A stretch of DNA of 64,000 nt from Syntrophobacterales bacterium (GTDB lineage Bacteria > Desulfobacterota > Desulfobaccia > Desulfobaccales > 0-14-0-80-60-11), in NCBI GenBank assembly GCA_020060385.1, contig JAGVAH010000044.1, positions 1 to 64,000 on the forward strand, given 5' to 3'. Under the pieces are notes generated by a model that had not been told where the DNA came from, did no database searches, and saw only the letters and a list, made by a program, of their open reading frames with translations. Position 1 is the stretch's first letter. Each line of letters begins with the position of its first letter. This document shows positions 1 to 64,000 of this stretch, one piece after another. The translations under genes and the position numbers were made by a program.

Positions 1-68
1 AGGTCCCTGCCCCTCCCCCCACACCCCCCTCCCCAACCCGCATACTGTAAAAGAAAGGTGCGCCCTCT

Positions 69-103
69 TAACTCTGAACCTTGAACCTTGAACTTTGAAC
101 TAT
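69..103. repeat. 7-bp-period array, TTGAACC-type unit
   Basis: Successive heptamers CTGAACC, TTGAACC, TTGAACT and TTGAACT lie directly against the stop codon of the minus-strand kinase gene that ends at 104. The same unit type recurs before hisB at 28517-28545. Direct reading; function unknown. Confidence 0.75.
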
Positions 104-1102
104 CTACAACCCCGCGGCCACCTTTTCCAGCTCTGGAAATTCCCCTGGCTTCTCAGCCAGACGCCCCTTTAAGGAGGCCACGGCTGCGGGGATATAGCGG
201 GCAAAATAGGCCTTTTTCTTCACTTTGGTGAGAAAGCCGTAGGCTCCTAGAATCTGCAGGTTACGGCTGAGGGCCAGATAGTAGTATTGCTGGCGGAAAG
301 CCGCCTCGTCCACCGCCATCCGCTTCTTTAGCTCCTGCAGATAATAATCCAGGAACTCTTCCTGCCTCTGGGGGGCCAGCCCCACGTAGGGGTCGATAAG
401 CAGGGCCGCGAGATCATAAGCCAGGGGGCCCAGCCGGGCTCCCTGGAAATCAACGAGCCGCAAGCGTCCATTTTTGACCATCAGGTTCCGGGACTGAAAA
501 TCCCTATGCAAAAAATAAAGGCCATGGGTGGCCACCGCCCCCTGGATGAGCCGGTCAAAATCCGCCTCCAGCTCAATGGCCGCCATCTTCAGGCCCAGGT
601 ATCCCTGGAGAAAGGCCAGGACAAAATAGAGACACTCCCGCTCCTTTAAGAACGGTCCGTCCACCACCGGGGTATCGAAGCACCAGGCGGTATCAAAACC
701 CTCCAGGCCGCGAATCTGCATCTGCACCAGGATCTCCAGGGCCTGGCGGTACCAGAAGCGGATTTGCGTGTCCGCGGTTTGCGTCTTTAAGACCCCGTCC
801 AGGCTCACATCCCCCAGGTCCTCCAGGAGCATCCAGCCCTCTTCCCGGCAATAGTGGTAAATCTCCGGCACCGGCGCCCCTTTCTCCCGCAGATGGCGGC
901 CGATATGAAAATAGGAGTCATTCTCATTGACTTCCCGGCCGGGTGCATAGGGGTGCCACAGGAGAACCTTGGTGGGAGACCCCGGCAGCCGGAAAAATTG
1001 GCGGTCCGAGCCGTCTCCGGCCAGGGGCTGGGCCCCGGTCAAAGAGACCCCCTGCTCCCCCGCGGCCATATCGAGACGCCTGGTGATCAAAAACCCGGTC
1101 AC
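104..1102 (-). CDS. AmgK-like sugar kinase (aminoglycoside phosphotransferase fold)
   Basis: This 332-residue protein belongs to the aminoglycoside phosphotransferase/choline kinase fold and most resembles AmgK, the anomeric kinase that phosphorylates N-acetylmuramate or N-acetylglucosamine in peptidoglycan recycling. Visible motifs are the nucleotide loop GDGSDRQFFRL (about 30-39), the catalytic loop LHRDFQSRNLM (H199, D201, N206) and the metal-binding segment VDFQGARLGPLAYDLA (D218). It starts with GTG 6 bp after the stop of the Dabb gene, which suggests translational coupling; an ATG at codon 12 is an alternative. A MurU-like nucleotidyltransferase lies two genes upstream, the usual AmgK partner. 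The substrate is inferred from this pairing. Confidence 0.75.
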   Translation of the reverse strand: MTGFLITRRLDMAAGEQGVSLTGAQPLAGDGSDRQFFRLPGSPTKVLLWHPYAPGREVNENDSYFHIGRHLREKGAPVPEIYHYCREEGWMLLEDLGDVSLDGVLKTQTADTQIRFWYRQALEILVQMQIRGLEGFDTAWCFDTPVVDGPFLKERECLYFVLAFLQGYLGLKMAAIELEADFDRLIQGAVATHGLYFLHRDFQSRNLMVKNGRLRLVDFQGARLGPLAYDLAALLIDPYVGLAPQRQEEFLDYYLQELKKRMAVDEAAFRQQYYYLALSRNLQILGAYGFLTKVKKKAYFARYIPAAVASLKGRLAEKPGEFPELEKVAAGL

Positions 1103-1108
1103 GGTCCT

Positions 1109-1399
1109 TTAACTCCCTTCATAATCCACGGCCACCACGGACTGGCGGACGGACAGCATGTATTTGACCACCTGTTGGTGCTCATGATGAATCTGATAGG
1201 CGTTCAGATCATCCAGAGAATCGAACTTGGCCACCAGGGCCAGGTCATAGGACCGGTCGGTATGCAACACGTCCGCTCCCACTTCCAAATGGCGCAACTG
1301 GGGTATCTTCCCCTCCAGGGAGGCCAAGACCGCCCTGGCCTTCTCAACGCTCTCCGGACTGCGGTCCAGCAGCTTGAACAGCACGATGTGGGTGATCAC
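1109..1399 (-). CDS. Dabb-family (stress-responsive alpha/beta barrel) protein
   Basis: A 96-residue protein with the dimeric alpha/beta-barrel (Dabb) signature: it begins MITHIVLFKL, has SYDLALVAKFDSLDDLNAYQ in the middle and HHEHQQVV near the end. Such proteins form ferredoxin-like dimers; a few are enzymes but most have no known reaction. The gene sits between the MurU-like and AmgK-like genes on the same strand and ends 6 bp before the kinase start, so it is probably co-transcribed with the kinase. A role in sugar recycling is guilt by association only. Confidence 0.8.
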   Translation of the reverse strand: MITHIVLFKLLDRSPESVEKARAVLASLEGKIPQLRHLEVGADVLHTDRSYDLALVAKFDSLDDLNAYQIHHEHQQVVKYMLSVRQSVVAVDYEGS

Positions 1400-1489
1400 C
1401 TTAATTCTCCTTGCTTAGAATCTAATTCAAACCTTAATCCGCCTACAAATATGTTATCAATCAGTGCAAGATTGCGGAAATTGCTTTTA

Positions 1490-1572
1490 AGTCCCCCTTT
1501 GAAAAAGGGGGATTTATGGGGATTTTCAGGCGCTTATAAATCCCCCCTACCCCCCTTTTACAAAGGGGGGTA
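1490..1572. repeat. Palindromic intergenic repeat (AAATCCCCC family)
   Basis: Two adjacent hairpins, GTCCCCCTTT/AAAGGGGGAT and TCCCCCC...TTTTACAAAGGGGGG, form a compact palindromic block between murU and the Dabb gene. Repeats of this appearance are common in deltaproteobacterial and cyanobacterial genomes. No coding potential; a MITE or REP-like element is likely. Confidence 0.7.
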
Positions 1573-1600
1573 ACTCAGCCCTCATTAACCACATCCTGGT

Positions 1601-1638
1601 GTTGATCACTGACCACTGGCCACTGACCACTGACCACT
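1601..1638. repeat. 7-bp-period array, ACTGACC unit
   Basis: About five heptamers of the type ACTGACC/ACTGGCC run straight into the stop codon of the MurU-like gene at 1637. A related array lies just beyond the other end of that gene (2620-2694). The unit matches the right arm of the hairpin before metG. Confidence 0.8.
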
Positions 1639-2587
1639 ATTTTCCCATCACAATCCGGTCCCGGGCGGACTGGCTAACCCGGGCGTATGGGGCCACCAGG
1701 CAGCCTTCCAGGCGCACTCCCGGGCCGACCCAGGCCCCCTCCCCAATCACGGTATTTTGTACAGATGCGCCCCGGCCCACCTGCGCCCCGGCCCCCAAAC
1801 AGACGCAGCCGCAGCAGGCCGCTTCCGGCTCCAGAACCGCCCCCGGTCCCAATAGGGGGTCAGACAAGGGCGGCAGAAAGCGGGCCAGCCCGGGGCCGGC
1901 GCCGTTCAGCAGACGGCAGTGGGCCTGGAGATACCCCTCCAGGCTCCCCAGGTCCTGCCAGAAATGCCCGGACTCCACCAGGGTGTCAATTGTTTCCCCT
2001 GCGGCCAGGGCCTGCCGCCAGGCGGCCACCAGATCATAATAACCCTGGGGCGGCAGATAATCGAGCATCTTCGGGCCCACCACCTGCACGCCGGTGTAGG
2101 CCAGGGGCGGCCCCACCGCCCCGGGGGGACGGTCGCCGACGCCCTTCAGTCTCCCTTCCCCATCAACCCAAACGTTATTAAACCGCGGGCAATCATGGAG
2201 CACCAGGGTGGTCATAGCTTCCTGCCGGTGCCCCCGATAGATGGCCCCCAGGTCCAAATCGGTGAGGATATCGCCGTTCACCGCCAGAAAGGGACCGCGT
2301 CCCAGGATCTCCCCCAGTTGCCGCAGGCCGCCGCCGGTGCCCAGCAATTCCGGCTCCGGGCTCAAACTGAGATTGAAGCTCCAGGGCCTGCTGGCCAGAA
2401 ACTGCTGCACCTGCTCCCCCAGGTGATGGGTGTTCACCGCCACCTGCAGGAACCCGGCCTCCTCCACCTGCTCCAGGACCACCCCCAACAGAGGCCGGTT
2501 CAGGATGGGCAGCAGGACCTTGGGCACCAACTCCGTGAGGGGCCGGAGGCGGGTGCCCAGCCCTGCGGCCAAAACGGCTGCTTTCAC
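1637..2587 (-). CDS. Sugar-1-phosphate nucleotidyltransferase (MurU-like)
   Basis: A 316-residue NTP transferase. The start shows the GT-A signature GLGTRLRPLTE followed by a conserved Lys (PKVLLP), and FLAVNGDILTD carries the metal-binding Asp. The C-terminal 80 residues look like a short left-handed beta-helix (LLGPGAVLEPEAACCG, VGRGASVQNTVIGEGAWVGP), which the shorter MurU proteins lack. Together with the AmgK-like gene this suggests conversion of amino-sugar-1-phosphate to a UDP-sugar in wall recycling. Mannose-1-phosphate guanylyl- or glucose-1-phosphate thymidylyltransferase activity cannot be excluded. Both ends of the gene are bordered by 7-bp-period arrays. Confidence 0.75.
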   Translation of the reverse strand: MKAAVLAAGLGTRLRPLTELVPKVLLPILNRPLLGVVLEQVEEAGFLQVAVNTHHLGEQVQQFLASRPWSFNLSLSPEPELLGTGGGLRQLGEILGRGPFLAVNGDILTDLDLGAIYRGHRQEAMTTLVLHDCPRFNNVWVDGEGRLKGVGDRPPGAVGPPLAYTGVQVVGPKMLDYLPPQGYYDLVAAWRQALAAGETIDTLVESGHFWQDLGSLEGYLQAHCRLLNGAGPGLARFLPPLSDPLLGPGAVLEPEAACCGCVCLGAGAQVGRGASVQNTVIGEGAWVGPGVRLEGCLVAPYARVSQSARDRIVMGK

Positions 2588-2619
2588 ATTAACTCCCTAT
2601 AGATGCAGGGGCAGCTTAT

Positions 2620-2694
2620 AGTAATCAGTAATCAGTGATCAAGTGAAATCGGGTTCCACCAAGCTGACTACTGATTACTGATTACTGATCACTT
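2620..2694. repeat. 7-bp-period hairpin array, AATCAGT unit
   Basis: The left arm (AGTAATCAGTAATCAGTGAT, 2620-2639) and right arm (CTGATTACTGATTACTGATC, 2671-2690) are near reverse complements separated by about 30 nt. The element lies between the adenosine-specific kinase stop and the MurU-like start. The array at 62841-62882 uses the same unit. Confidence 0.8.
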
Positions 2695-2705
2695 TCTGCC
2701 CCATC

Positions 2706-3188
2706 CTATTTCTTGTATCCAAACTTCCTTAAGATCTCGTGGCGCCAGGCGCGGCCCTCGTCCCCCTCCACGCCCTTGGGGGAGAGGCCGTCCACCACCC
2801 CCAGGATGCCCCGGCCCTGCTCGGTTTGGGCCAGGATGACCTGCACCGGGTTGGCGGTGGCGCAGAAGATGCGGCAAACCTCAGGGCAGAGTTTGACCGC
2901 GTTCAGGACGTTGATGGGAAAGGCGTCTTTGAGCAGGATATTGAAGGTGTGGCCCGCGGCCAGACGCCGGGCGTTTTCCGTGGCCGCGACCATCAATTCC
3001 GGATCGTTCCCTTCCACCCGGATGAGGCACTCTCCGGAGGATTCGGAAAAGGCCAGGCCGAACTTGCTGCCCGGGGCCGTGCCCACCATAATTTCGTAGA
3101 GGTCCTCCACGGTCTTGATGAAGTGGCTCTGCCCCAAAATGAGGTTGGCCCCCTCGGGAATCACCAGTTTTTCCACCAGGAGTTCCAT
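2706..3188 (-). CDS. Adenosine-specific kinase (DUF355 family)
   Basis: A 160-residue protein matching the small adenosine-specific kinase family (Pfam Adenosine_kin), known mainly from archaea and some anaerobic bacteria. The family hallmarks GSKFGLAFSESSGECLIR (about 44-61) and ILGVVDGLSPKGVE near the C-terminus are present, and the length is that of the family. It is thought to phosphorylate adenosine to AMP. The ATG follows a strong purine-rich site (GGGGGGAGGG). It is the first gene of a minus-strand run leading to the wall-recycling genes, with the 2620-2694 hairpin between. Confidence 0.85.
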   Translation of the reverse strand: MELLVEKLVIPEGANLILGQSHFIKTVEDLYEIMVGTAPGSKFGLAFSESSGECLIRVEGNDPELMVAATENARRLAAGHTFNILLKDAFPINVLNAVKLCPEVCRIFCATANPVQVILAQTEQGRGILGVVDGLSPKGVEGDEGRAWRHEILRKFGYKK

Positions 3189-3331
3189 ACCCTCCCCCCT
3201 TAATTCCCTGACCGGAAAACCTTTCCGATCCCTGATTTTTGTGGTATTATAGGCGTGTTAAGGGGATGCTGACAAGCCTTTTCCGAGTATACCGGGGAGT
3301 CCCGCCGCGCCTGCCTCTTGGGGTTTGCGAC

Positions 3332-4453
3332 TTGAGAAAAATTTTTTACACATTAACCGTCTGTCTATTGCTGGGGGGATTATACCCCCGGGGGGCGGCA
3401 GCCGGGGAGATCAAGATCGGCCTTTACCTGCCCATGACCGGACCGGCCGCGGCCATGGGACAGATGGTCTGGGAAGGGGTGCAAGTGGCCCACCGGCTTA
3501 AGCCCCGGGTCCTGGGGCAGGAGGTCAAGCTGGCCCTGGTGGACACCCGGAGCGACAAGATCGAGGCGGCCAACGCGGTGAGCCGCCTCATTGAAAAGGA
3601 AAAAGTGGCGGCCATCATCGGCGAGGTCATCAGTTCCGACACCCTGGCCGGCTCCCCCATCGCCGAACGGGCCCACATCCCCAATATCGCGCCCACGGCC
3701 ACCAATCCCCTGGTCACCCAGAATAAGAAATACGCCTTCCGGGCCTGTTTTGTGGATGATCTCCAGGGGCGGGTGGCCGCCCGCTTCGCCCGGGAGAATT
3801 TGAAGGCCCAGAAGGCCGCGCTCCTCATCGACCAGGCCCAGGACTACTGCGTGGGCCTGGCCAATTACTTCCAACAGGAGTTTAAGCGCCGGGGGGGGCA
3901 AATCGCAGCCGTGAGCTACATCCAGACCGGAGACCAGGATTTCTCCGCCCAGATCGGGGCCTTGAAGTGGAAAAACCCGGACCTGATCTATGCCCCCAAT
4001 TATTATGGGGAGAGCGCACTCCTGGCCAAGCAGCTCCGGGATTTGGGGATGAAGGCCCCCATCCTCACCGGGGACGGGGCCCAGGTGCCGGAACTTTTAA
4101 GCATCGGGGGCAAAGCGGTGGAGGGCATGTATTTCACCGCCCATTTCCACCGCCAGGCTGCGGCCACCCCCCTGGCCAAGAAATTCTTGCAGGCTTACGA
4201 AGCCGAATATAAAAAAGAGCTGGACGCGTTCACCGCCCTGGCCGGTGATTCCTATTTCCTGCTGCTTAACGCCATGGAGAAGGCGGGGGGGACCGACGGC
4301 CCCAAAGTGGCCCAGGCCCTGGCCGGGACCAAAGATTTCCCCGGGGTCACCGGCAAGATCACCATGGGCCCGGACCACAACCCCATCAAGGCGGTGGTGG
4401 TGCTCAAGGTGGAAAAGGGGAAGTTTGCGTATCAGACCACGATAAATCCTTAG
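3332..4453 (+). CDS. ABC-type branched-chain amino-acid/amide substrate-binding protein
   Basis: A periplasmic binding protein of the LivK/amide family (Peripla_BP_6). A signal peptide (RKIFYTLTVCLLLGGL... cut near AAAG) is followed by the family start EIKIGLYLPMTGPAAAMGQ, and the hinge segment DLIYAPNYYGESALLAKQL is recognisable. The frame is open back to 3239 (TTG) with an ATG at 3266, but TTG at 3332 gives a normal signal-peptide N-terminus (about 373 residues), so I prefer it. No permease or ATPase genes are nearby, so it is an orphan component; the ligand is unknown. The hicB gene begins 12 bp after the stop. Confidence 0.8.
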   Translation: MRKIFYTLTVCLLLGGLYPRGAAAGEIKIGLYLPMTGPAAAMGQMVWEGVQVAHRLKPRVLGQEVKLALVDTRSDKIEAANAVSRLIEKEKVAAIIGEVISSDTLAGSPIAERAHIPNIAPTATNPLVTQNKKYAFRACFVDDLQGRVAARFARENLKAQKAALLIDQAQDYCVGLANYFQQEFKRRGGQIAAVSYIQTGDQDFSAQIGALKWKNPDLIYAPNYYGESALLAKQLRDLGMKAPILTGDGAQVPELLSIGGKAVEGMYFTAHFHRQAAATPLAKKFLQAYEAEYKKELDAFTALAGDSYFLLLNAMEKAGGTDGPKVAQALAGTKDFPGVTGKITMGPDHNPIKAVVVLKVEKGKFAYQTTINP

Positions 4454-4465
4454 ATTGAGAAAACC

Positions 4466-4663
4466 ATGAAAATCAAGGTTATTGTCCACGAAGCGGAGGA
4501 AGGGGGCTATTGGGCCGAAGTGCCGGCCATTCCCGGATGCGCCACCCAGGGAGAGTCTTTCGAAGAGCTTCTTAACAATCTCTACGAAGCTGTAGAGGGC
4601 TGCTTGTCAGTGGATGTTGAAGAACCAAAGCCGGATGGCCGGATTCTGGAAATAGCCATATGA
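4466..4663 (+). CDS. hicB: HicB-like antitoxin
   Basis: A 65-residue protein with the partial RNase H-like fold of HicB: it starts MKIKVIVHEAEEGGYWAEVP, has IPGCATQGESFEELLNNL and EAVEGCL. HicB neutralises the HicA mRNA interferase. This short type lacks a DNA-binding domain, so autoregulation may be absent or need HicA. It overlaps hicA by 4 bp (ATGA), as expected for co-translation. First gene of the accessory island before gyrA. Confidence 0.9.
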   Translation: MKIKVIVHEAEEGGYWAEVPAIPGCATQGESFEELLNNLYEAVEGCLSVDVEEPKPDGRILEIAI

Positions 4664-4866
4664 GGTCCATCTCCGGTAAGGAGCTGGCAAAAATTCTTGA
4701 AAGCCACGGCTGGAAATTATTGCGAACTAGCGGCAGCCACCATATTTATGGAAAGCAAGGGAGTATCGTCCGCTTATCGGTACCTATCCATGGCAACTCT
4801 CCTTTGAAAATTGGATTACAGCGTCATCTCTTAAAAATGGCTGGTATTGCAGAAGGTGAATTTTGA
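4660..4866 (+). CDS. hicA: HicA-like mRNA interferase toxin
   Basis: A 68-residue YcfA/HicA family protein with a double-stranded-RNA-binding-like fold. It begins SGKELAKILESHGWKLLR and carries the catalytic-His segment GSHHIYGKQG, then SVPIHGNSPLKIGLQRHLLK. Members cleave mRNA when released from HicB. Length and order relative to hicB are typical of an intact module. The antitoxin stop overlaps its start codon. Confidence 0.9.
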   Translation: MRSISGKELAKILESHGWKLLRTSGSHHIYGKQGSIVRLSVPIHGNSPLKIGLQRHLLKMAGIAEGEF

Positions 4867-4893
4867 ATAGTAATGGATAATGGGAATAGACCC

Positions 4894-5199
4894 ATGAAAC
4901 AGCCAAAAATAGATATTCCCCATGATAAAATTGCCGCCTTTTGCCGCAAATGGAAGATCAAGGAATTTGCCCTATTCGGTTCGGTCTTAAGAGAAGATTT
5001 TCAGCCTGATAGTGATATAGACGTGCTTATTAGCTTTGAGCCTGTTATTCCCTGGAGTCTCTTCGATTGGGTGGATATGAAAGATGAATTAAAAGCTATT
5101 TTCGGCCGAAAAGTCGACTTGGTGGAGAAAGGGACGATCCGCAATCCTTTCCGGCGCTATGAAATTTTGACGACCAAAGAGGTCGTGTATGCCGCTTAG
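4894..5199 (+). CDS. mntA: MNT-domain nucleotidyltransferase (MntA-type antitoxin)
   Basis: A minimal nucleotidyltransferase of about 101 residues with the signature GSVLREDFQPDSDIDVL: a GS motif followed by the D-x-D metal site. In MntA/HepT modules this protein AMPylates and inactivates the HEPN RNase. The start is placed at ATG 4894 (MKQPKIDIP) because of the purine-rich GGGAATAG upstream; an in-frame ATG at 4873 would add seven residues. It overlaps by 11 bp the start of the HEPN partner, which is truncated. It lies 27 bp after hicA, so two toxin-antitoxin modules are stacked. Confidence 0.85.
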   Translation: MKQPKIDIPHDKIAAFCRKWKIKEFALFGSVLREDFQPDSDIDVLISFEPVIPWSLFDWVDMKDELKAIFGRKVDLVEKGTIRNPFRRYEILTTKEVVYAA

Positions 5200-5284
5200 C
5201 CGCCGGGTCCCGGCAAACCTCTGGGACATGCTGGAAGCCGCCGAAAAAGTCCAGGAATTCTTGACCGATGAATTTTGTAAATAA
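5189..5284 (+). pseudogene. Truncated HEPN toxin (HepT-like) N-terminus
   Basis: A 31-codon reading frame (begins MPLSRRVPANLWDMLEAAEK, stop TAA 5282-5284) starts inside the mntA stop region, exactly where hepT begins in MntA/HepT operons. It matches the N-terminal helix of HepT-like HEPN proteins, but the remaining 80 or so residues, including the RX4-6H motif, are missing. The frame stops where base composition changes from GC-rich to very AT-rich, so insertion or recombination of the foreign segment most likely removed the rest. Confidence 0.7.
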
Positions 5285-6749
5285 ATTAAAAGACGCATTT
5301 AATAATTATATTAAGAGATGCAAATTAATATTTAATGAAAAACACTCGGAACTCCCAAAAGTAATTCCGCTGAAAAAAGGAGTTGAAATAGATTCAAAAT
5401 CCATTTTAAATCAAACCATTAGAGAATGTGAAAGAAGTAATGAGTTTGATGCTATTATTAATTTAGTAAAAAATCATAAGCTTTTTAAGAGAAAATACGA
5501 TAAAGTTATTAAGATATCTATAGATAGCTTTTTTAAGAATACAGGAACATATTATTATTTATGGATTGGAGAAAAAATAAATATAAATCCATTGGTTGAT
5601 GTCTTTATTGAATCATCAGAAAAAACTAGTTTTAATCGCACTAACCTTTTTGTTTTCGACGGATTTGTTCTTTTTGATAACGATATAGATCGTAAATTGC
5701 TTACAGATATATCATTGCCTTTTGGTACGTTGCAAGTTCTCCAGAAAAATGAAATTGGTGAATTATTTAAGATTCCTTATTTCGAATACCATTACCATTT
5801 AAATAAAGAAAAAATAGACAACTTGATAAATTGTTACTGTTTAAAAATCACTGAAGAAGAAAATTACAGAAAGCCAGCAGGTATCATCGCGGATAATAAT
5901 TTATTTCCGATTGATTTCTTCGAATTGAAGAAAAGGGACGATGACATTCATTATATCGGTCCCCTGTTTTTATACCTTGGCGAAGACGCAAATCTAGCGG
6001 AAGAAATTCGCATAAGAGACTGCATCTTCGATAGCCAACCGATTTCTATTTGCATAAGAAATGATTATCTACCTCCGAAACTTTCGGTTCACGATGGCGA
6101 GGTTGATTTTTCTCCAAGAAGATATGTCAATTATATTGGCAAAGAAGGAATTATTCTTATCCATATTTATAAAATATGGAACGAAGTAAATCAATTGGAT
6201 AAAAAGGGTTATTTACAATTTTCAACAGAATCTTATGTACGTTCAATAATGAACTTGCATAAACATGACGATAGTGTAATGGAAAATTTTGTCAGTTTTA
6301 TAACTGTAATAGATTCTATTCTAACAAGAGATGGAAGAGGAGATTTAACCTATAAGATAGCGTCTCGAGGGTCTGGAATATTATCTCCTGACCCAAGAGA
6401 GAGAGTCGTTTTGATGTCCAAATTGAAGGAGATGTATAAAATAAGGTCTACTATAGTTCATGAGGGCCATTCTAAAAAGAAGTATTTAGATGGGTTACTT
6501 GCCATACTACCAGACTTAACAAGGCATATTTTTATAAAATTTATCGCAATTGCATACCTATTAAAAAATAATATGTTTGATAGTGACATAATGAAATTTA
6601 TCACTGAGCCAAAGAATTATAATAAATCTATTTCCGAAATCTTAGATTTCTCAGTAATGGAACCAGAAATGGTAAATATTATTGAAAAGAGGTTATCTGA
6701 TATGCATATCGAATTAAGTAAGCTTGACATTCGATCATTGGTGCAATAA
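5268..6749 (+). CDS. Apea-like HEPN protein, AT-rich, probable defence RNase
   Basis: A 493-residue protein with very AT-rich codons (many AAT, ATA, TTA), unlike its neighbours. The C-terminal third has KIRSTIVHEG (R393 and H398, an R-X4-H motif) after a helix with ENFVSFITVIDSILTRD. This layout matches the Apea-like HEPN domain, whose members are RNases in anti-phage and abortive systems. The N-terminal 300 residues are beta-rich and not recognised; they could be the sensing part. It overlaps the end of the truncated hepT remnant and ends 30 bp before gyrA. Start: ATG 5268, no strong ribosome site. The HEPN call rests on motif and context, the defence role on inference. Confidence 0.6.
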   Translation: MNFVNKLKDAFNNYIKRCKLIFNEKHSELPKVIPLKKGVEIDSKSILNQTIRECERSNEFDAIINLVKNHKLFKRKYDKVIKISIDSFFKNTGTYYYLWIGEKININPLVDVFIESSEKTSFNRTNLFVFDGFVLFDNDIDRKLLTDISLPFGTLQVLQKNEIGELFKIPYFEYHYHLNKEKIDNLINCYCLKITEEENYRKPAGIIADNNLFPIDFFELKKRDDDIHYIGPLFLYLGEDANLAEEIRIRDCIFDSQPISICIRNDYLPPKLSVHDGEVDFSPRRYVNYIGKEGIILIHIYKIWNEVNQLDKKGYLQFSTESYVRSIMNLHKHDDSVMENFVSFITVIDSILTRDGRGDLTYKIASRGSGILSPDPRERVVLMSKLKEMYKIRSTIVHEGHSKKKYLDGLLAILPDLTRHIFIKFIAIAYLLKNNMFDSDIMKFITEPKNYNKSISEILDFSVMEPEMVNIIEKRLSDMHIELSKLDIRSLVQ

Positions 6750-6779
6750 GCATTAATGGTGATCTAGTTATAAACAAAA

Positions 6780-9300
<2,521 letters not shown>

Positions 9301-9314
<14 letters not shown>

Positions 9315-10332
9315 CCTGCAAGCCGTGGCGGTCATCGGCGCCGGCGCCTGGGGCACCACCCTGGCTCAGGTCCTGGCGGACAAGGGAGTGGCGGTGCGCC
9401 TCTGGGTCCGGGAGCCGGAGGTCTTTGCCGTCCTGGTTAAGGACCGGATTAATCAAACCTTTCTGCCGGGGGTGCGGTTGTCTCCCCGGATCATGTTTAC
9501 CCAGGAATTTGCAGTGGCCCTCCAGGGGGTGCGGGTGGCCCTGATGGCCGTTCCATCCCACTGCTTCCGGGATGTGCTCCGGGAGCTGCGCCCCCACCTC
9601 CCTGAGGGTGCGGTGCTGGCCAGCGCCACCAAGGGCATGGAAATCGAGTCCCTCCTGACCATGGAAGGGGTGGTGCGGGAGGAACTGGGCGCGGCTGTGG
9701 CCTACGCGGTCCTCTCCGGCCCCAGTTTCGCCCGGGAGGTAATCCACAAGACCCCCACCGCGGTGACCATCGCCAGCCGCCGCCGGGAAGTGGCGCACCA
9801 TCTGCAGCGTCTTTTTTCCACCCCTTATTTTCGGGTCTACACCACCCACGAGGTCACGGGCGTCGAGTTGGGAGGGGCCCTAAAGAATATCTTCGCCATT
9901 GGCACCGGCATCCTGGAAGGCATGGGCCTGGGGGCCAACTCCCGGGCCGCGGTGATCACCCGGGGCCTGGCGGAAATGACCCGGCTGGGAGCCCGCCTGG
10001 GGGCCAATCCCATGACCCTCATGGGCCTGGCGGGCCTGGGGGATTTGGTCCTCACCTGCACCAGCTCCCAGAGCCGCAATTTCCAGGTGGGGGAAAAACT
10101 GGGGAAAGGCCTGCCCCTGCCGGAGATTTTGGGGGCCATGACCGAAGTGGCCGAAGGGGTGAAAACCACCCGGGCCGTCCATCTCCTGGCCCAGCGCCTG
10201 GGGGTGGAGATGCCCCTGGTGGACGCGGTGTACAAAATCCTTTATGATGGTTTGACTCCCCGGGAGGCCATTAAAAAATTGATGACCCGGGAACTAAAAG
10301 ATGAACTGGAGGCCATGACCGAAACCTGGTAA
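9301..10332 (+). CDS. gpsA: NAD(P)-dependent glycerol-3-phosphate dehydrogenase
   Basis: A 343-residue enzyme that reduces dihydroxyacetone phosphate to sn-glycerol-3-phosphate for phospholipid synthesis. It shows the Rossmann motif [12 protein letters not shown] near the start, SGPSFAREV, the catalytic-Lys region [16 protein letters not shown] and the substrate-binding segment GLGANSRAA. The TTG start lies within the end of gyrA (14-bp overlap), giving [15 protein letters not shown]. Length is normal. Confidence 0.95.
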
Positions 10333-10470
10333 AAAGCCGGCTGCCGGTGAAGAGCCGCCCATATCCTTGACAAATTTTTCAGGCCGCGGGCAATATTTTG
10401 CCGATTAATGGGAAGCGAGGGGTATAATGGCTGAAATTATTGTTCCAAATTCACGATCCGGAGAGAAATC

Positions 10471-11808
10471 ATGCCTTACGAACCTGTAGATACCCGGATC
10501 CCCACCCTGGGGGTGCCCAAAGTGGATTCCCCCATTCCCATCGAATCTATGCACACCCGGCATGGACAGGAGGTAAAAACCACTTTTGTGGAGGACCGGG
10601 AAGGGGTCCTGGTCTACGACACCTGGGACTATTTGGCGCAGTTGCAAAGTTTGGACGAGGCCCTTTGCTTCGAGATGGCCGGGCCCCGCGCCAAGATCTA
10701 CTTCGACCCCTCCAAAGTCCACTGCGCCATCGTCACCTGCGGGGGCCTATGCCCCGGCACCAATGATGTCATCCGGGCCATCGTCTTGGAACTGCATTAC
10801 CTTTACGGGGTGCGCCACATCTTTGGAGTGCGGTACGGCTTCCAGGGCTTCATTCCCCGGTACCACCATGACCTGATGAAGCTGACCCCCGAGATTGTGG
10901 CCAATATCCACACCTTCGGGGGGACGATCCTCTCTTCGTCCCGGGGGCCCCAGGACGTGGGGGAGATTGTGGACGCCCTGGAACGGCTCAACATCCATGT
11001 CCTCTTTCTCATCGGCGGCGATGGCACCCTGAGGGCGGCAGACCGCATCTGCGATGAGATCCACCAACGCCAATTGCAAATCAGCGTGGTTGCCATCCCG
11101 AAGACCATTGACAACGACATTCCCTTTGTTTACCGCTCCTTCGGGTTCGACACCGCGGTGGAAGTGGCCACCGACGCCATCCGGGCCGCACATACCGAGG
11201 CCTTGGGGGCGCCTAACGGCGTCGGCCTGGTGAAGCTCATGGGCCGTTATTCGGGATTTATCGCCGCCAATGCCACCCTGGCTCTGCGGGAGGTCAACTT
11301 TGTGCTGATTCCCGAGTCGGATTTTGACATTGACGGCAAGCACGGCCTGTTGGCCAGATTGGAGAGCCGCCTCCAGGAGCGGGACCATGCGGTCATCGTG
11401 GTGGCGGAAGGCGCAGGACAGAAATATTTCAAGGAAGAGGACCTGCCCCGGGACCCCTCGGGCAATATCAAACCGGGAGACATTGGCCTCTATCTCCAGG
11501 AAAGAATCAAAGAGTATTTCCAGAGCAAAAGCAAAGAAATTAATCTCAAGTACATCGACCCCAGCTACCTGATCCGCAGCATGCCGGCCAACTACAATGA
11601 CCGCATCTATTGCGGTTTTCTGGGGCAAAACGCGGTGCATGCGGGGATGACGGGCAGAACCGCGATGCTGGTGACCAGGTGGCACCGCCATTACGTCCAT
11701 GTTCCCATCAAGGCGACCATGGGGCAACGTAAAGAGTTGCATTTGGACTCCCCCTTGTGGCGCAGCGTCCTGGAATCCACCGGCCAACCGCCTCTGATTA
11801 ACCATTGA
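10471..11808 (+). CDS. pfkA: 6-phosphofructokinase, Gly/Lys-type (ATP-dependent likely)
   Basis: A 445-residue phosphofructokinase of the long, plant/trypanosome-like group. Motifs: GGLCPGTNDVIRAIV (90-105), GGDGTLRAA (182-190), PKTIDNDIPFVYRSFGFDTA (210-229) and GLVKLMGRYSGF. The Gly in GGDGT together with Lys in PKTIDND is the combination seen in ATP-using members; PPi-dependent enzymes have GGDD. The ATG follows GGAGAG by six bases. A TATAAT at 10423-10428 may be its -10 box. With the FBP aldolase/phosphatase at 25-27 kb the genome has both directions of the fructose-phosphate step. Confidence 0.88.
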   Translation: MPYEPVDTRIPTLGVPKVDSPIPIESMHTRHGQEVKTTFVEDREGVLVYDTWDYLAQLQSLDEALCFEMAGPRAKIYFDPSKVHCAIVTCGGLCPGTNDVIRAIVLELHYLYGVRHIFGVRYGFQGFIPRYHHDLMKLTPEIVANIHTFGGTILSSSRGPQDVGEIVDALERLNIHVLFLIGGDGTLRAADRICDEIHQRQLQISVVAIPKTIDNDIPFVYRSFGFDTAVEVATDAIRAAHTEALGAPNGVGLVKLMGRYSGFIAANATLALREVNFVLIPESDFDIDGKHGLLARLESRLQERDHAVIVVAEGAGQKYFKEEDLPRDPSGNIKPGDIGLYLQERIKEYFQSKSKEINLKYIDPSYLIRSMPANYNDRIYCGFLGQNAVHAGMTGRTAMLVTRWHRHYVHVPIKATMGQRKELHLDSPLWRSVLESTGQPPLINH

Positions 11809-11871
11809 AGACGGGGCTCAAGAGACAATTAAAGGAAATTCGAAAGTCACGCCGGTAATCTTGACGAGCAG

Positions 11872-12288
11872 ATGACAGAAGCGAAATCTCTTCCCCATAC
11901 GCCACCTGTTTTTCAATGCCAGCAGTGCGGCGACTGTTGCGCCGGCCGGGGGGGCATCTTTGTCCGGCCCGAGGAAGTGACGGCCATGGCCGCGTTCCTG
12001 GAGATGGACGAACCGGAATTTCGCCGCCGCTACGTGGAGCCTTCCTCTCTGGGGAACCGCCTGGGCATCGCCGACGGCGTCTGCGTCTTTATGAAAGATA
12101 ATCGCTGCCGGGTGCATCCGGTGAAGCCTTTCATCTGCCGCCAGTGGCCTTTTCTGCCGGCCCTGCTGGTGGACGCGGAGGAGTTCGAAGCCGCCAAGGG
12201 CGCCTGCCCGGGGATTAACCCGGAGTGCAGTCACGAGGACTTTGTGGAGAGGTCGTTGCATTTGCAGGAATCTGTGGAGGATGATTAG
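11872..12288 (+). CDS. YkgJ-family cysteine cluster protein
   Basis: A 138-residue protein with the UPF0153/YkgJ zinc- or iron-chelating pattern: CQQCGDCCAGRGG near the N-terminus, NRCRVHPVKPFICRQWPF in the middle and a last Cys pair in ACPGINPEC. Members probably bind a metal through these cysteines; the biochemical role is unknown. It starts 63 bp after the phosphofructokinase gene on the same strand and may be co-transcribed with it. Confidence 0.85.
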   Translation: MTEAKSLPHTPPVFQCQQCGDCCAGRGGIFVRPEEVTAMAAFLEMDEPEFRRRYVEPSSLGNRLGIADGVCVFMKDNRCRVHPVKPFICRQWPFLPALLVDAEEFEAAKGACPGINPECSHEDFVERSLHLQESVEDD

Positions 12289-12332
12289 GGGGCTCCAGGT
12301 CCTCGCAAATCTCAAGAGCATAACAGGGAAAC

Positions 12333-13115
12333 ATGGGAAAAAAACTTGTCCACATCCTTACGGCCCTTCTCCTGGCGGCCTTGCTTCTGCCGCCATCTGC
12401 CTCCGCCACCGACAAAAACCAGGAACACCAGGCCCAGGAGCTCTTCTCCCAGGGGGTGGAAGCCCTCAACCAAGGCCACCCCGAGATGGCCCTGGAGAAA
12501 TTCAACGCCACTTTAAAATTGGACCCGGAACTGCCCGCGGCCCACATCAACCGGGGCATCGCCTTGAGAAGGCTGGACCAGTACGTGGAAGCGGTGGAGG
12601 ATTTCGATAAGGCCCTGAAGTTGGCCCCCCAATCCCCGGAAGCTTACTATAACCGGGCCCTGGCCTACAGCCTCTCAGGCCTCTATGACAAAGCCGTGGC
12701 GGATTATACCCAGGCCTTGAAATACGCGCCCCGGGATTGGCAGATTTTTTATAACCGGGGCAACGCCTTCCTGGACCAGGGCAAATCCGGGGAGGCCCTC
12801 CAGGACTACGACCAGGCAATAAAACTTAACCCCCAGGCCCCGGAGGTTTACCTCAACCGGGGACTGGCCTGCCTGGATCTGAAAAAACCCGACCAGGCCC
12901 TGGCAGACTCCGAAAAAGTGCTGCAACTCAATCCCAACTTTGCCCGGGCCAACTTCGTCAGGGCCCAGGCCCTGGAGCAGTTGGACCGGAAACCGGAGGC
13001 CATGGCCGCCTACCGCCGCTTCCTGGAAACCGGCAACCCCGAAAAGGACCGGGGCCTCTTACAAAAAGCCCTGGACCAACTCAAAAAACTGGAAGGAAAA
13101 AGCAGTGATCAGTGA
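12333..13115 (+). CDS. Secreted tetratricopeptide-repeat protein
   Basis: A 260-residue exported protein: signal peptide MGKKLVHILTALLLAALLL ending near PSASA, then about five to six TPR units with the pattern AYYNRALAYSLSGLYDKAVADY and EVYLNRGLACLDLKKPDQAL. TPRs mediate protein-protein contacts; partners are unknown. The last four residues (SSDQ) and the stop codon are formed by the 7-bp-period array, so the array has altered the original C-terminus. A related TPR protein is at 29363-30169. Confidence 0.88.
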   Translation: MGKKLVHILTALLLAALLLPPSASATDKNQEHQAQELFSQGVEALNQGHPEMALEKFNATLKLDPELPAAHINRGIALRRLDQYVEAVEDFDKALKLAPQSPEAYYNRALAYSLSGLYDKAVADYTQALKYAPRDWQIFYNRGNAFLDQGKSGEALQDYDQAIKLNPQAPEVYLNRGLACLDLKKPDQALADSEKVLQLNPNFARANFVRAQALEQLDRKPEAMAAYRRFLETGNPEKDRGLLQKALDQLKKLEGKSSDQ

Positions 13116-13187
13116 TCAGTGGTCAGTGGTCAGTATAAGATTAAAAATTACTGGCCACTGACCACTGACCACTGACCACTGATCACT
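13104..13187. repeat. Long hairpin of 7-bp-period units before metG
   Basis: The left arm 13104-13134 (units GATCAGT/GGTCAGT) and right arm 13149-13187 (units ACTGACC/ACTGATC) are complementary over about 31 bp with one mismatch; the loop is about 14 nt and AT-rich. It covers the end of the TPR gene and abuts the metG ATG, leaving no Shine-Dalgarno sequence. Confidence 0.85.
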
Positions 13188-14723
13188 ATGTCTTTTTATC
13201 TCACCACTCCCATCTATTACGTTAACGCCGAGCCCCACCTGGGCCATGCCTATACCACCGTGGTGGGGGACGCCCTGTCCCGTTTCCACCGGCTCCTGGG
13301 GGAAGAGACCCGTTTCCAGACCGGCACGGACGAGCACGGGGAAAAGGTGATGGAGGCCGCGGTGAAAGCCGGCCTCCCCGTCAAGGAATTCGCGGACCGC
13401 ATCAGCGCCATGTTCCGCCAGACCTGGGACGAGCTGGATATCAGCTATGATCACTATGTCCGCACCACCGCGCCCGAGCATGTGCAGGTCGTACAAAATT
13501 TCCTGCAAAAGGTCCACGACTCCGGGGACATCTACTTCGGCGATTACGGCGGGCTTTACTGCTTCGGTTGCGAGGCCTTCTACCTGGAGCGTGATCTGGT
13601 GGACGGCAAATGCCCGGACCACCAGGTGGAGCCCACCTATATCAAGGAAGAAAATTATTTCTTCCGCATGAGCCGCTACCAGGATTGGCTCATCGGCCAC
13701 ATCCAAGAGAATCCCCAATGGATCAGGCCGGAGCGCTACCGCAACGAGGCCCTGGCCTTCTTAAAAGAGCCCCTGGAGGATCTTTGTATCTCCCGGCCCC
13801 GGAGCCGGGTGGAATGGGGCATTCCCCTGCCCTTTGACGAGCGTTATGTCACCTACGTCTGGTTCGACGCGCTCCTCAACTATCTCACCGGCCTGGGCTA
13901 CCCCCAGGGGGAGAATTTCGGCCGCTTCTGGCCGGGGCAACACCTCATCGCCAAAGATATCCTCAAACCCCACGGCATCTATTGGCCCACCATGCTCAAG
14001 GCTGGAGGCGTGGAACCCTTCCAGCACCTTAACGTGCACGGCTACTGGCAGATGCCCCAGGGGAAGATGTCCAAGAGCCTGGGGAACGTGGTGGAGCCCC
14101 GCTACCTGGCGGCCACCTACGGCATCGACCAGATCCGCTATTTCTTTCTCCGGGAGATGGTCTTCGGGCTGGACGCCCATTTCAGCGAGGAGGCGCTGCG
14201 GATTAGGATCAACGCGGATTTGGCCAACGACCTGGGCAACCTCATGGCCCGCAGCCTGGGCATGGCCTTTAAATATCGGAAAGGCGTGGTGCCGCCTCCC
14301 GGAGTGCCGGAGGCCCTGGATAAAGAAGTGTCCCTCCTGGCCCAGGAAGTGGCCGGAGATTTTCTGGAACTCTTTCCCAACCTGGAGTTTCCCAAGGCCC
14401 TGTCCCGGGTCTGGGAATACATCAATCATCTCAACCGCTACATCGTCGCCTGCGCGCCCTGGGAACTGGCCAAGGACCCCCAGGGGGCAGGCCGTTTGGA
14501 TACGGTGCTCTATCACCTCCTGGAGGGCCTGCGTTGGCTGGCCGCGCTCCTGCGGCCGGTGATGCCGGGGAGCGCCCTGAAAATGAGCGAACAACTGGGG
14601 TTGGGTCTGAGCCTCTGGGACCTGCCCCTGCGCCAAGTCTTGAAATGGGGCCGTCTGCTGCCCGGCAGCACCCTGAAAAAGGGCCCGGCCCTGTTTCCCC
14701 GGCTGGAGGCGGAGGAAAAATGA
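13188..14723 (+). CDS. metG: Methionyl-tRNA synthetase
   Basis: A 511-residue class I aminoacyl-tRNA synthetase of the short type, without a C-terminal tRNA-binding domain. It starts MSFYLTTPIYYVNAEPHLGH, where HLGH (17-20) is the HIGH motif; the zinc-knuckle region is CFGCEAFYLERDLVDGKCPD and the KMSKS motif is GKMSKSLGN at about residue 292. The start codon directly follows the right arm of the heptamer hairpin and no ribosome-binding site is visible, which is odd for an essential gene. Confidence 0.96.
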   Translation: MSFYLTTPIYYVNAEPHLGHAYTTVVGDALSRFHRLLGEETRFQTGTDEHGEKVMEAAVKAGLPVKEFADRISAMFRQTWDELDISYDHYVRTTAPEHVQVVQNFLQKVHDSGDIYFGDYGGLYCFGCEAFYLERDLVDGKCPDHQVEPTYIKEENYFFRMSRYQDWLIGHIQENPQWIRPERYRNEALAFLKEPLEDLCISRPRSRVEWGIPLPFDERYVTYVWFDALLNYLTGLGYPQGENFGRFWPGQHLIAKDILKPHGIYWPTMLKAGGVEPFQHLNVHGYWQMPQGKMSKSLGNVVEPRYLAATYGIDQIRYFFLREMVFGLDAHFSEEALRIRINADLANDLGNLMARSLGMAFKYRKGVVPPPGVPEALDKEVSLLAQEVAGDFLELFPNLEFPKALSRVWEYINHLNRYIVACAPWELAKDPQGAGRLDTVLYHLLEGLRWLAALLRPVMPGSALKMSEQLGLGLSLWDLPLRQVLKWGRLLPGSTLKKGPALFPRLEAEEK

Positions 14724-14809
14724 AGATTTGGGGCAGGGGGCCAGGGGCCGCGACCGTTCCCTGCCCCAAATTCCATGCCAATCCCATAATTTATAAGTGA
14801 TGGTGGCGA

Positions 14810-15376
14810 ATGGCTGCCAGGATGCGGGGGTATTGGGTAGTGATCCTGGGAGCGGCCCTGCTCCTGACGGGCTGCGCTGCGCCGCCGCCCCGGCGGCCGG
14901 CGGTGGCACCGCCCCGGCCGGCCCCGCCGGCGATCCGCACTCCCCAGGAGTATGCCCTGGATCAGGCCATCAGCAAATTCCACGGCGCGCCCTATCGCTC
15001 CGGGGGGACCACCCCCTCCGGGGTGGATTGCTCCGGGTTGGTCCAGACCTCGTTTCACCAGGCGGGGGTTAACCTCCCCCGCACCGTGGCCCAGCAGTAT
15101 GGCGAGGGGCAGCCGGTGAGCCGAAGCGATTTGCGTTTCGGGGACGTGGTCTTTTTTAACCGCTACTGCCAGACCCGGAGCACTAGATACCTGGCGAGCA
15201 TGTTTAATCCGTCTTTTACCCAGGAGGTCTGCCACAACGGCATCTATCTGGGCAACGGCCGGTTCATCCATGCCTCCCCCCGGGGGGTGTACATCGGCCG
15301 CCTGGATGCCCAGGTCTGGCGCGCCTCCTTCGTGGGGGCCCGGCGCTATTTACCCAACGGCCCGCCGGAGCGCTGA
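14810..15376 (+). CDS. NlpC/P60-family peptidase lipoprotein
   Basis: A 188-residue lipoprotein with lipobox LLTGC near residue 22, a Pro-rich linker and an NlpC/P60 domain. The catalytic Cys lies in SGVDCSGLVQTSF and the His in CHNGIYLGNGRFIHAS; LRFGDVVFF is also typical. Enzymes of this family cut the stem peptide of peptidoglycan (D-Glu-meso-Dap). An envelope location facing the periplasm is expected. It follows metG by 86 bp. Confidence 0.9.
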   Translation: MAARMRGYWVVILGAALLLTGCAAPPPRRPAVAPPRPAPPAIRTPQEYALDQAISKFHGAPYRSGGTTPSGVDCSGLVQTSFHQAGVNLPRTVAQQYGEGQPVSRSDLRFGDVVFFNRYCQTRSTRYLASMFNPSFTQEVCHNGIYLGNGRFIHASPRGVYIGRLDAQVWRASFVGARRYLPNGPPER

Positions 15377-15416
15377 TAATATTTTTCGGAGAAATATTTC
15401 CAGTAAGGAGATCAAC

Positions 15417-15932
15417 ATGGCAAAGTCACGGCAAACAGGCTGGAGCCTCGGCCTGATGATTATCATCCTGGCCGCCTGGAGCATTCCCGGCTTCACCCTG
15501 GAGATTCCCCTGAATGGGAAAAACTGGGCCCTTTGGGGCAGCAGCCGGGAGACCAGCCGTCTGGGCCGGGAAGAGACCGTAGCCCGGGAAAACTACTGCC
15601 CCACCGGCGGCTGCGTCATCCGCCTGGACCGGGTCAGCGTCACCCCCCCCCGGGCCCGGGCCGGAGACACCCTGCTCCTTTCCACTTCCTATACCCTCCT
15701 CACCCCGGAGCAGATCGCCATCCCCATCACCATCACCCGGGAAATCCGCTTTCAGGGGAAATCCCTGGGTAAGACCAAGTCAAGGGATTCCCGGCAACTC
15801 AACGGGTCCTTTGATCAGGAGGTCAACTTCCAACTGCCCGCCAACGCCGTGCCGGGGACCTATACCCTGGTCACCACGGTCAGCACCGGCTACGGCCAGT
15901 CCCAGAAGGCCGTGGATTTCCAGGTGGAATAA
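15417..15932 (+). CDS. Exported protein of unknown function
   Basis: A 171-residue protein starting MAKSRQTGWSLGLMIII, with a signal peptide ending near PGFTLE. The start at ATG 15417 is supported by TAAGGAG eight bases upstream; the frame is open further back but that part lies within the NlpC gene. The mature part is beta-rich with a two-Cys motif (ENYCPTGGCVIRLD) and a C-terminal stretch typical of an immunoglobulin-like fold (VPGTYTLVTTVSTGYG). I do not recognise the family. Probably co-transcribed with the preceding lipoprotein. Confidence 0.75.
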   Translation: MAKSRQTGWSLGLMIIILAAWSIPGFTLEIPLNGKNWALWGSSRETSRLGREETVARENYCPTGGCVIRLDRVSVTPPRARAGDTLLLSTSYTLLTPEQIAIPITITREIRFQGKSLGKTKSRDSRQLNGSFDQEVNFQLPANAVPGTYTLVTTVSTGYGQSQKAVDFQVE

Positions 15933-15937
15933 AAGGA

Positions 15938-16060
15938 TTCACCACCAAGACACGAAGAGACGAAGAGACACCAAGGAAAAAAATAAAGGCTGTGGCGCTG
16001 CCGCGCCACAGCCTTAAGTATTTCTCTGTGATTCTTTGTGTCTTTGTGCCTTGGTGGTAA
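15938..16060. repeat. Palindromic repeat (CACCACCAAGACAC family)
   Basis: The left arm starts TTCACCACCAAGACACGAAG and the right arm ends TTTGTGCCTTGGTGGTAAA; they are imperfect reverse complements flanking a terminator-like hairpin. Repeats of this sequence are scattered in many bacterial genomes. Located between two converging genes. Confidence 0.7.
15986..16015 (+). terminator. Hairpin between convergent genes
   Basis: AAGGCTGTGGCG and CGCCACAGCCTT are exact reverse complements around a 6-nt loop. It could serve the plus-strand gene ending at 15932 and, on the other strand, the small B12-controlled gene ending at 16067. The following U-run is weak. Confidence 0.55.
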
Positions 16061-16066
16061 ATTAAT

Positions 16067-16327
16067 TCACCCGCACAGCCGCACCGCGGGGCCCAAGGGG
16101 CGCAGGCGGCCGGGGCCTTCCGATTGGCCCACCACCAAGCGGATGCGGCCGCAGCCCCGGGTGTAAAGGAAGTGCCAGGCGTCCTCCACGGTGAAGAAGC
16201 CCTGAGCCGGAGCCACCACTTCCACCTGGTCCGCAGTATAGCCCAGGTCCCGAATCGCGGCAGGCGCGTCGAACTCCTCAGGCGGGCCGGGGGTGCTCAC
16301 CAGGTAAACGATCAGACCGTCTTTCAT
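16067..16327 (-). CDS. Small protein of unknown function under a cobalamin riboswitch
   Basis: An 86-residue protein (starts MKDGLIVYLVSTPGPPEEFD; contains FFTVEDAWHFLYTRGCGRIR). The start at ATG 16327 is supported by GAGGAGGG six bases upstream; the frame is open to 16567, but that extension runs through the terminator and riboswitch tail and is not coding. No family is recognised; there is no signal peptide, membrane segment or clear cofactor motif, and three cysteines at most. It is the only gene between the riboswitch and the converging neighbour, so it should be expressed mainly when B12 is scarce. A role in B12 uptake, sparing or a B12-independent bypass is inference. Confidence 0.7.
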   Translation of the reverse strand: MKDGLIVYLVSTPGPPEEFDAPAAIRDLGYTADQVEVVAPAQGFFTVEDAWHFLYTRGCGRIRLVVGQSEGPGRLRPLGPAVRLCG

Positions 16328-16382
16328 GATACCCTCCTCAAGTTTATTGATGATCCCCCCTGGCGCCCGCCGCGTTCTGGGC

Positions 16383-16414
16383 AAAAAAAACCCCGGGTCT
16401 GAAAAGACCCAGGG
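16383..16414 (-). terminator. Riboswitch-linked intrinsic terminator
   Basis: Read on the minus strand: CCCTGGGTC, loop TTTTCA, GACCCGGGG, then eight T. It lies between the cobalamin aptamer and the small gene at 16327, as expected for transcription attenuation. An upstream hairpin (16446-16464, arms CCGGGGTC/GACCCCGG) has a 3' arm containing AGACCC that could instead pair with GGGTCT of the terminator, giving a plausible antiterminator. Confidence 0.8.
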
Positions 16415-16504
16415 ACGGCACCCAGCTTTCTTGATCCCAGGGGGGCCGGGGTCTACGACCCCGGAGGAGCCCTCAAGTCCCTGCCACGGGGACCCGGGCC
16501 TTAA

Positions 16505-16671
16505 CAGATGGGCAGGTCTTCTGACTTCCGGATCATCCTCATCCCTGCGCCTTCCCGTTTCCTTCAAAGAAACAGTGGCTTATCGCAGGTTTCGTCCCCG
16601 GTTACAGCGGCGGGACCGTGCCGGCTTTCAACCGGCTTCCCTATTAAACCCCACTGGGGGTACCCATCTTT
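16505..16671 (-). promoter_or_regulatory. Cobalamin (B12) riboswitch aptamer
   Basis: Read on the minus strand, the element shows the hallmark segments in order: P1 arm AGATGGG, TTTAATAGGGAAGCCGGT, a P4-like GCCGGCACGGTCCCGCC, CTGTAACC, GCCACTG, GGGAAGGCGC, and the B12 box GATCCGGAAGTCAGAAGACC followed by TGCCCATCT closing P1. Spacing and order agree with the known class. It controls the 86-residue gene at 16067-16327. Confidence 0.95.
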
Positions 16672-16767
16672 TCTAGGTATACAGCATAAGGGGAACCCCC
16701 GCCCCTGTCAAGGGAAAATCCGCCCCTTTGGGGCCTGATATCCGGCCCGGGACCATGGGGCCCCCAA

Positions 16768-16795
16768 AAAAGCAAGCGGGGCTTTAAGCCCCGCC
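16768..16795 (-). terminator. Intrinsic terminator of the small lipoprotein gene
   Basis: Minus-strand hairpin GCGGGGCTT/AAGCCCCGC followed by TTGCTTTTTTG, about 70 bp after the stop of the lipoprotein gene at 16864. It also insulates the riboswitch leader from read-through. Confidence 0.75.
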
Positions 16796-16863
16796 GCGGG
16801 TTGATCTTTTCAATCATCATGTTATGAGGTTAGCCGGTTTCTGCCCGAAGGGCATTCTTCCAT

Positions 16864-17253
16864 TCAGCGCACCCTCTTATAGGGATCTGCCGGGGCTTCC
16901 GGCGCTTCCGGACGATCCACCGCGGCCCGGTAGGCTTTCTTGCCTATGCCCTCCAGGCGGTTACGCTGAAAGACCAGGGGAGTATAGCCGTTGCGCACGG
17001 TTTCGCCCCCTTCGTAATCCATGGAATGGGTCAGATAGAAATAAAACACGTAGCGCCCGCCCGCGTAATCTCCCTCTTCCTTGATTTGCGGCGGGCCCAT
17101 GATGCCTTCAACCTCGGACATAGTCATCCCCGGCCGCACATCCTGGAGATGGATATAGGTGGTCCACATCGCCTTTTCGAATCGCGGGTAGAGCACAGTG
17201 TCGCAGCCGCTGAGCAGCATTCCCAGCGCCAGGATGATTTGCAGCCAAGCCAT
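16864..17253 (-). CDS. SmpA/BamE-like small lipoprotein
   Basis: A 129-residue protein with a signal peptide and lipobox LLSGC near residue 17. The segment DVRPGMTMSEVEGIMGPP is the fold signature of the BamE/SmpA-OmlA-like domain, followed by a beta-rich C-terminus (YVFYFYLTHSMDY, PLVFQRNRLEGIG). The mature part is longer than BamE and closer to DUF3192-type lipoproteins. A periplasmic or outer-membrane position is likely; the specific role is unknown. Single-gene unit with its own terminator. Confidence 0.7.
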   Translation of the reverse strand: MAWLQIILALGMLLSGCDTVLYPRFEKAMWTTYIHLQDVRPGMTMSEVEGIMGPPQIKEEGDYAGGRYVFYFYLTHSMDYEGGETVRNGYTPLVFQRNRLEGIGKKAYRAAVDRPEAPEAPADPYKRVR

Positions 17254-17729
17254 GAATCCCCCCCTGAATTAAGTCTCAATATAGTCCCCGCTACAGTTAC
17301 AGTCAACAAAAAGGAGCAGGGCCCAGAATGTGGGCAGGATTTTCCCCTTGGCCCCCTTTGCTGCAGGCAAAAAGCATGGGGAGGGGTTAATGGGGAGGGG
17401 TTAGACGACCAGGAGCGCCGGGTTAGTTCAGGTTATTGGGACCGGAGGTGGGTGGGCGGGGCTCGCAGTGGCCCGGTGGACACGGGACCGTCTGGCGCCG
17501 GGGACCTCCAGGTTGCAGGTGTGGGGATTTGGACGGTAGTGAAAATATTGACATTTTCCTGGCAGGATGCTCCCGCTTCCTTGGCAGCGCGGGAAGGCAA
17601 GGGGAAAACGCTCCCCTTTCCTGGGCCGGAAGCGAAAGTCAGGACAATATTTTCCTGGCAATTTCTGCCCAAAGCGGCAAACATTTCCTCTTGCCAGAGA
17701 TAACTCTGCCAGAAAATTGACACTTCTGA
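17254..17729. other. Gene-free stretch with nested inverted repeats
   Basis: No convincing gene: overlapping frames in several phases lack ribosome sites. The right half is structured. TTTTCCTGGCAG (17554-17565) is nearly complementary to CTGCCAGAAAA (17706-17716), closing about 160 nt; inside it lie GGGAAGGCAAGGGG and a second TTTTCCTGGCA (17652-17662), and GAAAATATTGAC faces GACAATATTTTC. Could be an untranslated RNA or a degraded mobile element. Confidence 0.4.
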
Positions 17730-17912
17730 TTACATCGGGTTTTCCAGGTGCTCCTCATAAGGCATCGGCTCAATGGTGGTCCGCTCCCGGTAAAAATGCT
17801 TCAAACGCTTGCGGATGTTGGTTCCTTCGTGGCCCATCTGGGCCAGGATGTGTTCCGTCAGGGGCGTTAGATCCTCATGGGCCATGATCAAGGTGCGCTT
17901 ATTCCGCTTCAT
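17730..17912 (-). CDS. Small hypothetical protein (60 residues)
   Basis: A short basic protein starting MKRNKRTLIMAHEDLTPLTE and containing GHEGTNIRKRLKHFYRER. A good ribosome site (GGAGGG) lies eight bases before the ATG, and codon use resembles that of its neighbours. No membrane segment or known motif is seen. It stands alone between two unrelated genes. Moderate confidence that it is translated; no function is proposed. Confidence 0.5.
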   Translation of the reverse strand: MKRNKRTLIMAHEDLTPLTEHILAQMGHEGTNIRKRLKHFYRERTTIEPMPYEEHLENPM

Positions 17913-18118
17913 CCCCGTCCCTCCAAGTTAATTTTCTTCTAATTAGCTTCAATTTTGATGCCAAGTCCCGAAACATCTTTAGAAGAAGGTAGAAGAATTT
18001 TGTTGCCTACCTGAATTAATTGGAAGTCTCCTGGAGGGAAAAAGGAGGATTTCTCAGGGCGGACCAGCGTATCCGTCCTGGGGTAGGAGCGCATCTGGGT
18101 GCGCCCCGGTAAAGGGAT

Positions 18119-18856
18119 CTAGGCCAGTTCCAGAAAGTGGCCCATGAAGAGACGGAAGAGGCGGCCGATGGTTTCCTCTTTGGCAGCCGCGGCGGCCAGC
18201 ATCTCCCGGGGGTCCGCGCCGCTGCCGTCCAGGGCCCAGGGGCCGTCATGCTCCAGCCATTTCTTGACGTCCTGCGCCCCCGCGTGATTATCATACTGCA
18301 AGCCCAGCACCCGGGGGTTGCCCGTCAGCCCCAGGGCCTCCACCGGGACGGTCCGGGAGCGGGCCAGAAGCTCCACCCCCCGGGGCAGGGGCGGCAGCAC
18401 CCCCTGGCCGTGCCATTTGAATAGATCCAGTTGGGCCGGTAAACCTTTAAAGGCCGGATGGGCCCGGCCCGCGGCCGCCAGCTCCCCGGTGGTGAAGCCC
18501 ACGGACTTGTTGGGCAGCGGCCCCACCGCACATCCCATGACGTGGCCCAGAAGCTGATGGCCCAGACAAAACCCCAGGTAAGCCTTGCCCCGGGCAATTA
18601 TCTCCCAAATCGCCTTTTTCAGAGGCCGCAGATAAGGGAATTGCTCCTCTTCATCCACGTTGGGGGAGCCCCCCAGGACAATCATGCCGCTCAAAGGATC
18701 CAGGGGCGGCAGGGGTTCATGCCAGGCTTCCAGGATCTGGTAACCCACCCTGGCCTCCCCCAGGGCCGCCAGCAGGTGGGCCCCCGGCCCCTCCCAATCC
18801 ATGTGCTGGACGATCAAAAAGTTTTTTTCCGGCACTGCCCCTCCCCTTTCCAGCAA
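18119..18856 (-). CDS. Class I glutamine amidotransferase-like protein with altered triad
   Basis: A 245-residue protein of the GMP synthase-like amidotransferase group. The oxyanion strand (GMIVLGGSPNVDEEEQFPYL) and nucleophile elbow (YLGFCLGHQLLGH, Cys about 97) are normal. The motif that usually reads Q-F-H-P-E reads GLQYDNHAG, so the catalytic His and Glu positions are Asp and His. The protein may be inactive or use the shifted His. Homologues with a normal triad hydrolyse glutamine or gamma-glutamyl compounds; the substrate here is unknown. The start may be at M1 or a few codons later. Confidence 0.75.
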   Translation of the reverse strand: MLERGGAVPEKNFLIVQHMDWEGPGAHLLAALGEARVGYQILEAWHEPLPPLDPLSGMIVLGGSPNVDEEEQFPYLRPLKKAIWEIIARGKAYLGFCLGHQLLGHVMGCAVGPLPNKSVGFTTGELAAAGRAHPAFKGLPAQLDLFKWHGQGVLPPLPRGVELLARSRTVPVEALGLTGNPRVLGLQYDNHAGAQDVKKWLEHDGPWALDGSGADPREMLAAAAAKEETIGRLFRLFMGHFLELA

Positions 18857-18956
18857 ACGACTGGACAGCCATTTTCATGATAAATCTGCACCCAGCCCTG
18901 CTTCCGGTCTGCCTGCCGGTATGCTAAATTGTCCCATATCCAAGGAAGATTTGCCC

Positions 18957-19727
18957 ATGCCCATAATTATTGCGGAAACAGGCGGCCTCCCCTCCTACCG
19001 CTCCCCTCTCCTGGCGGCTTTGCCGGAGTTGGTCCACGGCTTTTTTGGCCGCCAGGGGGGAGTGAGTCCGGACCCCTTTCACAGTCTCAACCTGAGCTTT
19101 GGGGTGGGAGACCAGCGCCACCTGGTGGTCCACAACCGGGACCTGGTGCGGCAAGTCCTGGGTCTGAGCGCGCTGGTGAGCGCCACCCAGGTGCACGGCT
19201 GCCGGCAATCCCTGGTTACCGGACCCAATGCCGCTGCGGATGAGGAGATTCCGGAGGCGGATATCCTCATCACCTCCCAGCCGGGCTTGGGTCTCCTCAT
19301 CAAGCAGGCGGACTGCCAGGCAGTGATGCTCTATGACCCGGTGCGCCGGGTGGCGGCCAACGTCCACTGCGGCTGGCGGGGCCAGGTCCGGAACGTTCTC
19401 CGGGAAACAGTGGTCCGCCTCCAGGAAACCTGCGGCTCCCGCCCCGCAGACCTGGTGGCGGCCATCAGCCCCAGCCTGGGACCTTGCTGCGCGGAATTCC
19501 GCAACTTTCGCCAGGAATTTCCCCCGGAGCTATGGTCCTACCAGGTGCGGCCCACCTACTTCGATCTCTGGTCCCTGAGCCGGGATCAATTGACGGCCGC
19601 GGGGCTCAACCCCCGGCAAATCGATATCGCCGGCCTCTGCACCCGCTGCCGGGGAGACCTGTTCTTCTCCTACCGCCGGGAACACCGCACCGGCCGCCAG
19701 GGCGCGGTCATCGGCCTGCGACTGTAG
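18957..19727 (+). CDS. pgeF: Peptidoglycan editing factor / multicopper-like laccase-domain protein (YfiH)
   Basis: A member of the Cu-oxidase_4 (YfiH/PgeF) family, 256 residues from ATG 18957, which has AAGGAAG nine bases upstream. Conserved metal-site residues are in TQVHG, KQADCQAVMLYD and NVHCGWRGQ; ISPSLGPCCAEF and GLCTRC are also family features. Members act on purine nucleosides (phosphorylase/deaminase) or correct misincorporated residues in peptidoglycan. An in-frame ATG at 18921 is an alternative start. The 7-bp-period array follows the stop codon immediately. Confidence 0.88.
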   Translation: MPIIIAETGGLPSYRSPLLAALPELVHGFFGRQGGVSPDPFHSLNLSFGVGDQRHLVVHNRDLVRQVLGLSALVSATQVHGCRQSLVTGPNAAADEEIPEADILITSQPGLGLLIKQADCQAVMLYDPVRRVAANVHCGWRGQVRNVLRETVVRLQETCGSRPADLVAAISPSLGPCCAEFRNFRQEFPPELWSYQVRPTYFDLWSLSRDQLTAAGLNPRQIDIAGLCTRCRGDLFFSYRREHRTGRQGAVIGLRL

Positions 19728-19729
19728 AA

Positions 19730-19829
19730 GTGAGATGTGAGCTGTGAGCAGGAAGCAGAAACCAATGCATTACCACCGGCCTGTTTTGTTCACTGCTCGG
19801 CGCTTAATGCTCACTGCTTACTTGCTCAT
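19730..19829. repeat. 7-bp-period array pair, GTGAGC/GCTCAC unit
   Basis: The left part (AGTGAGATGTGAGCTGTGAG) and right part (TTCACTGCTCGG, AATGCTCACTGCTTACTTGC) are inverted relative to each other around about 40 nt. It starts right after the pgeF stop and ends in the stop codon of the small membrane protein. The array at 60926-61011 has the same unit. Confidence 0.75.
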
Positions 19830-19978
19830 TGGGGCCCCTGGGGGGTCGATCCTTTGAAGAATTTTTCCTTCACGTCGTTGACCAGCTTTTTGCCGGTCTC
19901 CACCACCTGATCCACCTGTTGGGGATATTTATAGCCCACAAACACACCCACCGCGAATCCCACAATCAATAAGAACAT
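19826..19978 (-). CDS. Small single-pass membrane protein (50 residues)
   Basis: A short gene: MFLLIVGFAVGVFVGYKYPQ is one membrane helix, followed by an amphipathic basic tail (VETGKKLVNDVKEKFFKGS). GAGAGAGG lies nine bases before ATG 19978; an ATG three codons earlier (19987) is too close to it. The layout (one helix and a charged helical tail) resembles small YtxH-like proteins. Its stop codon lies in the heptamer array. Neighbouring genes give no clear clue to function. Confidence 0.6.
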   Translation of the reverse strand: MFLLIVGFAVGVFVGYKYPQQVDQVVETGKKLVNDVKEKFFKGSTPQGPQ

Positions 19979-20029
19979 ATGATCCATCCTCTCTCTGGCA
20001 AGATTATTTTCTTCAAATCATTCTGCAGG

Positions 20030-20690
20030 TTATCCGCCATGCCTGGATATCTTCTCTAACGCCGCCTGGGCCAAAGGGCCCACGGCCGTGCGCCGCATTT
20101 CTCCCTGGTCGTAAAGCTCAACCGGGCCATCATCCCCCAGCAGACTCTCCAAGGCTTCTTTCGCCCCCCGGGGAGCTACCCTTCCCAGGCACCAGGCCGC
20201 CAGCCCCCGCACCTGGGGATCAGGATCCGCCAGGAAGTCCAGCAACAGGGGCGCCGCTTCCGGCAAGGCCCGGGGATGGACCTCCCACAGCCGCCCCAGC
20301 CCCCAGAGCATGGACACCCGGGTAAAGTCCTGCTCCAGAAACCCGTAAAACATGGGGAGAATCTCTTCCACCACGGGGAGCTGGTGGCGTCCGATCTCCC
20401 CCAGGGCCGCCGCAGCCAGCCAGCCGAAACTGCCGGAATCTTCGTTTAGCTGGTAAAGCAACCGGCTGATGAGTTTCCGGACCTGCTGCGGATGGGCCCC
20501 GGCCACCCACCCCAGCCCTTCCACCGCCCGCCAGTGGAGCAAATCCCCGGGGTTGAACAGGTAGCTCGACAGCTGCTGGGCTACCTGGGATTCCTGGTCC
20601 CCCAGGGCCGCCAAGGCCGGGAAATCTCCGGCCCTCAGCAAGGCCACGATTTGCTCCCTGAGGGCGCGGCGTCTGTTTAAGGTCATCATG
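20030..20690 (-). CDS. HEAT-repeat protein (DVU0298-like)
   Basis: A helical-repeat protein of about 219 residues from ATG 20690 (MMTLNRRRALREQI). Repeats with alternating Leu/Ala helices are visible, for example LLHWRAVEGLGWVAGAHPQ, FGWLAAAALGEIGRH and PQVRGLAAWCLGRVAP, typical of PBS-lyase/HEAT units. Proteins of this length and pattern are common in sulfate-reducing deltaproteobacteria, where their role is not known; a scaffold function is expected. The frame extends to 20797, but that stretch has unnatural composition and is probably untranslated. Confidence 0.75.
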
Positions 20691-20844
20691 GCTGGAAAAG
20701 GCCGGGGAAAATAGATCCCCCAAACGCGGCAGGCGCTAGGAGGCGATGCCGGGCAGATCACCGCCCGATGGAGGTCCTGGCAATTTATAACCAACAAGGG
20801 CCCGAGACCCCTGGCTTTCCCCTGAAAAACTCCTCTGTCGATGA

Positions 20845-21249
20845 TTAAAAGGGGATGTCGTCTTCCGGCACGCCCCCAGCCGGCGGGCCGAAGGCCGGTT
20901 CCGGCTCCTGCAGCCGGTTGCCGGCCGCTCCCAACATCTGCATGGTATTGGCGATGATGTCGGTGGTGTAATGCTTCACCCCGTCCTTTTCATAAGACCC
21001 GTACTCCAGCCGTCCCTCGATATAAACCTGTTTTCCCTTGGCCAGGTATTGACCACAGATTTCCGCCAGCTTGCCCCAGGCCGTCACCCGGTGCCAATCG
21101 GTGCGCTCCTGCATGTTGCCCTGGCGGTCTTTATATCTCTCGGTAGTTGCGAGTCTGAACTTGCACACCGCGGTCCCGCCGGCGGTGTAGCGCATCTCCG
21201 GGTCCGCGCCCAGATTACCTACCAGGATAACCTTATTGACCCCAGCCAT
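20845..21249 (-). CDS. ssb: Single-stranded DNA-binding protein
   Basis: A 134-residue OB-fold protein: [21 protein letters not shown] at the start, [18 protein letters not shown] and the acidic tip EDDIPF, which binds partner proteins such as RecQ, RecJ and the replisome. AAGGAGG lies five bases before the ATG. recJ, a known SSB partner, is the next gene upstream on the same strand. Confidence 0.96.
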
Positions 21250-21403
21250 GGCTCCTCCTTGATGGCCCCTTGGGCATTATCATCCTCTATCACAGAACGG
21301 TTATCAGGAGCAAGGGATAATGCGGTTTGCCCTTTGCCGTTTTCCGTATCCGCAAGTTTGCCGGAGGGGGGGCGCCGCCCATCGGCTACTCCTGGTCGTA
21401 TTT

Positions 21404-21437
21404 AGCGGCAAGCTGATCGCTGCCAGCTGACAGCTAC
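21404..21437. repeat. 7-bp-period array, AGCTGAC unit (recJ 3' side)
   Basis: Heptamers AGCGGCA, AGCTGAT, CGCTGCC, AGCTGAC, AGCTACC lie directly against the recJ stop. A matching unit (CAGCTGTCAGCT, 23170-23181) lies beyond the recJ start, so recJ is bracketed by the same unit. Confidence 0.65.
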
Positions 21438-21438
21438 C

Positions 21439-23145
21439 TCAAGCCAGGGCCCAATCCAGCAGCCGCAGTTCCGGGTGCAGCTGCCCCTTAAAGAAAGAGA
21501 ATCTGGGGCTAAAGGCCACCTCCAGGGCGCCGGAGAGGGGATGGCAGGCGGCCATGTCAAAGGCGATGGCCTCCGTCAGGCAGCCGTTCTGGGCCAGCCG
21601 CACCTTCAAGTGCCTCTCCGCCACCACCCGGGAGGAGAGGCATTCCACCCCGGCGCAAGCCAGCACCGGCTCAGGGTTGCCGGGACCAAAGGGCCGCAGG
21701 CGCTCCAGATGATGATAAAAACGGGTGTCCAACTCCCCCAGCTCCACCTGGGCGTCCACTTTGAGGGTGGGCCGCAGCGGCTCCGGACCCACCTGCTCCT
21801 CAAAGGCCGCGTCCAATCCCTCCTGTAAAGCGTCCAAATCCCCGGCCGCCACTTCAAAGCCTCCGGCGTACTGGTGGCCTCCGTATCTGGGCAAGATTTC
21901 CCGGCAGGCGTGGAGCCCCCGGAAGAGATGAAAACCCTCGACGCTCCGGCCCGAGCCCCGGCCCCGGCCATCTTTCAGGCCCACCAGGGCCACGGGCCGG
22001 TGATGCTCTTCTGCCAGCCGCGCGGCCACAATTCCCAGGACCCCCTGGTGCCAGCCCTCCCCAGCCAGGACCCAGACCTTCCTTTCCCTGATCCCCGGGG
22101 CGCGCAGCAGATTAAGGGCCTGGCGCAGGACCTTCTCTTCCAGGCCTTGCCTCTGCCGATTGAGGTCGGTGAGGTGCCGGGCCTGGATTCTCGCCTGGGC
22201 CAGGTCATCGCTCAGGAGAAGCTCCAGGGCCCCTTTAGCCTGGCCCAGGCGCCCCGCGGCATTGAGGCGGGGCGCCAGGCGAAAGATGGCGTCCCGGTAG
22301 GAAATGGGTTTGCCCTCCAGACCGGCAGCTTCCTTCAATGCCACCAGTCCGGGGCGGCGGCTCTCTTCCAGGACCTTCAGGCCCTGGCGCACCAGGATGC
22401 GGTTTTCCCCCAGCATGGGGGCCACGTCCGCGGCCGTGCCCAGGGCCACCAGGTCCAGGTAGGCCCTCAAGTTGGGTTCCCGATGGGTCTTGAACCAGCC
22501 CTGCTCCCGGAGATGGGCCCGCACCCCCAGGGCCAGGAGCAGGGCCACCCCCACCCCGGCCAACTCCGCAAAGGGGTAATCATCCCCTCCCCGCTTGGGA
22601 TTGACCACCGCCAGGGCCGGAGGCAACTCCGGGGGCAGTTCATGGTGATCGGTGACGATCACCTCCAGGCCCTGCTCCCGGGCCCAGGCTACTTCGGCCG
22701 CGTCACTGATGCCGCAGTCCACCGTCACCAGCAGCCGGGCGCGGCGGGCCAGCTCCCTAAGGGCGGGAATTTTGAGGCCGTAACCCTCCTGCAAACGGTC
22801 GGGAATATAGGGCAGGCAATCAACCCCCAATTCCTGGAGGAATTGCCGGAGCAAGCAGGTGGAAGTGAGGCCGTCCACGTCATAATCCCCGTAGACGGCC
22901 ACCGTCTCCCCCTGCCGCACCGCTTTCCCCAGGCGGGCCGAGGCTTTCTCCAGGTCGGGCAGAGCGAAGGGGGGGTGGAGGCGCTCCAGGTTCGGCTCCA
23001 AAAAGGCCAGGATGTCCTCATGGCCCCGAAGCCCCCGGTTCAGGAGGATGCGGGCGATCAGAGGGGGCAGTTCATGGCGGAGGCTCACCTCCCGGACGAG
23101 CTCCGGGTTTTCCGGATGTGCCTGCCAGCGCTTCTTGCGGCGCAT
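21439..23145 (-). CDS. recJ: Single-stranded-DNA-specific exonuclease RecJ
   Basis: A 568-residue DHH-family 5'-3' exonuclease acting in recombination and mismatch repair. The metal-site motifs are AVYGDYDVDGLTSTCLL (first Asp cluster) and VTDHHELPPELP (DHH); the DHHA1 part has GRGSGRSVEGFHLF and RYGGHQYAGGFEV. The start at ATG 23145 has AAGGAG five bases upstream. It shares direction with ssb downstream. Confidence 0.95.
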   Translation of the reverse strand: MRRKKRWQAHPENPELVREVSLRHELPPLIARILLNRGLRGHEDILAFLEPNLERLHPPFALPDLEKASARLGKAVRQGETVAVYGDYDVDGLTSTCLLRQFLQELGVDCLPYIPDRLQEGYGLKIPALRELARRARLLVTVDCGISDAAEVAWAREQGLEVIVTDHHELPPELPPALAVVNPKRGGDDYPFAELAGVGVALLLALGVRAHLREQGWFKTHREPNLRAYLDLVALGTAADVAPMLGENRILVRQGLKVLEESRRPGLVALKEAAGLEGKPISYRDAIFRLAPRLNAAGRLGQAKGALELLLSDDLAQARIQARHLTDLNRQRQGLEEKVLRQALNLLRAPGIRERKVWVLAGEGWHQGVLGIVAARLAEEHHRPVALVGLKDGRGRGSGRSVEGFHLFRGLHACREILPRYGGHQYAGGFEVAAGDLDALQEGLDAAFEEQVGPEPLRPTLKVDAQVELGELDTRFYHHLERLRPFGPGNPEPVLACAGVECLSSRVVAERHLKVRLAQNGCLTEAIAFDMAACHPLSGALEVAFSPRFSFFKGQLHPELRLLDWALA

Positions 23146-23258
23146 TGACACTCCTTGGATAGTTTGCGCTCAGCTGTCAGCTACAAATATGCAGATAAGC
23201 CTTGAAAATACAAAGGAAAAATAAGTCGACACCCTTCTATCTTGCCCTTATCTGACAG

Positions 23259-23972
23259 CTATTCTACCGTCTCCCCGGGCTTGAGGGCAATGACTTCGAT
23301 GCCTTCGCCCTTGATCAGCTCCCGCAGTTCCTCGGGGGTGCCGGTGAGCACCGGGAAGGTGCCGTAGTGCATGGGAATGACCCACTTTGGTTTAAGCAGC
23401 CGGCAGGCCAGGGCCGCCTCCGCCGGATTCATGACATAATGGCTGCCGATGGGCAACATGGCTAGTTCCGGCTGATAAAGCTCCCGGATGAGTTCCATGT
23501 CCTTAAAGGCCGCGGTGTCCCCCGCGTGGTAGGCGGTGAAGCCGTTGGGGAAGCGGATGACGAAGCCCCCGGGGTCCCCGGCGGCGATGAGCCTGCCCCC
23601 TTCATCCACCGCGGAGGAATGGACCGCCTGGGTCATGGTCACCTTCAGGCCGCGGTAAGGCACCGTGCCCCCCTTGTTCATGCCGATGGCCTGGGGCGCG
23701 CCCTGGTTGGCCAGGATCACGGACAACTCGTGGATGGCCAGCACCGGGGCCCCGGTCTTCTGGGCCAGGGGCACCGTTTCCCCCACGTGGTCGCCGTGGC
23801 CGTGGGTTACGCAGATGAGGTCCACTTGCCCCACCTGCTCCAGGGGGGTATTGAGGAGGGGATTGCTGAGCCAGGGGTCGATGACCACGCTCACCTTGCC
23901 GTCCGTTAATTTGAAGGCCGAGTGCCCGTAAAAGGTGACGCGCACCCCCCGGCCGATTTTTCCTGGGGACAT
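23259..23972 (-). CDS. Metal-dependent hydrolase, UPF0173 (YtkL-like) family
   Basis: A 237-residue metallo-beta-lactamase-fold protein of the UPF0173 group. Zinc-binding motifs: YGHSAFKL at the start, VTHGHGDHVGETV, AVHSS, YHAGDTAAFKDM and VIPMHYGTFPVLTG. Members are close to RNA- and N-acyl-phosphatidylethanolamine hydrolases, but their substrates are unknown. ATG 23972 (MSPGKIGR) is chosen because GAGGGAGG lies six bases upstream. Confidence 0.88.
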   Translation of the reverse strand: MSPGKIGRGVRVTFYGHSAFKLTDGKVSVVIDPWLSNPLLNTPLEQVGQVDLICVTHGHGDHVGETVPLAQKTGAPVLAIHELSVILANQGAPQAIGMNKGGTVPYRGLKVTMTQAVHSSAVDEGGRLIAAGDPGGFVIRFPNGFTAYHAGDTAAFKDMELIRELYQPELAMLPIGSHYVMNPAEAALACRLLKPKWVIPMHYGTFPVLTGTPEELRELIKGEGIEVIALKPGETVE

Positions 23973-23999
23973 GGTTTCCTCCCTCACGATGTCAAATTT

Positions 24000-24026
24000 T
24001 TACCGAAAACTGAAAACTAAAAACTG
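24000..24026. repeat. 7-bp-period array, CTGAAAA unit
   Basis: Heptamers CCGAAAA, CTGAAAA, CTAAAAA, CTG lie in the short gap between the channel gene and the hydrolase gene. Array 37361-37391 has a related unit. Confidence 0.55.
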
Positions 24027-24028
24027 TC

Positions 24029-25021
24029 TTAATGCAGGGTCTCCTCCAGGGCCTCCAGGTGCTTGCGCATGCCGATGAGGATCAGGGTATCTCCCGCCAG
24101 CACCGGCGCCGCGGGCGAGGGATTAAAGAGCATCTCCCCGTCGGCCCGCTTGATGGCCACCACGATCAACCCGTATTGCTGGCGGATGCCGGAGTCCTTG
24201 AGGGGCAGGCCGATCATCGCGGAGGTGGTGCCCACCGCGACCTCTTCCATGCTCCACTCCACCCCTTCGTGCATGGCCAGTTCCATGAGGGTGGTCACCG
24301 TGGGGCGTAAAATGGTGTGGGCCATCTTCCGGCCGCCCAGCTCATAGGGAGACTCCACCTTGTCTGCCCCGGCCCGGAGCAGTTTCTGCCGGGAGCCCAC
24401 TTCTTCGCCCCGGGCGACGATGAACAGATTGGGGTTGAGGCTGCGGGCGGTGAGGACGATATAGACGTTGCTGGCGTCGGAATGCACCACGGACACCAGT
24501 CCCCGGGCCCGCTCGATACCGGCTTCCAACAGCACCTCTTCCTTGGTGGCGTCCCCGGCCACGAAGTAATAACCGGATTTATCCAGGTAGTTGATGGTCT
24601 CCAGGTTATTTTCCACCACCACCAGGGGTATGCTTCGCTCTTGCAGTTGCCGGGCAATGATTTCTCCCAGACGTCCATACCCGCAAATAATATAGTGACC
24701 ACTCAGTTTTTTGATGCGTTTCAGCAATTTTCTCTTCCCCAAGGCCGCGGCGATTTCCCCTTCCACCACCACCCGGGCCAAAGAGGTGATGATGTAAAAC
24801 AATAACCCCATGCCCGCCAGGATCAGGACCATGTTATAGACCCTGCCCAGGGGGGACAGGGGGCGGGTCTCCCCGTAACCCACGGTGGTGAGGGTGGTCA
24901 CCGTCATGTAGAGGGCGTCAAAGAAGGGCCAGCCTTCCAGCCAGACAAACCCCAGGCTGCCCAGCACCAGAATAACCAGCAGACTGCCGGTCAATGTCGC
25001 GATTTTGCGGAAAGTCAGCAT
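24029..25021 (-). CDS. Potassium channel with RCK (TrkA-N/TrkA-C) domains
   Basis: A 330-residue ion channel subunit. Two membrane helices (about 10-30 and 62-85) flank a pore loop with the K+ selectivity filter TTVGYGE (45-51). A TrkA-N domain follows (GHYIICGYGRLGEIIARQL, the NAD-binding glycine motif), then a TrkA-C domain near the end (MIGLPLKDSGIR). It resembles MthK/Kch-type channels gated by nucleotide or Ca2+ binding to the RCK domains. It starts 21 bp after the FBP aldolase/phosphatase fusion gene, so the two are probably one operon. Confidence 0.9.
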   Translation of the reverse strand: MLTFRKIATLTGSLLVILVLGSLGFVWLEGWPFFDALYMTVTTLTTVGYGETRPLSPLGRVYNMVLILAGMGLLFYIITSLARVVVEGEIAAALGKRKLLKRIKKLSGHYIICGYGRLGEIIARQLQERSIPLVVVENNLETINYLDKSGYYFVAGDATKEEVLLEAGIERARGLVSVVHSDASNVYIVLTARSLNPNLFIVARGEEVGSRQKLLRAGADKVESPYELGGRKMAHTILRPTVTTLMELAMHEGVEWSMEEVAVGTTSAMIGLPLKDSGIRQQYGLIVVAIKRADGEMLFNPSPAAPVLAGDTLILIGMRKHLEALEETLH

Positions 25022-25042
25022 ATCAACCGGCAGCCTGGCCCT

Positions 25043-26959
25043 CTAGTCGCCGTGCAAGATAGCCTCGACCACATAAGCGTCGGTGATCAGCACATTGAAA
25101 TAGCGGCCTTTGAGGCAGGCCCGGATGGCCTCGGTCTTTTCCAGACCCCCGGCCACCGCCACCACATAACGGTCGGCCTGGGCCGCGCGCTCCCTTAAAT
25201 CCAGGGCCCCCACGCCGATGACCCGCCGGGTCAGGGCCGCCAGTTCCGGGTCCTGGGAGTCGGTCAGCGGTTCGCCATTGGCGTCGATGGGGGTGTGATT
25301 GATCTCCCCCACCACCCCTTTGGCCGCCAGGTCTTGGGCGGTCAGTCCCAGCTCCTGGGAAGCCAGGGCCCTGAAACCGGGCAAGGGGCCGGTGAGATAG
25401 CCGATACCCAGGACCATGATCTCCGCGTTCCAGATGTCCTGATAAATCTTCAAAAGGTCCGGATTGGCCGTCAATCTCTTCTCATATTCCTCCTTGGAAT
25501 CCACCGGCATGGAGGGGAGGATGAAGGCCGTGGCATCCGGATACTTGGTGCTCATCATCCCAACCAGGGCGTTGGCGGTGAGGCCCGGCATGGTGAGAAT
25601 GGGAGTCATGGTCAGGGGATAGAGCTTCAGACCGGTGAGGCGCTCCGGTTCCAGATAATTGATCAGGTGGTACAGGGTCTTCCCCCCGGAAAGACCGATG
25701 CTGGCGCCTTTAGGGGTAATTTCCTCCAGGTAGTACGCAGCTTCCCGGGCCACGGTCTTCTGGATGGAGTCCAGGTCTTTAATGCCGGGGTCCACCACCC
25801 GCAACTCCCGGAGATGGGGGTAGCGCTCCTTGAGCTGGTCTTCCAGGTCGCTGCGCCGGGGAATGGCCGACTTTTCAAAGATAAAGGCCATAACCTGGGG
25901 CATGGTGGTATATTCCATTTCGTGCAGGCCCAGGCGGTGCGGCTCGAAGGGGCCGTGGCGCCGCATATAATTGGCCACCCGGTTGGCCTCCTTGCGGCAC
26001 TCATCGAAGGACACGTCGGCAAACATGTCCATGGGCCCCAGGAGCTTGCCGTCGGTTAACTGGTAGCCGGCACAGATAACCCGGGGCGGCCCGTCGAAGC
26101 GGCTGGGGATGGCGTCTTTGAAGGCGCAGGGCATCAGGGGGCCGTGATGGGAGCCCCGCATCCAGCCCTCCACCAGGTGGGGAAAGGCAAAGGGCTCCAG
26201 GGCCTCGCCCACTGCCGGGAAGCCCGACTGGCAACGGACGATCATCACCGGGTCGTCCTTGCCCACGTAGCGGCCGGCGATGAGTCCCAGCCTCTGGGAG
26301 GAGGCCGCGGCCGCCACTTCGTTGTCCTTCTTGCGGTAGATGTTTTCGATGACGTACCGGCCGGTGGCCCCCACCAAGACCAGGAGGTCGTACATGTCCT
26401 CCGGGCAGGAGAGAATCCACTCCTTGTGTTCCACGACGTCCAGGACCCGGAAGCGGAAACCCCGGTGCATGTTGGGGTCGATGACCAGGCCGATGGTGTT
26501 GAAGGGGTCGCCGAAGATGCGGAAGAGGGGCAGGTTCCAGGCCCCCGGCGAGGTCTTGTCGGCCATGAAAATGAGGATGGGCTCGCTTTTGCGTTCTGCG
26601 AAGACCATCTCCGCCACCCCGGGGCCCATGCCCTTGACGTTCCCGGAGAAGGCGTCGGCCAGCATATCCTGCCCGGCCCCGTAAAGCTTCAGTTTCTTGG
26701 CCAAGGCGGTGAGTTCCATGAAGGTGTCCCAGGCGAACTTGTGGACCTCGGTATCATTTTCGCCCCGCTCGTGGGTCATGATCAACTCCGCGTCATCACC
26801 CACGTTCAGCACCTGCCCGTCTATCAGGAAACCACGGTCCACCGCCTTTTGGACGTGTTCCCGGGCCAGCGCCATCATCTCCGGATGGCAGGTGCTATGT
26901 CCCACCCAACCACCTACGTCCGCTTTAATTACCGATAGGGTTATCTTTTCCGCGCCCAT
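25043..26959 (-). CDS. FBP aldolase/phosphatase fused to a SorC/CggR-type sugar-binding domain
   Basis: A 638-residue two-part protein. Residues 1 to about 360 are an archaeal-type (class V) fructose-1,6-bisphosphate aldolase/phosphatase: ITLSVIKADVGGWVGHS, DKTSPGAWNLPLFRIFGDPF, GPFEPHRLGLHEMEYTTMPQ. This enzyme makes fructose-6-phosphate from triose phosphates in gluconeogenesis. Residues about 386-638 match the effector-binding domain of SorC/CggR regulators (ASIGLSGGKTLYHLINYL, GVVGEINHTPIDANGEPL, VVAVAGGLEKTEAIRACL, VLITDAYVVEAIL), but no helix-turn-helix is present. CggR uses this domain to bind fructose-1,6-bisphosphate, so allosteric feedback on the enzyme is plausible (inference). AGGAGG lies six bases before the ATG. 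Confidence 0.85.
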   Translation of the reverse strand: MGAEKITLSVIKADVGGWVGHSTCHPEMMALAREHVQKAVDRGFLIDGQVLNVGDDAELIMTHERGENDTEVHKFAWDTFMELTALAKKLKLYGAGQDMLADAFSGNVKGMGPGVAEMVFAERKSEPILIFMADKTSPGAWNLPLFRIFGDPFNTIGLVIDPNMHRGFRFRVLDVVEHKEWILSCPEDMYDLLVLVGATGRYVIENIYRKKDNEVAAAASSQRLGLIAGRYVGKDDPVMIVRCQSGFPAVGEALEPFAFPHLVEGWMRGSHHGPLMPCAFKDAIPSRFDGPPRVICAGYQLTDGKLLGPMDMFADVSFDECRKEANRVANYMRRHGPFEPHRLGLHEMEYTTMPQVMAFIFEKSAIPRRSDLEDQLKERYPHLRELRVVDPGIKDLDSIQKTVAREAAYYLEEITPKGASIGLSGGKTLYHLINYLEPERLTGLKLYPLTMTPILTMPGLTANALVGMMSTKYPDATAFILPSMPVDSKEEYEKRLTANPDLLKIYQDIWNAEIMVLGIGYLTGPLPGFRALASQELGLTAQDLAAKGVVGEINHTPIDANGEPLTDSQDPELAALTRRVIGVGALDLRERAAQADRYVVAVAGGLEKTEAIRACLKGRYFNVLITDAYVVEAILHGD

Positions 26960-27032
26960 TAGAATCCTCCTTTCTCCCCCGGATTAGCATTTTCTTTGCC
27001 AGAGGTTGGATGATTATGGTAATGAGAGGACC

Positions 27033-27620
27033 ATGTGGTTTACCAAGCAAATTGCCCTGGGGCTCTGCCTGGCCCTGTTAATGGTTGGCGGCAGCAGTTG
27101 CATGCACCGGCCGCTGCCGGCCCCGGTCTCAGGGGTGACCCTGCAACCGGGGCGTTATCTGGAGGACTATTACCGGGCCCCTGATTTCGCGGCCGGCCAG
27201 GCTGCCTATATCCTGGAGCCCTTTGCCGTGGAAGCGGCCCAGGGCCTGGAGCCCGGCGCCTTCCGCGACCTGCTGCAGACGGAAATGACCCAGGCCTGGG
27301 AAGCCAACGGCCTGAAACTGCAAAGTTCCCCAGGGGCTTGCCGCGTCTCCGGCACCATCTGGCGGGTGCGCCTCAAAGGAGAACATCTCCGTTTCTTTAC
27401 GGGTAAGATTTCCCTCCAAATGGAGGTCTCCGGCGCCATCACCCGGGAAGGCAAGACCCTCTTTGCCTTCGCCGACCGGATCGAGGTGAGTTCCCCGGTG
27501 AACCCCGGCCCTCCGGCCCCCAAGGAACAGGAACTACTGCTGCGGCAAGCGACGCGGGCCTTTTTGCAGCACCTGCTGACCGAGCTCCTGCTTCAAGGGG
27601 AGCCGGAAGCAGAGGGATAG
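27033..27620 (+). CDS. Lipoprotein of unknown function
   Basis: A 195-residue exported lipoprotein: signal helix IALGLCLALLMVGG with lipobox GSSC, then a beta/alpha domain (YILEPFAVEAAQGLEPGAFR, SGTIWRVRLKG, ISLQMEVSGAI) resembling the curli-associated/ABC-type transport auxiliary lipoprotein fold. The start at ATG 27033 has GAGAGG four bases upstream. Its 3' end overlaps the convergent DUF1573 gene by 28 bp. No specific function is proposed. Confidence 0.65.
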   Translation: MWFTKQIALGLCLALLMVGGSSCMHRPLPAPVSGVTLQPGRYLEDYYRAPDFAAGQAAYILEPFAVEAAQGLEPGAFRDLLQTEMTQAWEANGLKLQSSPGACRVSGTIWRVRLKGEHLRFFTGKISLQMEVSGAITREGKTLFAFADRIEVSSPVNPGPPAPKEQELLLRQATRAFLQHLLTELLLQGEPEAEG

Positions 27621-28339
27621 ATATTGCCAAAGACCCGGACAATGAGCCGGGGCCGCTCTGCGGAAGTGGTCTGCAGCTCGATTTTACCGCCGTAGTGCCC
27701 CGATTCCCGGGAGATGTTCCGCACTTCCAGGAGGTAAACCTTCCCCGGTTTTTCGGCCTTCACACTGACCGCGATCCGCTGGGGAATGCTGTTGTTAAAA
27801 CTGGTAATCTGCCAGGGCGCGGCCAGATGGGAGATAAAACGCACCTGGCCGTGCACATCCTCACCCACCCTGCCCCGGAGACGGACGATGTGGTTGGGTT
27901 GAATCTCAATGATGGGCTGCACATACCCCTTTAAGGTCAACTCCAACTCCGGCTGGTCCGGGTCATTGAATCTCACCTTGGTGTGCTTGAGAAAATCCCG
28001 GAGCACCGAATAGGGCTTGATGGTCAAGGTAAGTTTGCCCTGGCCCCCGGGGGGAATGACCCGGTCATAGTCGGGCACGGTGCAGGCGCAATCCGGGTCC
28101 ACCTCCTCCACCCTTAAAGGCGCAGTGCCTTCGTTCTTGATCGGGAAGGTATAAGTCAAAGGCTTATCTTCAAACACCTTGCCGAAATCATGGAATTTTT
28201 CCGTCACCACCAGCCGGGGCTCGGCTCCGGTGGCCAGCCCCGCGGCCAGGACCATCACCGCCAGACAGATAACCCCGGCCAGAATAAAAACCTTCCTCTG
28301 GGCCCATGGGGCGGACTTTACCAACCACAGTCTTTTCAT
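27593..28339 (-). CDS. DUF1573 domain exported protein
   Basis: A 248-residue protein with an N-terminal membrane helix or signal (VFILAGVICLAVMVLAAGLA) and an immunoglobulin-like DUF1573 domain: FHDFGKVFEDKPLTYTFPIK, then EEVDPDCACTVPDYD with the conserved Cys pair. A second beta domain follows. DUF1573 proteins are common in Bacteroidetes and Deltaproteobacteria; their role is unknown, perhaps in the envelope. ATG 28339 is preferred over TTG 28342. Convergent overlap of 28 bp with the lipoprotein gene. Confidence 0.8.
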   Translation of the reverse strand: MKRLWLVKSAPWAQRKVFILAGVICLAVMVLAAGLATGAEPRLVVTEKFHDFGKVFEDKPLTYTFPIKNEGTAPLRVEEVDPDCACTVPDYDRVIPPGGQGKLTLTIKPYSVLRDFLKHTKVRFNDPDQPELELTLKGYVQPIIEIQPNHIVRLRGRVGEDVHGQVRFISHLAAPWQITSFNNSIPQRIAVSVKAEKPGKVYLLEVRNISRESGHYGGKIELQTTSAERPRLIVRVFGNIYPSASGSP

Positions 28340-28516
28340 CAATGCAGGCTATCCCCTAAATTATGCGCGATTTATCTAAAAGGGGCCGGACCCCGGCCGC
28401 CTTCCCTAGTCTATTGGATATATTACCATAAAGATTTGCCTGTGTTGGGCAAAAGTTTTAATATAATGCAAAGGCTGTAAAGAGCTAAGGAAATGGTGGG
28501 CAGTGCCCACCCCACA

Positions 28517-28545
28517 TTAACTTTGAACCTTGAACCTTGAATTTA
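28517..28545. repeat. 7-bp-period array, TTGAACC unit
   Basis: Heptamers CTTTGAA, CCTTGAA, CCTTGAA, TTTAA lie 37 bp upstream of the hisB start. Same unit as at 69-103. A TATAAT at 28462-28467 could be the hisB -10 box. Confidence 0.65.
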
Positions 28546-28581
28546 AGACGCGGCCCGGCCGCTTTACGGAGAAACTGCCCC

Positions 28582-29166
28582 ATGACCCCCTTAAGCCGCA
28601 TCACCCGCAAGACCAAGGAAACCGAGGTGGAGTTGGAACTGGAACTGGACGGCCGGGGCGAGGCCCAGATCCAGACCGGCATTCCCTTCCTGGACCACAT
28701 GCTGCACCTCTTCGCGGCCCACGGCTACTTTGATTTAAAGGTCCAGGCCCAGGGCGACCTGCACGTGGACCAGCACCACACCGTGGAAGACATCGGCATC
28801 TGCCTGGGCCGCGCCATTAAGGAGGCCCTGAAGCAGCGCCCCGGGGTGCGCCGCTATGGAGAGGCCCGGGTGCCCATGGACGAGGCCCTGGCGATGGTAA
28901 CCCTGGACCTGAGCAACCGCCCCTTTCTCCATTTCCAGGTGACCTTCCCCCCGGGCGCGGCGGGCCTGGACCCCCAACTGGTGAAGGAGTTCTGGCGGGC
29001 GGTGTGCGTCCACGGGGGCATTACTTTACATATCTGCGTGCCCTACGGGGAGAACACCCACCACATCATCGAGGCCGTGTTCAAGGCCGCGGGCCGGGCC
29101 CTGGACCAGGCCACCCAGCCGGAACCGAGGGCCCAGGGCGTGCCCTCCACTAAAGGAGTGTTGTGA
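28582..29166 (+). CDS. hisB: Imidazoleglycerol-phosphate dehydratase
   Basis: A monofunctional HisB of 194 residues catalysing the sixth step of histidine synthesis (imidazole-glycerol-phosphate to imidazole-acetol-phosphate). Metal-binding motifs are FLDHMLHLFAAHGYFDL, HVDQHHTVEDIGICLG and CVHGGITLHI...GENTHHIIEA. The histidinol-phosphatase domain of enterobacterial HisB is absent. ATG 28582 has GGAG about ten bases upstream. No other his genes are in the window. Confidence 0.96.
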   Translation: MTPLSRITRKTKETEVELELELDGRGEAQIQTGIPFLDHMLHLFAAHGYFDLKVQAQGDLHVDQHHTVEDIGICLGRAIKEALKQRPGVRRYGEARVPMDEALAMVTLDLSNRPFLHFQVTFPPGAAGLDPQLVKEFWRAVCVHGGITLHICVPYGENTHHIIEAVFKAAGRALDQATQPEPRAQGVPSTKGVL

Positions 29167-29258
29167 GGGGAATGATTAGAGATTGTGGGGGAGGGCCAGG
29201 GAGCTTTTTGCCAAGGGCGCCCTGCCCTCCCCCCCCCCCCTTCCCAACCCTAGAAAAT

Positions 29259-29311
29259 GTAGGGTGGGCCTGGCCCACCAATACCTTGCGGCTGGTCCGG
29301 GTCCACCCTAC
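29259..29311. repeat. Palindromic repeat (GTAGGGTGG family)
   Basis: GTAGGGTGG at 29259 and CCACCCTAC at 29311 are exact reverse complements, with an inner GGGCCTGGCCCACC. Widespread REP-like type. It lies upstream of the TPR gene together with a heptamer array. Confidence 0.65.
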
Positions 29312-29317
29312 CATCTT

Positions 29318-29348
29318 TTAACTTGGAACCAGGAACTCGGAACTTATC
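29318..29348. repeat. 7-bp-period array, ACTCGGA-type unit
   Basis: Heptamers ACTTGGA, ACCAGGA, ACTCGGA, ACTTATC lie 15 bp before the TPR protein start. Confidence 0.55.
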
Positions 29349-29362
29349 AGTGGCTTCCCGCC

Positions 29363-30169
29363 ATGAAAATCTGTAAAACCGTCGTATTTGCACTTTTCCT
29401 GGCACTTGCGGTATTGCCCCCATTCCTTTACGCCCAACCGCTGACCGCAGATTATCTGGCCGCGGTGGCCCTGGCCAGTCAAGGCAAATTTTCTGAAGCC
29501 AGCAAGGCCTTTCAGGAAATCATCGCCGCGGCCCCTCCCCACGAGCGGGCCCGGCGCTGCCTGCACATCCTGGAAGACCTGGAAGCTAAGAAGATTAACG
29601 AGGAGACGGCTGCCCACCTCTTCCAGGGCTTGGCGTACTTTTATCAGGACAAATTTTCGGAGGCCCTGGCCGAGGCCAACCTGGCCTTGCAGATCAACCC
29701 CCGATACAAGAGGGCCTATAACACCCGGGGCGGGGTCTATTTGGGGCTGGGCCAGACCGACCAGGCCCTGGCCGACTACAACCGGGCCTTGCAGCTAGAT
29801 CCCGGATATGCCGGGGCTTACTATAACCGGGGCTGCGTCTATTTAAGGACCAAACAATATGGCCGGGCCATCGCCGATTTCGACCGGGCCCTGAAGATAA
29901 CCCCCCAATATGCCAGCGCCTGCTATAACCGGGGCGTCGCCCATTTCCAGAAGGGGCAATTTTTATGGGCCTTGGCGGACTTTAACCGGGCCCTGGAAAT
30001 CAATCCCCGCTTGGCGGAAGCCCACATGAATCGAGGCCTCACCCTGGAGGAATTGGGTAAAGAAAAGGAAGCAGTGGCGGCCTATAAAAAATTTCTGCAA
30101 TCCGCCCCCCCGGGCCTCAGCCAGGAAATCAGTTATGTCCGGAAAAGACTGGAAGTCCTGGCAAAATAG
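29363..30169 (+). CDS. Secreted tetratricopeptide-repeat protein
   Basis: A 268-residue exported protein. The start at ATG 29363 gives a clean signal peptide (MKICKTVVFALFLALAVLPP, cut near LYAQ). About six TPR units follow, e.g. AYNTRGGVYLGLGQTDQALA, AYYNRGCVYLRTKQYGRAIA and ACYNRGVAHFQKGQFLWALA. It resembles the TPR protein at 12333-13115 in repeat type and ending, so the two may be paralogues. It probably works in the periplasm or at a membrane as a scaffold. Partners are unknown. Confidence 0.88.
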   Translation: MKICKTVVFALFLALAVLPPFLYAQPLTADYLAAVALASQGKFSEASKAFQEIIAAAPPHERARRCLHILEDLEAKKINEETAAHLFQGLAYFYQDKFSEALAEANLALQINPRYKRAYNTRGGVYLGLGQTDQALADYNRALQLDPGYAGAYYNRGCVYLRTKQYGRAIADFDRALKITPQYASACYNRGVAHFQKGQFLWALADFNRALEINPRLAEAHMNRGLTLEELGKEKEAVAAYKKFLQSAPPGLSQEISYVRKRLEVLAK

Positions 30170-30325
30170 CCTGGACGGCCGCGGCCCGGGCCCTTAACTT
30201 ATCTTAGGATTAGCAAAGGATTTCCATTTCCAGCCCTTCTCTCCCAGGGAGGGAGAGAGGCGGGGGGAGGAGGGCGGTAATTGCCGCCTGGCTCCCCTGC
30301 CCCGGAAATGAGGAGAAGGACAAAG

Positions 30326-30781
30326 ATGCCCCAGTTCCCAAAGATTTTTGTCTTGCTGGCCGCCGCGGCCCTGCTCCTGGCCAGCGCCGCCCCTCCGGCT
30401 TGCCCCCGCTCCTCCACGATGCAGAATTACTGGGAGAAAAGGTTTCAAGAAATGGATCAAAATGGGGACGGCAGAGTCAGCCTGGCGGAGTACATCGCCT
30501 TTTTTGGAGAAGGCTCTCCCCAGCGGCGGCGCTATGTGGAATATGAATTCCGGAAGTACGACCGTAATGGCGATGGCTTCATCACCCATGAGGAGCACTT
30601 TACTCCGGTGACTTTAAGGGATGAATTCAGGGCCCTGGACCAAGACCGGGACGGCCGGGTCAGCCGGAGTGAATTTCTGGATGCAGATATCATCTTCCAA
30701 CCTCTGGACCGCAACCATGACGGCTTCATCACCCTGGAGGAATATTTGTACGGCTACCGTAATCCGACTTCCAAAAGATAA
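30326..30781 (+). CDS. Exported EF-hand calcium-binding protein
   Basis: A 151-residue protein with a signal peptide (IFVLLAAAALLLASAAPPA) and four canonical EF-hand loops: DQNGDGRVSLAE, DRNGDGFITHEE, DQDRDGRVSRSE and DRNHDGFITLEE. Each loop has Asp at positions 1, 3 and 5 or close equivalents and Glu at 12, so all four should bind Ca2+. The start ATG 30326 has GGAGAAGGA upstream; an earlier in-frame ATG at 30308 is less well placed. Probably periplasmic; a calmodulin-like or calcium-buffer role is inference. Confidence 0.9.
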   Translation: MPQFPKIFVLLAAAALLLASAAPPACPRSSTMQNYWEKRFQEMDQNGDGRVSLAEYIAFFGEGSPQRRRYVEYEFRKYDRNGDGFITHEEHFTPVTLRDEFRALDQDRDGRVSRSEFLDADIIFQPLDRNHDGFITLEEYLYGYRNPTSKR

Positions 30782-30831
30782 CTTGTTGCGGCCAACCGCG
30801 ATCGTGGTCCGGCCACCACCAAGGAATGATT

Positions 30832-31251
30832 ATGAGCTATCGGGCCCTTATTTTCGACGACCAGCCGGAGATTCGCTTGGTTTTATGGAGACTCTTCGAC
30901 GGCAGAGGTTATGAAGTCTTCACCTTCCCCCACCCCGCCATCTGCCCCCTCCACCAGGAAGATCAATGTCCCTGCCCCGCGAACCAGGCATGTGCGGATG
31001 TGATTATCTCGGACCTGAATATGCCCATTCAAAACGGGCTGGTTTTCCTGGAAGAGCAAATTACCAAGGGCTGCCGCTGCCAGAACTTGGCCCTGATGTC
31101 CGGAGAATTATCCCCGGAAGAGATTGCCAAGGCGGAAGCCTTGGGAATCAAGGTCTTTGTCAAGCCCTTCAGACTGGCGGAAATCATCAGTTGGCTGGAG
31201 CAGATTGAGAAGGGGATCGACCCCCACAGGCATCTATCCCAATGGTTTTAA
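30832..31251 (+). CDS. Stand-alone response-regulator receiver with Cys-rich insert
   Basis: A 139-residue receiver-only protein. The acidic pair (IFDDQPE), phosphoacceptor (ISDLNMP, Asp about 61) and conserved Lys (VFVKPF) are all present, so phosphorylation should be possible. Between strand 2 and the phosphoacceptor strand lies an insert with four cysteines (AICPLHQEDQCPCPANQAC), and two more follow in KGCRCQN. Such a cluster is unusual in receivers and could bind metal or be redox-active. No kinase gene is adjacent. ATG 30832 has AAGGA eight bases upstream. Confidence 0.85.
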   Translation: MSYRALIFDDQPEIRLVLWRLFDGRGYEVFTFPHPAICPLHQEDQCPCPANQACADVIISDLNMPIQNGLVFLEEQITKGCRCQNLALMSGELSPEEIAKAEALGIKVFVKPFRLAEIISWLEQIEKGIDPHRHLSQWF

Positions 31252-31372
31252 TAAAGGACGCCCTCCAGCGGCCAAGATTAGCCCCAGAGGCGGGGTGCCC
31301 CCGGCGGGAGTAGAGGGGGCTTGGGGCGGGGTAAGTAAGTCCCGTTTTGCTCATCCTCCTCCAATTGTCTAT

Positions 31373-31500
31373 AGGCTATTGCAAAACCTATTTTTCTTGT
31401 CACTCTGAGCCGCAGGCGAAGGGTCTATTCTTTGAAATTCCTAGATTCTTCGCTTCGCTCAGAATGACAATTTGGCAGATCAGGAGGTTTTGCAATAGCT
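31373..31500. repeat. Nested palindromic repeat (CTATTGCAAAACCT outer, CACTCTGAGC inner)
   Basis: The outer arms AGGCTATTGCAAAACCT and AGGTTTTGCAATAGCT bracket an inner pair TTGTCACTCTGAGC / GCTCAGAATGACAA. The inner pair is a copy of the family at 44237-44302. It ends two bases before the CBS gene stop codon. Looks like a MITE-type element with a second repeat inserted. Confidence 0.75.
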
Positions 31501-31501
31501 T

Positions 31502-31981
31502 TTAGGGAAACATCCTGGGGGCGATCTCCAGGAGCACCTTCCTCCGGGTGATGATCCCCACCGGCCTGGAGTCGGCGTCCACCACCGCCACCAGGTGCAG
31601 CCTTTTTCCCAGGATCAGCTCACAGGCCGTGGCAAAGCTGGCGTCGGCCCGGACCGACCACTTTTTAGCCCCCATCAATTCCCCCACCTTTTTGATGCCC
31701 ATCAGTTCGCAGAGGTTGAAGAACGACTCCCCCCAACCCTTCTTCCTCCCGGGCTGGTCACAGGCCTGGCGATAGAGCCCGGCCAGCTCTTTCATCAAAT
31801 CATCCAGGGTGAATAAACCGGCGTATTTCCCGGCCCCGTCCGCCACCACCAACCCCGGGGCATGGGGCGGCCCCTCCAGGTTCTTCTTGATGGCCTCATA
31901 GGCTTCTTTAAGATGCGCCTCCCCCTGGATGGCGGCAAAGGACGCGGTCATCATTTCCCGGTTGGTCTCTTGAAACTCCAT
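31502..31981 (-). CDS. CBS-domain pair protein
   Basis: A 159-residue protein made of two CBS motifs: the first around GLVVADGAGKYAGLFTLDDL and the second around LHLVAVVDADSRPVGIITRR. CBS pairs bind adenosyl ligands (AMP, ATP, SAM) and act as energy sensors. The protein has no attached enzyme domain, so it may regulate a partner. AAGGAGG precedes the ATG. The stop codon is next to the nested palindromic repeat. Confidence 0.88.
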   Translation of the reverse strand: MEFQETNREMMTASFAAIQGEAHLKEAYEAIKKNLEGPPHAPGLVVADGAGKYAGLFTLDDLMKELAGLYRQACDQPGRKKGWGESFFNLCELMGIKKVGELMGAKKWSVRADASFATACELILGKRLHLVAVVDADSRPVGIITRRKVLLEIAPRMFP

Positions 31982-32033
31982 GGGTCTGCCTCCTTGAGAG
32001 GCAAAGTAATTACTCCCCGGCCCTCCGGCAAGA

Positions 32034-32990
32034 TCAGGGGGCCAGGAGGGTGAAAACCACGGGCACCGCGGCCAGGCTGAGGATGATGGTGCCGAAGGAC
32101 AGGGCTGCGACCGTGGGCGCGGCGCAGCGGTACTGGGTGGCGAAGACCACCCCCAAGATGGCGGAAGGCATGGCGCTCTCCAGGATCAGCACTTCACTCT
32201 GCTGCCAGGTGAGCCCGAAGATATGGGTCTGCCCATACCCCAGCCAGGGTTGCAGGCCCAATTTAATGACCGCGGCCACAGCCAGCAGAACCAATAACGG
32301 CCGCCAGTCATAGTCCAGCCGCAATTCCACCGCCAAAATGAGACACGATAAGAGGGCGATGGCCGCATCAATCATGGAGCAGGCGGAAAATAAAGGCGCC
32401 AGCCAAGGTTGGGTCGGATCAAACCCCAGGGGCGCCAGGAACAACCCCACCACCAGGGCCGCAAAGATGGGAGAGCGGAAATAGCTCCCCAGGGCCCGGC
32501 GCCGGGCTGCGGGATCGGACCCGGAAGCTCCCCAATACACGGCGATCCCCACCCCCAGGGTGAATATGGGCAGTCCCATGCCCAACTCGCTGATGAGGAT
32601 GGCGTCCGTCATGGCCCCGGGGTCGCCGGGAAAGGCGTATTGCACCAGGGGGTAGCCGATGAGCGTGGACGAACTGAACCCGGAGGCCAGCATCAGGGCC
32701 CCGGTGCGGCCGCGATCCAGCCGGAGGAGGCGGGCCGCGACCCAGGCCACGGCCACACAAATGCAGACGGCCACCATGATGGGGACGACCATGAGGGCCT
32801 GTTGGGCCGACACCCGGTTCAAGGCCAGATGGTAAACAATGGCCGCAGGTATGGCCGCCTTGGTCAGGAGTCCGGTAAAAATAGGATTGTGCTCCTCCTG
32901 GATGACCCCCTGCCGCTTCAGCCCCAGGCAGACCAGCACCACCAAGGCAAAGGCCGCCACGGTCTGGAAGATCTGGAGATTGTGAGACAT
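32034..32990 (-). CDS. AEC-family transporter (auxin efflux carrier-like)
   Basis: An inner-membrane protein of about 318 residues with some ten hydrophobic segments. It matches the AEC family in its overall pattern: an N-terminal helix, an Asn/Pro-containing stretch (TKAAIPAAIVYHLAL), GFSSSTLIGYPLVQYAF in the first half and ESAMPSAILGVVFATQ in the second. Family members export or import dicarboxylates or similar organic acids. ATG 32990 (MSHNLQIF) is preferred to an upstream TTG. Single gene; substrate unknown. Confidence 0.85.
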   Translation of the reverse strand: MSHNLQIFQTVAAFALVVLVCLGLKRQGVIQEEHNPIFTGLLTKAAIPAAIVYHLALNRVSAQQALMVVPIMVAVCICVAVAWVAARLLRLDRGRTGALMLASGFSSSTLIGYPLVQYAFPGDPGAMTDAILISELGMGLPIFTLGVGIAVYWGASGSDPAARRRALGSYFRSPIFAALVVGLFLAPLGFDPTQPWLAPLFSACSMIDAAIALLSCLILAVELRLDYDWRPLLVLLAVAAVIKLGLQPWLGYGQTHIFGLTWQQSEVLILESAMPSAILGVVFATQYRCAAPTVAALSFGTIILSLAAVPVVFTLLAP

Positions 32991-33030
32991 AACCGCCAAC
33001 CCTGGTCAGATTATTGGGGCAGTGCGGCTC

Positions 33031-33948
33031 TCAGGCCACCACCGCCCAGGCAAAATGGGCATGTTCGCAGGCATGATAGCCATCTGTACGCCCCCGGAAA
33101 AAGCGCTCCTGGATCACCTCCGGGCCCAGATTCTCCCGGAGGCGCAGGCCTTCTCCGGCCAGGTCCCCCTCCAAAGCCCCGGGAGCCAGGCCGGTGATCA
33201 TGGGCTCCCCCACCCGGCTGACAATCTCCATCATGATTTGCACCCGCCGGGAGACCCTTGCGGGCACGAAGGCGTCGGTATCCAGATAATCGAAGACGAC
33301 CCCGCTGCCCGGGGGCGCTGCCTCGCTGATGGCCCGCCAGGTGCTGAACAACGCCTCCCGGGGCAGGTAATAAGTCACCCCCAGCCAGCTAAAAAAGGTG
33401 GGGACCCGGGGGTCAAACGGGGAGCGCCTCAGGGCCGCGGCCAGATGATCCCGGCCGAAATCCACCGGCAGGAAGTGGAGGTTTCCCGGCGGCTCCAGGC
33501 CCGCTTCCCGGAGGCGCTGGCGCTTATGGGCCTGGGTGGCCGGATGGTCGATCTCGAACACCCGGAGTTGCGCCAGCAGGTCCGGGCGCCGCCAGGCAAA
33601 GCTGTCCATCCCCGCGCCCAGGATCACATACTGCCTGGCCCCCTGGCCCACGGCCTGCTCCAGGAGGTCTTCCGTGTACCGGGCATGGGCCAGGACGATG
33701 GCGGGCGCGCCGGCGATGGCCATCCAGCAGGCCAGGGCCCCGGCCCGCTGCGGATAGGCCGCAGCCAGGTCCGGATAAAATACCTGCAAGGCCCGGAGGT
33801 GCCGCTCCTCGCTGGTCCGGTATTCTTCCACAGTCAGCAAGCGCTGGGCCAGAGGATCTTCGAAGATGGGGGGCTGGACATGGGCCGCGTGGTAAGCCCG
33901 CATGAACGCGGTGCCCATGGCCGTCCTGCTATATTCGCCGCTTTGCAT
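33031..33948 (-). CDS. SAM-dependent methyltransferase, LCM (TIGR00027) type
   Basis: A 305-residue methyltransferase of the leucine-carboxyl-methyltransferase-like family. Diagnostic motifs are the N-terminal SRTAMGTAFMRAYH, the SAM-binding ILGAGMDSFAWRRP and VFEIDHPATQAHKRQRL, and FFSWLGVTYYLPREA. Bacterial members methylate small molecules or polyketide/peptide products; the substrate here is not predictable. It lies alone between the permease and the small membrane protein. Confidence 0.88.
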   Translation of the reverse strand: MQSGEYSRTAMGTAFMRAYHAAHVQPPIFEDPLAQRLLTVEEYRTSEERHLRALQVFYPDLAAAYPQRAGALACWMAIAGAPAIVLAHARYTEDLLEQAVGQGARQYVILGAGMDSFAWRRPDLLAQLRVFEIDHPATQAHKRQRLREAGLEPPGNLHFLPVDFGRDHLAAALRRSPFDPRVPTFFSWLGVTYYLPREALFSTWRAISEAAPPGSGVVFDYLDTDAFVPARVSRRVQIMMEIVSRVGEPMITGLAPGALEGDLAGEGLRLRENLGPEVIQERFFRGRTDGYHACEHAHFAWAVVA

Positions 33949-34028
33949 GCTTCACCTTGGGTTTCTTGGGTAAGCCGGTTTCCTTCGTGCCCGAACCAGC
34001 CTTGGGCACAAGACCTATCATCCCTATT

Positions 34029-34415
34029 TTATTTAAGAAATTCCCTATAAAGTTTCTTGGCGCACTCAGGACAAATGCCATGGGAAAACTGCAAATCCGA
34101 TTTTCCGGAGATGATTTGTTCGAGGCTGACCCAATGACCATTTAATTCCTTAACCTTTTTGCATGAACCGCAGATTACCATGAACCCTTCCAGGTACTTG
34201 ATCCTATTAATAAATTGCCAGGTCCAGTAAACCGTTATACTGCCGATGATGAGGATGCCTGCGGTTTCGATTAGGACCTGTCTTAAGTTGAATGGGGGAT
34301 CAAAGTATTCGGTAAGCCAACAGGTCAAAATGATGAATAAAAATCCAATAATCTCAAAGACTAAAGCCATTTTCAGGGCGCGGGTCTTAGATAATTCCTC
34401 TCCAGGACCTGTCAT
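34029..34415 (-). CDS. Two-helix membrane protein with C-terminal Cys4 module
   Basis: A 128-residue protein with two membrane helices (about 15-35 and 47-66) and a soluble tail with VICGSCKKVKELNGHWVSLE and FSHGICPECAKKLY. The CxxC...CxxC tail is the same module found at the C-terminus of many PAS-containing sensor proteins (ICSSCKKI...FSHGICPDC), where it probably binds zinc. Here it is joined to membrane helices only. AGGATAGG precedes the ATG. It is divergent from the structured-RNA region. Confidence 0.7.
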   Translation of the reverse strand: MTGPGEELSKTRALKMALVFEIIGFLFIILTCWLTEYFDPPFNLRQVLIETAGILIIGSITVYWTWQFINRIKYLEGFMVICGSCKKVKELNGHWVSLEQIISGKSDLQFSHGICPECAKKLYREFLK

Positions 34416-34649
34416 CGGCCTATCCTCATGTTATGTCTAATTATTTTTCTTTAAACTCCCTTACAGGGCCAATGGTTTAAAAGAGACACAAATGCGTATG
34501 CCGACATATTCTGCCTGATTTCCTTATAAAATTCAAATGGCTTGCCAATTCTCATCCAGGCCGCCTCTTTTCCTATTTTCAAGGAATTCTTTTTAACCAC
34601 GCTCCCTCCCCTCCCCCTTGCTTTCTCCCTGATGATGCTTACTAGTATA

Positions 34650-35011
34650 ATTGCCGGGAAGTTCAGTCCCAGCACCATAGGGGTTAGGGGTAGGCGGCTT
34701 GAGGCCGGGCCCCGAAGGGTAGGGCCGCCCGCGGGATTGAAACTCTAGGCGATCTGCTTCGGTTAAGAGCAACAGCCGGTCCGGCCCAAATTTAACCAGG
34801 CCCGGCTGGGCGCTGATTGCCGGTAGCGGCAATGGCTGCCGGCTCTGCGGCGGAAGCAGAGGCAGTGACCACGGAACCAGAGACGTAAGATTGAGTCCGG
34901 CGTTACTTTCCCCTTTAAAGGTGGAAAGAGGTTTCGTGGAGTGGGGAAGACCGGGAATTCCGGATGGTTGTAATTAGTTAAGGAAGTATCCATCCGGATT
35001 CCCGGCTTCCC
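34650..35011 (+). ncRNA. Putative structured RNA, copy 1
   Basis: About 360 nt without a supported gene that can fold into a multi-stem RNA. Pairs seen: TTCAGTCCC (34662-34670) with GGGATTGAA (34733-34741); hairpin GATTGCC/GGCAATG (34815-34834); CAGCCGG with CCGGCTG; CCACGGAACC (34869-34878) with GGTTTCGTGG (34930-34939); and a terminal stem whose 3' arm ends CCCGGCTTCCC at 35011. Copy 2, 565 bp away, keeps these stems with compensatory changes. Two G-U pairs here would be C-A mismatches on the other strand, so the plus strand is the likely RNA. A TAGTATAAT (-10-like) precedes it and a T-rich tail follows. Confidence 0.65.
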
Positions 35012-35211
35012 TTTCGCCTTTTTGCCCCAGTTTTTTCCCGCATACCCCAAATTCCCCGGCGAACTGGGAACGCCTCATCAGTCCAAGTCTGTGGCACCAT
35101 CGCCTCTCTCCGGGGGCCCCGGACCCGCGTCATTCTGCCGCTAGCAATTTTTTTCCAAAAATTTTTTCCCTCCCCCCTTGTTTTTCTCCCAAGGATGTTT
35201 ACCAATATATG

Positions 35212-35574
35212 AGCCGAGACAATCAGTCCGGGCGCCGGCAAGGTGAACGGGAGACGACCTGCGGGTCGCACCCTAAAGCGGGTGGAGGGTCGCTCGCGGG
35301 ACTGAAGGTCATGGCAACCTGCTTCGGCCCCGAGCAACAGCCGGTCCGACCCAATTAACAACTAGTGGCCGGCTGGGCGCTGATCGCCGGCCGCGGCGAT
35401 AGATGCCGGCTCCGCTGCGGAAGCAGAGGCAGTAGCCACGAAACTTCGGGACGTAGTTAAGAGCCCGGTGGCGCTTCGCATCTGGCGGAGAGCAGGGTTT
35501 CGTGGACCGGGGAAGCCCGGGCAGCCCGGCTGGTTTACCTCCTGGAGAGGACAACCCCGGGGCCCGGCTTCCCC
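35212..35574 (+). ncRNA. Putative structured RNA, copy 2
   Basis: A second diverged copy of the element at 34650-35011, in the same orientation. Corresponding stems: TCAGTCC (35223-35229) with GGACTGA (35299-35305); ATCGCC (35383-35388) with GGCGAT (35395-35400), where copy 1 has ATTGCC/GGCAAT, a true two-sided change; CCACGAAAC (35436-35444) with GTTTCGTGG (35497-35505); terminal stem GGGGAAGCC...GGCTTCCCC ending 35574. Long unchanged blocks include GAGCAACAGCCGGTCCG and GGAAGCAGAGGCAGT. Upstream CCCCCCTTGTTTTTCTCCC and a TATA-like box are also shared, so each copy may have its own promoter. RNase P, tmRNA and 6S RNA were considered and do not fit. Confidence 0.65.
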
Positions 35575-35813
35575 TTCTCTGTTTGGCCCCTGCTTTATTC
35601 CCCCTCAGGAAAATCTCCTCCGGAAGAAATCTCCCCCCAAGACTTGATGAATCCGGGCCAGGATTAATCACCAGCGCCTCGGGGGAAATGCAGAAATAGA
35701 AAAACCGTAAATCATTTCCAATTCTTATGACAATTGGTATAACTGGGCAGCATGCAGTCCGGGGTGTGGAGAAGGGCCTCTCTCTACCCCAAACCACGGA
35801 TTAACGGAGCCTG

Positions 35814-36362
35814 ATGATGACGCCCGAGAAAACCCTGCCCCCGCCTGGCTGGCGCTTTCATCTGGGTATGGCCTTAATTATCCTGGCTTTAATAAGCCCC
35901 CTGGCCATTCCCCTGGTAACCCTGCTGCCCTTGCCCCTGGCCTGGAAGGCCACCATCTCGGGTTTCCTGCTGGTGGGCGTCCCGGAGGTCCTCAGCCTGC
36001 TGGCCGTGGCCTTACTGGGGAAAGCCGGATTCAACTATCTCAAGGAAAAGATCTTCAGGATTTTCAAAAGATACGCCTTGCCCCAGGAGGTCAGCCGGGC
36101 TCGTTACCGTCTGGGGCTGGTCATGTTTATCCTGCCGTTGTTCCTGGGCTGGCTGGGAGCCTATGTCTTCCACCTGATCCCGGGCTATGCCGAGCATCGG
36201 TTTGTCATCAATTTTACCGGGGATGTCATCTGGCTCTCCAGCTTGTGGGTGCTGGGCAGCGATTTCTGGGACAAGGTGCGGGCCCTGTTTATCTACCAGG
36301 CCAAGGCGGTGCTCCCCCAGAAGGAGGCGATTAACGTTACTATCCCGGGGCCGGGCTCATGA
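35814..36362 (+). CDS. Four-helix membrane protein (transporter-suffix type)
   Basis: A 182-residue inner-membrane protein with four hydrophobic segments (about 16-36, 42-68, 100-123 and 130-150). It matches the short proteins annotated as transporter suffix domain-containing, including GVPEVLSLLAVALLGKAGF and the end LGSDFWDKVRALFIYQAKA. Their function is not established. GGAG precedes the paired ATG codons by four bases. It is the first gene downstream of the structured-RNA pair. Confidence 0.7.
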   Translation: MMTPEKTLPPPGWRFHLGMALIILALISPLAIPLVTLLPLPLAWKATISGFLLVGVPEVLSLLAVALLGKAGFNYLKEKIFRIFKRYALPQEVSRARYRLGLVMFILPLFLGWLGAYVFHLIPGYAEHRFVINFTGDVIWLSSLWVLGSDFWDKVRALFIYQAKAVLPQKEAINVTIPGPGS

Positions 36363-36529
36363 AATGGGCCCCCAACGCAACCGGCAACTTGGCTTCAGGG
36401 CCTGATCATCCCCTGCCCCCAGGCCCGGGAGGAAAGGAGCCAAGATAGGTTTGCCCCCAGCTCCAGATCGTGGTAAGAATTGGGCAGTTTCTCATGGGCC
36501 AGATGGCCCGCCCGTAAAGCATGAAAACT

Positions 36530-36585
36530 CGGCGGGCGTCCCGCCCGCCCCTTTAAGGCGCACAGGCTGGAAAGCCTGTGCCACC
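36530..36585. repeat. Double-hairpin palindromic repeat
   Basis: GGCGGGCGTCCCGCCCGCC and GCACAGGCTGGAAAGCCTGTGC form two neighbouring hairpins. Both are common intergenic repeat types in several bacterial phyla. They lie in front of the metallophosphoesterase gene. Confidence 0.65.
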
Positions 36586-36637
36586 AACTTTTCAGGACAG
36601 AACAATGGCCAGACCTTTCTGGCTGTCAGAGGCGCCT

Positions 36638-37546
36638 ATGGAACGGAGGGAGTTTTTGCGGCGGCTGACCCTGGGGCTGGCTGCGGGTTGGGTGGGGGGA
36701 CGGTGGTGGTGGCCTGCTTCAGCCCGGGCAGGGCCACCGGGGCTGCGCCTGGCCCTGTTGGCCGACGCGCATCTCCTGGACGGCGATGCGCGCCGGGCCC
36801 CGGCCCGGGCCCTGGCCCGGGCGGTGGCGGAGATTCGCTCCCTGCGCCCGGCCCCGGATTTGGTGCTCTTCGCGGGGGACCTGGCTCATGACGGCAATCC
36901 CCGGGCCCTGGCCATGGGGCGGGAAATCCTTACGGACCTGCCCGGGTCCCTAGTTGCGGTGAGGGGTGAAGGAGACGGGGCCGCGGCCTGGATCCGCCTC
37001 TTTGGGGAGGACCGCTTCTCCCGGTCCTATCCGGGCTTCCATCTTCTGGGGCTGCATACTGCCCTCACTGCCTCGCCCCAAGGGCCGGTCTTTGAGGTGG
37101 GAAAAGAGCAGCGCGGCTGGCTGGCCGGGGAACTGGCCCGCCTCGACCCTGCTACCCCCCTGGTGGTGCTCTCCCATGCGCCGCTAGACAAAATCTTCCG
37201 ACCCTGGGGGCAATGGACCCGGGACGGGTCGCAGGTCATGGGCCTTTTGTCCAGATTTCCCCGGGTTTATTGCTTCCACGGCCATGTGCACCGAGCAGCT
37301 GACAGCTTTCAGCTTGCAGCTTTCAGCCATGACTTGATGGGGCCTGATAATTTATTTCTTACGGAAAACCGAAAACCGCAAACCGAAAACCATCCTCTAC
37401 CGGCCACGGCCTGGCCTCTCCCCTCCCCTCTCCAAGGCACCCCCGCCGCGCCCGGCCCCGGCCTGGGGCCCCAGGGCTGCGGCTGGGGCTTGGCGTCTCT
37501 GGGGGGCGAGTCCCTGGAATATCACCCCCAATTGTGGCAAGCGTGA
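36638..37546 (+). CDS. Tat-exported metallophosphoesterase with repeat insertion
   Basis: About 303 residues. A Tat signal (MERREFLRRLTLGLAAG) is followed by a calcineurin-like phosphoesterase domain: LLADAHL (first metal Asp/His), LFAGDLAHDG, SHAPLD and FHGHVHR. The usual GNHD motif appears as VRGEGDG, so one metal or catalytic residue is changed. Directly after HGHVHR two 7-bp-period arrays (37294-37327, 37361-37391) sit in frame and code for an unnatural stretch (FQLAAFSHD; TENRKPQTENH), followed by a Pro/Gly-rich end. The C-terminus has therefore been altered and the protein may be non-functional. An alternative start is ATG 36605. Confidence 0.7.
   Translation: MERREFLRRLTLGLAAGWVGGRWWWPASARAGPPGLRLALLADAHLLDGDARRAPARALARAVAEIRSLRPAPDLVLFAGDLAHDGNPRALAMGREILTDLPGSLVAVRGEGDGAAAWIRLFGEDRFSRSYPGFHLLGLHTALTASPQGPVFEVGKEQRGWLAGELARLDPATPLVVLSHAPLDKIFRPWGQWTRDGSQVMGLLSRFPRVYCFHGHVHRAADSFQLAAFSHDLMGPDNLFLTENRKPQTENHPLPATAWPLPSPLQGTPAAPGPGLGPQGCGWGLASLGGESLEYHPQLWQA
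37294..37391. repeat. Two 7-bp-period arrays inside a gene
   Basis: Array one has CAGCTTT-type units (AGCTGACAGCTTTCAGCTTG and onward); array two has ACCGAAA-type units (GGAAAACCGAAAACCGCAAA). Both are read through in the metallophosphoesterase frame, the only case in the window where the repeat lies well inside a coding region. Confidence 0.75.
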
Positions 37547-37681
37547 GTAATCTCCCGCCAAAGCGTAACGGATCGAGATCAACAGCTTAAAGTGCAATAA
37601 TGGACGGATAATTTCAACTTAACGAGATAGTCGCTTGTTTGCGCGTTGGCTAGCTTGTTAGGCTAAGTCGCATCGGTCCTC

Positions 37682-37868
37682 GTCAATTACGGGAAAAACG
37701 ACGAAATCATCCCGGTGGGTATGGGCCGGCTGGTCTTTGCGGCCGCGCCGGAACCCAAAGAGCTCTATATTATCCCCTAGGCCCACCACCATGACACCTA
37801 CTTAGTGGGGGGGGAAGACTTATGTCGACCGCCTGAAGACCTTTATTCACGGGAAGATCAGTCAATAA
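37682..37868 (+). pseudogene. Relic of an alpha/beta hydrolase C-terminus
   Basis: The frame from 37682 reads GKNDEIIPVGMGRLVF, then AAAPEPKELYIIP, a stop (TAG), AHHHDTYLVGGED, and after a one-base shift TYVDRLKTFIHGKIS and a stop. This is the C-terminal Asp/His part of dienelactone-hydrolase-like proteins (normally GEKDEIIP...PGADHNDTY). The upstream two thirds are gone. A clear gene remnant with one nonsense change and one frameshift. Confidence 0.75.
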
Positions 37869-37898
37869 GCCGGCGGCTGCGGCCCGCCCTAGAACCTG

Positions 37899-38564
37899 CT
37901 AACGCCTCTCCCCGCCATGATGTTCTTCGTGACCGTGTCTTTCATGTTCATGGTGCCGTTGCTCATGCTTCTTTCTCTCATGCGGGTCCTTCCGGTGATG
38001 TTCCGGGTGGTGTTCCTCACGGCGGTGTTCCGGTTTATAGCCGTGGTCTCCCTTATGCTGCTCTCCTTTATGCCAATCTTTATGCCGGTCTCCTTTATGC
38101 CAGTCTTTATGCCGGTCCTTATGCCAGCCTTTGTGCCAGCCCTCCCCCTGCCCATGGTGGTACTGGTCATAGAACCGCCGGTCATAATGATAACCTGCGT
38201 GGTGATTCTGCCAGTGAGGATAATTGCGCTGGAAACTTTGCCAGTAACTGGGATGCGCCACGTACCAGGAGTTCCACGTGGCCCCATACCAGTTCTGAGG
38301 CCTGACCACATAGGTGCGGGGATAGGCGTAATAGGGGCACCAGCCGTATTGCTGGCCGAAAAAGTAATAAAGGACGCCGTTTAAAAACCAGTCGCCGTTG
38401 TAATAGACCCAAGGGGTGTTAGACCCCACCCAGGGCTGCGCATAAGGAGCCGGGGGCGGGGCCGGATACTCTTGGACTTGGGCCTGAGAAGGCAAGGACA
38501 TGACCGCCACCGCGCCTCCACCCAACATAATGGCTACCAATAAAGCAAAAATTATTTTTTTCAT
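37899..38564 (-). CDS. Exported His/Trp/Tyr-rich protein, possible metal binder
   Basis: A 221-residue protein with a signal peptide (MKKIIFALLVAIMLGGG... cut near SQAQ). The middle is aromatic (NTPWVYYNGDWFLNGVLYYF). The C-terminal 90 residues are almost entirely His, Lys, Glu, Asp and Arg, with a degenerate repeat GWHKDRHKDWHKGDRHKDWH and later HHEHERHGHEEHHGG. More than 35 His suggests binding of Ni, Zn, Cu or Co in the periplasm. ATG 38564 has GGGAG six bases upstream. The family is not recognised beyond YXWGXW-like secreted proteins. Confidence 0.75.
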   Translation of the reverse strand: MKKIIFALLVAIMLGGGAVAVMSLPSQAQVQEYPAPPPAPYAQPWVGSNTPWVYYNGDWFLNGVLYYFFGQQYGWCPYYAYPRTYVVRPQNWYGATWNSWYVAHPSYWQSFQRNYPHWQNHHAGYHYDRRFYDQYHHGQGEGWHKGWHKDRHKDWHKGDRHKDWHKGEQHKGDHGYKPEHRREEHHPEHHRKDPHERKKHEQRHHEHERHGHEEHHGGERR

Positions 38565-38857
38565 GACTAACTCCCGTGGATTTTTTCTCCCAGCTGATAA
38601 CAACCAGATAAATCCGTGATTATCCCTTTACGACAAATTGTATCAAGGGGACAGTCACGGATAAATCTTCGCTAACCCCGGGTTAACGAACAGAAGCCCG
38701 ACGTTCCCTAAGGGTGCTTTATTTCTAAAAATTCGCCGTACTCCTTTCAAAACAGCAACAAATCGTGAAAAAAGAAAGGATAGCTGCTATAAATTCGCAC
38801 ATCGGCAGATTTTGAATATTGTTTAAATATGATAAGATTAATAGAAATATCAAAAGG

Positions 38858-40447
38858 TTATACTATTCCTTGCTGGGCTGCCAACTCCTCCACCCGCTCT
38901 TCCAGGCGGGCGATGAGGGGGGGCAGGGTCTTCTCATCCACCGCGGCCACCGCCACTCCTCTTTGAATCCGGCATTGCAGCCGGGTGAGCTGGGGGCTCA
39001 CCAAGTCCTTCTTGTTGAAGACCTTGAGGACCGGCTTGTCCTGGAGGTTGAGGGAAGCCAGGATGTCTTCCACCGCGGCCATCTGTTCGGCAAACCCGGG
39101 GTTGCTGAGATCAATGACGTGGATCAGGAGGTCCGCCTCCTCCAGTTCCTCCAGGGTGGCCTTGAAGGCCTCCACCAGGTTCTTGGGGAGGTCCCGGATA
39201 AAGCCCACGGTGTCGGTGATGATCACCTCCCTTTCTTTGGGGAAGCGCAGCCGGCGGCTGGTGGGGTCCAGGGTGGCGAAGAGCTTGTCTTCGGCCAGCA
39301 CCGCGGCGTGGGTCAGAGCGTTGAACAGGGTGGATTTCCCGGCATTGGTATAGCCGATGATGGAAAGCACCGGCAGGCGGTGGCGCCGCCGGGGCTGGCG
39401 CCGCTCCCTTCTTTCGGCCCGCACCTGGGCCAGTTCCTGGTTGAGGCGGTGGAGGCGGTCCCGGAGGCGGCGGCGGTCGATCTCCAGCTTGGATTCCCCG
39501 GGACCCCGGCCGCCGATGCCCCCCATGAGGCGGGACAGGGCGTCCCCCTTGCCCACCAGCCGGGGCAGGAGGTACTTCACCTGGGCCATCTCCACCTGGA
39601 GCTTCCCTTCCCGGCTCCGGGCCCGCTGGGCAAAGATGTCCAGGATCAACTGGGTGCGGTCCAGGACCTTGAGTTCGGTGAAATCGGTGATAGAGCGCAC
39701 CTGGGAGGGGCTCAGCTCGGCGTTGAAGATCAGCAGGTCCGCATCCAATTGCAGGGCCTGGATCACCAGTTCCGAGAGCTTGCCCCTGCCCATGAGGAAG
39801 CGGGGGTCCAGGCGGGGCCGCTGCTGGATGATGGTGGCGGCCACCTCCAGGCCCGCGGCCCGGGCCAGTTCCGCCAGCTCCAGCATGGAATCTTCGGCCA
39901 GGGCCCGGCTTTTCCCGCTCACGCCGATGAGGATGGCCCTTTCTTGGCCACCACCCACCCCGTTCCGGCCCACCCGGGCTAGTTCCTCTTCCAGGGAGGC
40001 CACCAGCCCCCCGAAATCCAGGTGCAAATGGCCCACCTGGTCCGCGTCCAGGATGGCCCAGTTGCGGCCGTTCTCGGGCTGGGGCAGCAGGTGTGCGAGC
40101 TGGATGGAGCCGGGAGCGCCATCCTTGGACACCAGGAGCGCGGCCACCGCGTCCAGGCGCAGCAGGGCCAGGTCCATCAGGTCATCCTGGCTCAAGGCGG
40201 GGGTATCCAGGTGGGTATGGATGAGGCGCAGGCCCTTGAGGCGGCCCTTGACGCCCCGTTCCCGCCTTAGGGGGGGGAGCAGCAGGCCCTTGGCGTCCCC
40301 GACGATGACCTGGGCCACCGCGCCGGTGCGGTCCAGGAGCACCCCCACCTGCCGGTTGAGGTCGTGGGAGATCTGGGCCATTTGCCGGGCCAGCTCCGGG
40401 GTGAGCAGATCCTGGGGGGGCACTTTGCGGCGGTAGAGCCGCTCCAA
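38858..40447 (-). CDS. hflX: GTPase HflX
   Basis: A ribosome-associated GTPase of at least 529 residues. HflX N-terminal domain motifs (GRGKLSELVIQALQLDADLL, FNAELSPSQVRSI, GGIGGRGPGESKLE) precede a GTPase domain with SIIGYTNAGKSTLFNAL (G1), TLDPTSRRL (G2), ITDTVGFIRDLP (G3) and FNKKDL (G4). It splits stalled 70S ribosomes. The first usual start codon is TTG at 40447, but upstream in frame the conserved segment PLGNLTGLKPQQYRQ continues to about 40499 without any ATG, GTG or TTG. The real start may be an unusual codon such as ATC at 40501, after AGAGG. Confidence 0.92.
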   Translation of the reverse strand: MERLYRRKVPPQDLLTPELARQMAQISHDLNRQVGVLLDRTGAVAQVIVGDAKGLLLPPLRRERGVKGRLKGLRLIHTHLDTPALSQDDLMDLALLRLDAVAALLVSKDGAPGSIQLAHLLPQPENGRNWAILDADQVGHLHLDFGGLVASLEEELARVGRNGVGGGQERAILIGVSGKSRALAEDSMLELAELARAAGLEVAATIIQQRPRLDPRFLMGRGKLSELVIQALQLDADLLIFNAELSPSQVRSITDFTELKVLDRTQLILDIFAQRARSREGKLQVEMAQVKYLLPRLVGKGDALSRLMGGIGGRGPGESKLEIDRRRLRDRLHRLNQELAQVRAERRERRQPRRRHRLPVLSIIGYTNAGKSTLFNALTHAAVLAEDKLFATLDPTSRRLRFPKEREVIITDTVGFIRDLPKNLVEAFKATLEELEEADLLIHVIDLSNPGFAEQMAAVEDILASLNLQDKPVLKVFNKKDLVSPQLTRLQCRIQRGVAVAAVDEKTLPPLIARLEERVEELAAQQGIV

Positions 40448-40793
40448 CTGGCGGTACTGCTGGGGCTTTAAGCCGGTGAGGTTACCCAGGGGACGATGGA
40501 TAGCGATTACCTCTTAGGCGTACTTCGATTAAAAGTTAAGACTTTGTTTAATTTTAACATATCCTAACGATCTTTAAAGCCCAGAGGATGCTTATTATGG
40601 CAATGGCCTGCCCTCGCAGTTGCACCAAATTTTCAGTTGAGATGAGGGTCAATGAGAAATGCCCCTATAGAGGTTAATAGGAGTCTCGGAAAGTGCCGGA
40701 AGGTCCTTAAATGGCTGCTAATGGCTTCAGAGCAGTCGCCAGACCAGGGCAAAAATCAGGAGAATCCAGCTTCCAGAAAAAGAATCCCGGCAA

Positions 40794-43994
<3,201 letters not shown>

Positions 43995-44236
43995 GGGACA
44001 TCCTCCTGGAGGGGACGGGGAATAAGCGGACCTTAACTGGCGGAAAGCCTGGGGAGGAATATAGGCAAGGCCGGTGGGAGTGTCAACACAAAGATTTAGT
44101 TTTAATAAAAATTATCCTGATATTACAGTTTTAATAATTGATGCCCTGAGGTCCATCAGATTAAGGAAATTTGTTTAGGGTTTTAAATCATAAGCTTTAC
44201 CGAGTGTCAGAAATAATTGCGCATAAGCAAATGGGT

Positions 44237-44302
44237 TTGTCACCCTGAGCGAAGCGAAGGGTCTAGATTCTTCGCCGCCTCCGGCGGCCCAGAATGACAA
44301 AG
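44237..44302. repeat. Palindromic repeat (TCACCCTGAGCGAAGCGAAGG family)
   Basis: TTTGTCACCCTGAGCGAAGC pairs imperfectly with the terminal CCAGAATGACAAAG; GCCGCCTCCGGCGGC forms an inner hairpin. The related inner element at 31395-31470 shows it is a dispersed family. It lies between carB and tetR. Confidence 0.75.
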
Positions 44303-44362
44303 TGTGGTGGATAATCATCTTTAAATGACGCTGTGTATAATGACTATGTTCTCAAAAAAACT

Positions 44363-44411
44363 TTGACAAAAAGCCTGGCCTTGATTATATACAGACCAAC
44401 CGGTTGGTCTG
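44363..44411 (+). promoter_or_regulatory. Sigma-70-type promoter and palindromic TetR operator
   Basis: TTGACA (44363-44368), a 17-bp spacer and TATATA (44386-44391) make a near-consensus promoter. The perfect 20-bp palindrome CAGACCAACCGGTTGGTCTG (44392-44411) starts directly after the -10 box, 24 bp before the tetR ATG, where a bound repressor would block transcription. Autoregulation and control of the following acyl-CoA dehydrogenase gene are inferred. Confidence 0.85.
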
Positions 44412-44435
44412 ATACCGGATGTAGGAGCCAAACCC

Positions 44436-45020
44436 ATGTCCCTCAAAGACCGGATCATTCATGAGTCCCTGCGCCAATTTTCCACCAAGGGATTCATGAG
44501 CACCACCATTAACGACATCCTGGAAGGGGTGGGCACTTCCAAAGGGGGGTTCTATAATCACTTTAAAAGCAAGGAAGAATTGTTTTTCGCGGCCCTGAGC
44601 GAAGCCCGGAAGATCTGGCGCCAGAAGAATCTGGCCGGGTTGGACCGCTGCCCCCGTCCTTTGGACAAGATCAAAAGGCTTTTGGAAAACTACCGGGACC
44701 GCTACTTGCCGGACTTCGAAGACTTTCCCGGAGGTTGTGTCTTCGTGGCCCTGGCGGTGGAATTAAACGACCAGCACCCCCACCTGGCCCGGGAGGTGAA
44801 CGAGGGTTTCCGCAGGTTCAAAGCCCTGCTCAAGCGGCTCCTGGACCAGGAGCAGCAAGGCGGGACCCTGAAAAACGGCATCGATACCACGGTGGTGGCG
44901 GAGATGATCTTTGGGGGGCTTCTGGGAGCTTCTGTGGCCTTTACTGCCGATAAATCCCGGGAGCATCTGGATCAATGCATTGAAGGGCTTATTGCCTTTT
45001 TAAACATGATCAGCCTCTAA
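44436..45020 (+). CDS. TetR-family transcriptional regulator
   Basis: A 194-residue regulator. The N-terminal helix-turn-helix is typical (HESLRQFSTKGFMSTTINDI, EGVGTSKGGFYNHFKSKEEL) and resembles AcrR/YxaF-type members with a TetR_C_16-like C-terminal half. The ligand is likely a small hydrophobic or acyl compound because the next genes encode acyl-CoA dehydrogenase and ETF. A perfect palindrome in its own promoter is the probable operator. It is separated from the dehydrogenase by 93 bp. Confidence 0.92.
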   Translation: MSLKDRIIHESLRQFSTKGFMSTTINDILEGVGTSKGGFYNHFKSKEELFFAALSEARKIWRQKNLAGLDRCPRPLDKIKRLLENYRDRYLPDFEDFPGGCVFVALAVELNDQHPHLAREVNEGFRRFKALLKRLLDQEQQGGTLKNGIDTTVVAEMIFGGLLGASVAFTADKSREHLDQCIEGLIAFLNMISL

Positions 45021-45113
45021 CAACTAGATTTCTTAAAGAGACCCCTATCTCCCCGGTGTTTTTAGTAGTCACAAGGGGGGACCTGTCGGTCTGCCAATGA
45101 AAGGAGGAAGCAG

Positions 45114-46262
45114 ATGGATTTCAAGCTGTCGGAAAGAGAAGAGCTGCTCCGGAAGTCCACCAGGGAATTTGCGGAGAGTGAGATTACTCCCAGGATTGAG
45201 GCCATGGAGGAGACCGGGGAGTTCCCCCTGGACTTACTGAAACCCATGGCCAAGTTGGGGATCACCGGCATCATCGCCCCTCCGGAATACGGGGGCGTGG
45301 GCCTGGGCTACCTGGCCCGAACCATCGTCCTGGAGGAGCTGGGCCGGGTCTGCGCCGCCATGCCCATGAGTATGCAGGTCCACCATATGGCCATTGCCGC
45401 GCTCAACGATTTCGGCACCGAGGAGCAGAAAAAGAAGTACATCCCGCCCCTGGCCGCGGGGGAGACCATGGGCTGCGTGGCGGTGACCGAACCCTCCGGG
45501 GGCTCGGACGTCCTGGGGATGCAGGCCACTGCCGTCCTCAAGGACGACAAATGGATCATCAACGGCAGGAAATGTTTCATCACCAATTCCCACACTTCCA
45601 ATTTTTGGGTGGTGATCGCCCGCACCGGCGAGGGCCCCAAAGGGCTGTCCGCGTTCCTGGTGGAGAAGGACGCGCCCGGGGCCAAACAGGGGCGCAAAGA
45701 GCACAAGTTCGGCCTCCGGGGTTCCAATACCGGGGAGTTGGTCCTGGATAATTGCGAGGTCCCCAAGGAAAACATCCTGGGCCAGGAAGGGGGGGGCCTG
45801 GGAGTGGCCTTGAAGACCGTGAGCGAAAGCGGCAGGACCGGCATGGCCGCCACGGCTTTGGGTATTCTCCAGTCCATTTATGAAGAGGCCGGAAAATTTG
45901 CCAGTGAGCGGGTCCTCTACGGCAAACCCATTGCCGCGTTGCAGGCCATCAGCTTTTATATGGCCGAGATTTATACGGAGTTGGATATCTGCCGGCTGCT
46001 GTGCTACCGGGCCTCCTGGATGAAGGACCAGAATCTGCGGTTCGACGCGGAGAGCGCCATGGCCAAATCCTACACCTGCGACGCCGCGGCCCGCTGCGCC
46101 AAAAAGGCCATCGAAATTCACGGGGCCTACGGCATCATGAAAGAATACAAGGTGCAGCGCCTGCTCAGGGACGCCATGGTCACCATCTCCGCGGGCGGCA
46201 CCGGGGAGATCGGCAAGGTGGTGCTGGGCCGGGCGGCCCTGGCGCCGTTCCAGAAGAAATGA
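45114..46262 (+). CDS. Acyl-CoA dehydrogenase
   Basis: A 382-residue flavoprotein of the acyl-CoA dehydrogenase family. Signatures are CVAVTEPSGGSDVLGMQATA (FAD/substrate strand), FITNSHTSNFWVVIARTG and the C-terminal IHGAYGIMKEYKVQRLLRDA followed by GGTGEIGKVVLGR. It oxidises an acyl-CoA to the enoyl-CoA, passing electrons to ETF. Chain length or substrate (fatty, branched or cyclic) cannot be assigned by eye. AAGGAGG lies before the ATG. Its partner ETF genes follow. Confidence 0.93.
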   Translation: MDFKLSEREELLRKSTREFAESEITPRIEAMEETGEFPLDLLKPMAKLGITGIIAPPEYGGVGLGYLARTIVLEELGRVCAAMPMSMQVHHMAIAALNDFGTEEQKKKYIPPLAAGETMGCVAVTEPSGGSDVLGMQATAVLKDDKWIINGRKCFITNSHTSNFWVVIARTGEGPKGLSAFLVEKDAPGAKQGRKEHKFGLRGSNTGELVLDNCEVPKENILGQEGGGLGVALKTVSESGRTGMAATALGILQSIYEEAGKFASERVLYGKPIAALQAISFYMAEIYTELDICRLLCYRASWMKDQNLRFDAESAMAKSYTCDAAARCAKKAIEIHGAYGIMKEYKVQRLLRDAMVTISAGGTGEIGKVVLGRAALAPFQKK

Positions 46263-46484
46263 TGGGAAGGTGTCGCCAGTTTTTGCGGGAAGGGTTGGGG
46301 GAGCAGGGGCTCCCCACCCTCCCCTTAAGCTCTCCTCCCCACCCCCTTCATAAACAACCCCCCCCTAATAAACAACCATGATGGGGGTGGGGGAGAGGTT
46401 TTAGAAGACGGAGGCAGGAGTTGCGCCCCCTGCCCCTTCTGCCAATAACTGATTTCAACCTCCCCAGGTTAAGGACAAAGAACT

Positions 46485-47282
46485 ATGGACAGGGTAATTG
46501 TCTGCGTCAAGCCGGTGCCGGACCCCAAGGACTGGGACCGGCTCCGGCTGGACCCGGTGACCAAGACGCTGGTGCGCGAGGGTATTGGCAGTGTAATCAA
46601 CCCCCTGGACAAACATGCCCTGGAAGCCGCCCTGGAAATTAAAGACGCCCAGGGGGCGGAAGTGGTCATCCTCTCCATGGCCCCCCCTGCGGCCCAGCCG
46701 GTTTTGCGGGAGGCCCTGGCCCTGGGCGCGGACCGGGCGGTGCTCCTCTCGGACCCTGCCTTCGCGGGCTCGGACACCCTGGCCACCTCCCGGATTCTGG
46801 CCGCGGCCATCCGCCGCCTGGGGCCTTTCGACCTCATTTGCTGCGGCAACTACACCCTGGACGGCTCCACCGCCCAGGTTCCTTCCCAACTTGCCGAACT
46901 CCTTAGGATTCCCAACATCATGCACGTGAGCAAAATGGAGCTCAAGGAGGAAAAGGAGCTTATTGTCACCCAAAAAATCGAACAGGGGTACATGCGCCTG
47001 GAGGCGGAGCCGCCCCTGCTCCTTTCCTTCACCAAGGAGGCCAACAAACCGCGCTTCAGCAGTTTTCTGGAAATACTGGCAGCGGAGAAAAGGGAGTTGG
47101 CTATCTGGACTAATGGGGACTTGAACCTAAAGGAGTCGCTGATCGGTTTAACCGGATCGCCCACCCAGATGGCGGACCTGTTGGTGCGGCAGAAAGGCCG
47201 CCAGGGCCTGCGGCTGGAAGGCGACCCTGAGGAGATCGCCCGACTGCTGGTTGACAAGATACATCAAATGGGTTTAATCTAA
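46485..47282 (+). CDS. etfB: Electron transfer flavoprotein, beta subunit
   Basis: A 265-residue EtfB. It starts MDRVIVCVKPVPDPKDWDRL, has the adenine-nucleotide fold segment ALEAALEIKDAQGAEVVILS, the loop CGNYTLDGSTAQVPSQLAEL, and the docking region YMRLEAEPPLLLSFTKEANK. With EtfA it carries electrons from acyl-CoA dehydrogenase to the quinone pool or takes part in bifurcation. It is separated from etfA by 1.6 kb containing a zinc-ribbon/SH3 gene, an unusual arrangement. Confidence 0.93.
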   Translation: MDRVIVCVKPVPDPKDWDRLRLDPVTKTLVREGIGSVINPLDKHALEAALEIKDAQGAEVVILSMAPPAAQPVLREALALGADRAVLLSDPAFAGSDTLATSRILAAAIRRLGPFDLICCGNYTLDGSTAQVPSQLAELLRIPNIMHVSKMELKEEKELIVTQKIEQGYMRLEAEPPLLLSFTKEANKPRFSSFLEILAAEKRELAIWTNGDLNLKESLIGLTGSPTQMADLLVRQKGRQGLRLEGDPEEIARLLVDKIHQMGLI

Positions 47283-47723
47283 TAGCAGTATCATTTCCAC
47301 CTCACAAAATACGGGTCCTCAAACTCCCCCTCAATCATTGGGAGGGGGACAAGTTGGCGCGGTCCTTGGCAATTCCATTCCCATTCCAGCCCTCCCACAT
47401 CACGGGGAAGGTAGTAAAAGTTTAAAAATTATATTAGATGATCCTGAGAAGCCACACTTGCCATATTAATTATTGATTTACGCGCTCAATGTTATAATTT
47501 ATCGCCAATGGCCCAAACGGGGGTAATTTCCTATTTCTGATTTAGCCTCTGTATATTATGATTTAACTTAAAATTACTTTTTCCCGAAAATCAATTATGA
47601 AGCAGTAAAAGCTGCCGCATAATTAACGCATTATCCCGGTTGCAGGCAATGGTCACAATTAGGAGAATCCCGGCGAGGTAATGCCGTTTTATCGGCAAGC
47701 CGTAGATTGATCCGGAGGACTTT
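47283..47723. other. Gene-free stretch between etfB and the zinc-ribbon gene
   Basis: About 440 bp with a lower GC content than the surroundings. No frame with a ribosome site was found. A small hairpin (TGCCG/CGGCA) lies just before the next gene and GGAGG precedes that ATG. No recognisable riboswitch or repeat is seen. Confidence 0.5.
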
Positions 47724-48794
47724 ATGCCCCAGTGCCCTATCTGCAAGGCGGCTGTCTGGGTGGGCCAACAATACTGCGCAACCTGCGGAAACCACCTGCC
47801 CCAGAAGGAGGAGGATTATTTTTGCCCCCATTGCCGCACCCCCATGGCCAGCCCCCAGGATAGCTGCGAAAACTGCCAAGAAATACTGCCGGGGATTACC
47901 AGGATTTACCCTCAGGCTCCTGGGTGGACTTGGCTGCGGCCAATTGGGGTACCGGGCCTCTGCCTCGCCGCCGGGTTCCTCGGAGTAGCCATAGTCTTTT
48001 TCTTTTATTTCTATGGAAGTCCAGGACCTACTCAGCCGCTAACGACCCAGCCGTCTCGGGCCGCCTGGGAGCAAACGACAACTACTCCCCCCAGCCCCAC
48101 GCCAGAAAAGACCCCAGCAGCCGCCATGATGGCGGCTGCAGAACAAACTGCGGGCCCCTCAGCCCCAGAAACCCCTGCTCCATTGCCAGTGACGGCAGTA
48201 AAGCCGGCCTCGGGCCGGTATTTTGTGAATACCCACGCACTTTCCCTCCGCAAGGCTCCGGATGCGTCCGCCGCCCTAGTTACCATTCTCCGCTTCAAAG
48301 AGGAGGTGGTACTTATGGGCACCGCCGACGGTTGGGGGAAGGTGCGGCACAAGCAGCGCAATATCGTCGCCTGGGCCAACATGCGCTACTTGCAGCCCTT
48401 AGCGGTTTCCCAACCAACTCCCGCTGCCCCACCTCTGACCGCGTCCCAAACGGCGTCATCGGCCTCCACGGTGACGGCAGCGCAGAAACCCGCGGACCTC
48501 CCAGCCCCGGCAGCCTCTTCTCCCCCGAAGGAGACGGCATCAACTTTATCACTGGGCAGGTATTTTGTGAATACCATTGAACTGTCTGTCCGGAATGGCC
48601 CGGAAATTTCCGCGCCCCGGATCACCACTCTCAACTTCAAAGACGAGGTGGAATTGCTGGAAACCTCCGGAGGCTGGGGGAAGGTACTGGACCCGCGGCG
48701 GGATATCGTCGGCTGGTCCTCCCTGCGCTACTTGCAGCCAGTGACAGGTGATGGTCCCCGGGAGGTCTCCCAGCATAAACCTGCAGAGCCGTAA
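47724..48794 (+). CDS. Zinc-ribbon, membrane helix and two SH3 domains
   Basis: A 356-residue modular protein. N-terminal double zinc ribbon (CPICKAAVWVGQQYCATCG; then CPHCRTPMASPQDSCENC), one membrane helix (GLCLAAGFLGVAIVFFFYFY, about 78-97), a Pro/Thr-rich linker, then two bacterial SH3 domains, each starting GRYFVNT (VNTHALSLRKAPD and VNTIELSVRNGPE) and ending near GWGKV...RYLQP. Zinc ribbons should face the cytoplasm and SH3 domains the periplasm, where they could bind peptidoglycan. The function is unknown. It sits between etfB and etfA. Start supported by GGAGG. Confidence 0.85.
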   Translation: MPQCPICKAAVWVGQQYCATCGNHLPQKEEDYFCPHCRTPMASPQDSCENCQEILPGITRIYPQAPGWTWLRPIGVPGLCLAAGFLGVAIVFFFYFYGSPGPTQPLTTQPSRAAWEQTTTTPPSPTPEKTPAAAMMAAAEQTAGPSAPETPAPLPVTAVKPASGRYFVNTHALSLRKAPDASAALVTILRFKEEVVLMGTADGWGKVRHKQRNIVAWANMRYLQPLAVSQPTPAAPPLTASQTASSASTVTAAQKPADLPAPAASSPPKETASTLSLGRYFVNTIELSVRNGPEISAPRITTLNFKDEVELLETSGGWGKVLDPRRDIVGWSSLRYLQPVTGDGPREVSQHKPAEP

Positions 48795-48903
48795 GAGCCA
48801 GAGCCCGTTATTGCCAAAGCTCTCCAGGACAGGTGGAAGCGGCTGGTAAAGGCAATGGCATTTCCCCTTGTTCCTGGAAATATATCCTCTAGGGAATCCT
48901 GAC

Positions 48904-49908
48904 ATGGAAAAACCGCAGATTTGGGTCTTTATGGAGCAGCGGGGCGGGGTGCTCCACGACGTGGGTTTGGAACTCCTGGGCAAGGCCCGGGAGCTGGCCG
49001 GGTCCCAAGACGCCACCGTTGCCGCCTTGCTGTTGGGCGAAAAGGTGGCCCCTTTGGCGGACCGGCTCATTGCCCACGGGGCCGATCTGGTCCTGGTGGC
49101 GGCAGACCCGGCCCTGGAACCCTACCGCTTGCTGCCATACACCCAGGTCTTGGCCCGGGCCTGCCGGGAGTACGAGCCCGCCATCCTGCTCTTCGGGGCC
49201 ACGGCCCTGGGCATGGAACTGGCGCCCCGGTTGGCGGCGCGCCTGGAAACAGGCCTCTCCGCCCATTGTATTGATCTTAAGTTGGATGCCGACGGCCTGC
49301 TGCTGCAGATGGTCCCCGGCTGGGGCGGCGGCGTGGTGGCCACCATTAAGTGCCCGGTGCATCGTCCCCAGATGGCCACGGTGATGCCCGGGGTGATGCA
49401 AAAGTCTGGGCCGGAAGCGAGGTCCGGCCGGGTGGTCCATTTGGCCGTGGGCCCGGACCTGGAGGTCTCCGGCCCCCGGGTCCTGGAAGTCCACCGGGAA
49501 GAACCCCAGACCCTGCCCCTGGAACAGGCTGAGGTGGTGGTGGCCGGCGGCTTCGGCATCGGCGGCCGGGAGGGCTGGCAGCTCTTGGAAGACCTGGCGG
49601 GCCTCCTGGGGGGCGCAGTGGGGGCCACCCGGCCGCCGGTGGATGAAGGCTGGGCCGCAGAGGGGCAGATGATCGGCCAGAGCGGAAAAACCGTCAGGCC
49701 CCGCCTGTATATCGGCGTGGGCATCTCCGGGATGTCCCACCACGTAGTGGGCATGGAGGCCGCGGAAACGGTGGTGGCCATCAATACCGACCCCCAGGCT
49801 CCCCTCCTGGCCCTGGCGGATATCGCGGTGGTGGGGGATTACCGGGAAATTATCCCGCCGTTAGTAGCGGAGCTCCGCCAGAGACGCAAGGGCAGCGCCG
49901 CCACCTGA
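48904..49908 (+). CDS. etfA: Electron transfer flavoprotein, alpha subunit
   Basis: A 334-residue EtfA with an N-terminal alpha/beta domain (MEKPQIWVFMEQRGGVLHDV; LLFGATALGMELAPRLAARL) and the C-terminal FAD-binding signature GQSGKTVRPRLYIGVGISG, followed by VVAINTDPQAPLLALADIAV and GDYREIIP. No ferredoxin domain precedes it, unlike some clostridial EtfA proteins. Works with EtfB and the nearby acyl-CoA dehydrogenase. ATG 48904 is taken as start. Confidence 0.95.
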   Translation: MEKPQIWVFMEQRGGVLHDVGLELLGKARELAGSQDATVAALLLGEKVAPLADRLIAHGADLVLVAADPALEPYRLLPYTQVLARACREYEPAILLFGATALGMELAPRLAARLETGLSAHCIDLKLDADGLLLQMVPGWGGGVVATIKCPVHRPQMATVMPGVMQKSGPEARSGRVVHLAVGPDLEVSGPRVLEVHREEPQTLPLEQAEVVVAGGFGIGGREGWQLLEDLAGLLGGAVGATRPPVDEGWAAEGQMIGQSGKTVRPRLYIGVGISGMSHHVVGMEAAETVVAINTDPQAPLLALADIAVVGDYREIIPPLVAELRQRRKGSAAT

Positions 49909-49969
49909 TTCCTGGCCGTCACCTCCAGACGCCAACAGGAGAGAGCGCCACACTGCCGGGAATGGCTCC

Positions 49970-50206
49970 TACCCCCGTTTTAGCCGCAGAAGCATTAGAC
50001 CCTTGGCGTCCCCAACGATGACCTGACTACGGACTGGCCCGGTCCCCAAGGACCCCCGTCTGCCGGTGCAAATCAAAGTTGATTTGGGCAATTTGCCGGG
50101 CCAGTTCCGGGGTGAGCAAATCCAGGGGGACGCTTTGCGGCGGTAGAGCCGCGCCAACTGCCGGTACTGCTTGGGCTTTAAGCCAGTGAGATTACCCAGG
50201 GGACCG
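49970..50206 (-). pseudogene. Partial duplicated hflX 5' end
   Basis: Nucleotides on the minus strand repeat the start of hflX (40254-40500): GPLGNLTGLKPKQYRQLARL is readable, then a frameshift in the C-run, then SQVIVGDAKGL back in register with the hflX protein. The rest of hflX is missing. The duplicate also spans the conserved codons upstream of the first usual start in hflX. Confidence 0.85.
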
Positions 50207-50251
50207 GGGATTAAACTGAAAAATCTTGGGACAAACGCCGTTAGCCGCGCC

Positions 50252-51400
50252 TTAGTTTTTTTGCCTCATGACTGATACCCTAATCTGCTGCACCGCAATC
50301 AATGAGACCAAGCTCATCGCCGCCCCGGCAACGAAGGGAATGCGGTAGTCCACCATCCACAGGAACCCGCCGATAGCTGGGAGAAATACCGCGGCAATGT
50401 GGTTGATGGTGAAGCCCATGGCCATACTGGGAGCAATGTCCCGGGGGTCCGCCACCTTCTGGAAGAAGGTCTGAATGGCAATGGCAAAATTGAAGAATAC
50501 ATGATCCAAGATGAACAGAATGGAGAGGACAAGTTTTGATTGGACCAGGGCATAGGCCAAGAAGATAAAAAATAGGCTGATGTATTCCAATGACAGCACT
50601 TTTCTTTCCCCAAAGCGGAGGATGCTTTTACCGATTGTCGGGCTCAGGAAATAATTGATCAGGTCATTAACCACAAAGAGTATGGTTATCTCTTGGAGGC
50701 TAAAATGGCACCTCTTGACCAGCAGGAAGACGGCAAAGGCCATAAAAATCTGACGGCGAGCCCCGCCCATAAAAGTAAGAAAATAGAAAAGCCAATATTT
50801 CTTGCGGAAAATCATCTTCTTGTGCTGGGGGATAATATCCTCATGGGTTGGATCGTGCAGCAACCCCCAGATGCTGGCAGCGACGATGGCGCCGCCGATA
50901 ATCAAGTAGATCTGTCTGTAATTCAAAAAAGCCGCCAGGCAGTAAATCAAAATCCCAATAACCACGCTGGAACCGGAGGCCAAACTGCGCATTTTTCCGA
51001 AAATCCCTGCTGATTTGGTGGCGTCAAAATATTGCAGGGTCAACGACTGATTCGTGGTCTCGTAATAGTGGAAGCCAAAACTCATGAGAAGCGTGGTGAG
51101 ACTGAGTCCCAGGAAGGAAGGAAACCATCCGGTCATCACCAGTCCCAGCCCCAGGCAGAGAATCGACAGAGCGGATAGCCGATGTTCCTTGATCACCAGC
51201 ATAATAAAGACGGCCAGCAGGGCCAGGAAGCCGGGAATTTCACGAATGGATTGGATCATACCGATCTGGCTGCCATCCAAATGCACTACTTCCACGGCAA
51301 AGTTATTGAAAAGGGTGAGCCAGGCTTTGAGGCCAATTGTCGAACTGATGGTCAGCACCATCAAGAAACGAAACATGGCATTTTGGTTATTTCTCAGCAC
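50252..51400 (-). CDS. MFS transporter
   Basis: A 382-residue membrane protein with about eleven to twelve hydrophobic segments and the usual major-facilitator layout: LDGSQIGMIQSIREIPGFLA in the first half, a central cytoplasmic loop (HDPTHEDIIPQHKKMIFRKK) and GFTINHIAAVFLPAIGGFLW in the second. Codon use is less GC-rich than in neighbouring genes. Substrate unknown. It ends about 45 bp from the hflX duplicate. Confidence 0.82.
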   Translation of the reverse strand: MLRNNQNAMFRFLMVLTISSTIGLKAWLTLFNNFAVEVVHLDGSQIGMIQSIREIPGFLALLAVFIMLVIKEHRLSALSILCLGLGLVMTGWFPSFLGLSLTTLLMSFGFHYYETTNQSLTLQYFDATKSAGIFGKMRSLASGSSVVIGILIYCLAAFLNYRQIYLIIGGAIVAASIWGLLHDPTHEDIIPQHKKMIFRKKYWLFYFLTFMGGARRQIFMAFAVFLLVKRCHFSLQEITILFVVNDLINYFLSPTIGKSILRFGERKVLSLEYISLFFIFLAYALVQSKLVLSILFILDHVFFNFAIAIQTFFQKVADPRDIAPSMAMGFTINHIAAVFLPAIGGFLWMVDYRIPFVAGAAMSLVSLIAVQQIRVSVMRQKN

Positions 51401-51639
51401 GAGGATTATTCCGAAATTATGCGGCCGCCTGACCTGCCCACTGGTTATGCCAGGTTTTAAGTTAGGATGCGGTTCAAGTCAAGCCATGGATCCTGTTGGG
51501 GGCTTTGTGGGGATGACGCTAGCCAAAGTATTAATGGCCGATTTCTTGCCAGACGTAAAACCTGGCATCTAATGTGAAAAATTTTTAGAGATGAACCCAC
51601 GATCTTCCCCGTAAATCGAGAAAAATCAAGGCATTCAAA

Positions 51640-51670
51640 TTCTAAACCCTAAATCTTGAACTTTAAACTA
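51640..51670. repeat. 7-bp-period array, CTTGAAC-type unit
   Basis: Heptamers TCTAAAC, CCTAAAT, CTTGAAC, TTTAAAC lie just after the stop of the gene at 51683. Confidence 0.55.
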
Positions 51671-51682
51671 GCCAGCGGCGAT

Positions 51683-52228
51683 CTATTTTTTCCCTTTCAA
51701 TTTGATGGTGCAAAAGGAGTCCAGGGCGAGGGGCCGATATTTTTCCAAACCCGCCGGATTTGCGGCCGCGTAGCCGAAACTGACGTTGAGCCCCTTCTCC
51801 ACCAGGAGGTAGTTTTCCTGAATCAGCTGGCCGGGAATTTCCACCTCAAATTTGACGCATTTAAACTGGCAGATGGTGGACTCGGCCAGACGATATTTGG
51901 CCTCGGGTTTTTCCCGTTGCAACTTCCCCATGATTAGCCGCTTGGCCGCCAGTAATTTTTCAAAGGTCCCTTCCTGGGGGGACGCGGGCATGACGATAAT
52001 ACTGAGAGTGGCCTGGCGGTCCGGAGAAGTAAAGCGCACGCGCCCCACTTTGGCGTCGGGATAATCCTTTTCCACCCAACCCGGGGGTGGAGTGAAGGAA
52101 AAATATCCATGGAGGTCGCTGTAGGTTTTGGGGTTAGCGGCGGCCTGGGCCCCACCCGGAGCGTACCCCCAACACAGGCAGAGGATGGACAGAAGCCACC
52201 ACGATTGTTTCCAAAGTCGGGCATTCAT
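51683..52228 (-). CDS. Exported PsbP-like/DUF1795-type protein
   Basis: A 181-residue exported protein: signal WWLLSILCLCWGYAPGGAQA, then SDLHGYFSFTPPPGWVEKDY and FTSPDRQATLSIIVMPASP, the pattern of the PsbP/DUF1795 fold. A later segment has ICQFKCVKFEVEIPGQL with a possible disulphide and a conserved ENYLLVEKGLNVSFGYA. Its role is unknown; homologues are often secreted lipid- or stress-related proteins. Single gene. Confidence 0.65.
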   Translation of the reverse strand: MNARLWKQSWWLLSILCLCWGYAPGGAQAAANPKTYSDLHGYFSFTPPPGWVEKDYPDAKVGRVRFTSPDRQATLSIIVMPASPQEGTFEKLLAAKRLIMGKLQREKPEAKYRLAESTICQFKCVKFEVEIPGQLIQENYLLVEKGLNVSFGYAAANPAGLEKYRPLALDSFCTIKLKGKK

Positions 52229-52441
52229 GATATGCGCCTTTCTGAAAGATAATTTAGGTTATCTTACACCTTTTCCGCCTTAAAAATTAAATTAATTCCT
52301 GGCCTTCCCGGGGTAAAGCCCATACCCCCCTTCTTGCCTCTCCCCGGGGAAATGTCTATAATTAACAAAAAGGGCGGGCCGGCCAGATTTGGCCTTTACA
52401 AAACCTTTGTTTGCAGGGGCATATCAGGTGTACGCCCCAAG

Positions 52442-52471
52442 AGGCGGACACTCGGGTCCGCTCCTACAATT
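52442..52471. repeat. Palindromic repeat (GGCGGACACTCGGGTCCGC type)
   Basis: GGCGGAC and GTCCGCTCCTACA form a short hairpin of a dispersed intergenic repeat type. It lies about 60 bp upstream of the ClpX-like gene. The rest of the 300-bp gap 52229-52532 shows no gene. Confidence 0.5.
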
Positions 52472-52532
52472 CCCCTGGTTTCCCAGGGAAGATGGCATTA
52501 ATGTTTATTGCCGCCAATATCTCTAAAGAATT

Positions 52533-54299
52533 ATGGAAAAGATACCTGATCAAAAAGAGCTGGAAAAAGAACTGAGCGACTACCTCTCCAATAAATATGG
52601 CAGCCGCATCCGGGTGCTCTCCCAGCAACTGGCGGTGGAGCCGGAGCTTGAGGGGGAAGGCCGGGGCAAGGCCGGCAAATCCAGCCGTATCCGTTTTGAC
52701 CTCAAGCCCGAGGAGCTGGAAGCCTACCTGAACGAGTACGTCATCAAGCAGGAGATCGCCAAGAGCATTCTGGCCACCAAGGTCTGCACCCATTTCAACC
52801 GCATCCGCTATTTCCTGGAGCAGGGCCGGGAACCCGAACCCGGGGTGGGGGCCATCAAGAATAACATCATCCTCATCGGCCCCACGGGGGTGGGAAAAAC
52901 CTACCTGGTAAAACTCATCGCCAAAAAGATCGGCGTCCCCTTCGTCAAGGGAGATGCCACCAAGTTCAGCGAAACCGGCTACGTGGGCGGGGACGTGGAA
53001 GACCTGGTCCGGGATCTGGTCTATGCCGCGGGGGACGATCTGGAGCTAGCCCAATACGGCATCATCTACCTGGACGAAGTGGACAAGATCGCGTCCAGCA
53101 ACACCTTCTGGGGGGGGCCGGATGTCTCCCGCACCGGGGTGCAGCGGGCCTTGCTTAAACCCATGGAAGAAACGGAAGTGGACCTGAAGGTGGCCCACGA
53201 CCCGGTCTCCCAGATCCAGGCCATTGAGCAGTACCGCCGCACCGGCAAAAAGGAGAAGAAGACCCTGAACACCCGCCACATTCTCTTCATCGTCAGCGGC
53301 GCGTTCAACGGCCTGGAGAAGGTGGTGAAAGAGCGTCTGAGCAAGCAGGGCATGGGGTTTCAGGCCGCCATGAACACCCGGGAGCAGGAACGGGATTTCC
53401 TGAAGCAGGTGACGGCCGAGGACCTGATCAAATACGGTTTTGAATCGGAATTCGTGGGCCGCCTGCCGGTCATCGCGGTGCTGGATGAGCTCACTGCCGA
53501 CGATCTCTATGAAATCCTGAGGAATCCCAACAATCCCATCATTACCAGCAAAAAGCGGGACTTCCTGGCCTACGGCATTGACATCAAGTTTGAGGACAAA
53601 GCCCTGAATCTCCTGGCGGAGCGGGCCGCCCTGGAAAAAACCGGGGCCCGGGGGCTGGTGAGCGTCATCGAACGCATCCTCATCCAGTTTGAGAAACGTC
53701 TGCCCTCCACGGCCATCAAGGAATTGGTGGTCACCCCGGAACTGGTGGCCCGGCCGGAGGAGGAACTGGAGGCAATGTTGGCCCAGCCGGACGCGCCGAT
53801 CAGGCGGGAGCGCTTTCAAAAGGCCAGCCAGCAGGAGCAGGTGATCTTGAAGGAATCCATCTGGCGCCGGGAAGGGGAGCTGCGGCGGCGCTATCATCTA
53901 CCCCTGACCGCGGCCCGGGTGGATTTGATCGCCGCCCAATATCTGCGCTGTGACTGCGATCTGAAGACCGCGTTTGAGGAAGTGGGGCGCTGCCACGAGC
54001 AGGTGCTGGCCTTTGGGGACCGCTTTTTTTCCGAACACCAGATCCACCTGGAGTTTGACCCCGAGGCCATGGACGAGATCCTGCGCCGGGCCTTGGAGCC
54101 AGGCTCCTCGGTGACCCAGATCTGCCAGGAAATGTCCCAGGACCTGGAATACGCCCTGAAACTGGTGCGGGACCGCACCTCCCAGGATCACTTCCTCCTC
54201 ACCCGGGAGGCCATCAGCGACCTGGAAAGCTATCTGAACCGGGTCATCCGGGACTACTACCAGAAAACCCTGTTCCGGGAGGGTGAAACCGCCCGATGA
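52533..54299 (+). CDS. ClpX-like AAA+ ATPase without zinc finger
   Basis: A 588-residue ATPase of the ClpX group. Walker A is IGPTGVGKTYLVKLI, Walker B IIYLDEVDKIA, pore loop GYVGGDVED, and sensor 2 GARGLVSVIERIL. A MGF tripeptide in KQGMGFQAAM corresponds to the IGF loop by which ClpX docks ClpP, so protease docking is plausible. The N-terminal Cys4 zinc finger of ClpX is absent, and about 150 extra helical residues follow the AAA module (QYLRCDCDLKTAFEEVGRCH). It overlaps ahbC by 4 bp, so the two are translationally coupled. Confidence 0.88.
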   Translation: MEKIPDQKELEKELSDYLSNKYGSRIRVLSQQLAVEPELEGEGRGKAGKSSRIRFDLKPEELEAYLNEYVIKQEIAKSILATKVCTHFNRIRYFLEQGREPEPGVGAIKNNIILIGPTGVGKTYLVKLIAKKIGVPFVKGDATKFSETGYVGGDVEDLVRDLVYAAGDDLELAQYGIIYLDEVDKIASSNTFWGGPDVSRTGVQRALLKPMEETEVDLKVAHDPVSQIQAIEQYRRTGKKEKKTLNTRHILFIVSGAFNGLEKVVKERLSKQGMGFQAAMNTREQERDFLKQVTAEDLIKYGFESEFVGRLPVIAVLDELTADDLYEILRNPNNPIITSKKRDFLAYGIDIKFEDKALNLLAERAALEKTGARGLVSVIERILIQFEKRLPSTAIKELVVTPELVARPEEELEAMLAQPDAPIRRERFQKASQQEQVILKESIWRREGELRRRYHLPLTAARVDLIAAQYLRCDCDLKTAFEEVGRCHEQVLAFGDRFFSEHQIHLEFDPEAMDEILRRALEPGSSVTQICQEMSQDLEYALKLVRDRTSQDHFLLTREAISDLESYLNRVIRDYYQKTLFREGETAR

Positions 54300-55492
54300 T
54301 TGGGGTCTCCAAGCTTTACTGCGGCGCGGTGGAGCCGGGGGACGTGCTGCGTTACCGGGGCCGCGGCGCCAAGGACCTGCCGTCCCACCTGCTGCAATTC
54401 TCCGCAGACAAAAAGCCGGTGGTGGTCTGGAACCTCACCAAGCGCTGCAACCTCAAGTGCCTCCATTGCTACGCCCAGGCCACGGCCACCGCCGCGCCCG
54501 ATGAACTGAGCCAGGAGGAAGGCCTGGACCTGCTCCGGGACCTCCGGGACTTCGGGGTGCCGGTGGTCCTCTTTTCCGGGGGCGAACCCCTGATGCGCCC
54601 CGATCTTTACGACCTGGTGGCCAAGACCGTGGCCTGGGGGATGCGAGCGGTGATCTCCACCAACGGCACCTTGATCGACCGGGACACGGCCTGGCGCCTC
54701 AAAGACCTGGGCCTCTCCTACGTGGGCATCAGCCTGGACGGCACCCAGGAGATCCACGATAGATTCCGGGGGCAACCGGGTTCTTTTGCCGCGGCCATGA
54801 AAGGGGTGACCCACTGCCAGGAGAGGGGCCTCAAGGTGGGATTGCGCTTTACGGTCAGCCGCCTCAACTATCTGGAAGTGCCGGCCATCTTCGATCTGGT
54901 GGAGGCATATGACATCCCCCGTATCTGTTTCTACCACCTGGTCTATGCCGGCCGGGGGAGCAAGCTGGTGGAGGAGGCCCTGAGCCACGGCCAGACCCGG
55001 GAACTGGTGGACCTGATCTTAACCCGCACCCGGCGTCTCTTCGATGGCGGCCGGACGGTGGAAGTCCTGACGGTGGACAACCACGCGGACGGCCCCTATA
55101 TCTACCAGAGACTGCTCCAGGAAGACCCCCGGCGGGCCGCAAAGGTGTTGGAACTGCTGCAGATGAACGAAGGGAACCAGTCCGGCCGGGGCATCGGCTG
55201 CGTCAGCTGGGATGGGGAGGTGCATCCGGACCAGTTCTGGCGCCACTATACCTTGGGCAACGTCAGGCAGCGCCCCTTCAGCGAGATCTGGACCGACCTC
55301 TCCAACCCCCTCATGGCCCAACTCAAGGACAAAAAACGCCACGTCGCCGGCCGCTGCGCCCCATGCCGCTGGCTGGATATTTGCGGCGGCAACTTCCGGG
55401 TGCGGGCCGAGGCCCTCACCGGCGACCTCTGGGCCCCGGACCCCGCCTGTTATCTCACCGATGCGGAGATTGGCTTGAGTAAAGATGGTTGA
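54296..55492 (+). CDS. ahbC: 12,18-didecarboxysiroheme deacetylase (radical SAM, AhbC)
   Basis: A 398-residue radical SAM/SPASM enzyme. MIGVSKLYCGAVEPGDVLRY and PSHLLQFSADKKPVVVWNLT, followed by KRCNLKCLHCYAQAT (CxxxCxxC for the 4Fe-4S cluster), are the start typical of AhbC/NirJ. The SPASM part has CVSWDGEVHPDQFW and the Cys cluster CAPCRWLDICGG. AhbC removes acetate groups of 12,18-didecarboxysiroheme in the siroheme-dependent haem pathway of sulfate reducers and archaea. NirJ (haem d1) is the main alternative but no other nir genes are near. Its start overlaps the ClpX-like gene. Confidence 0.85.
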   Translation: MIGVSKLYCGAVEPGDVLRYRGRGAKDLPSHLLQFSADKKPVVVWNLTKRCNLKCLHCYAQATATAAPDELSQEEGLDLLRDLRDFGVPVVLFSGGEPLMRPDLYDLVAKTVAWGMRAVISTNGTLIDRDTAWRLKDLGLSYVGISLDGTQEIHDRFRGQPGSFAAAMKGVTHCQERGLKVGLRFTVSRLNYLEVPAIFDLVEAYDIPRICFYHLVYAGRGSKLVEEALSHGQTRELVDLILTRTRRLFDGGRTVEVLTVDNHADGPYIYQRLLQEDPRRAAKVLELLQMNEGNQSGRGIGCVSWDGEVHPDQFWRHYTLGNVRQRPFSEIWTDLSNPLMAQLKDKKRHVAGRCAPCRWLDICGGNFRVRAEALTGDLWAPDPACYLTDAEIGLSKDG

Positions 55493-55569
55493 GGAACAGG
55501 AACGGCAAGAGTCTGAAAAGCCTGGGGGCAGGACCCTGACCCTGCCACCAAATCCCTTGTAAATAATAA

Positions 55570-55612
55570 AGGCGGACCACCCTTGGGCAATACCTGGGTG
55601 ATACCGCCGTTA
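55570..55612 (+). terminator. Possible terminator or hairpin after ahbC
   Basis: GGCGGACCACCC pairs with GGGTGATACCGCC around a loop. The U-run is short, so this could also be a stabilising 3' hairpin. Located between ahbC and the convergent cold-shock gene. Confidence 0.4.
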
Positions 55613-55694
55613 CTGCGGTCAGGGACGGACAGGGCAGGGCCGGATGGGTTTCCGGAAACTGCCTTCTTGGCTTGCCAGCGACTAAATTACAGCC

Positions 55695-55901
55695 TCAGAT
55701 CTTGCTGACCTTTACCGCCTGTAGACCTTTGGGGCCTTCGTTCACCTCGAATTCCACCTTGTCATCTTCCTTCAAAGTGCGAAAGCCGGTGCCCACGATG
55801 TTGGTATAATGTACGAACAGGTCGGGGCCGTCATCCCGCTTGATGAAGCCATAGCCCTTGGCTTCATTGAACCACTTGACGCTGCCGGTATAGCGTTCCA
55901 T
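55695..55901 (-). CDS. Cold-shock domain protein
   Basis: A 68-residue CSD protein with both RNA-binding motifs: [13 protein letters not shown] (RNP1) and DLFVHYTNI (RNP2), ending [10 protein letters not shown]. It binds single-stranded RNA/DNA as an RNA chaperone. The ATG 55901 has GGAGGAG five bases upstream; longer frames upstream are not needed. The gene is preceded by about 350 bp without a gene that could include a long 5' leader, as in cspA. Confidence 0.95.
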
Positions 55902-56254
55902 AACTCCTCCCGCTCCCTTGACCTCTATTCCTTTGTCGGCTTCCAGTTGCGGGGGTCGCAGGCCAAAAAAAAAACGGCCGGCTCCCGCCATACCGTCATC
56001 ATTATTAATGCCTTGCTTGATCGCCCCGATACACTGCATTTACGCCTGACTAAAGGATAAACTGCCCAATAGCACAGTTCGCCAGGATTTGTCAAGAAAT
56101 TTTCTTAATTATGCTTGGGGCTTGCCTAAATAACAAAGTAATCACTAAAGAACTTTTTACTCTCCCTTAAATGAGGAATAGTTCGCCACGAAACTTTACT
56201 TTTAACTCTGCACGTGGAACTTTATCGGGTAGAGACAAAACCTTGCCGTTACCT
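55902..56254. other. Gene-free stretch upstream of the cold-shock gene
   Basis: About 350 bp, AT-rich toward 56100-56220, probably holding the promoter and leader of the cold-shock gene. No gene and no clear repeat is visible. A run of nine A (nine T on the coding strand) is at about 55967. Confidence 0.5.
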
Positions 56255-57205
56255 TTACTCTCCTAACAGCAGCCGCAGGTGGTCTTCCACGCAGTCGGCC
56301 AGGACCGTCAGGTTGTAGCCCCCTTCCAGGACCGATATCACCCGGCCGCCGGCTTCCTCCCGGGCCAGGTTGATCAAGCTGCGGCCCATGGTCTGATAGC
56401 CCTCCCGGGAGAGGTTCTGGTGGGCCAGGGGGTCATCCTGGTGGCCGTCAAAGCCCGCGGAGATCAGCAGAAACTGGGGGGAAAACCGCTGCAACCGGGG
56501 CAGCCCTTCTTTCTCCAAGGCCTGCAGATACAGGTCGTCTCCACTCCCCGGGGGCAGGGGCAGGTTGAGGGTGAAACCCTGGCCCGGTCCTTTGCCCTGC
56601 TCCCGGCGGTAGCCGGTGCCGGGATAACAGTATTGGGGATCTTCATGCAGGGATAGATAAAAAACCCGGGGATCGGCCTCGAAGAGGTGCTGGGTGCCGT
56701 TGCCGTGGTGCACGTCCCAGTCCACCACGGCCACCCGCTCCAGGCCGAATTCCTCCAGGAGATAGAGCGCGGCCAGGGCCACGTTGTTGAAAAAACAGAA
56801 ACCCAGGGCCCGGCCCTTTTCCGCGTGGTGCCCCGGCGGCCGCACCGCGCAGAAGGCATTGTCCACCTCCCCTTTCATCACCGCGTCCACCGCGGCCATG
56901 ACCCCGCCCGCAGCCAGGAGGGCGATCTCATAGGACTCCGGACAGATGCCGCAATCGGGCACCCCGAGAACGGACCGGCCCCGCTCGCAGGCCTCCCGGA
57001 ATCGCTGGATATAATCGGGGTCATGCAACCGCTCCACCCAGGCCAAAGGCGCGGCGTAAGGGGGAATGCGCACCAGGGACTCCAAGAGGCCGTTGCTTTG
57101 GATTCGCCCGTGGATGGCCTCCAGCCGGGCCGGGCGCTCGGGATGCCACTCTCCAGGTTGATGCCGCAGGTATCGCTCATCATAGACATAGCCGGTGCGA
57201 GGCAT
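56255..57205 (-). CDS. Histone-deacetylase-family amidohydrolase
   Basis: A 316-residue zinc hydrolase of the HDAC/acetoin-utilisation/acetylpolyamine amidohydrolase family. Metal and catalytic motifs are RPPGHHAEKGRALGFCFFNN (His pair), VVDWDVHHGNGTQHLF, ISAGFDGHQDDPL and SVLEGGYNL. Bacterial members deacetylate polyamines, acetoin-pathway enzymes or other acyl-lysine-like substrates; the substrate is not predictable. GGAGAG precedes the ATG. Monocistronic. Confidence 0.93.
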   Translation of the reverse strand: MPRTGYVYDERYLRHQPGEWHPERPARLEAIHGRIQSNGLLESLVRIPPYAAPLAWVERLHDPDYIQRFREACERGRSVLGVPDCGICPESYEIALLAAGGVMAAVDAVMKGEVDNAFCAVRPPGHHAEKGRALGFCFFNNVALAALYLLEEFGLERVAVVDWDVHHGNGTQHLFEADPRVFYLSLHEDPQYCYPGTGYRREQGKGPGQGFTLNLPLPPGSGDDLYLQALEKEGLPRLQRFSPQFLLISAGFDGHQDDPLAHQNLSREGYQTMGRSLINLAREEAGGRVISVLEGGYNLTVLADCVEDHLRLLLGE

Positions 57206-57388
57206 AGATCTCTCCTCTCCACTGTATCAGCCAAAAACAGGCTTACCTAGCGTAACCCGAAGAACTGCGGGATGCAAAGGAATTTGGCACGGCAATCTGC
57301 GGGAGAGGCTAAGGGATATGAAATAGAGGGGAAAGGGGACAAGGCGAGAGCAATTTGCCCATCACCCTTTTCGCCCCTCCCCCCAGCC

Positions 57389-57970
57389 TCAAGCCACCAA
57401 GCGTTTTTCCACCACTTCCCACTTGATATTTTTGAAGTAGTTGTTGACGTAGTCCATCTTTTTCAGGCCATAGTCGATCATAAAGGCGTGTTCGAAGACG
57501 TCCAGGATCAGGATGGGGTTGCAGCCCGCGGGATGGCCCACATCGTGCTCATTGATCCACTGGTTGAGGAGCAGACCGCTGGCGGGATCCTCATAACAGA
57601 CGACCCAGCCGATGCCCCGCATGGCCGCGGTGGCCACAAAGTCTTTGGCGCAGGCGTCCACCGAGCCGAACTGGGCCTCCACCTTTTTGACCAGCTGCGG
57701 GGCCTGGGCAGGATCTCCGTCACCCCCCAGGTTCTCGAAGTAGAGTTCGTGCAAGCGCATACCGTTGAACTCCCAGCCCAGACGTCTTTTAAGTTCAGCA
57801 AATTCCGGGGTGCCTTCCTTGCCTGCCTGCAGCATGTCTGCAAGGAGGCCCATCACTTTATTGGTGTTGGCCACATAGCCCTGATAGAGGGTGAAGTGGT
57901 TTTGCAGCAAGGTGTCACTGAATCCCTGCATTCCCAAAAGAGAAGAATAGTCTTTGGCCGTATAGCTCAT
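57389..57970 (-). CDS. Fe/Mn-type superoxide dismutase
   Basis: A 193-residue SOD of the Fe/Mn family. Ligand regions: NHFTLYQGYV (first His, H25), EFNGMRLHELYFENLGG (second His), and DVFEHAFMIDYG (Asp and His). Some family positions differ: NHFTLYQ replaces the usual HHxxHHxxY, and the middle motif has NGMRLHE. This divergent type is common in deltaproteobacteria and presumably protects a strict anaerobe during oxygen exposure. AGGAG precedes the ATG. Metal use (Fe or Mn) not decided. Confidence 0.85.
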   Translation of the reverse strand: MSYTAKDYSSLLGMQGFSDTLLQNHFTLYQGYVANTNKVMGLLADMLQAGKEGTPEFAELKRRLGWEFNGMRLHELYFENLGGDGDPAQAPQLVKKVEAQFGSVDACAKDFVATAAMRGIGWVVCYEDPASGLLLNQWINEHDVGHPAGCNPILILDVFEHAFMIDYGLKKMDYVNNYFKNIKWEVVEKRLVA

Positions 57971-58135
57971 GTTTGCTCCTTTTTGCCTTTGAAGGCCGCC
58001 AAGATGTTTGACTTAATATAGTCCTGGAGGCAGGCAAATCAAGGTGGAAAAGGGAAAAGGCCGGGACGCCGATGTCCGGATGACGATTTGTTCAAGTTTT
58101 CGGACGGGGGTGCCGAAAGTTTTTCAGGAGTCATT

Positions 58136-59848
58136 ATGCCGCGCCTGGGGGCCAAAGAAGCCACTGCCAAAACAAAGGGAACGGAAGCGCCTCCCGATTA
58201 TTTCTCTTTTCCCGGGGAGGAGGCCGGGTCTTTTCTGGAGACCCTGGGAAACCTCTCTTTGCGCTGCGTGGGCATCACCGATCACACCGGGATCATCCGC
58301 TTTACCAATCCGGCCTGTGTGCAGATTTACGACCTGGAACCGCGGGAGATAATGGGGCGTCATTTCCGGGAATTCTATGCCCAGCCTGCGGCCCTGGAGA
58401 AGATGCTGGCGGAGCTCAGGACCAAAGGCCGGGTGGAGAACTGGCCCATCAAGGCCCGGAACCGCCAGGGCAAAGCCGTGCCGGTGGAAATAACCATGGT
58501 GCGGATTTCCGGTCCCAACCAGCGGGTCCTGGGCAGCGTGGCGGTAGTCCAAGATAAACGGCAACCCGAGGAGCTGGTGCGGCGGCTGCAGCGTCAGGAA
58601 TTGACCCTGATGCGCCTCAACCGCAGCCTGGAGCACGCCAATCTGGAATTGGACCGGGCCAGCCGTTTGAAGAGCGAATTCCTGGCCAATACCTCCCATG
58701 AGCTGCGGACCCCCCTCAATGCCATCATGGGCTTCCTGCGCCTGGTCCTGGACGGTCTCTGCGACAATCCCCAGGAGGAGCGGGAGTTCCTCCAGAACGC
58801 CCTGGACAGCGCCCGCAGCCTTCTGAACCTGATTAACGACCTTTTGGACAGCGCCCGCATCGAAGCAGGGAACATGGAAGTGCAGCTGGTGGAGGTGAAC
58901 GTCCCCCAGGTCTTTGAAGCGGTGCGCAAACTGACCCAAATCCAAGCGGATCAGAAAGGCCTGCCCCTGAGTTTTCATCCTTCCCGGGGCAAGATGGTGG
59001 TGCGGGCGGACCCGGGGAAGTTCCAGCAGGTCCTGGTCAATCTGGCGGCCAACGCCATCAAGTTTACCCATCAAGGGGAGGTGCGCATCAAGGCCCGGTC
59101 CTTTCCCTCGAAGGGCCATGTGCGCTTCGAAGTCAAGGACACGGGCATTGGCGTGAGCCCTGAGTCCCAGCGGGATTTGTTCAAAAAGTTTATCCAGGGG
59201 GACGGCTCCACCACCCGCAAGTACGGCGGCACTGGCCTGGGATTGGCCATCTGCAAGAATCTGGTGGAATTCATGGGGGGCCAGATCTGGCTCACCAGCC
59301 CCGGCCTGGGCCGGGGAACCGCGGTCTACTTTACCCTGCCCCTGGTATCCCAGCCCTTGTATTGGCGCCGGGCTGAAGACCGGGAGAAAGGGCTGCAGAT
59401 TACCGGCCCAGTCAAGGGTCCCCTGGTGCTTCTGGTGGAGGATGAACCCAAAATCATCGAGGTGATGACCCGCATCCTCCATAAAGGAGGTTACCGCACC
59501 GCTTATGCGGTCACCGCAGATGACGGCCTGGAGGGAGCCCGGCGTTTGCAGCCGGCCCTGATCACCATTGACATGGGCCTGCCGGTGCGGCCCCAAGCCA
59601 GGTTGCACAGTGGGGTGGACCTCTTTCTGGCCCTGAAGGGTGACCCCGATGCCGCCTTAATCCCGGCGCTCCTGGTCACCGGGCATGAACCGGCCCTGAG
59701 CCAGACCATGGAAGGGATACAGCAATTGCCTCCCACTCTCAATAAACCTTTCCGGGCCCAGGAACTCCTGGATAAGGTGGCGGAGATGGTGAAAAAAAGG
59801 AAAGCCGGGGTGCTCGTCAATGCGGTGCGGCCTAAATTAAAAAAATAA
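58136..59848 (+). CDS. PAS hybrid sensor histidine kinase with C-terminal receiver
   Basis: A 570-residue signalling protein. PAS domain at about 40-155 ([20 protein letters not shown]), HisKA with the phospho-His in [17 protein letters not shown], HATPase with [25 protein letters not shown] and [14 protein letters not shown], then a receiver domain ([32 protein letters not shown]). No membrane segments or signal peptide, so it is probably cytosolic. AGGAG lies seven bases before ATG 58136. A diguanylate cyclase response regulator is next on the same strand, a likely output. Confidence 0.92.
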
Positions 59849-59947
59849 TAGGCTTTCCCCGTCAATTCCCAAACTTATTGACATTTTACTAAAAATTATT
59901 TACTGAACAAGTCCAGCGAAAACCGCCAACGGTTTTTGAGGTTATAT

Positions 59948-60814
59948 ATGCCTGCAGGTCCCAAGGTCTTGGTAGTGGATGACGATCCCGCTTGTCTGCG
60001 GATCCTCCGCAAATTTTTGGAGAAGGAAGGCTACGAGGTAACGGTGGCTGCGGATGGCACCGCCGGTCTGGCCCAGGCCCAGGAAGAGAAGCCGGCATTG
60101 ATCATCTGCGACTGGATGATGCCGGGTCTGGACGGCCCCCAGGTCTGCCAGGCGGTGAAGGATGACCCCGACCTCAAAGACACCTTCTTTATCTTCCTGA
60201 CCGCCATGGAAAAGAGCTACATCGGGGAAGGCATCTCCAAGGGCGCGGACGATTTCATCACCAAACCCATCGATCCCGTGGAAGTGGGAGCCAAAGTCAA
60301 GGCGGGCCTGCGCCTCTCCCTGGCCCAGAAGACCCTCCGGGACCAGGCCCGCCGGGATGAGCTCACCGGCCTTTTCAACCGGCGCCACTGGGACCAAGCC
60401 CTGGAAGAAGCCTGCCGGGCTGGCCAACCCTTTCTGGTGGTCATGGCGGACGTGGACCGCTTCAAGGAGATCAACGACCTGTGGGGACACCGGGTGGGGG
60501 ACGCGTTTCTCCAGGAAATAGCCCGGGCCTGGTCCGATCTTCTCCAGGAGCCGGAAATCCTGGCACGCCATGGGGGGGACGAGTTCGCCTGCCTTTATTA
60601 CCGCCCCCTGGGCAGCCTGCTGACCCTGCGCCGGCGGGTGGAAAAGAGCCTGGCCGCGGCCTTTCCCTTTCCCGTGGGACTCAGCCTGGGCTACGCCCGC
60701 TTCCAGCCGGAGCAGCCCTTAACCCCCGTAGCCTTAATGGCCCAGGCCGACCGCCGTCTTTATGAGGAAAAAAGCCAGCACAAGGCCCAACTGGAAAAAG
60801 CCCGCAAGGGCTAA
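59948..60814 (+). CDS. Receiver-GGDEF diguanylate cyclase response regulator
   Basis: A 288-residue PleD-like protein. Receiver 1-120 with VVDDDPACLRIL, phosphoacceptor ICDWMMPGLDG (D55) and TKP (K106); GGDEF domain with RRDELTGLFNRRHWDQAL, DVDRFKEINDLWGHRVGDAF and ARHGGDEFACL (209-213). The active site is intact, so it should make c-di-GMP. The inhibitory RxxD site five residues upstream of GGDEF is missing, so feedback inhibition may be absent. GAGG precedes ATG 59948. Likely partner of the hybrid kinase just upstream. Confidence 0.92.
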   Translation: MPAGPKVLVVDDDPACLRILRKFLEKEGYEVTVAADGTAGLAQAQEEKPALIICDWMMPGLDGPQVCQAVKDDPDLKDTFFIFLTAMEKSYIGEGISKGADDFITKPIDPVEVGAKVKAGLRLSLAQKTLRDQARRDELTGLFNRRHWDQALEEACRAGQPFLVVMADVDRFKEINDLWGHRVGDAFLQEIARAWSDLLQEPEILARHGGDEFACLYYRPLGSLLTLRRRVEKSLAAAFPFPVGLSLGYARFQPEQPLTPVALMAQADRRLYEEKSQHKAQLEKARKG

Positions 60815-60925
60815 GGCCCAGGCCCCCCGGGAAATCCACCTGGCCGCGGCTTTCTGCCGCTCTTCCGTCCCCAGTCTCATTTCCCCCTTTTCCGTTGCCT
60901 CGCCGGTGGGTCCTGGGGTAGTATT

Positions 60926-61011
60926 AGTGAGCAGCAAGGCGTGAGCAGAAAAAACCAAACCTTTTGACACTCTTTTTTCACTGCTTACTGCTCGCCGCTC
61001 ACTGCTCACTG
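60926..61011. repeat. 7-bp-period array pair, GTGAGCA/CTGCTCA unit
   Basis: AGTGAGCAGCAAGGCGTGAG and TTCACTGCTTACTGCTCGCC form inverted arms separated by about 30 nt, ending a few bases before the PC4 gene stop. Same unit as 19730-19829. Confidence 0.75.
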
Positions 61012-61016
61012 GCAAA

Positions 61017-61277
61017 TTACTGGGGGGACTCCAGGTCCTCCGGGTCCAGGAGGCCCTGTTCCAGCAAGGCCGCCTCCAGTTGGGCCAGGGCTTCTTTAAA
61101 AGCCGGATAGAGCCCCACCGCCAGGGAGACCCCCTTCTTGGTGGGCACCCATTCCTCTTCTTGATCCCCGGGGACATGGACCCGGAAATCGATGAGACGG
61201 TGGCCCTTGAATTCGGACAGAGACAGAAACAGAACTTCACGGGCGTTTTTGGGCACCCGGCTGATGACTTCGGACAT
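61017..61277 (-). CDS. PC4-like transcriptional coactivator domain protein
   Basis: An 86-residue protein of the PC4/YdbC-like family: EVLFLSLSEFKGHRLIDFRV, then EWVPTKKGVSLAVGLYPAFK. The fold binds single-stranded DNA as a dimer; bacterial members are small and their role in transcription is not established. The gene is monocistronic and its 3' end meets the heptamer array. Confidence 0.8.
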   Translation of the reverse strand: MSEVISRVPKNAREVLFLSLSEFKGHRLIDFRVHVPGDQEEEWVPTKKGVSLAVGLYPAFKEALAQLEAALLEQGLLDPEDLESPQ

Positions 61278-61367
61278 TATTCCTCCTGAGGTTGCTCCAC
61301 CGTTGCCGGAGCGGGACTAGCAAAATGACTTCTCTTATCTTCCCTGACTTGTCAACCCCTTTTTCAT

Positions 61368-62840
61368 ATGCAGCTCTATAATACTCTAAATCGGCGCAAG
61401 GAAACTTTCCAGCCTCTGCACCCCGGCAAAGTGGGCCTTTATGCCTGCGGGGTGACGGTCTATGACGACTGCCACCTGGGCCACGCCCGCTCCACCGTGG
61501 TCTTCGAGGTCCTGGTGCGCTTTTTAAGACACCGGGGTCTGGATGTCACCTGGGTGCGCAATTTCACCGATATCGACGACAAGATTATCCGCCGGGCCCA
61601 GGAGACCGGGGTTCCCTGGCTGGAGGTGGCAGAGCGCTACATCGCCTCCTTCCAGGAGGACATGGCCGCCCTGGGCATCCCCCCGGCCCAGATCGAGCCC
61701 CGGGCCACCCAGCATATCCCGGAGATCATCGACCTCATCCGGGTCTTGGAGGATAAGGGCTTTGCCTACCAAGGCCGGGAAGACGTCTACTTCCGGGTGC
61801 GCCGCTTCCCCGGTTACGGCCAACTCTCCGGCCAGAGCCTGGACGATATGCAGGTGGGCGCCCGCATCGAGGTGGACCCCCATAAGGAAGACCCCCTGGA
61901 CTTCGTCCTCTGGAAAGGGTCGAAGCCCGGGGAACCGGCCTGGGACAGCCCCTGGGGGCCAGGCAGGCCGGGCTGGCACATCGAGTGCTCGGCCATGGCC
62001 ATGCGCTACCTGGGGAAGACCCTGGACCTCCACGGCGGCGGCCAGGATCTGGTCTTCCCCCACCACGAAAACGAGCTGGCCCAGTCCGAGGCGGCCACCG
62101 GCCAACCCTTCTCCCGTTTCTGGCTGCACCACGGCCTCCTGACCATCAACCAGGAAAAGATGGCCAAATCCCTGGGGAACTTTTTCACGGTGAAGGAGGT
62201 CCTGGCCAAATTCCCCCCGGAAGTGGTGCGCTTCTTCCTCATCAACGTCCATTACCGCAGCCCCCTGGACTTCTCGGACGCAGCCCTGGAGGAAGCGGAG
62301 ACCGCGCTCCTGCGCCTCTACACCACCCTGGCCCGGATCGAGGAATTATTGCAACATCATCCCCAGGTGGAGCTGCCCGGGGAATATGATTATTATCCGG
62401 CCACCATCACCCTGGAGGAGTGCGCCCGCCTGGGGTCCCTCCAGGGCCGGTTCGAAAGCGCCATGGCCGACGACCTGAACACCGCCCAGGCCCTGGGTTT
62501 CTTCTTCGAAGCCGTGCGCCTCCTCAACCGCCTTTTGGAGGAACAGAGCTCCGAACCGGGCTACCTCACCATCCTTTTCGACCTCCATCGGGGACTGCGT
62601 AAATTTGGGGCCATCCTCAACCTCCTCCAGGCCGACCCCGCGGCCATGGTCAAATCCCTGCGCCAGAAACCCCTGGATTTGGCCCTCAGCCCGGAGGAGA
62701 TCGAACAACTCATCGCCGCCCGGGCCCAGGCCCGGAAGGACAAGGACTGGGCCAAGGCGGACCGTATCAGGAAGGAATTGACCGATAAAGGCATTCTCCT
62801 GGAGGACACCCCCCAGGGCACCATCTGGCGGGTGAAGTGA
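61368..62840 (+). CDS. cysS: Cysteinyl-tRNA synthetase
   Basis: A 490-residue class I synthetase. The start has the zinc-binding and HIGH region LYACGVTVYDDCHLGHARST; ECSAMAMRYLGKTLDLHGGG and the KMSKS motif NQEKMAKSLGNFF follow. C-terminal DALR-type helices are present (ADDLNTAQALGFFFEAVRLL). Normal length. A heptamer array follows the stop codon at once. Confidence 0.97.
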   Translation: MQLYNTLNRRKETFQPLHPGKVGLYACGVTVYDDCHLGHARSTVVFEVLVRFLRHRGLDVTWVRNFTDIDDKIIRRAQETGVPWLEVAERYIASFQEDMAALGIPPAQIEPRATQHIPEIIDLIRVLEDKGFAYQGREDVYFRVRRFPGYGQLSGQSLDDMQVGARIEVDPHKEDPLDFVLWKGSKPGEPAWDSPWGPGRPGWHIECSAMAMRYLGKTLDLHGGGQDLVFPHHENELAQSEAATGQPFSRFWLHHGLLTINQEKMAKSLGNFFTVKEVLAKFPPEVVRFFLINVHYRSPLDFSDAALEEAETALLRLYTTLARIEELLQHHPQVELPGEYDYYPATITLEECARLGSLQGRFESAMADDLNTAQALGFFFEAVRLLNRLLEEQSSEPGYLTILFDLHRGLRKFGAILNLLQADPAAMVKSLRQKPLDLALSPEEIEQLIAARAQARKDKDWAKADRIRKELTDKGILLEDTPQGTIWRVK

Positions 62841-62882
62841 TAGTAATCAGTAATCAGTTTATTTATCTGATCACTGATCACT
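62841..62882. repeat. 7-bp-period hairpin, AATCAGT unit
   Basis: AGTAATCAGTAATCAG and CTGATCACTGATCACT are inverted arms around a short AT loop, starting immediately after the cysS stop. Same unit as 2620-2694. Confidence 0.75.
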
Positions 62883-62932
62883 GCTTACCTATCACTGGCC
62901 CCTAACCACTAACATTGAAAGGAGGCTTCCAT

Positions 62933-63214
62933 ATGGCCACATTCCTGATGTTCGGCAAGTACTCGGCCCAGGCCGTTAAAGAGGCCAGCGCCCAGCGCTC
63001 CCAAGACGCGTTGAGGGTGATCAAGAAACTGGGCGGAGAAATGAAGGCCGGTTATGCCTTGCTGGGGGAAACCGACCTGGTGGTGGTGGTCGATTTCCCT
63101 GGCATCGAGGCCGCCATCAAGGCTTCCGTGGACCTGAGCAAAATGACCGGCATCGCCTTCACCACCTGCCCCGCCATCCCCCTGGAGGAGTTCGATCAAA
63201 TTATTTCAGGCTGA
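62933..63214 (+). CDS. GYD-domain protein
   Basis: A 93-residue protein starting MATFLMFGKYSAQAVKEASA. It matches the GYD family (a dimeric alpha/beta-barrel-like domain): GGEMKAGYALLGETDLVVVV and PGIEAAIKASVDLSKMTGI. Function unknown. AGGAGG lies eight bases before ATG 62933, so the upstream in-frame ATG at 62915 is not used. Confidence 0.85.
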   Translation: MATFLMFGKYSAQAVKEASAQRSQDALRVIKKLGGEMKAGYALLGETDLVVVVDFPGIEAAIKASVDLSKMTGIAFTTCPAIPLEEFDQIISG

Positions 63215-63337
63215 TAGGGCTGCAACCTAAAAAAACGTATCCCCCGCCCCTAAAAACTTGGTCTGGGGTGGGAGGAGCAGACCCCGTATAATGAACATAA
63301 GATCATAAATATTTTCTTGATTTTCTTAATTTCTTGT

Positions 63338-63343
63338 TATAAT
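63338..63343 (+). promoter_or_regulatory. Candidate -10 box for the 63.4-kb leader
   Basis: A consensus TATAAT lies in an AT-rich block (63305-63350) that stands out from GC-rich surroundings; TCTTGA 17 bp upstream is a weak -35 candidate. It would start a transcript about 10 bp downstream that includes the small reading frame at 63410 and the GNAT gene. Confidence 0.5.
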
Positions 63344-63409
63344 AAACATAGTTAATCCAGCGGGGCCCCAGCAACCTGCCCCCCAAAATCCGGCAAGGGA
63401 GGTGGAAAT

Positions 63410-63457
63410 ATGGCGCATAACTGGGCCTTCCGCCAGAACCTGCGCCCCCCATCCTGA
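63410..63457 (+). CDS. Possible 15-residue leader peptide
   Basis: A short frame (MAHNWAFRQNLRPPS) with an excellent ribosome site GGGAGG eight bases before the ATG. Upstream AACCTGCCC (63373-63381) can pair with GGGAGGT (63398-63404), hiding this site. The layout, promoter, hairpin and tiny frame before a larger gene, suggests a regulatory leader. Short enough to be chance; no homologue known to me. Confidence 0.4.
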   Translation: MAHNWAFRQNLRPPS

Positions 63458-63632
63458 TCTGTTTGCGCTTTTACAGTCACCGCATCAGCCTCTCAGTTCG
63501 AACCCCGACTGTTCCCTGTAATCAAACCCTAACCTCCGGCGGAAGAAGCTTTATTCCCAGCATCCACCCGGTTAGCCTCCAAGACCGGGACTGACCTGGG
63601 TAACTTCTCCCTTTTTTCTCAGGAGGTGCATT

Positions 63633-64000
63633 ATGCCCCTCATTCTCGTAGAAGCCCCCAGGCACGTGGGCGTGGGCATCAGGCCCGCTTTGCACCGGGA
63701 TATTCCCCGGGTCCTGGAGATCGAGCGCCTGGCCTTCGGCGGGCAGTGGGATTACTATCAGTTCAGGGCCTCCCTGGAGGACGTCTTTCTCTTGGCGGTG
63801 GATGCGGCCAGCGGCGAAACCGTGGGCTTCCTGGTGGCCTGCTGCTGCAAGATCGCCCGCCGGGGCATCATCCTCCGGGTCGCGGTCCACCCGGATTTCC
63901 AGGGCCAGGGCATCGCCACCCAACTTCTCCAGGAATCCTTCACCACGCTGAAGAAGAAAGACTTGGACGAAGTGGAGCTGGACGTGGACATCGTCAAGAA
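63633..64000 (+). CDS. GNAT-family N-acetyltransferase (partial, runs off the window)
   Basis: The first 122 codons of a GNAT enzyme: VGIRPALHRDIPRVLEIERL is the RimI-like start, and RVAVHPDFQGQGIATQLLQE carries the acetyl-CoA-binding motif (Q/R-x-x-G-x-G/A). It continues past base 64000. AGGAGG lies seven bases before ATG 63633. Members acetylate the N-terminus of ribosomal proteins or small amines; the substrate is not known. Confidence 0.85.
   Translation, partial: MPLILVEAPRHVGVGIRPALHRDIPRVLEIERLAFGGQWDYYQFRASLEDVFLLAVDAASGETVGFLVACCCKIARRGIILRVAVHPDFQGQGIATQLLQESFTTLKKKDLDEVELDVDIVK

Follow-up and report, generated by a model that had tools for sequence, protein, structure and literature searches.

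A tandem pair of structured RNAs with a covarying pseudoknot, from a clade-limited family outside Rfam

The 64,000-nucleotide window analysed here contains a gene-free gap at positions 34416–35813, flanked in the ORF listing by a 128-aa and a 182-aa open reading frame, which raises the question of what this stretch encodes. Two related elements lie within the gap as direct copies on the plus strand, with starts 565–567 bp apart, as recognized in the preliminary description, which proposed a tandem pair of a large structured RNA in approximately 1.4 kb lacking a convincing gene. The copies are 80–86% identical within gap-free blocks and 66% identical across the whole element, and each folds better than its dinucleotide shuffles (z = -6.9 for copy 1 and -4.5 for copy 2). 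Among relatives, BLAST similarity mostly spans from a CCCCTTG box to a U-run, and we thus regard the element as a unit with sharp edges. In agreement with the earlier statement that no known RNA matches, searches of the region with Rfam 15, at the gathering score and at E-values up to 10, returned only chance miRNA-type matches, and a literature search among open-licence PMC papers found no paper describing the RNA. The sole Rfam 15 match in the window is a cobalamin riboswitch at 16494–16682 on the minus strand (127 bits). We consider it probable that the region comprises two paralogous genes for a stand-alone ncRNA of ~370 nt, belonging to a non-Rfam family found here only in one class. The family itself, new, structured and clade-limited, is considered real, and judging from the sequences its members are very likely transcribed from the plus strand as independent units.

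Comparison of the copies establishes for both a single predicted modular fold, composed of P1, P2, a pseudoknot, P3 and a long 3' hairpin that carries a U-run. Copy 1 (WIN_1, ~370 nt) spans 34650–35023 on the plus strand, as defined by homology to 21 other copies, the shuffle z-score and the covarying structure, its 5' end being estimated and its 3' end set at the U-run; copy 2 (WIN_2, ~375 nt) spans 35210–35585 on the same strand on the corresponding evidence. Domain 1 of copy 1 (34662–34741) is closed by P1, formed by TTCAGTCCC (34662–34670) and GGGATTGAA (34733–34741), and that of copy 2 (35223–35304) by TCAGTCC (35223–35229) and GGACTGA (35298–35304). Domain 2 encompasses helices 7–11 and extends over 34754–34859 in copy 1, with its core at 35319–35426 in copy 2; P2 consists in both cases of CTGCTTC and GAAGCAG (34754–34760 with 34853–34859, and 35319–35325 with 35420–35426). 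The two domains are linked by a pseudoknot, in which the loop region of domain 1 pairs with the P2.1 loop of domain 2, namely GGGCCG (34722–34727) with CGGCCC (34782–34787) in copy 1 and GGGTCG (35287–35292) with CGACCC (35347–35352) in copy 2. Domain 3 follows at 34869–34939, where P3 pairs CCACGGAACC (34869–34878) with GGTTTCGTGG (34930–34939), and at 35436–35505, where it pairs CCACGAAAC (35436–35444) with GTTTCGTGG (35497–35505). The RNA ends in a long, terminator-like hairpin, which is located at 34943–35023 in copy 1 (GGGGAAG.../CTTCCCT, with the T-run at 35019–35023) and at 35509–35585 in copy 2 (GGGGAAG at 35509–35515 with CTTCCCC at 35568–35574, followed by a T-rich tail).

The hand-curated structure comprises 80 base pairs in 14 helices, one of which is the pseudoknot, and was evaluated on an alignment of 22 full-length sequences. 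In this structure, which derives from the same 22 sequences used for counting, 91.8% of cells are paired, compared with 29–51% when the partners are slid by 1–3 columns. Both-side changes are present in 38 of the 80 pairs (51 cells), as against 11.6 ± 2.5 pairs and 14.0 ± 3.1 cells in shuffles, and none of 500 shuffles matches the observed counts; the aligned sequences represent a narrow clade including paralogues and are hence non-independent. Since the slid control retains this kinship, the covariation is not due to relatedness alone; all-pairs single-column covariation is, by comparison, too confounded by kinship to use. Within P1 (helix 3), 89.5% of cells are paired and 7 of 10 pairs carry both-side changes, with corresponding values of 89.4% and 4 of 6 for the pseudoknot (helix 6), whereas pairing reaches 97.0% in P3 (helix 12) and 89.9% in the 3' hairpin (helix 14). 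The pseudoknot, which is absent from the preliminary description, varies in a coordinated fashion, with GGGTTG/TAACCC in G001 in addition to the variants of copies 1 and 2, and is weakened or lost in the g6 copies. The most conserved part of the RNA is domain 2, with P2 and two inner hairpins.

The compensatory changes seen earlier between the two copies are thus borne out across the 22 homologues, with some rearrangement of the individual stems. The change of ATTGCC/GGCAAT to ATCGCC/GGCGAT is real and corresponds to helix P2.2. The GGCGGC/GCCGCC stem proposed for copy 1 is not maintained across the family, in which the helix is formed by CGGC(C)/GGCCG; the GCCGCC strand of the proposed stem overlaps the strand of the pseudoknot. 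The stem identified here as P3 of copy 1 is indeed very well conserved, but its changes are mostly one-sided.

Immediately upstream of domain 1, all full-length copies carry a CCCTTG-type box together with an A/T-rich box, consistent with the conserved upstream segment and -10-like box noted previously. In the window, these regions extend over 34614–34651 for copy 1 (CCCCTTGCTTTC ... TACTAGTATAAT) and 35174–35209 for copy 2 (CCCCTTGTTTTTC ... TACCAATATA), both on the plus strand, with the T/A-rich box located downstream of the CCCTTG-type box and the arrangement conserved in 22 copies. At the other end, the hairpin GGGGAAG.../...CTTCCCC is followed by a T-rich stretch in every full-length copy. 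On the basis of position and conservation, the upstream box is a putative promoter and the 3' hairpin a putative terminator. A consensus sigma-70 scanner flagged no promoter site at the copies, the box failing the strict sigma-70 spacing, and a terminator scanner did not flag the 3' hairpin, the loop of which is too large for the rule applied by the scanner.

The search of related genomes suggested in the preliminary description, performed with BLAST and a covariance model of the core, recovered a total of 22 full-length copies, distributed over 12 genomes that belong to a single bacterial family. Each of the seven genomes in the window's genus contains two or three clustered copies, and BLAST located further copies in genus g2 (three genomes) and genus g8 (one genome); the covariance model confirmed the BLAST copies and added two diverged ones in g6. 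A tree separates several diverged paralogue lineages inside the window's genus, and diverged paralogues are maintained in all seven of its genomes. No copy is detectable in several complete genomes from this family, and the RNA therefore appears not to be universally required; the region downstream of hisB in copy-less genomes likewise yielded no convincing match. Outside the class, which comprises the same 29 genomes as the order, no confident match was obtained in 395 sampled genomes of the phylum, under stricter filters that may miss weak relatives. A weak match in G046, from another family of the phylum (23.7 bits), was judged to be due to chance, and weak matches of model R2 in G005, G006 and G021, as well as a third in G011 (E 0.5–0.9), were not recovered by R3.

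In addition to the full-length copies, two shortened and diverged relatives of a mobile type were found. One is present in the window's own genome (G000:C140:60340–60495, corresponding to L229:1841–1996, minus strand; 24.9 bits), where it lies at one end of a short, roughly 9-kb element that encodes a tyrosine integrase and a primase/helicase. It begins straight at P2, without domain 1, and was detected by a model retrained with the weak match in G023, a genome of a sister family. The G023 relative itself (contig C81, L228, 649–799, minus strand) scores 27.3 bits with a model naive to it and adjoins a DUF1599 gene, approximately 1 kb from a large CRISPR array, the repeat of which matches Rfam CRISPR-DR9, and a type I-C-like cas operon. 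We examined a possible CRISPR link and consider it incidental, the array being near the G023 relative and at none of the other loci scanned. The two relatives retain domain 2, have in common an aligned block of 134 nt (59 bits, the best of 200 shuffles reaching 34.6) as well as TTGCTTTGGCCCYGAGC, and resemble the main family in short collinear pieces, such as CACGAAACGTTTCGGACGA against CACGGAACGTTTCGGACGA. On its own, either model score is marginal, and the folding of the two relatives is no better than that of shuffles; because the conserved pieces are shared and collinear, however, we regard both as homologues.

Comparison with characterized large RNAs reveals partial resemblance. As a stand-alone, highly structured chromosomal ncRNA of anaerobes or extremophiles, the RNA is comparable to OLE. 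OLE differs in being larger (~600 nt compared with ~370 nt), in having Gram-positive bacteria as its hosts and in dimerizing as RNA and assembling into an RNP (PMC9723947, PMC12286853). GOLLD and ROOL are likewise large ornate RNAs with pseudoknots, which form RNA-only cages and are encoded in phage or prophage genomes, often close to tRNA islands, with GOLLD often exceeding 800 nt (PMC12286853). The present family parallels them in having one relative in an integrated element, but is mostly chromosomal, has no phage or plasmid match by BLAST and lacks tRNAs at the ten loci that were scanned; at ~370 nt, the element is also smaller than the OLE, GOLLD and ROOL size range in which it was originally placed. 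The raiA motif RNA (ModT) is similarly a conserved chromosomal ncRNA with a complex structure and a role in trans, whereas its hosts are Bacillota and other phyla (PMC11706538). None of the Rfam 15 covariance models for OLE, GOLLD, ROOL and raiA matches the element. Type A RNase P RNA (RF00010) is similar in length and also has several domains and pseudoknots, but its model does not match the region and a full RNase P RNA is encoded separately in the same genome (G000:C56:1053–1416).

The genes surrounding the copies bear on whether the RNA acts on its neighbours. In three genera the element is positioned near hisB, downstream and on the same strand, and in both the window and G018 the second copy follows the first. 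Elsewhere, the next gene is spermidine-synthase-like and on the opposite strand (copy a in G013 and G014), a chemoreceptor gene (G013, G014 and G016, with copy b on the same strand in G013 and G014), an oppositely oriented ThiF-like gene (G002), a gene for a Vsr nuclease (G011_b), or a gene for a P-type ATPase or a phosphoesterase. The downstream genes therefore differ in identity and strand, which supports action in trans and is unfit for a leader of one regulon.

Several other explanations of the locus were weighed against that of two stand-alone RNA genes. Stop-free stretches on the minus strand, with open frames of ~70–125 codons, overlap most copies and could indicate that the opposite strand encodes a protein, a possibility to which we assign a negligible probability. 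Indeed, coding is refuted by the lack of three-base periodicity in the variability (permutation p = 0.62), by indels that are multiples of three in only 13 of 138 cases, the other 125 breaking the frame, and by a longest open frame that changes strand and phase from copy to copy, whereas the stems covary. This combination of a conserved covarying structure and no coding signal is what is seen in structured bacterial ncRNAs generally. Alternatively, the element could act in cis as a leader (a riboswitch or attenuator), with an intrinsic terminator at its end and the downstream gene under its control. All copies have a terminator-like hairpin at the 3' end, a same-strand gene lies within a few hundred bases downstream of some of them (the chemoreceptor gene in G013/G014 and vsr after G011_b), and tandem leaders exist. 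We nevertheless consider this unlikely: copy 1 precedes copy 2 rather than a gene, copy a in G013 and G014 and the G002 copy precede opposite-strand genes, and those downstream genes that share the strand are mutually unrelated, a placement that differs from that of a riboswitch or leader. Moreover, distances to the downstream gene reach 600–700 nt, and no alternative anti-terminator pairing is seen.

Slightly less probable still is an origin in mobile DNA, whereby the element would be an RNA or structured DNA site of integrative elements that has been left behind or domesticated and marks a hot spot of gene insertion. Such an origin would account for the relative within the integrase/primase element of G000:C140, for the proximity of the G023 relative to a DUF1599 gene of phage type and to a CRISPR locus of type I-C, and for the variable genes between chromosomal copies, among them those for nucleases of the Mrr and Vsr types close to copies in G019 and G011. 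The chromosomal copies, however, occupy a conserved locus downstream of hisB in the three genera, have been under long-term selection at the RNA level and are not adjoined by an integrase or transposase. Viral contigs provided no confirmed match, pattern scans giving either none or two chance matches inside protein-coding contigs, without support from the model. The last alternative, in which the element would be a highly diverged version of a known RNA, with a functional replacement for 6S RNA as the most plausible case, appears remote. Like the present RNA, 6S is a stand-alone RNA, and paralogues within one genome are known in other bacteria. The Rfam 6S model (RF00013) has no match in the region or anywhere in the family's 22 genomes, but this says little, because the same model recovers 6S in only 5 of 14 control genomes. 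The architecture is also different: 6S is ~180 nt in length and forms one long rod with a central bubble, whereas several separate domains and a pseudoknot are found here. Other known RNAs fare no better, with RNase P separately present in 16 of the 22 genomes and neither ARAGORN, which found no tmRNA or tRNA in the window, nor Rfam returning a tmRNA match. We note that the missing 6S match across the family could represent either a gap in the model or a real absence.

For the stand-alone RNA that we favour, the most likely role would be that of a trans-acting scaffold or regulatory RNA. Each copy would be transcribed from its own promoter, stop at its own terminator and act in trans. As a guess from analogy, the pseudoknotted core formed by domains 1 and 2 may be the working part, serving as a compact scaffold for binding a protein or further copies of itself, whereas domain 3 and the terminator hairpin would stabilize the RNA. 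The analysis revealed no conserved protein partner. The diverged paralogues, of which there are two or three per genome, might represent specialized versions, and the shortened relative in the integrated element a captured or rival version. A bolder variant, to which we attach little weight, would be a new large structured RNA class acting as a ribozyme or an RNA-only assembly, the latter having recently been described for OLE, ROOL and GOLLD, with 2–3 specialized paralogues and a short, element-borne version that interferes with it or borrows from it. There are few large structured RNA classes with no assigned function, and every one of these has started a line of work. The compact size, covarying pseudoknot and natural sets of paralogues of the present family constitute a ready-made mutational series, and the pairing of host and element versions provides a means of probing the role of such RNAs. 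The family is also an addition to a bacterial class that has received little study and is mostly uncultured.

Two further features of the neighbourhoods were observed. In several relatives (L033, L034 and L035), single genes (spermidine-synthase-like and chemoreceptor) are situated between RNA copies, resembling the flanks of a hot spot of gene exchange. In G013, a 581-aa protein is encoded directly upstream of copy a (L035:5786–7531, plus strand), which matches only PHROG 25374, a group of unknown function.
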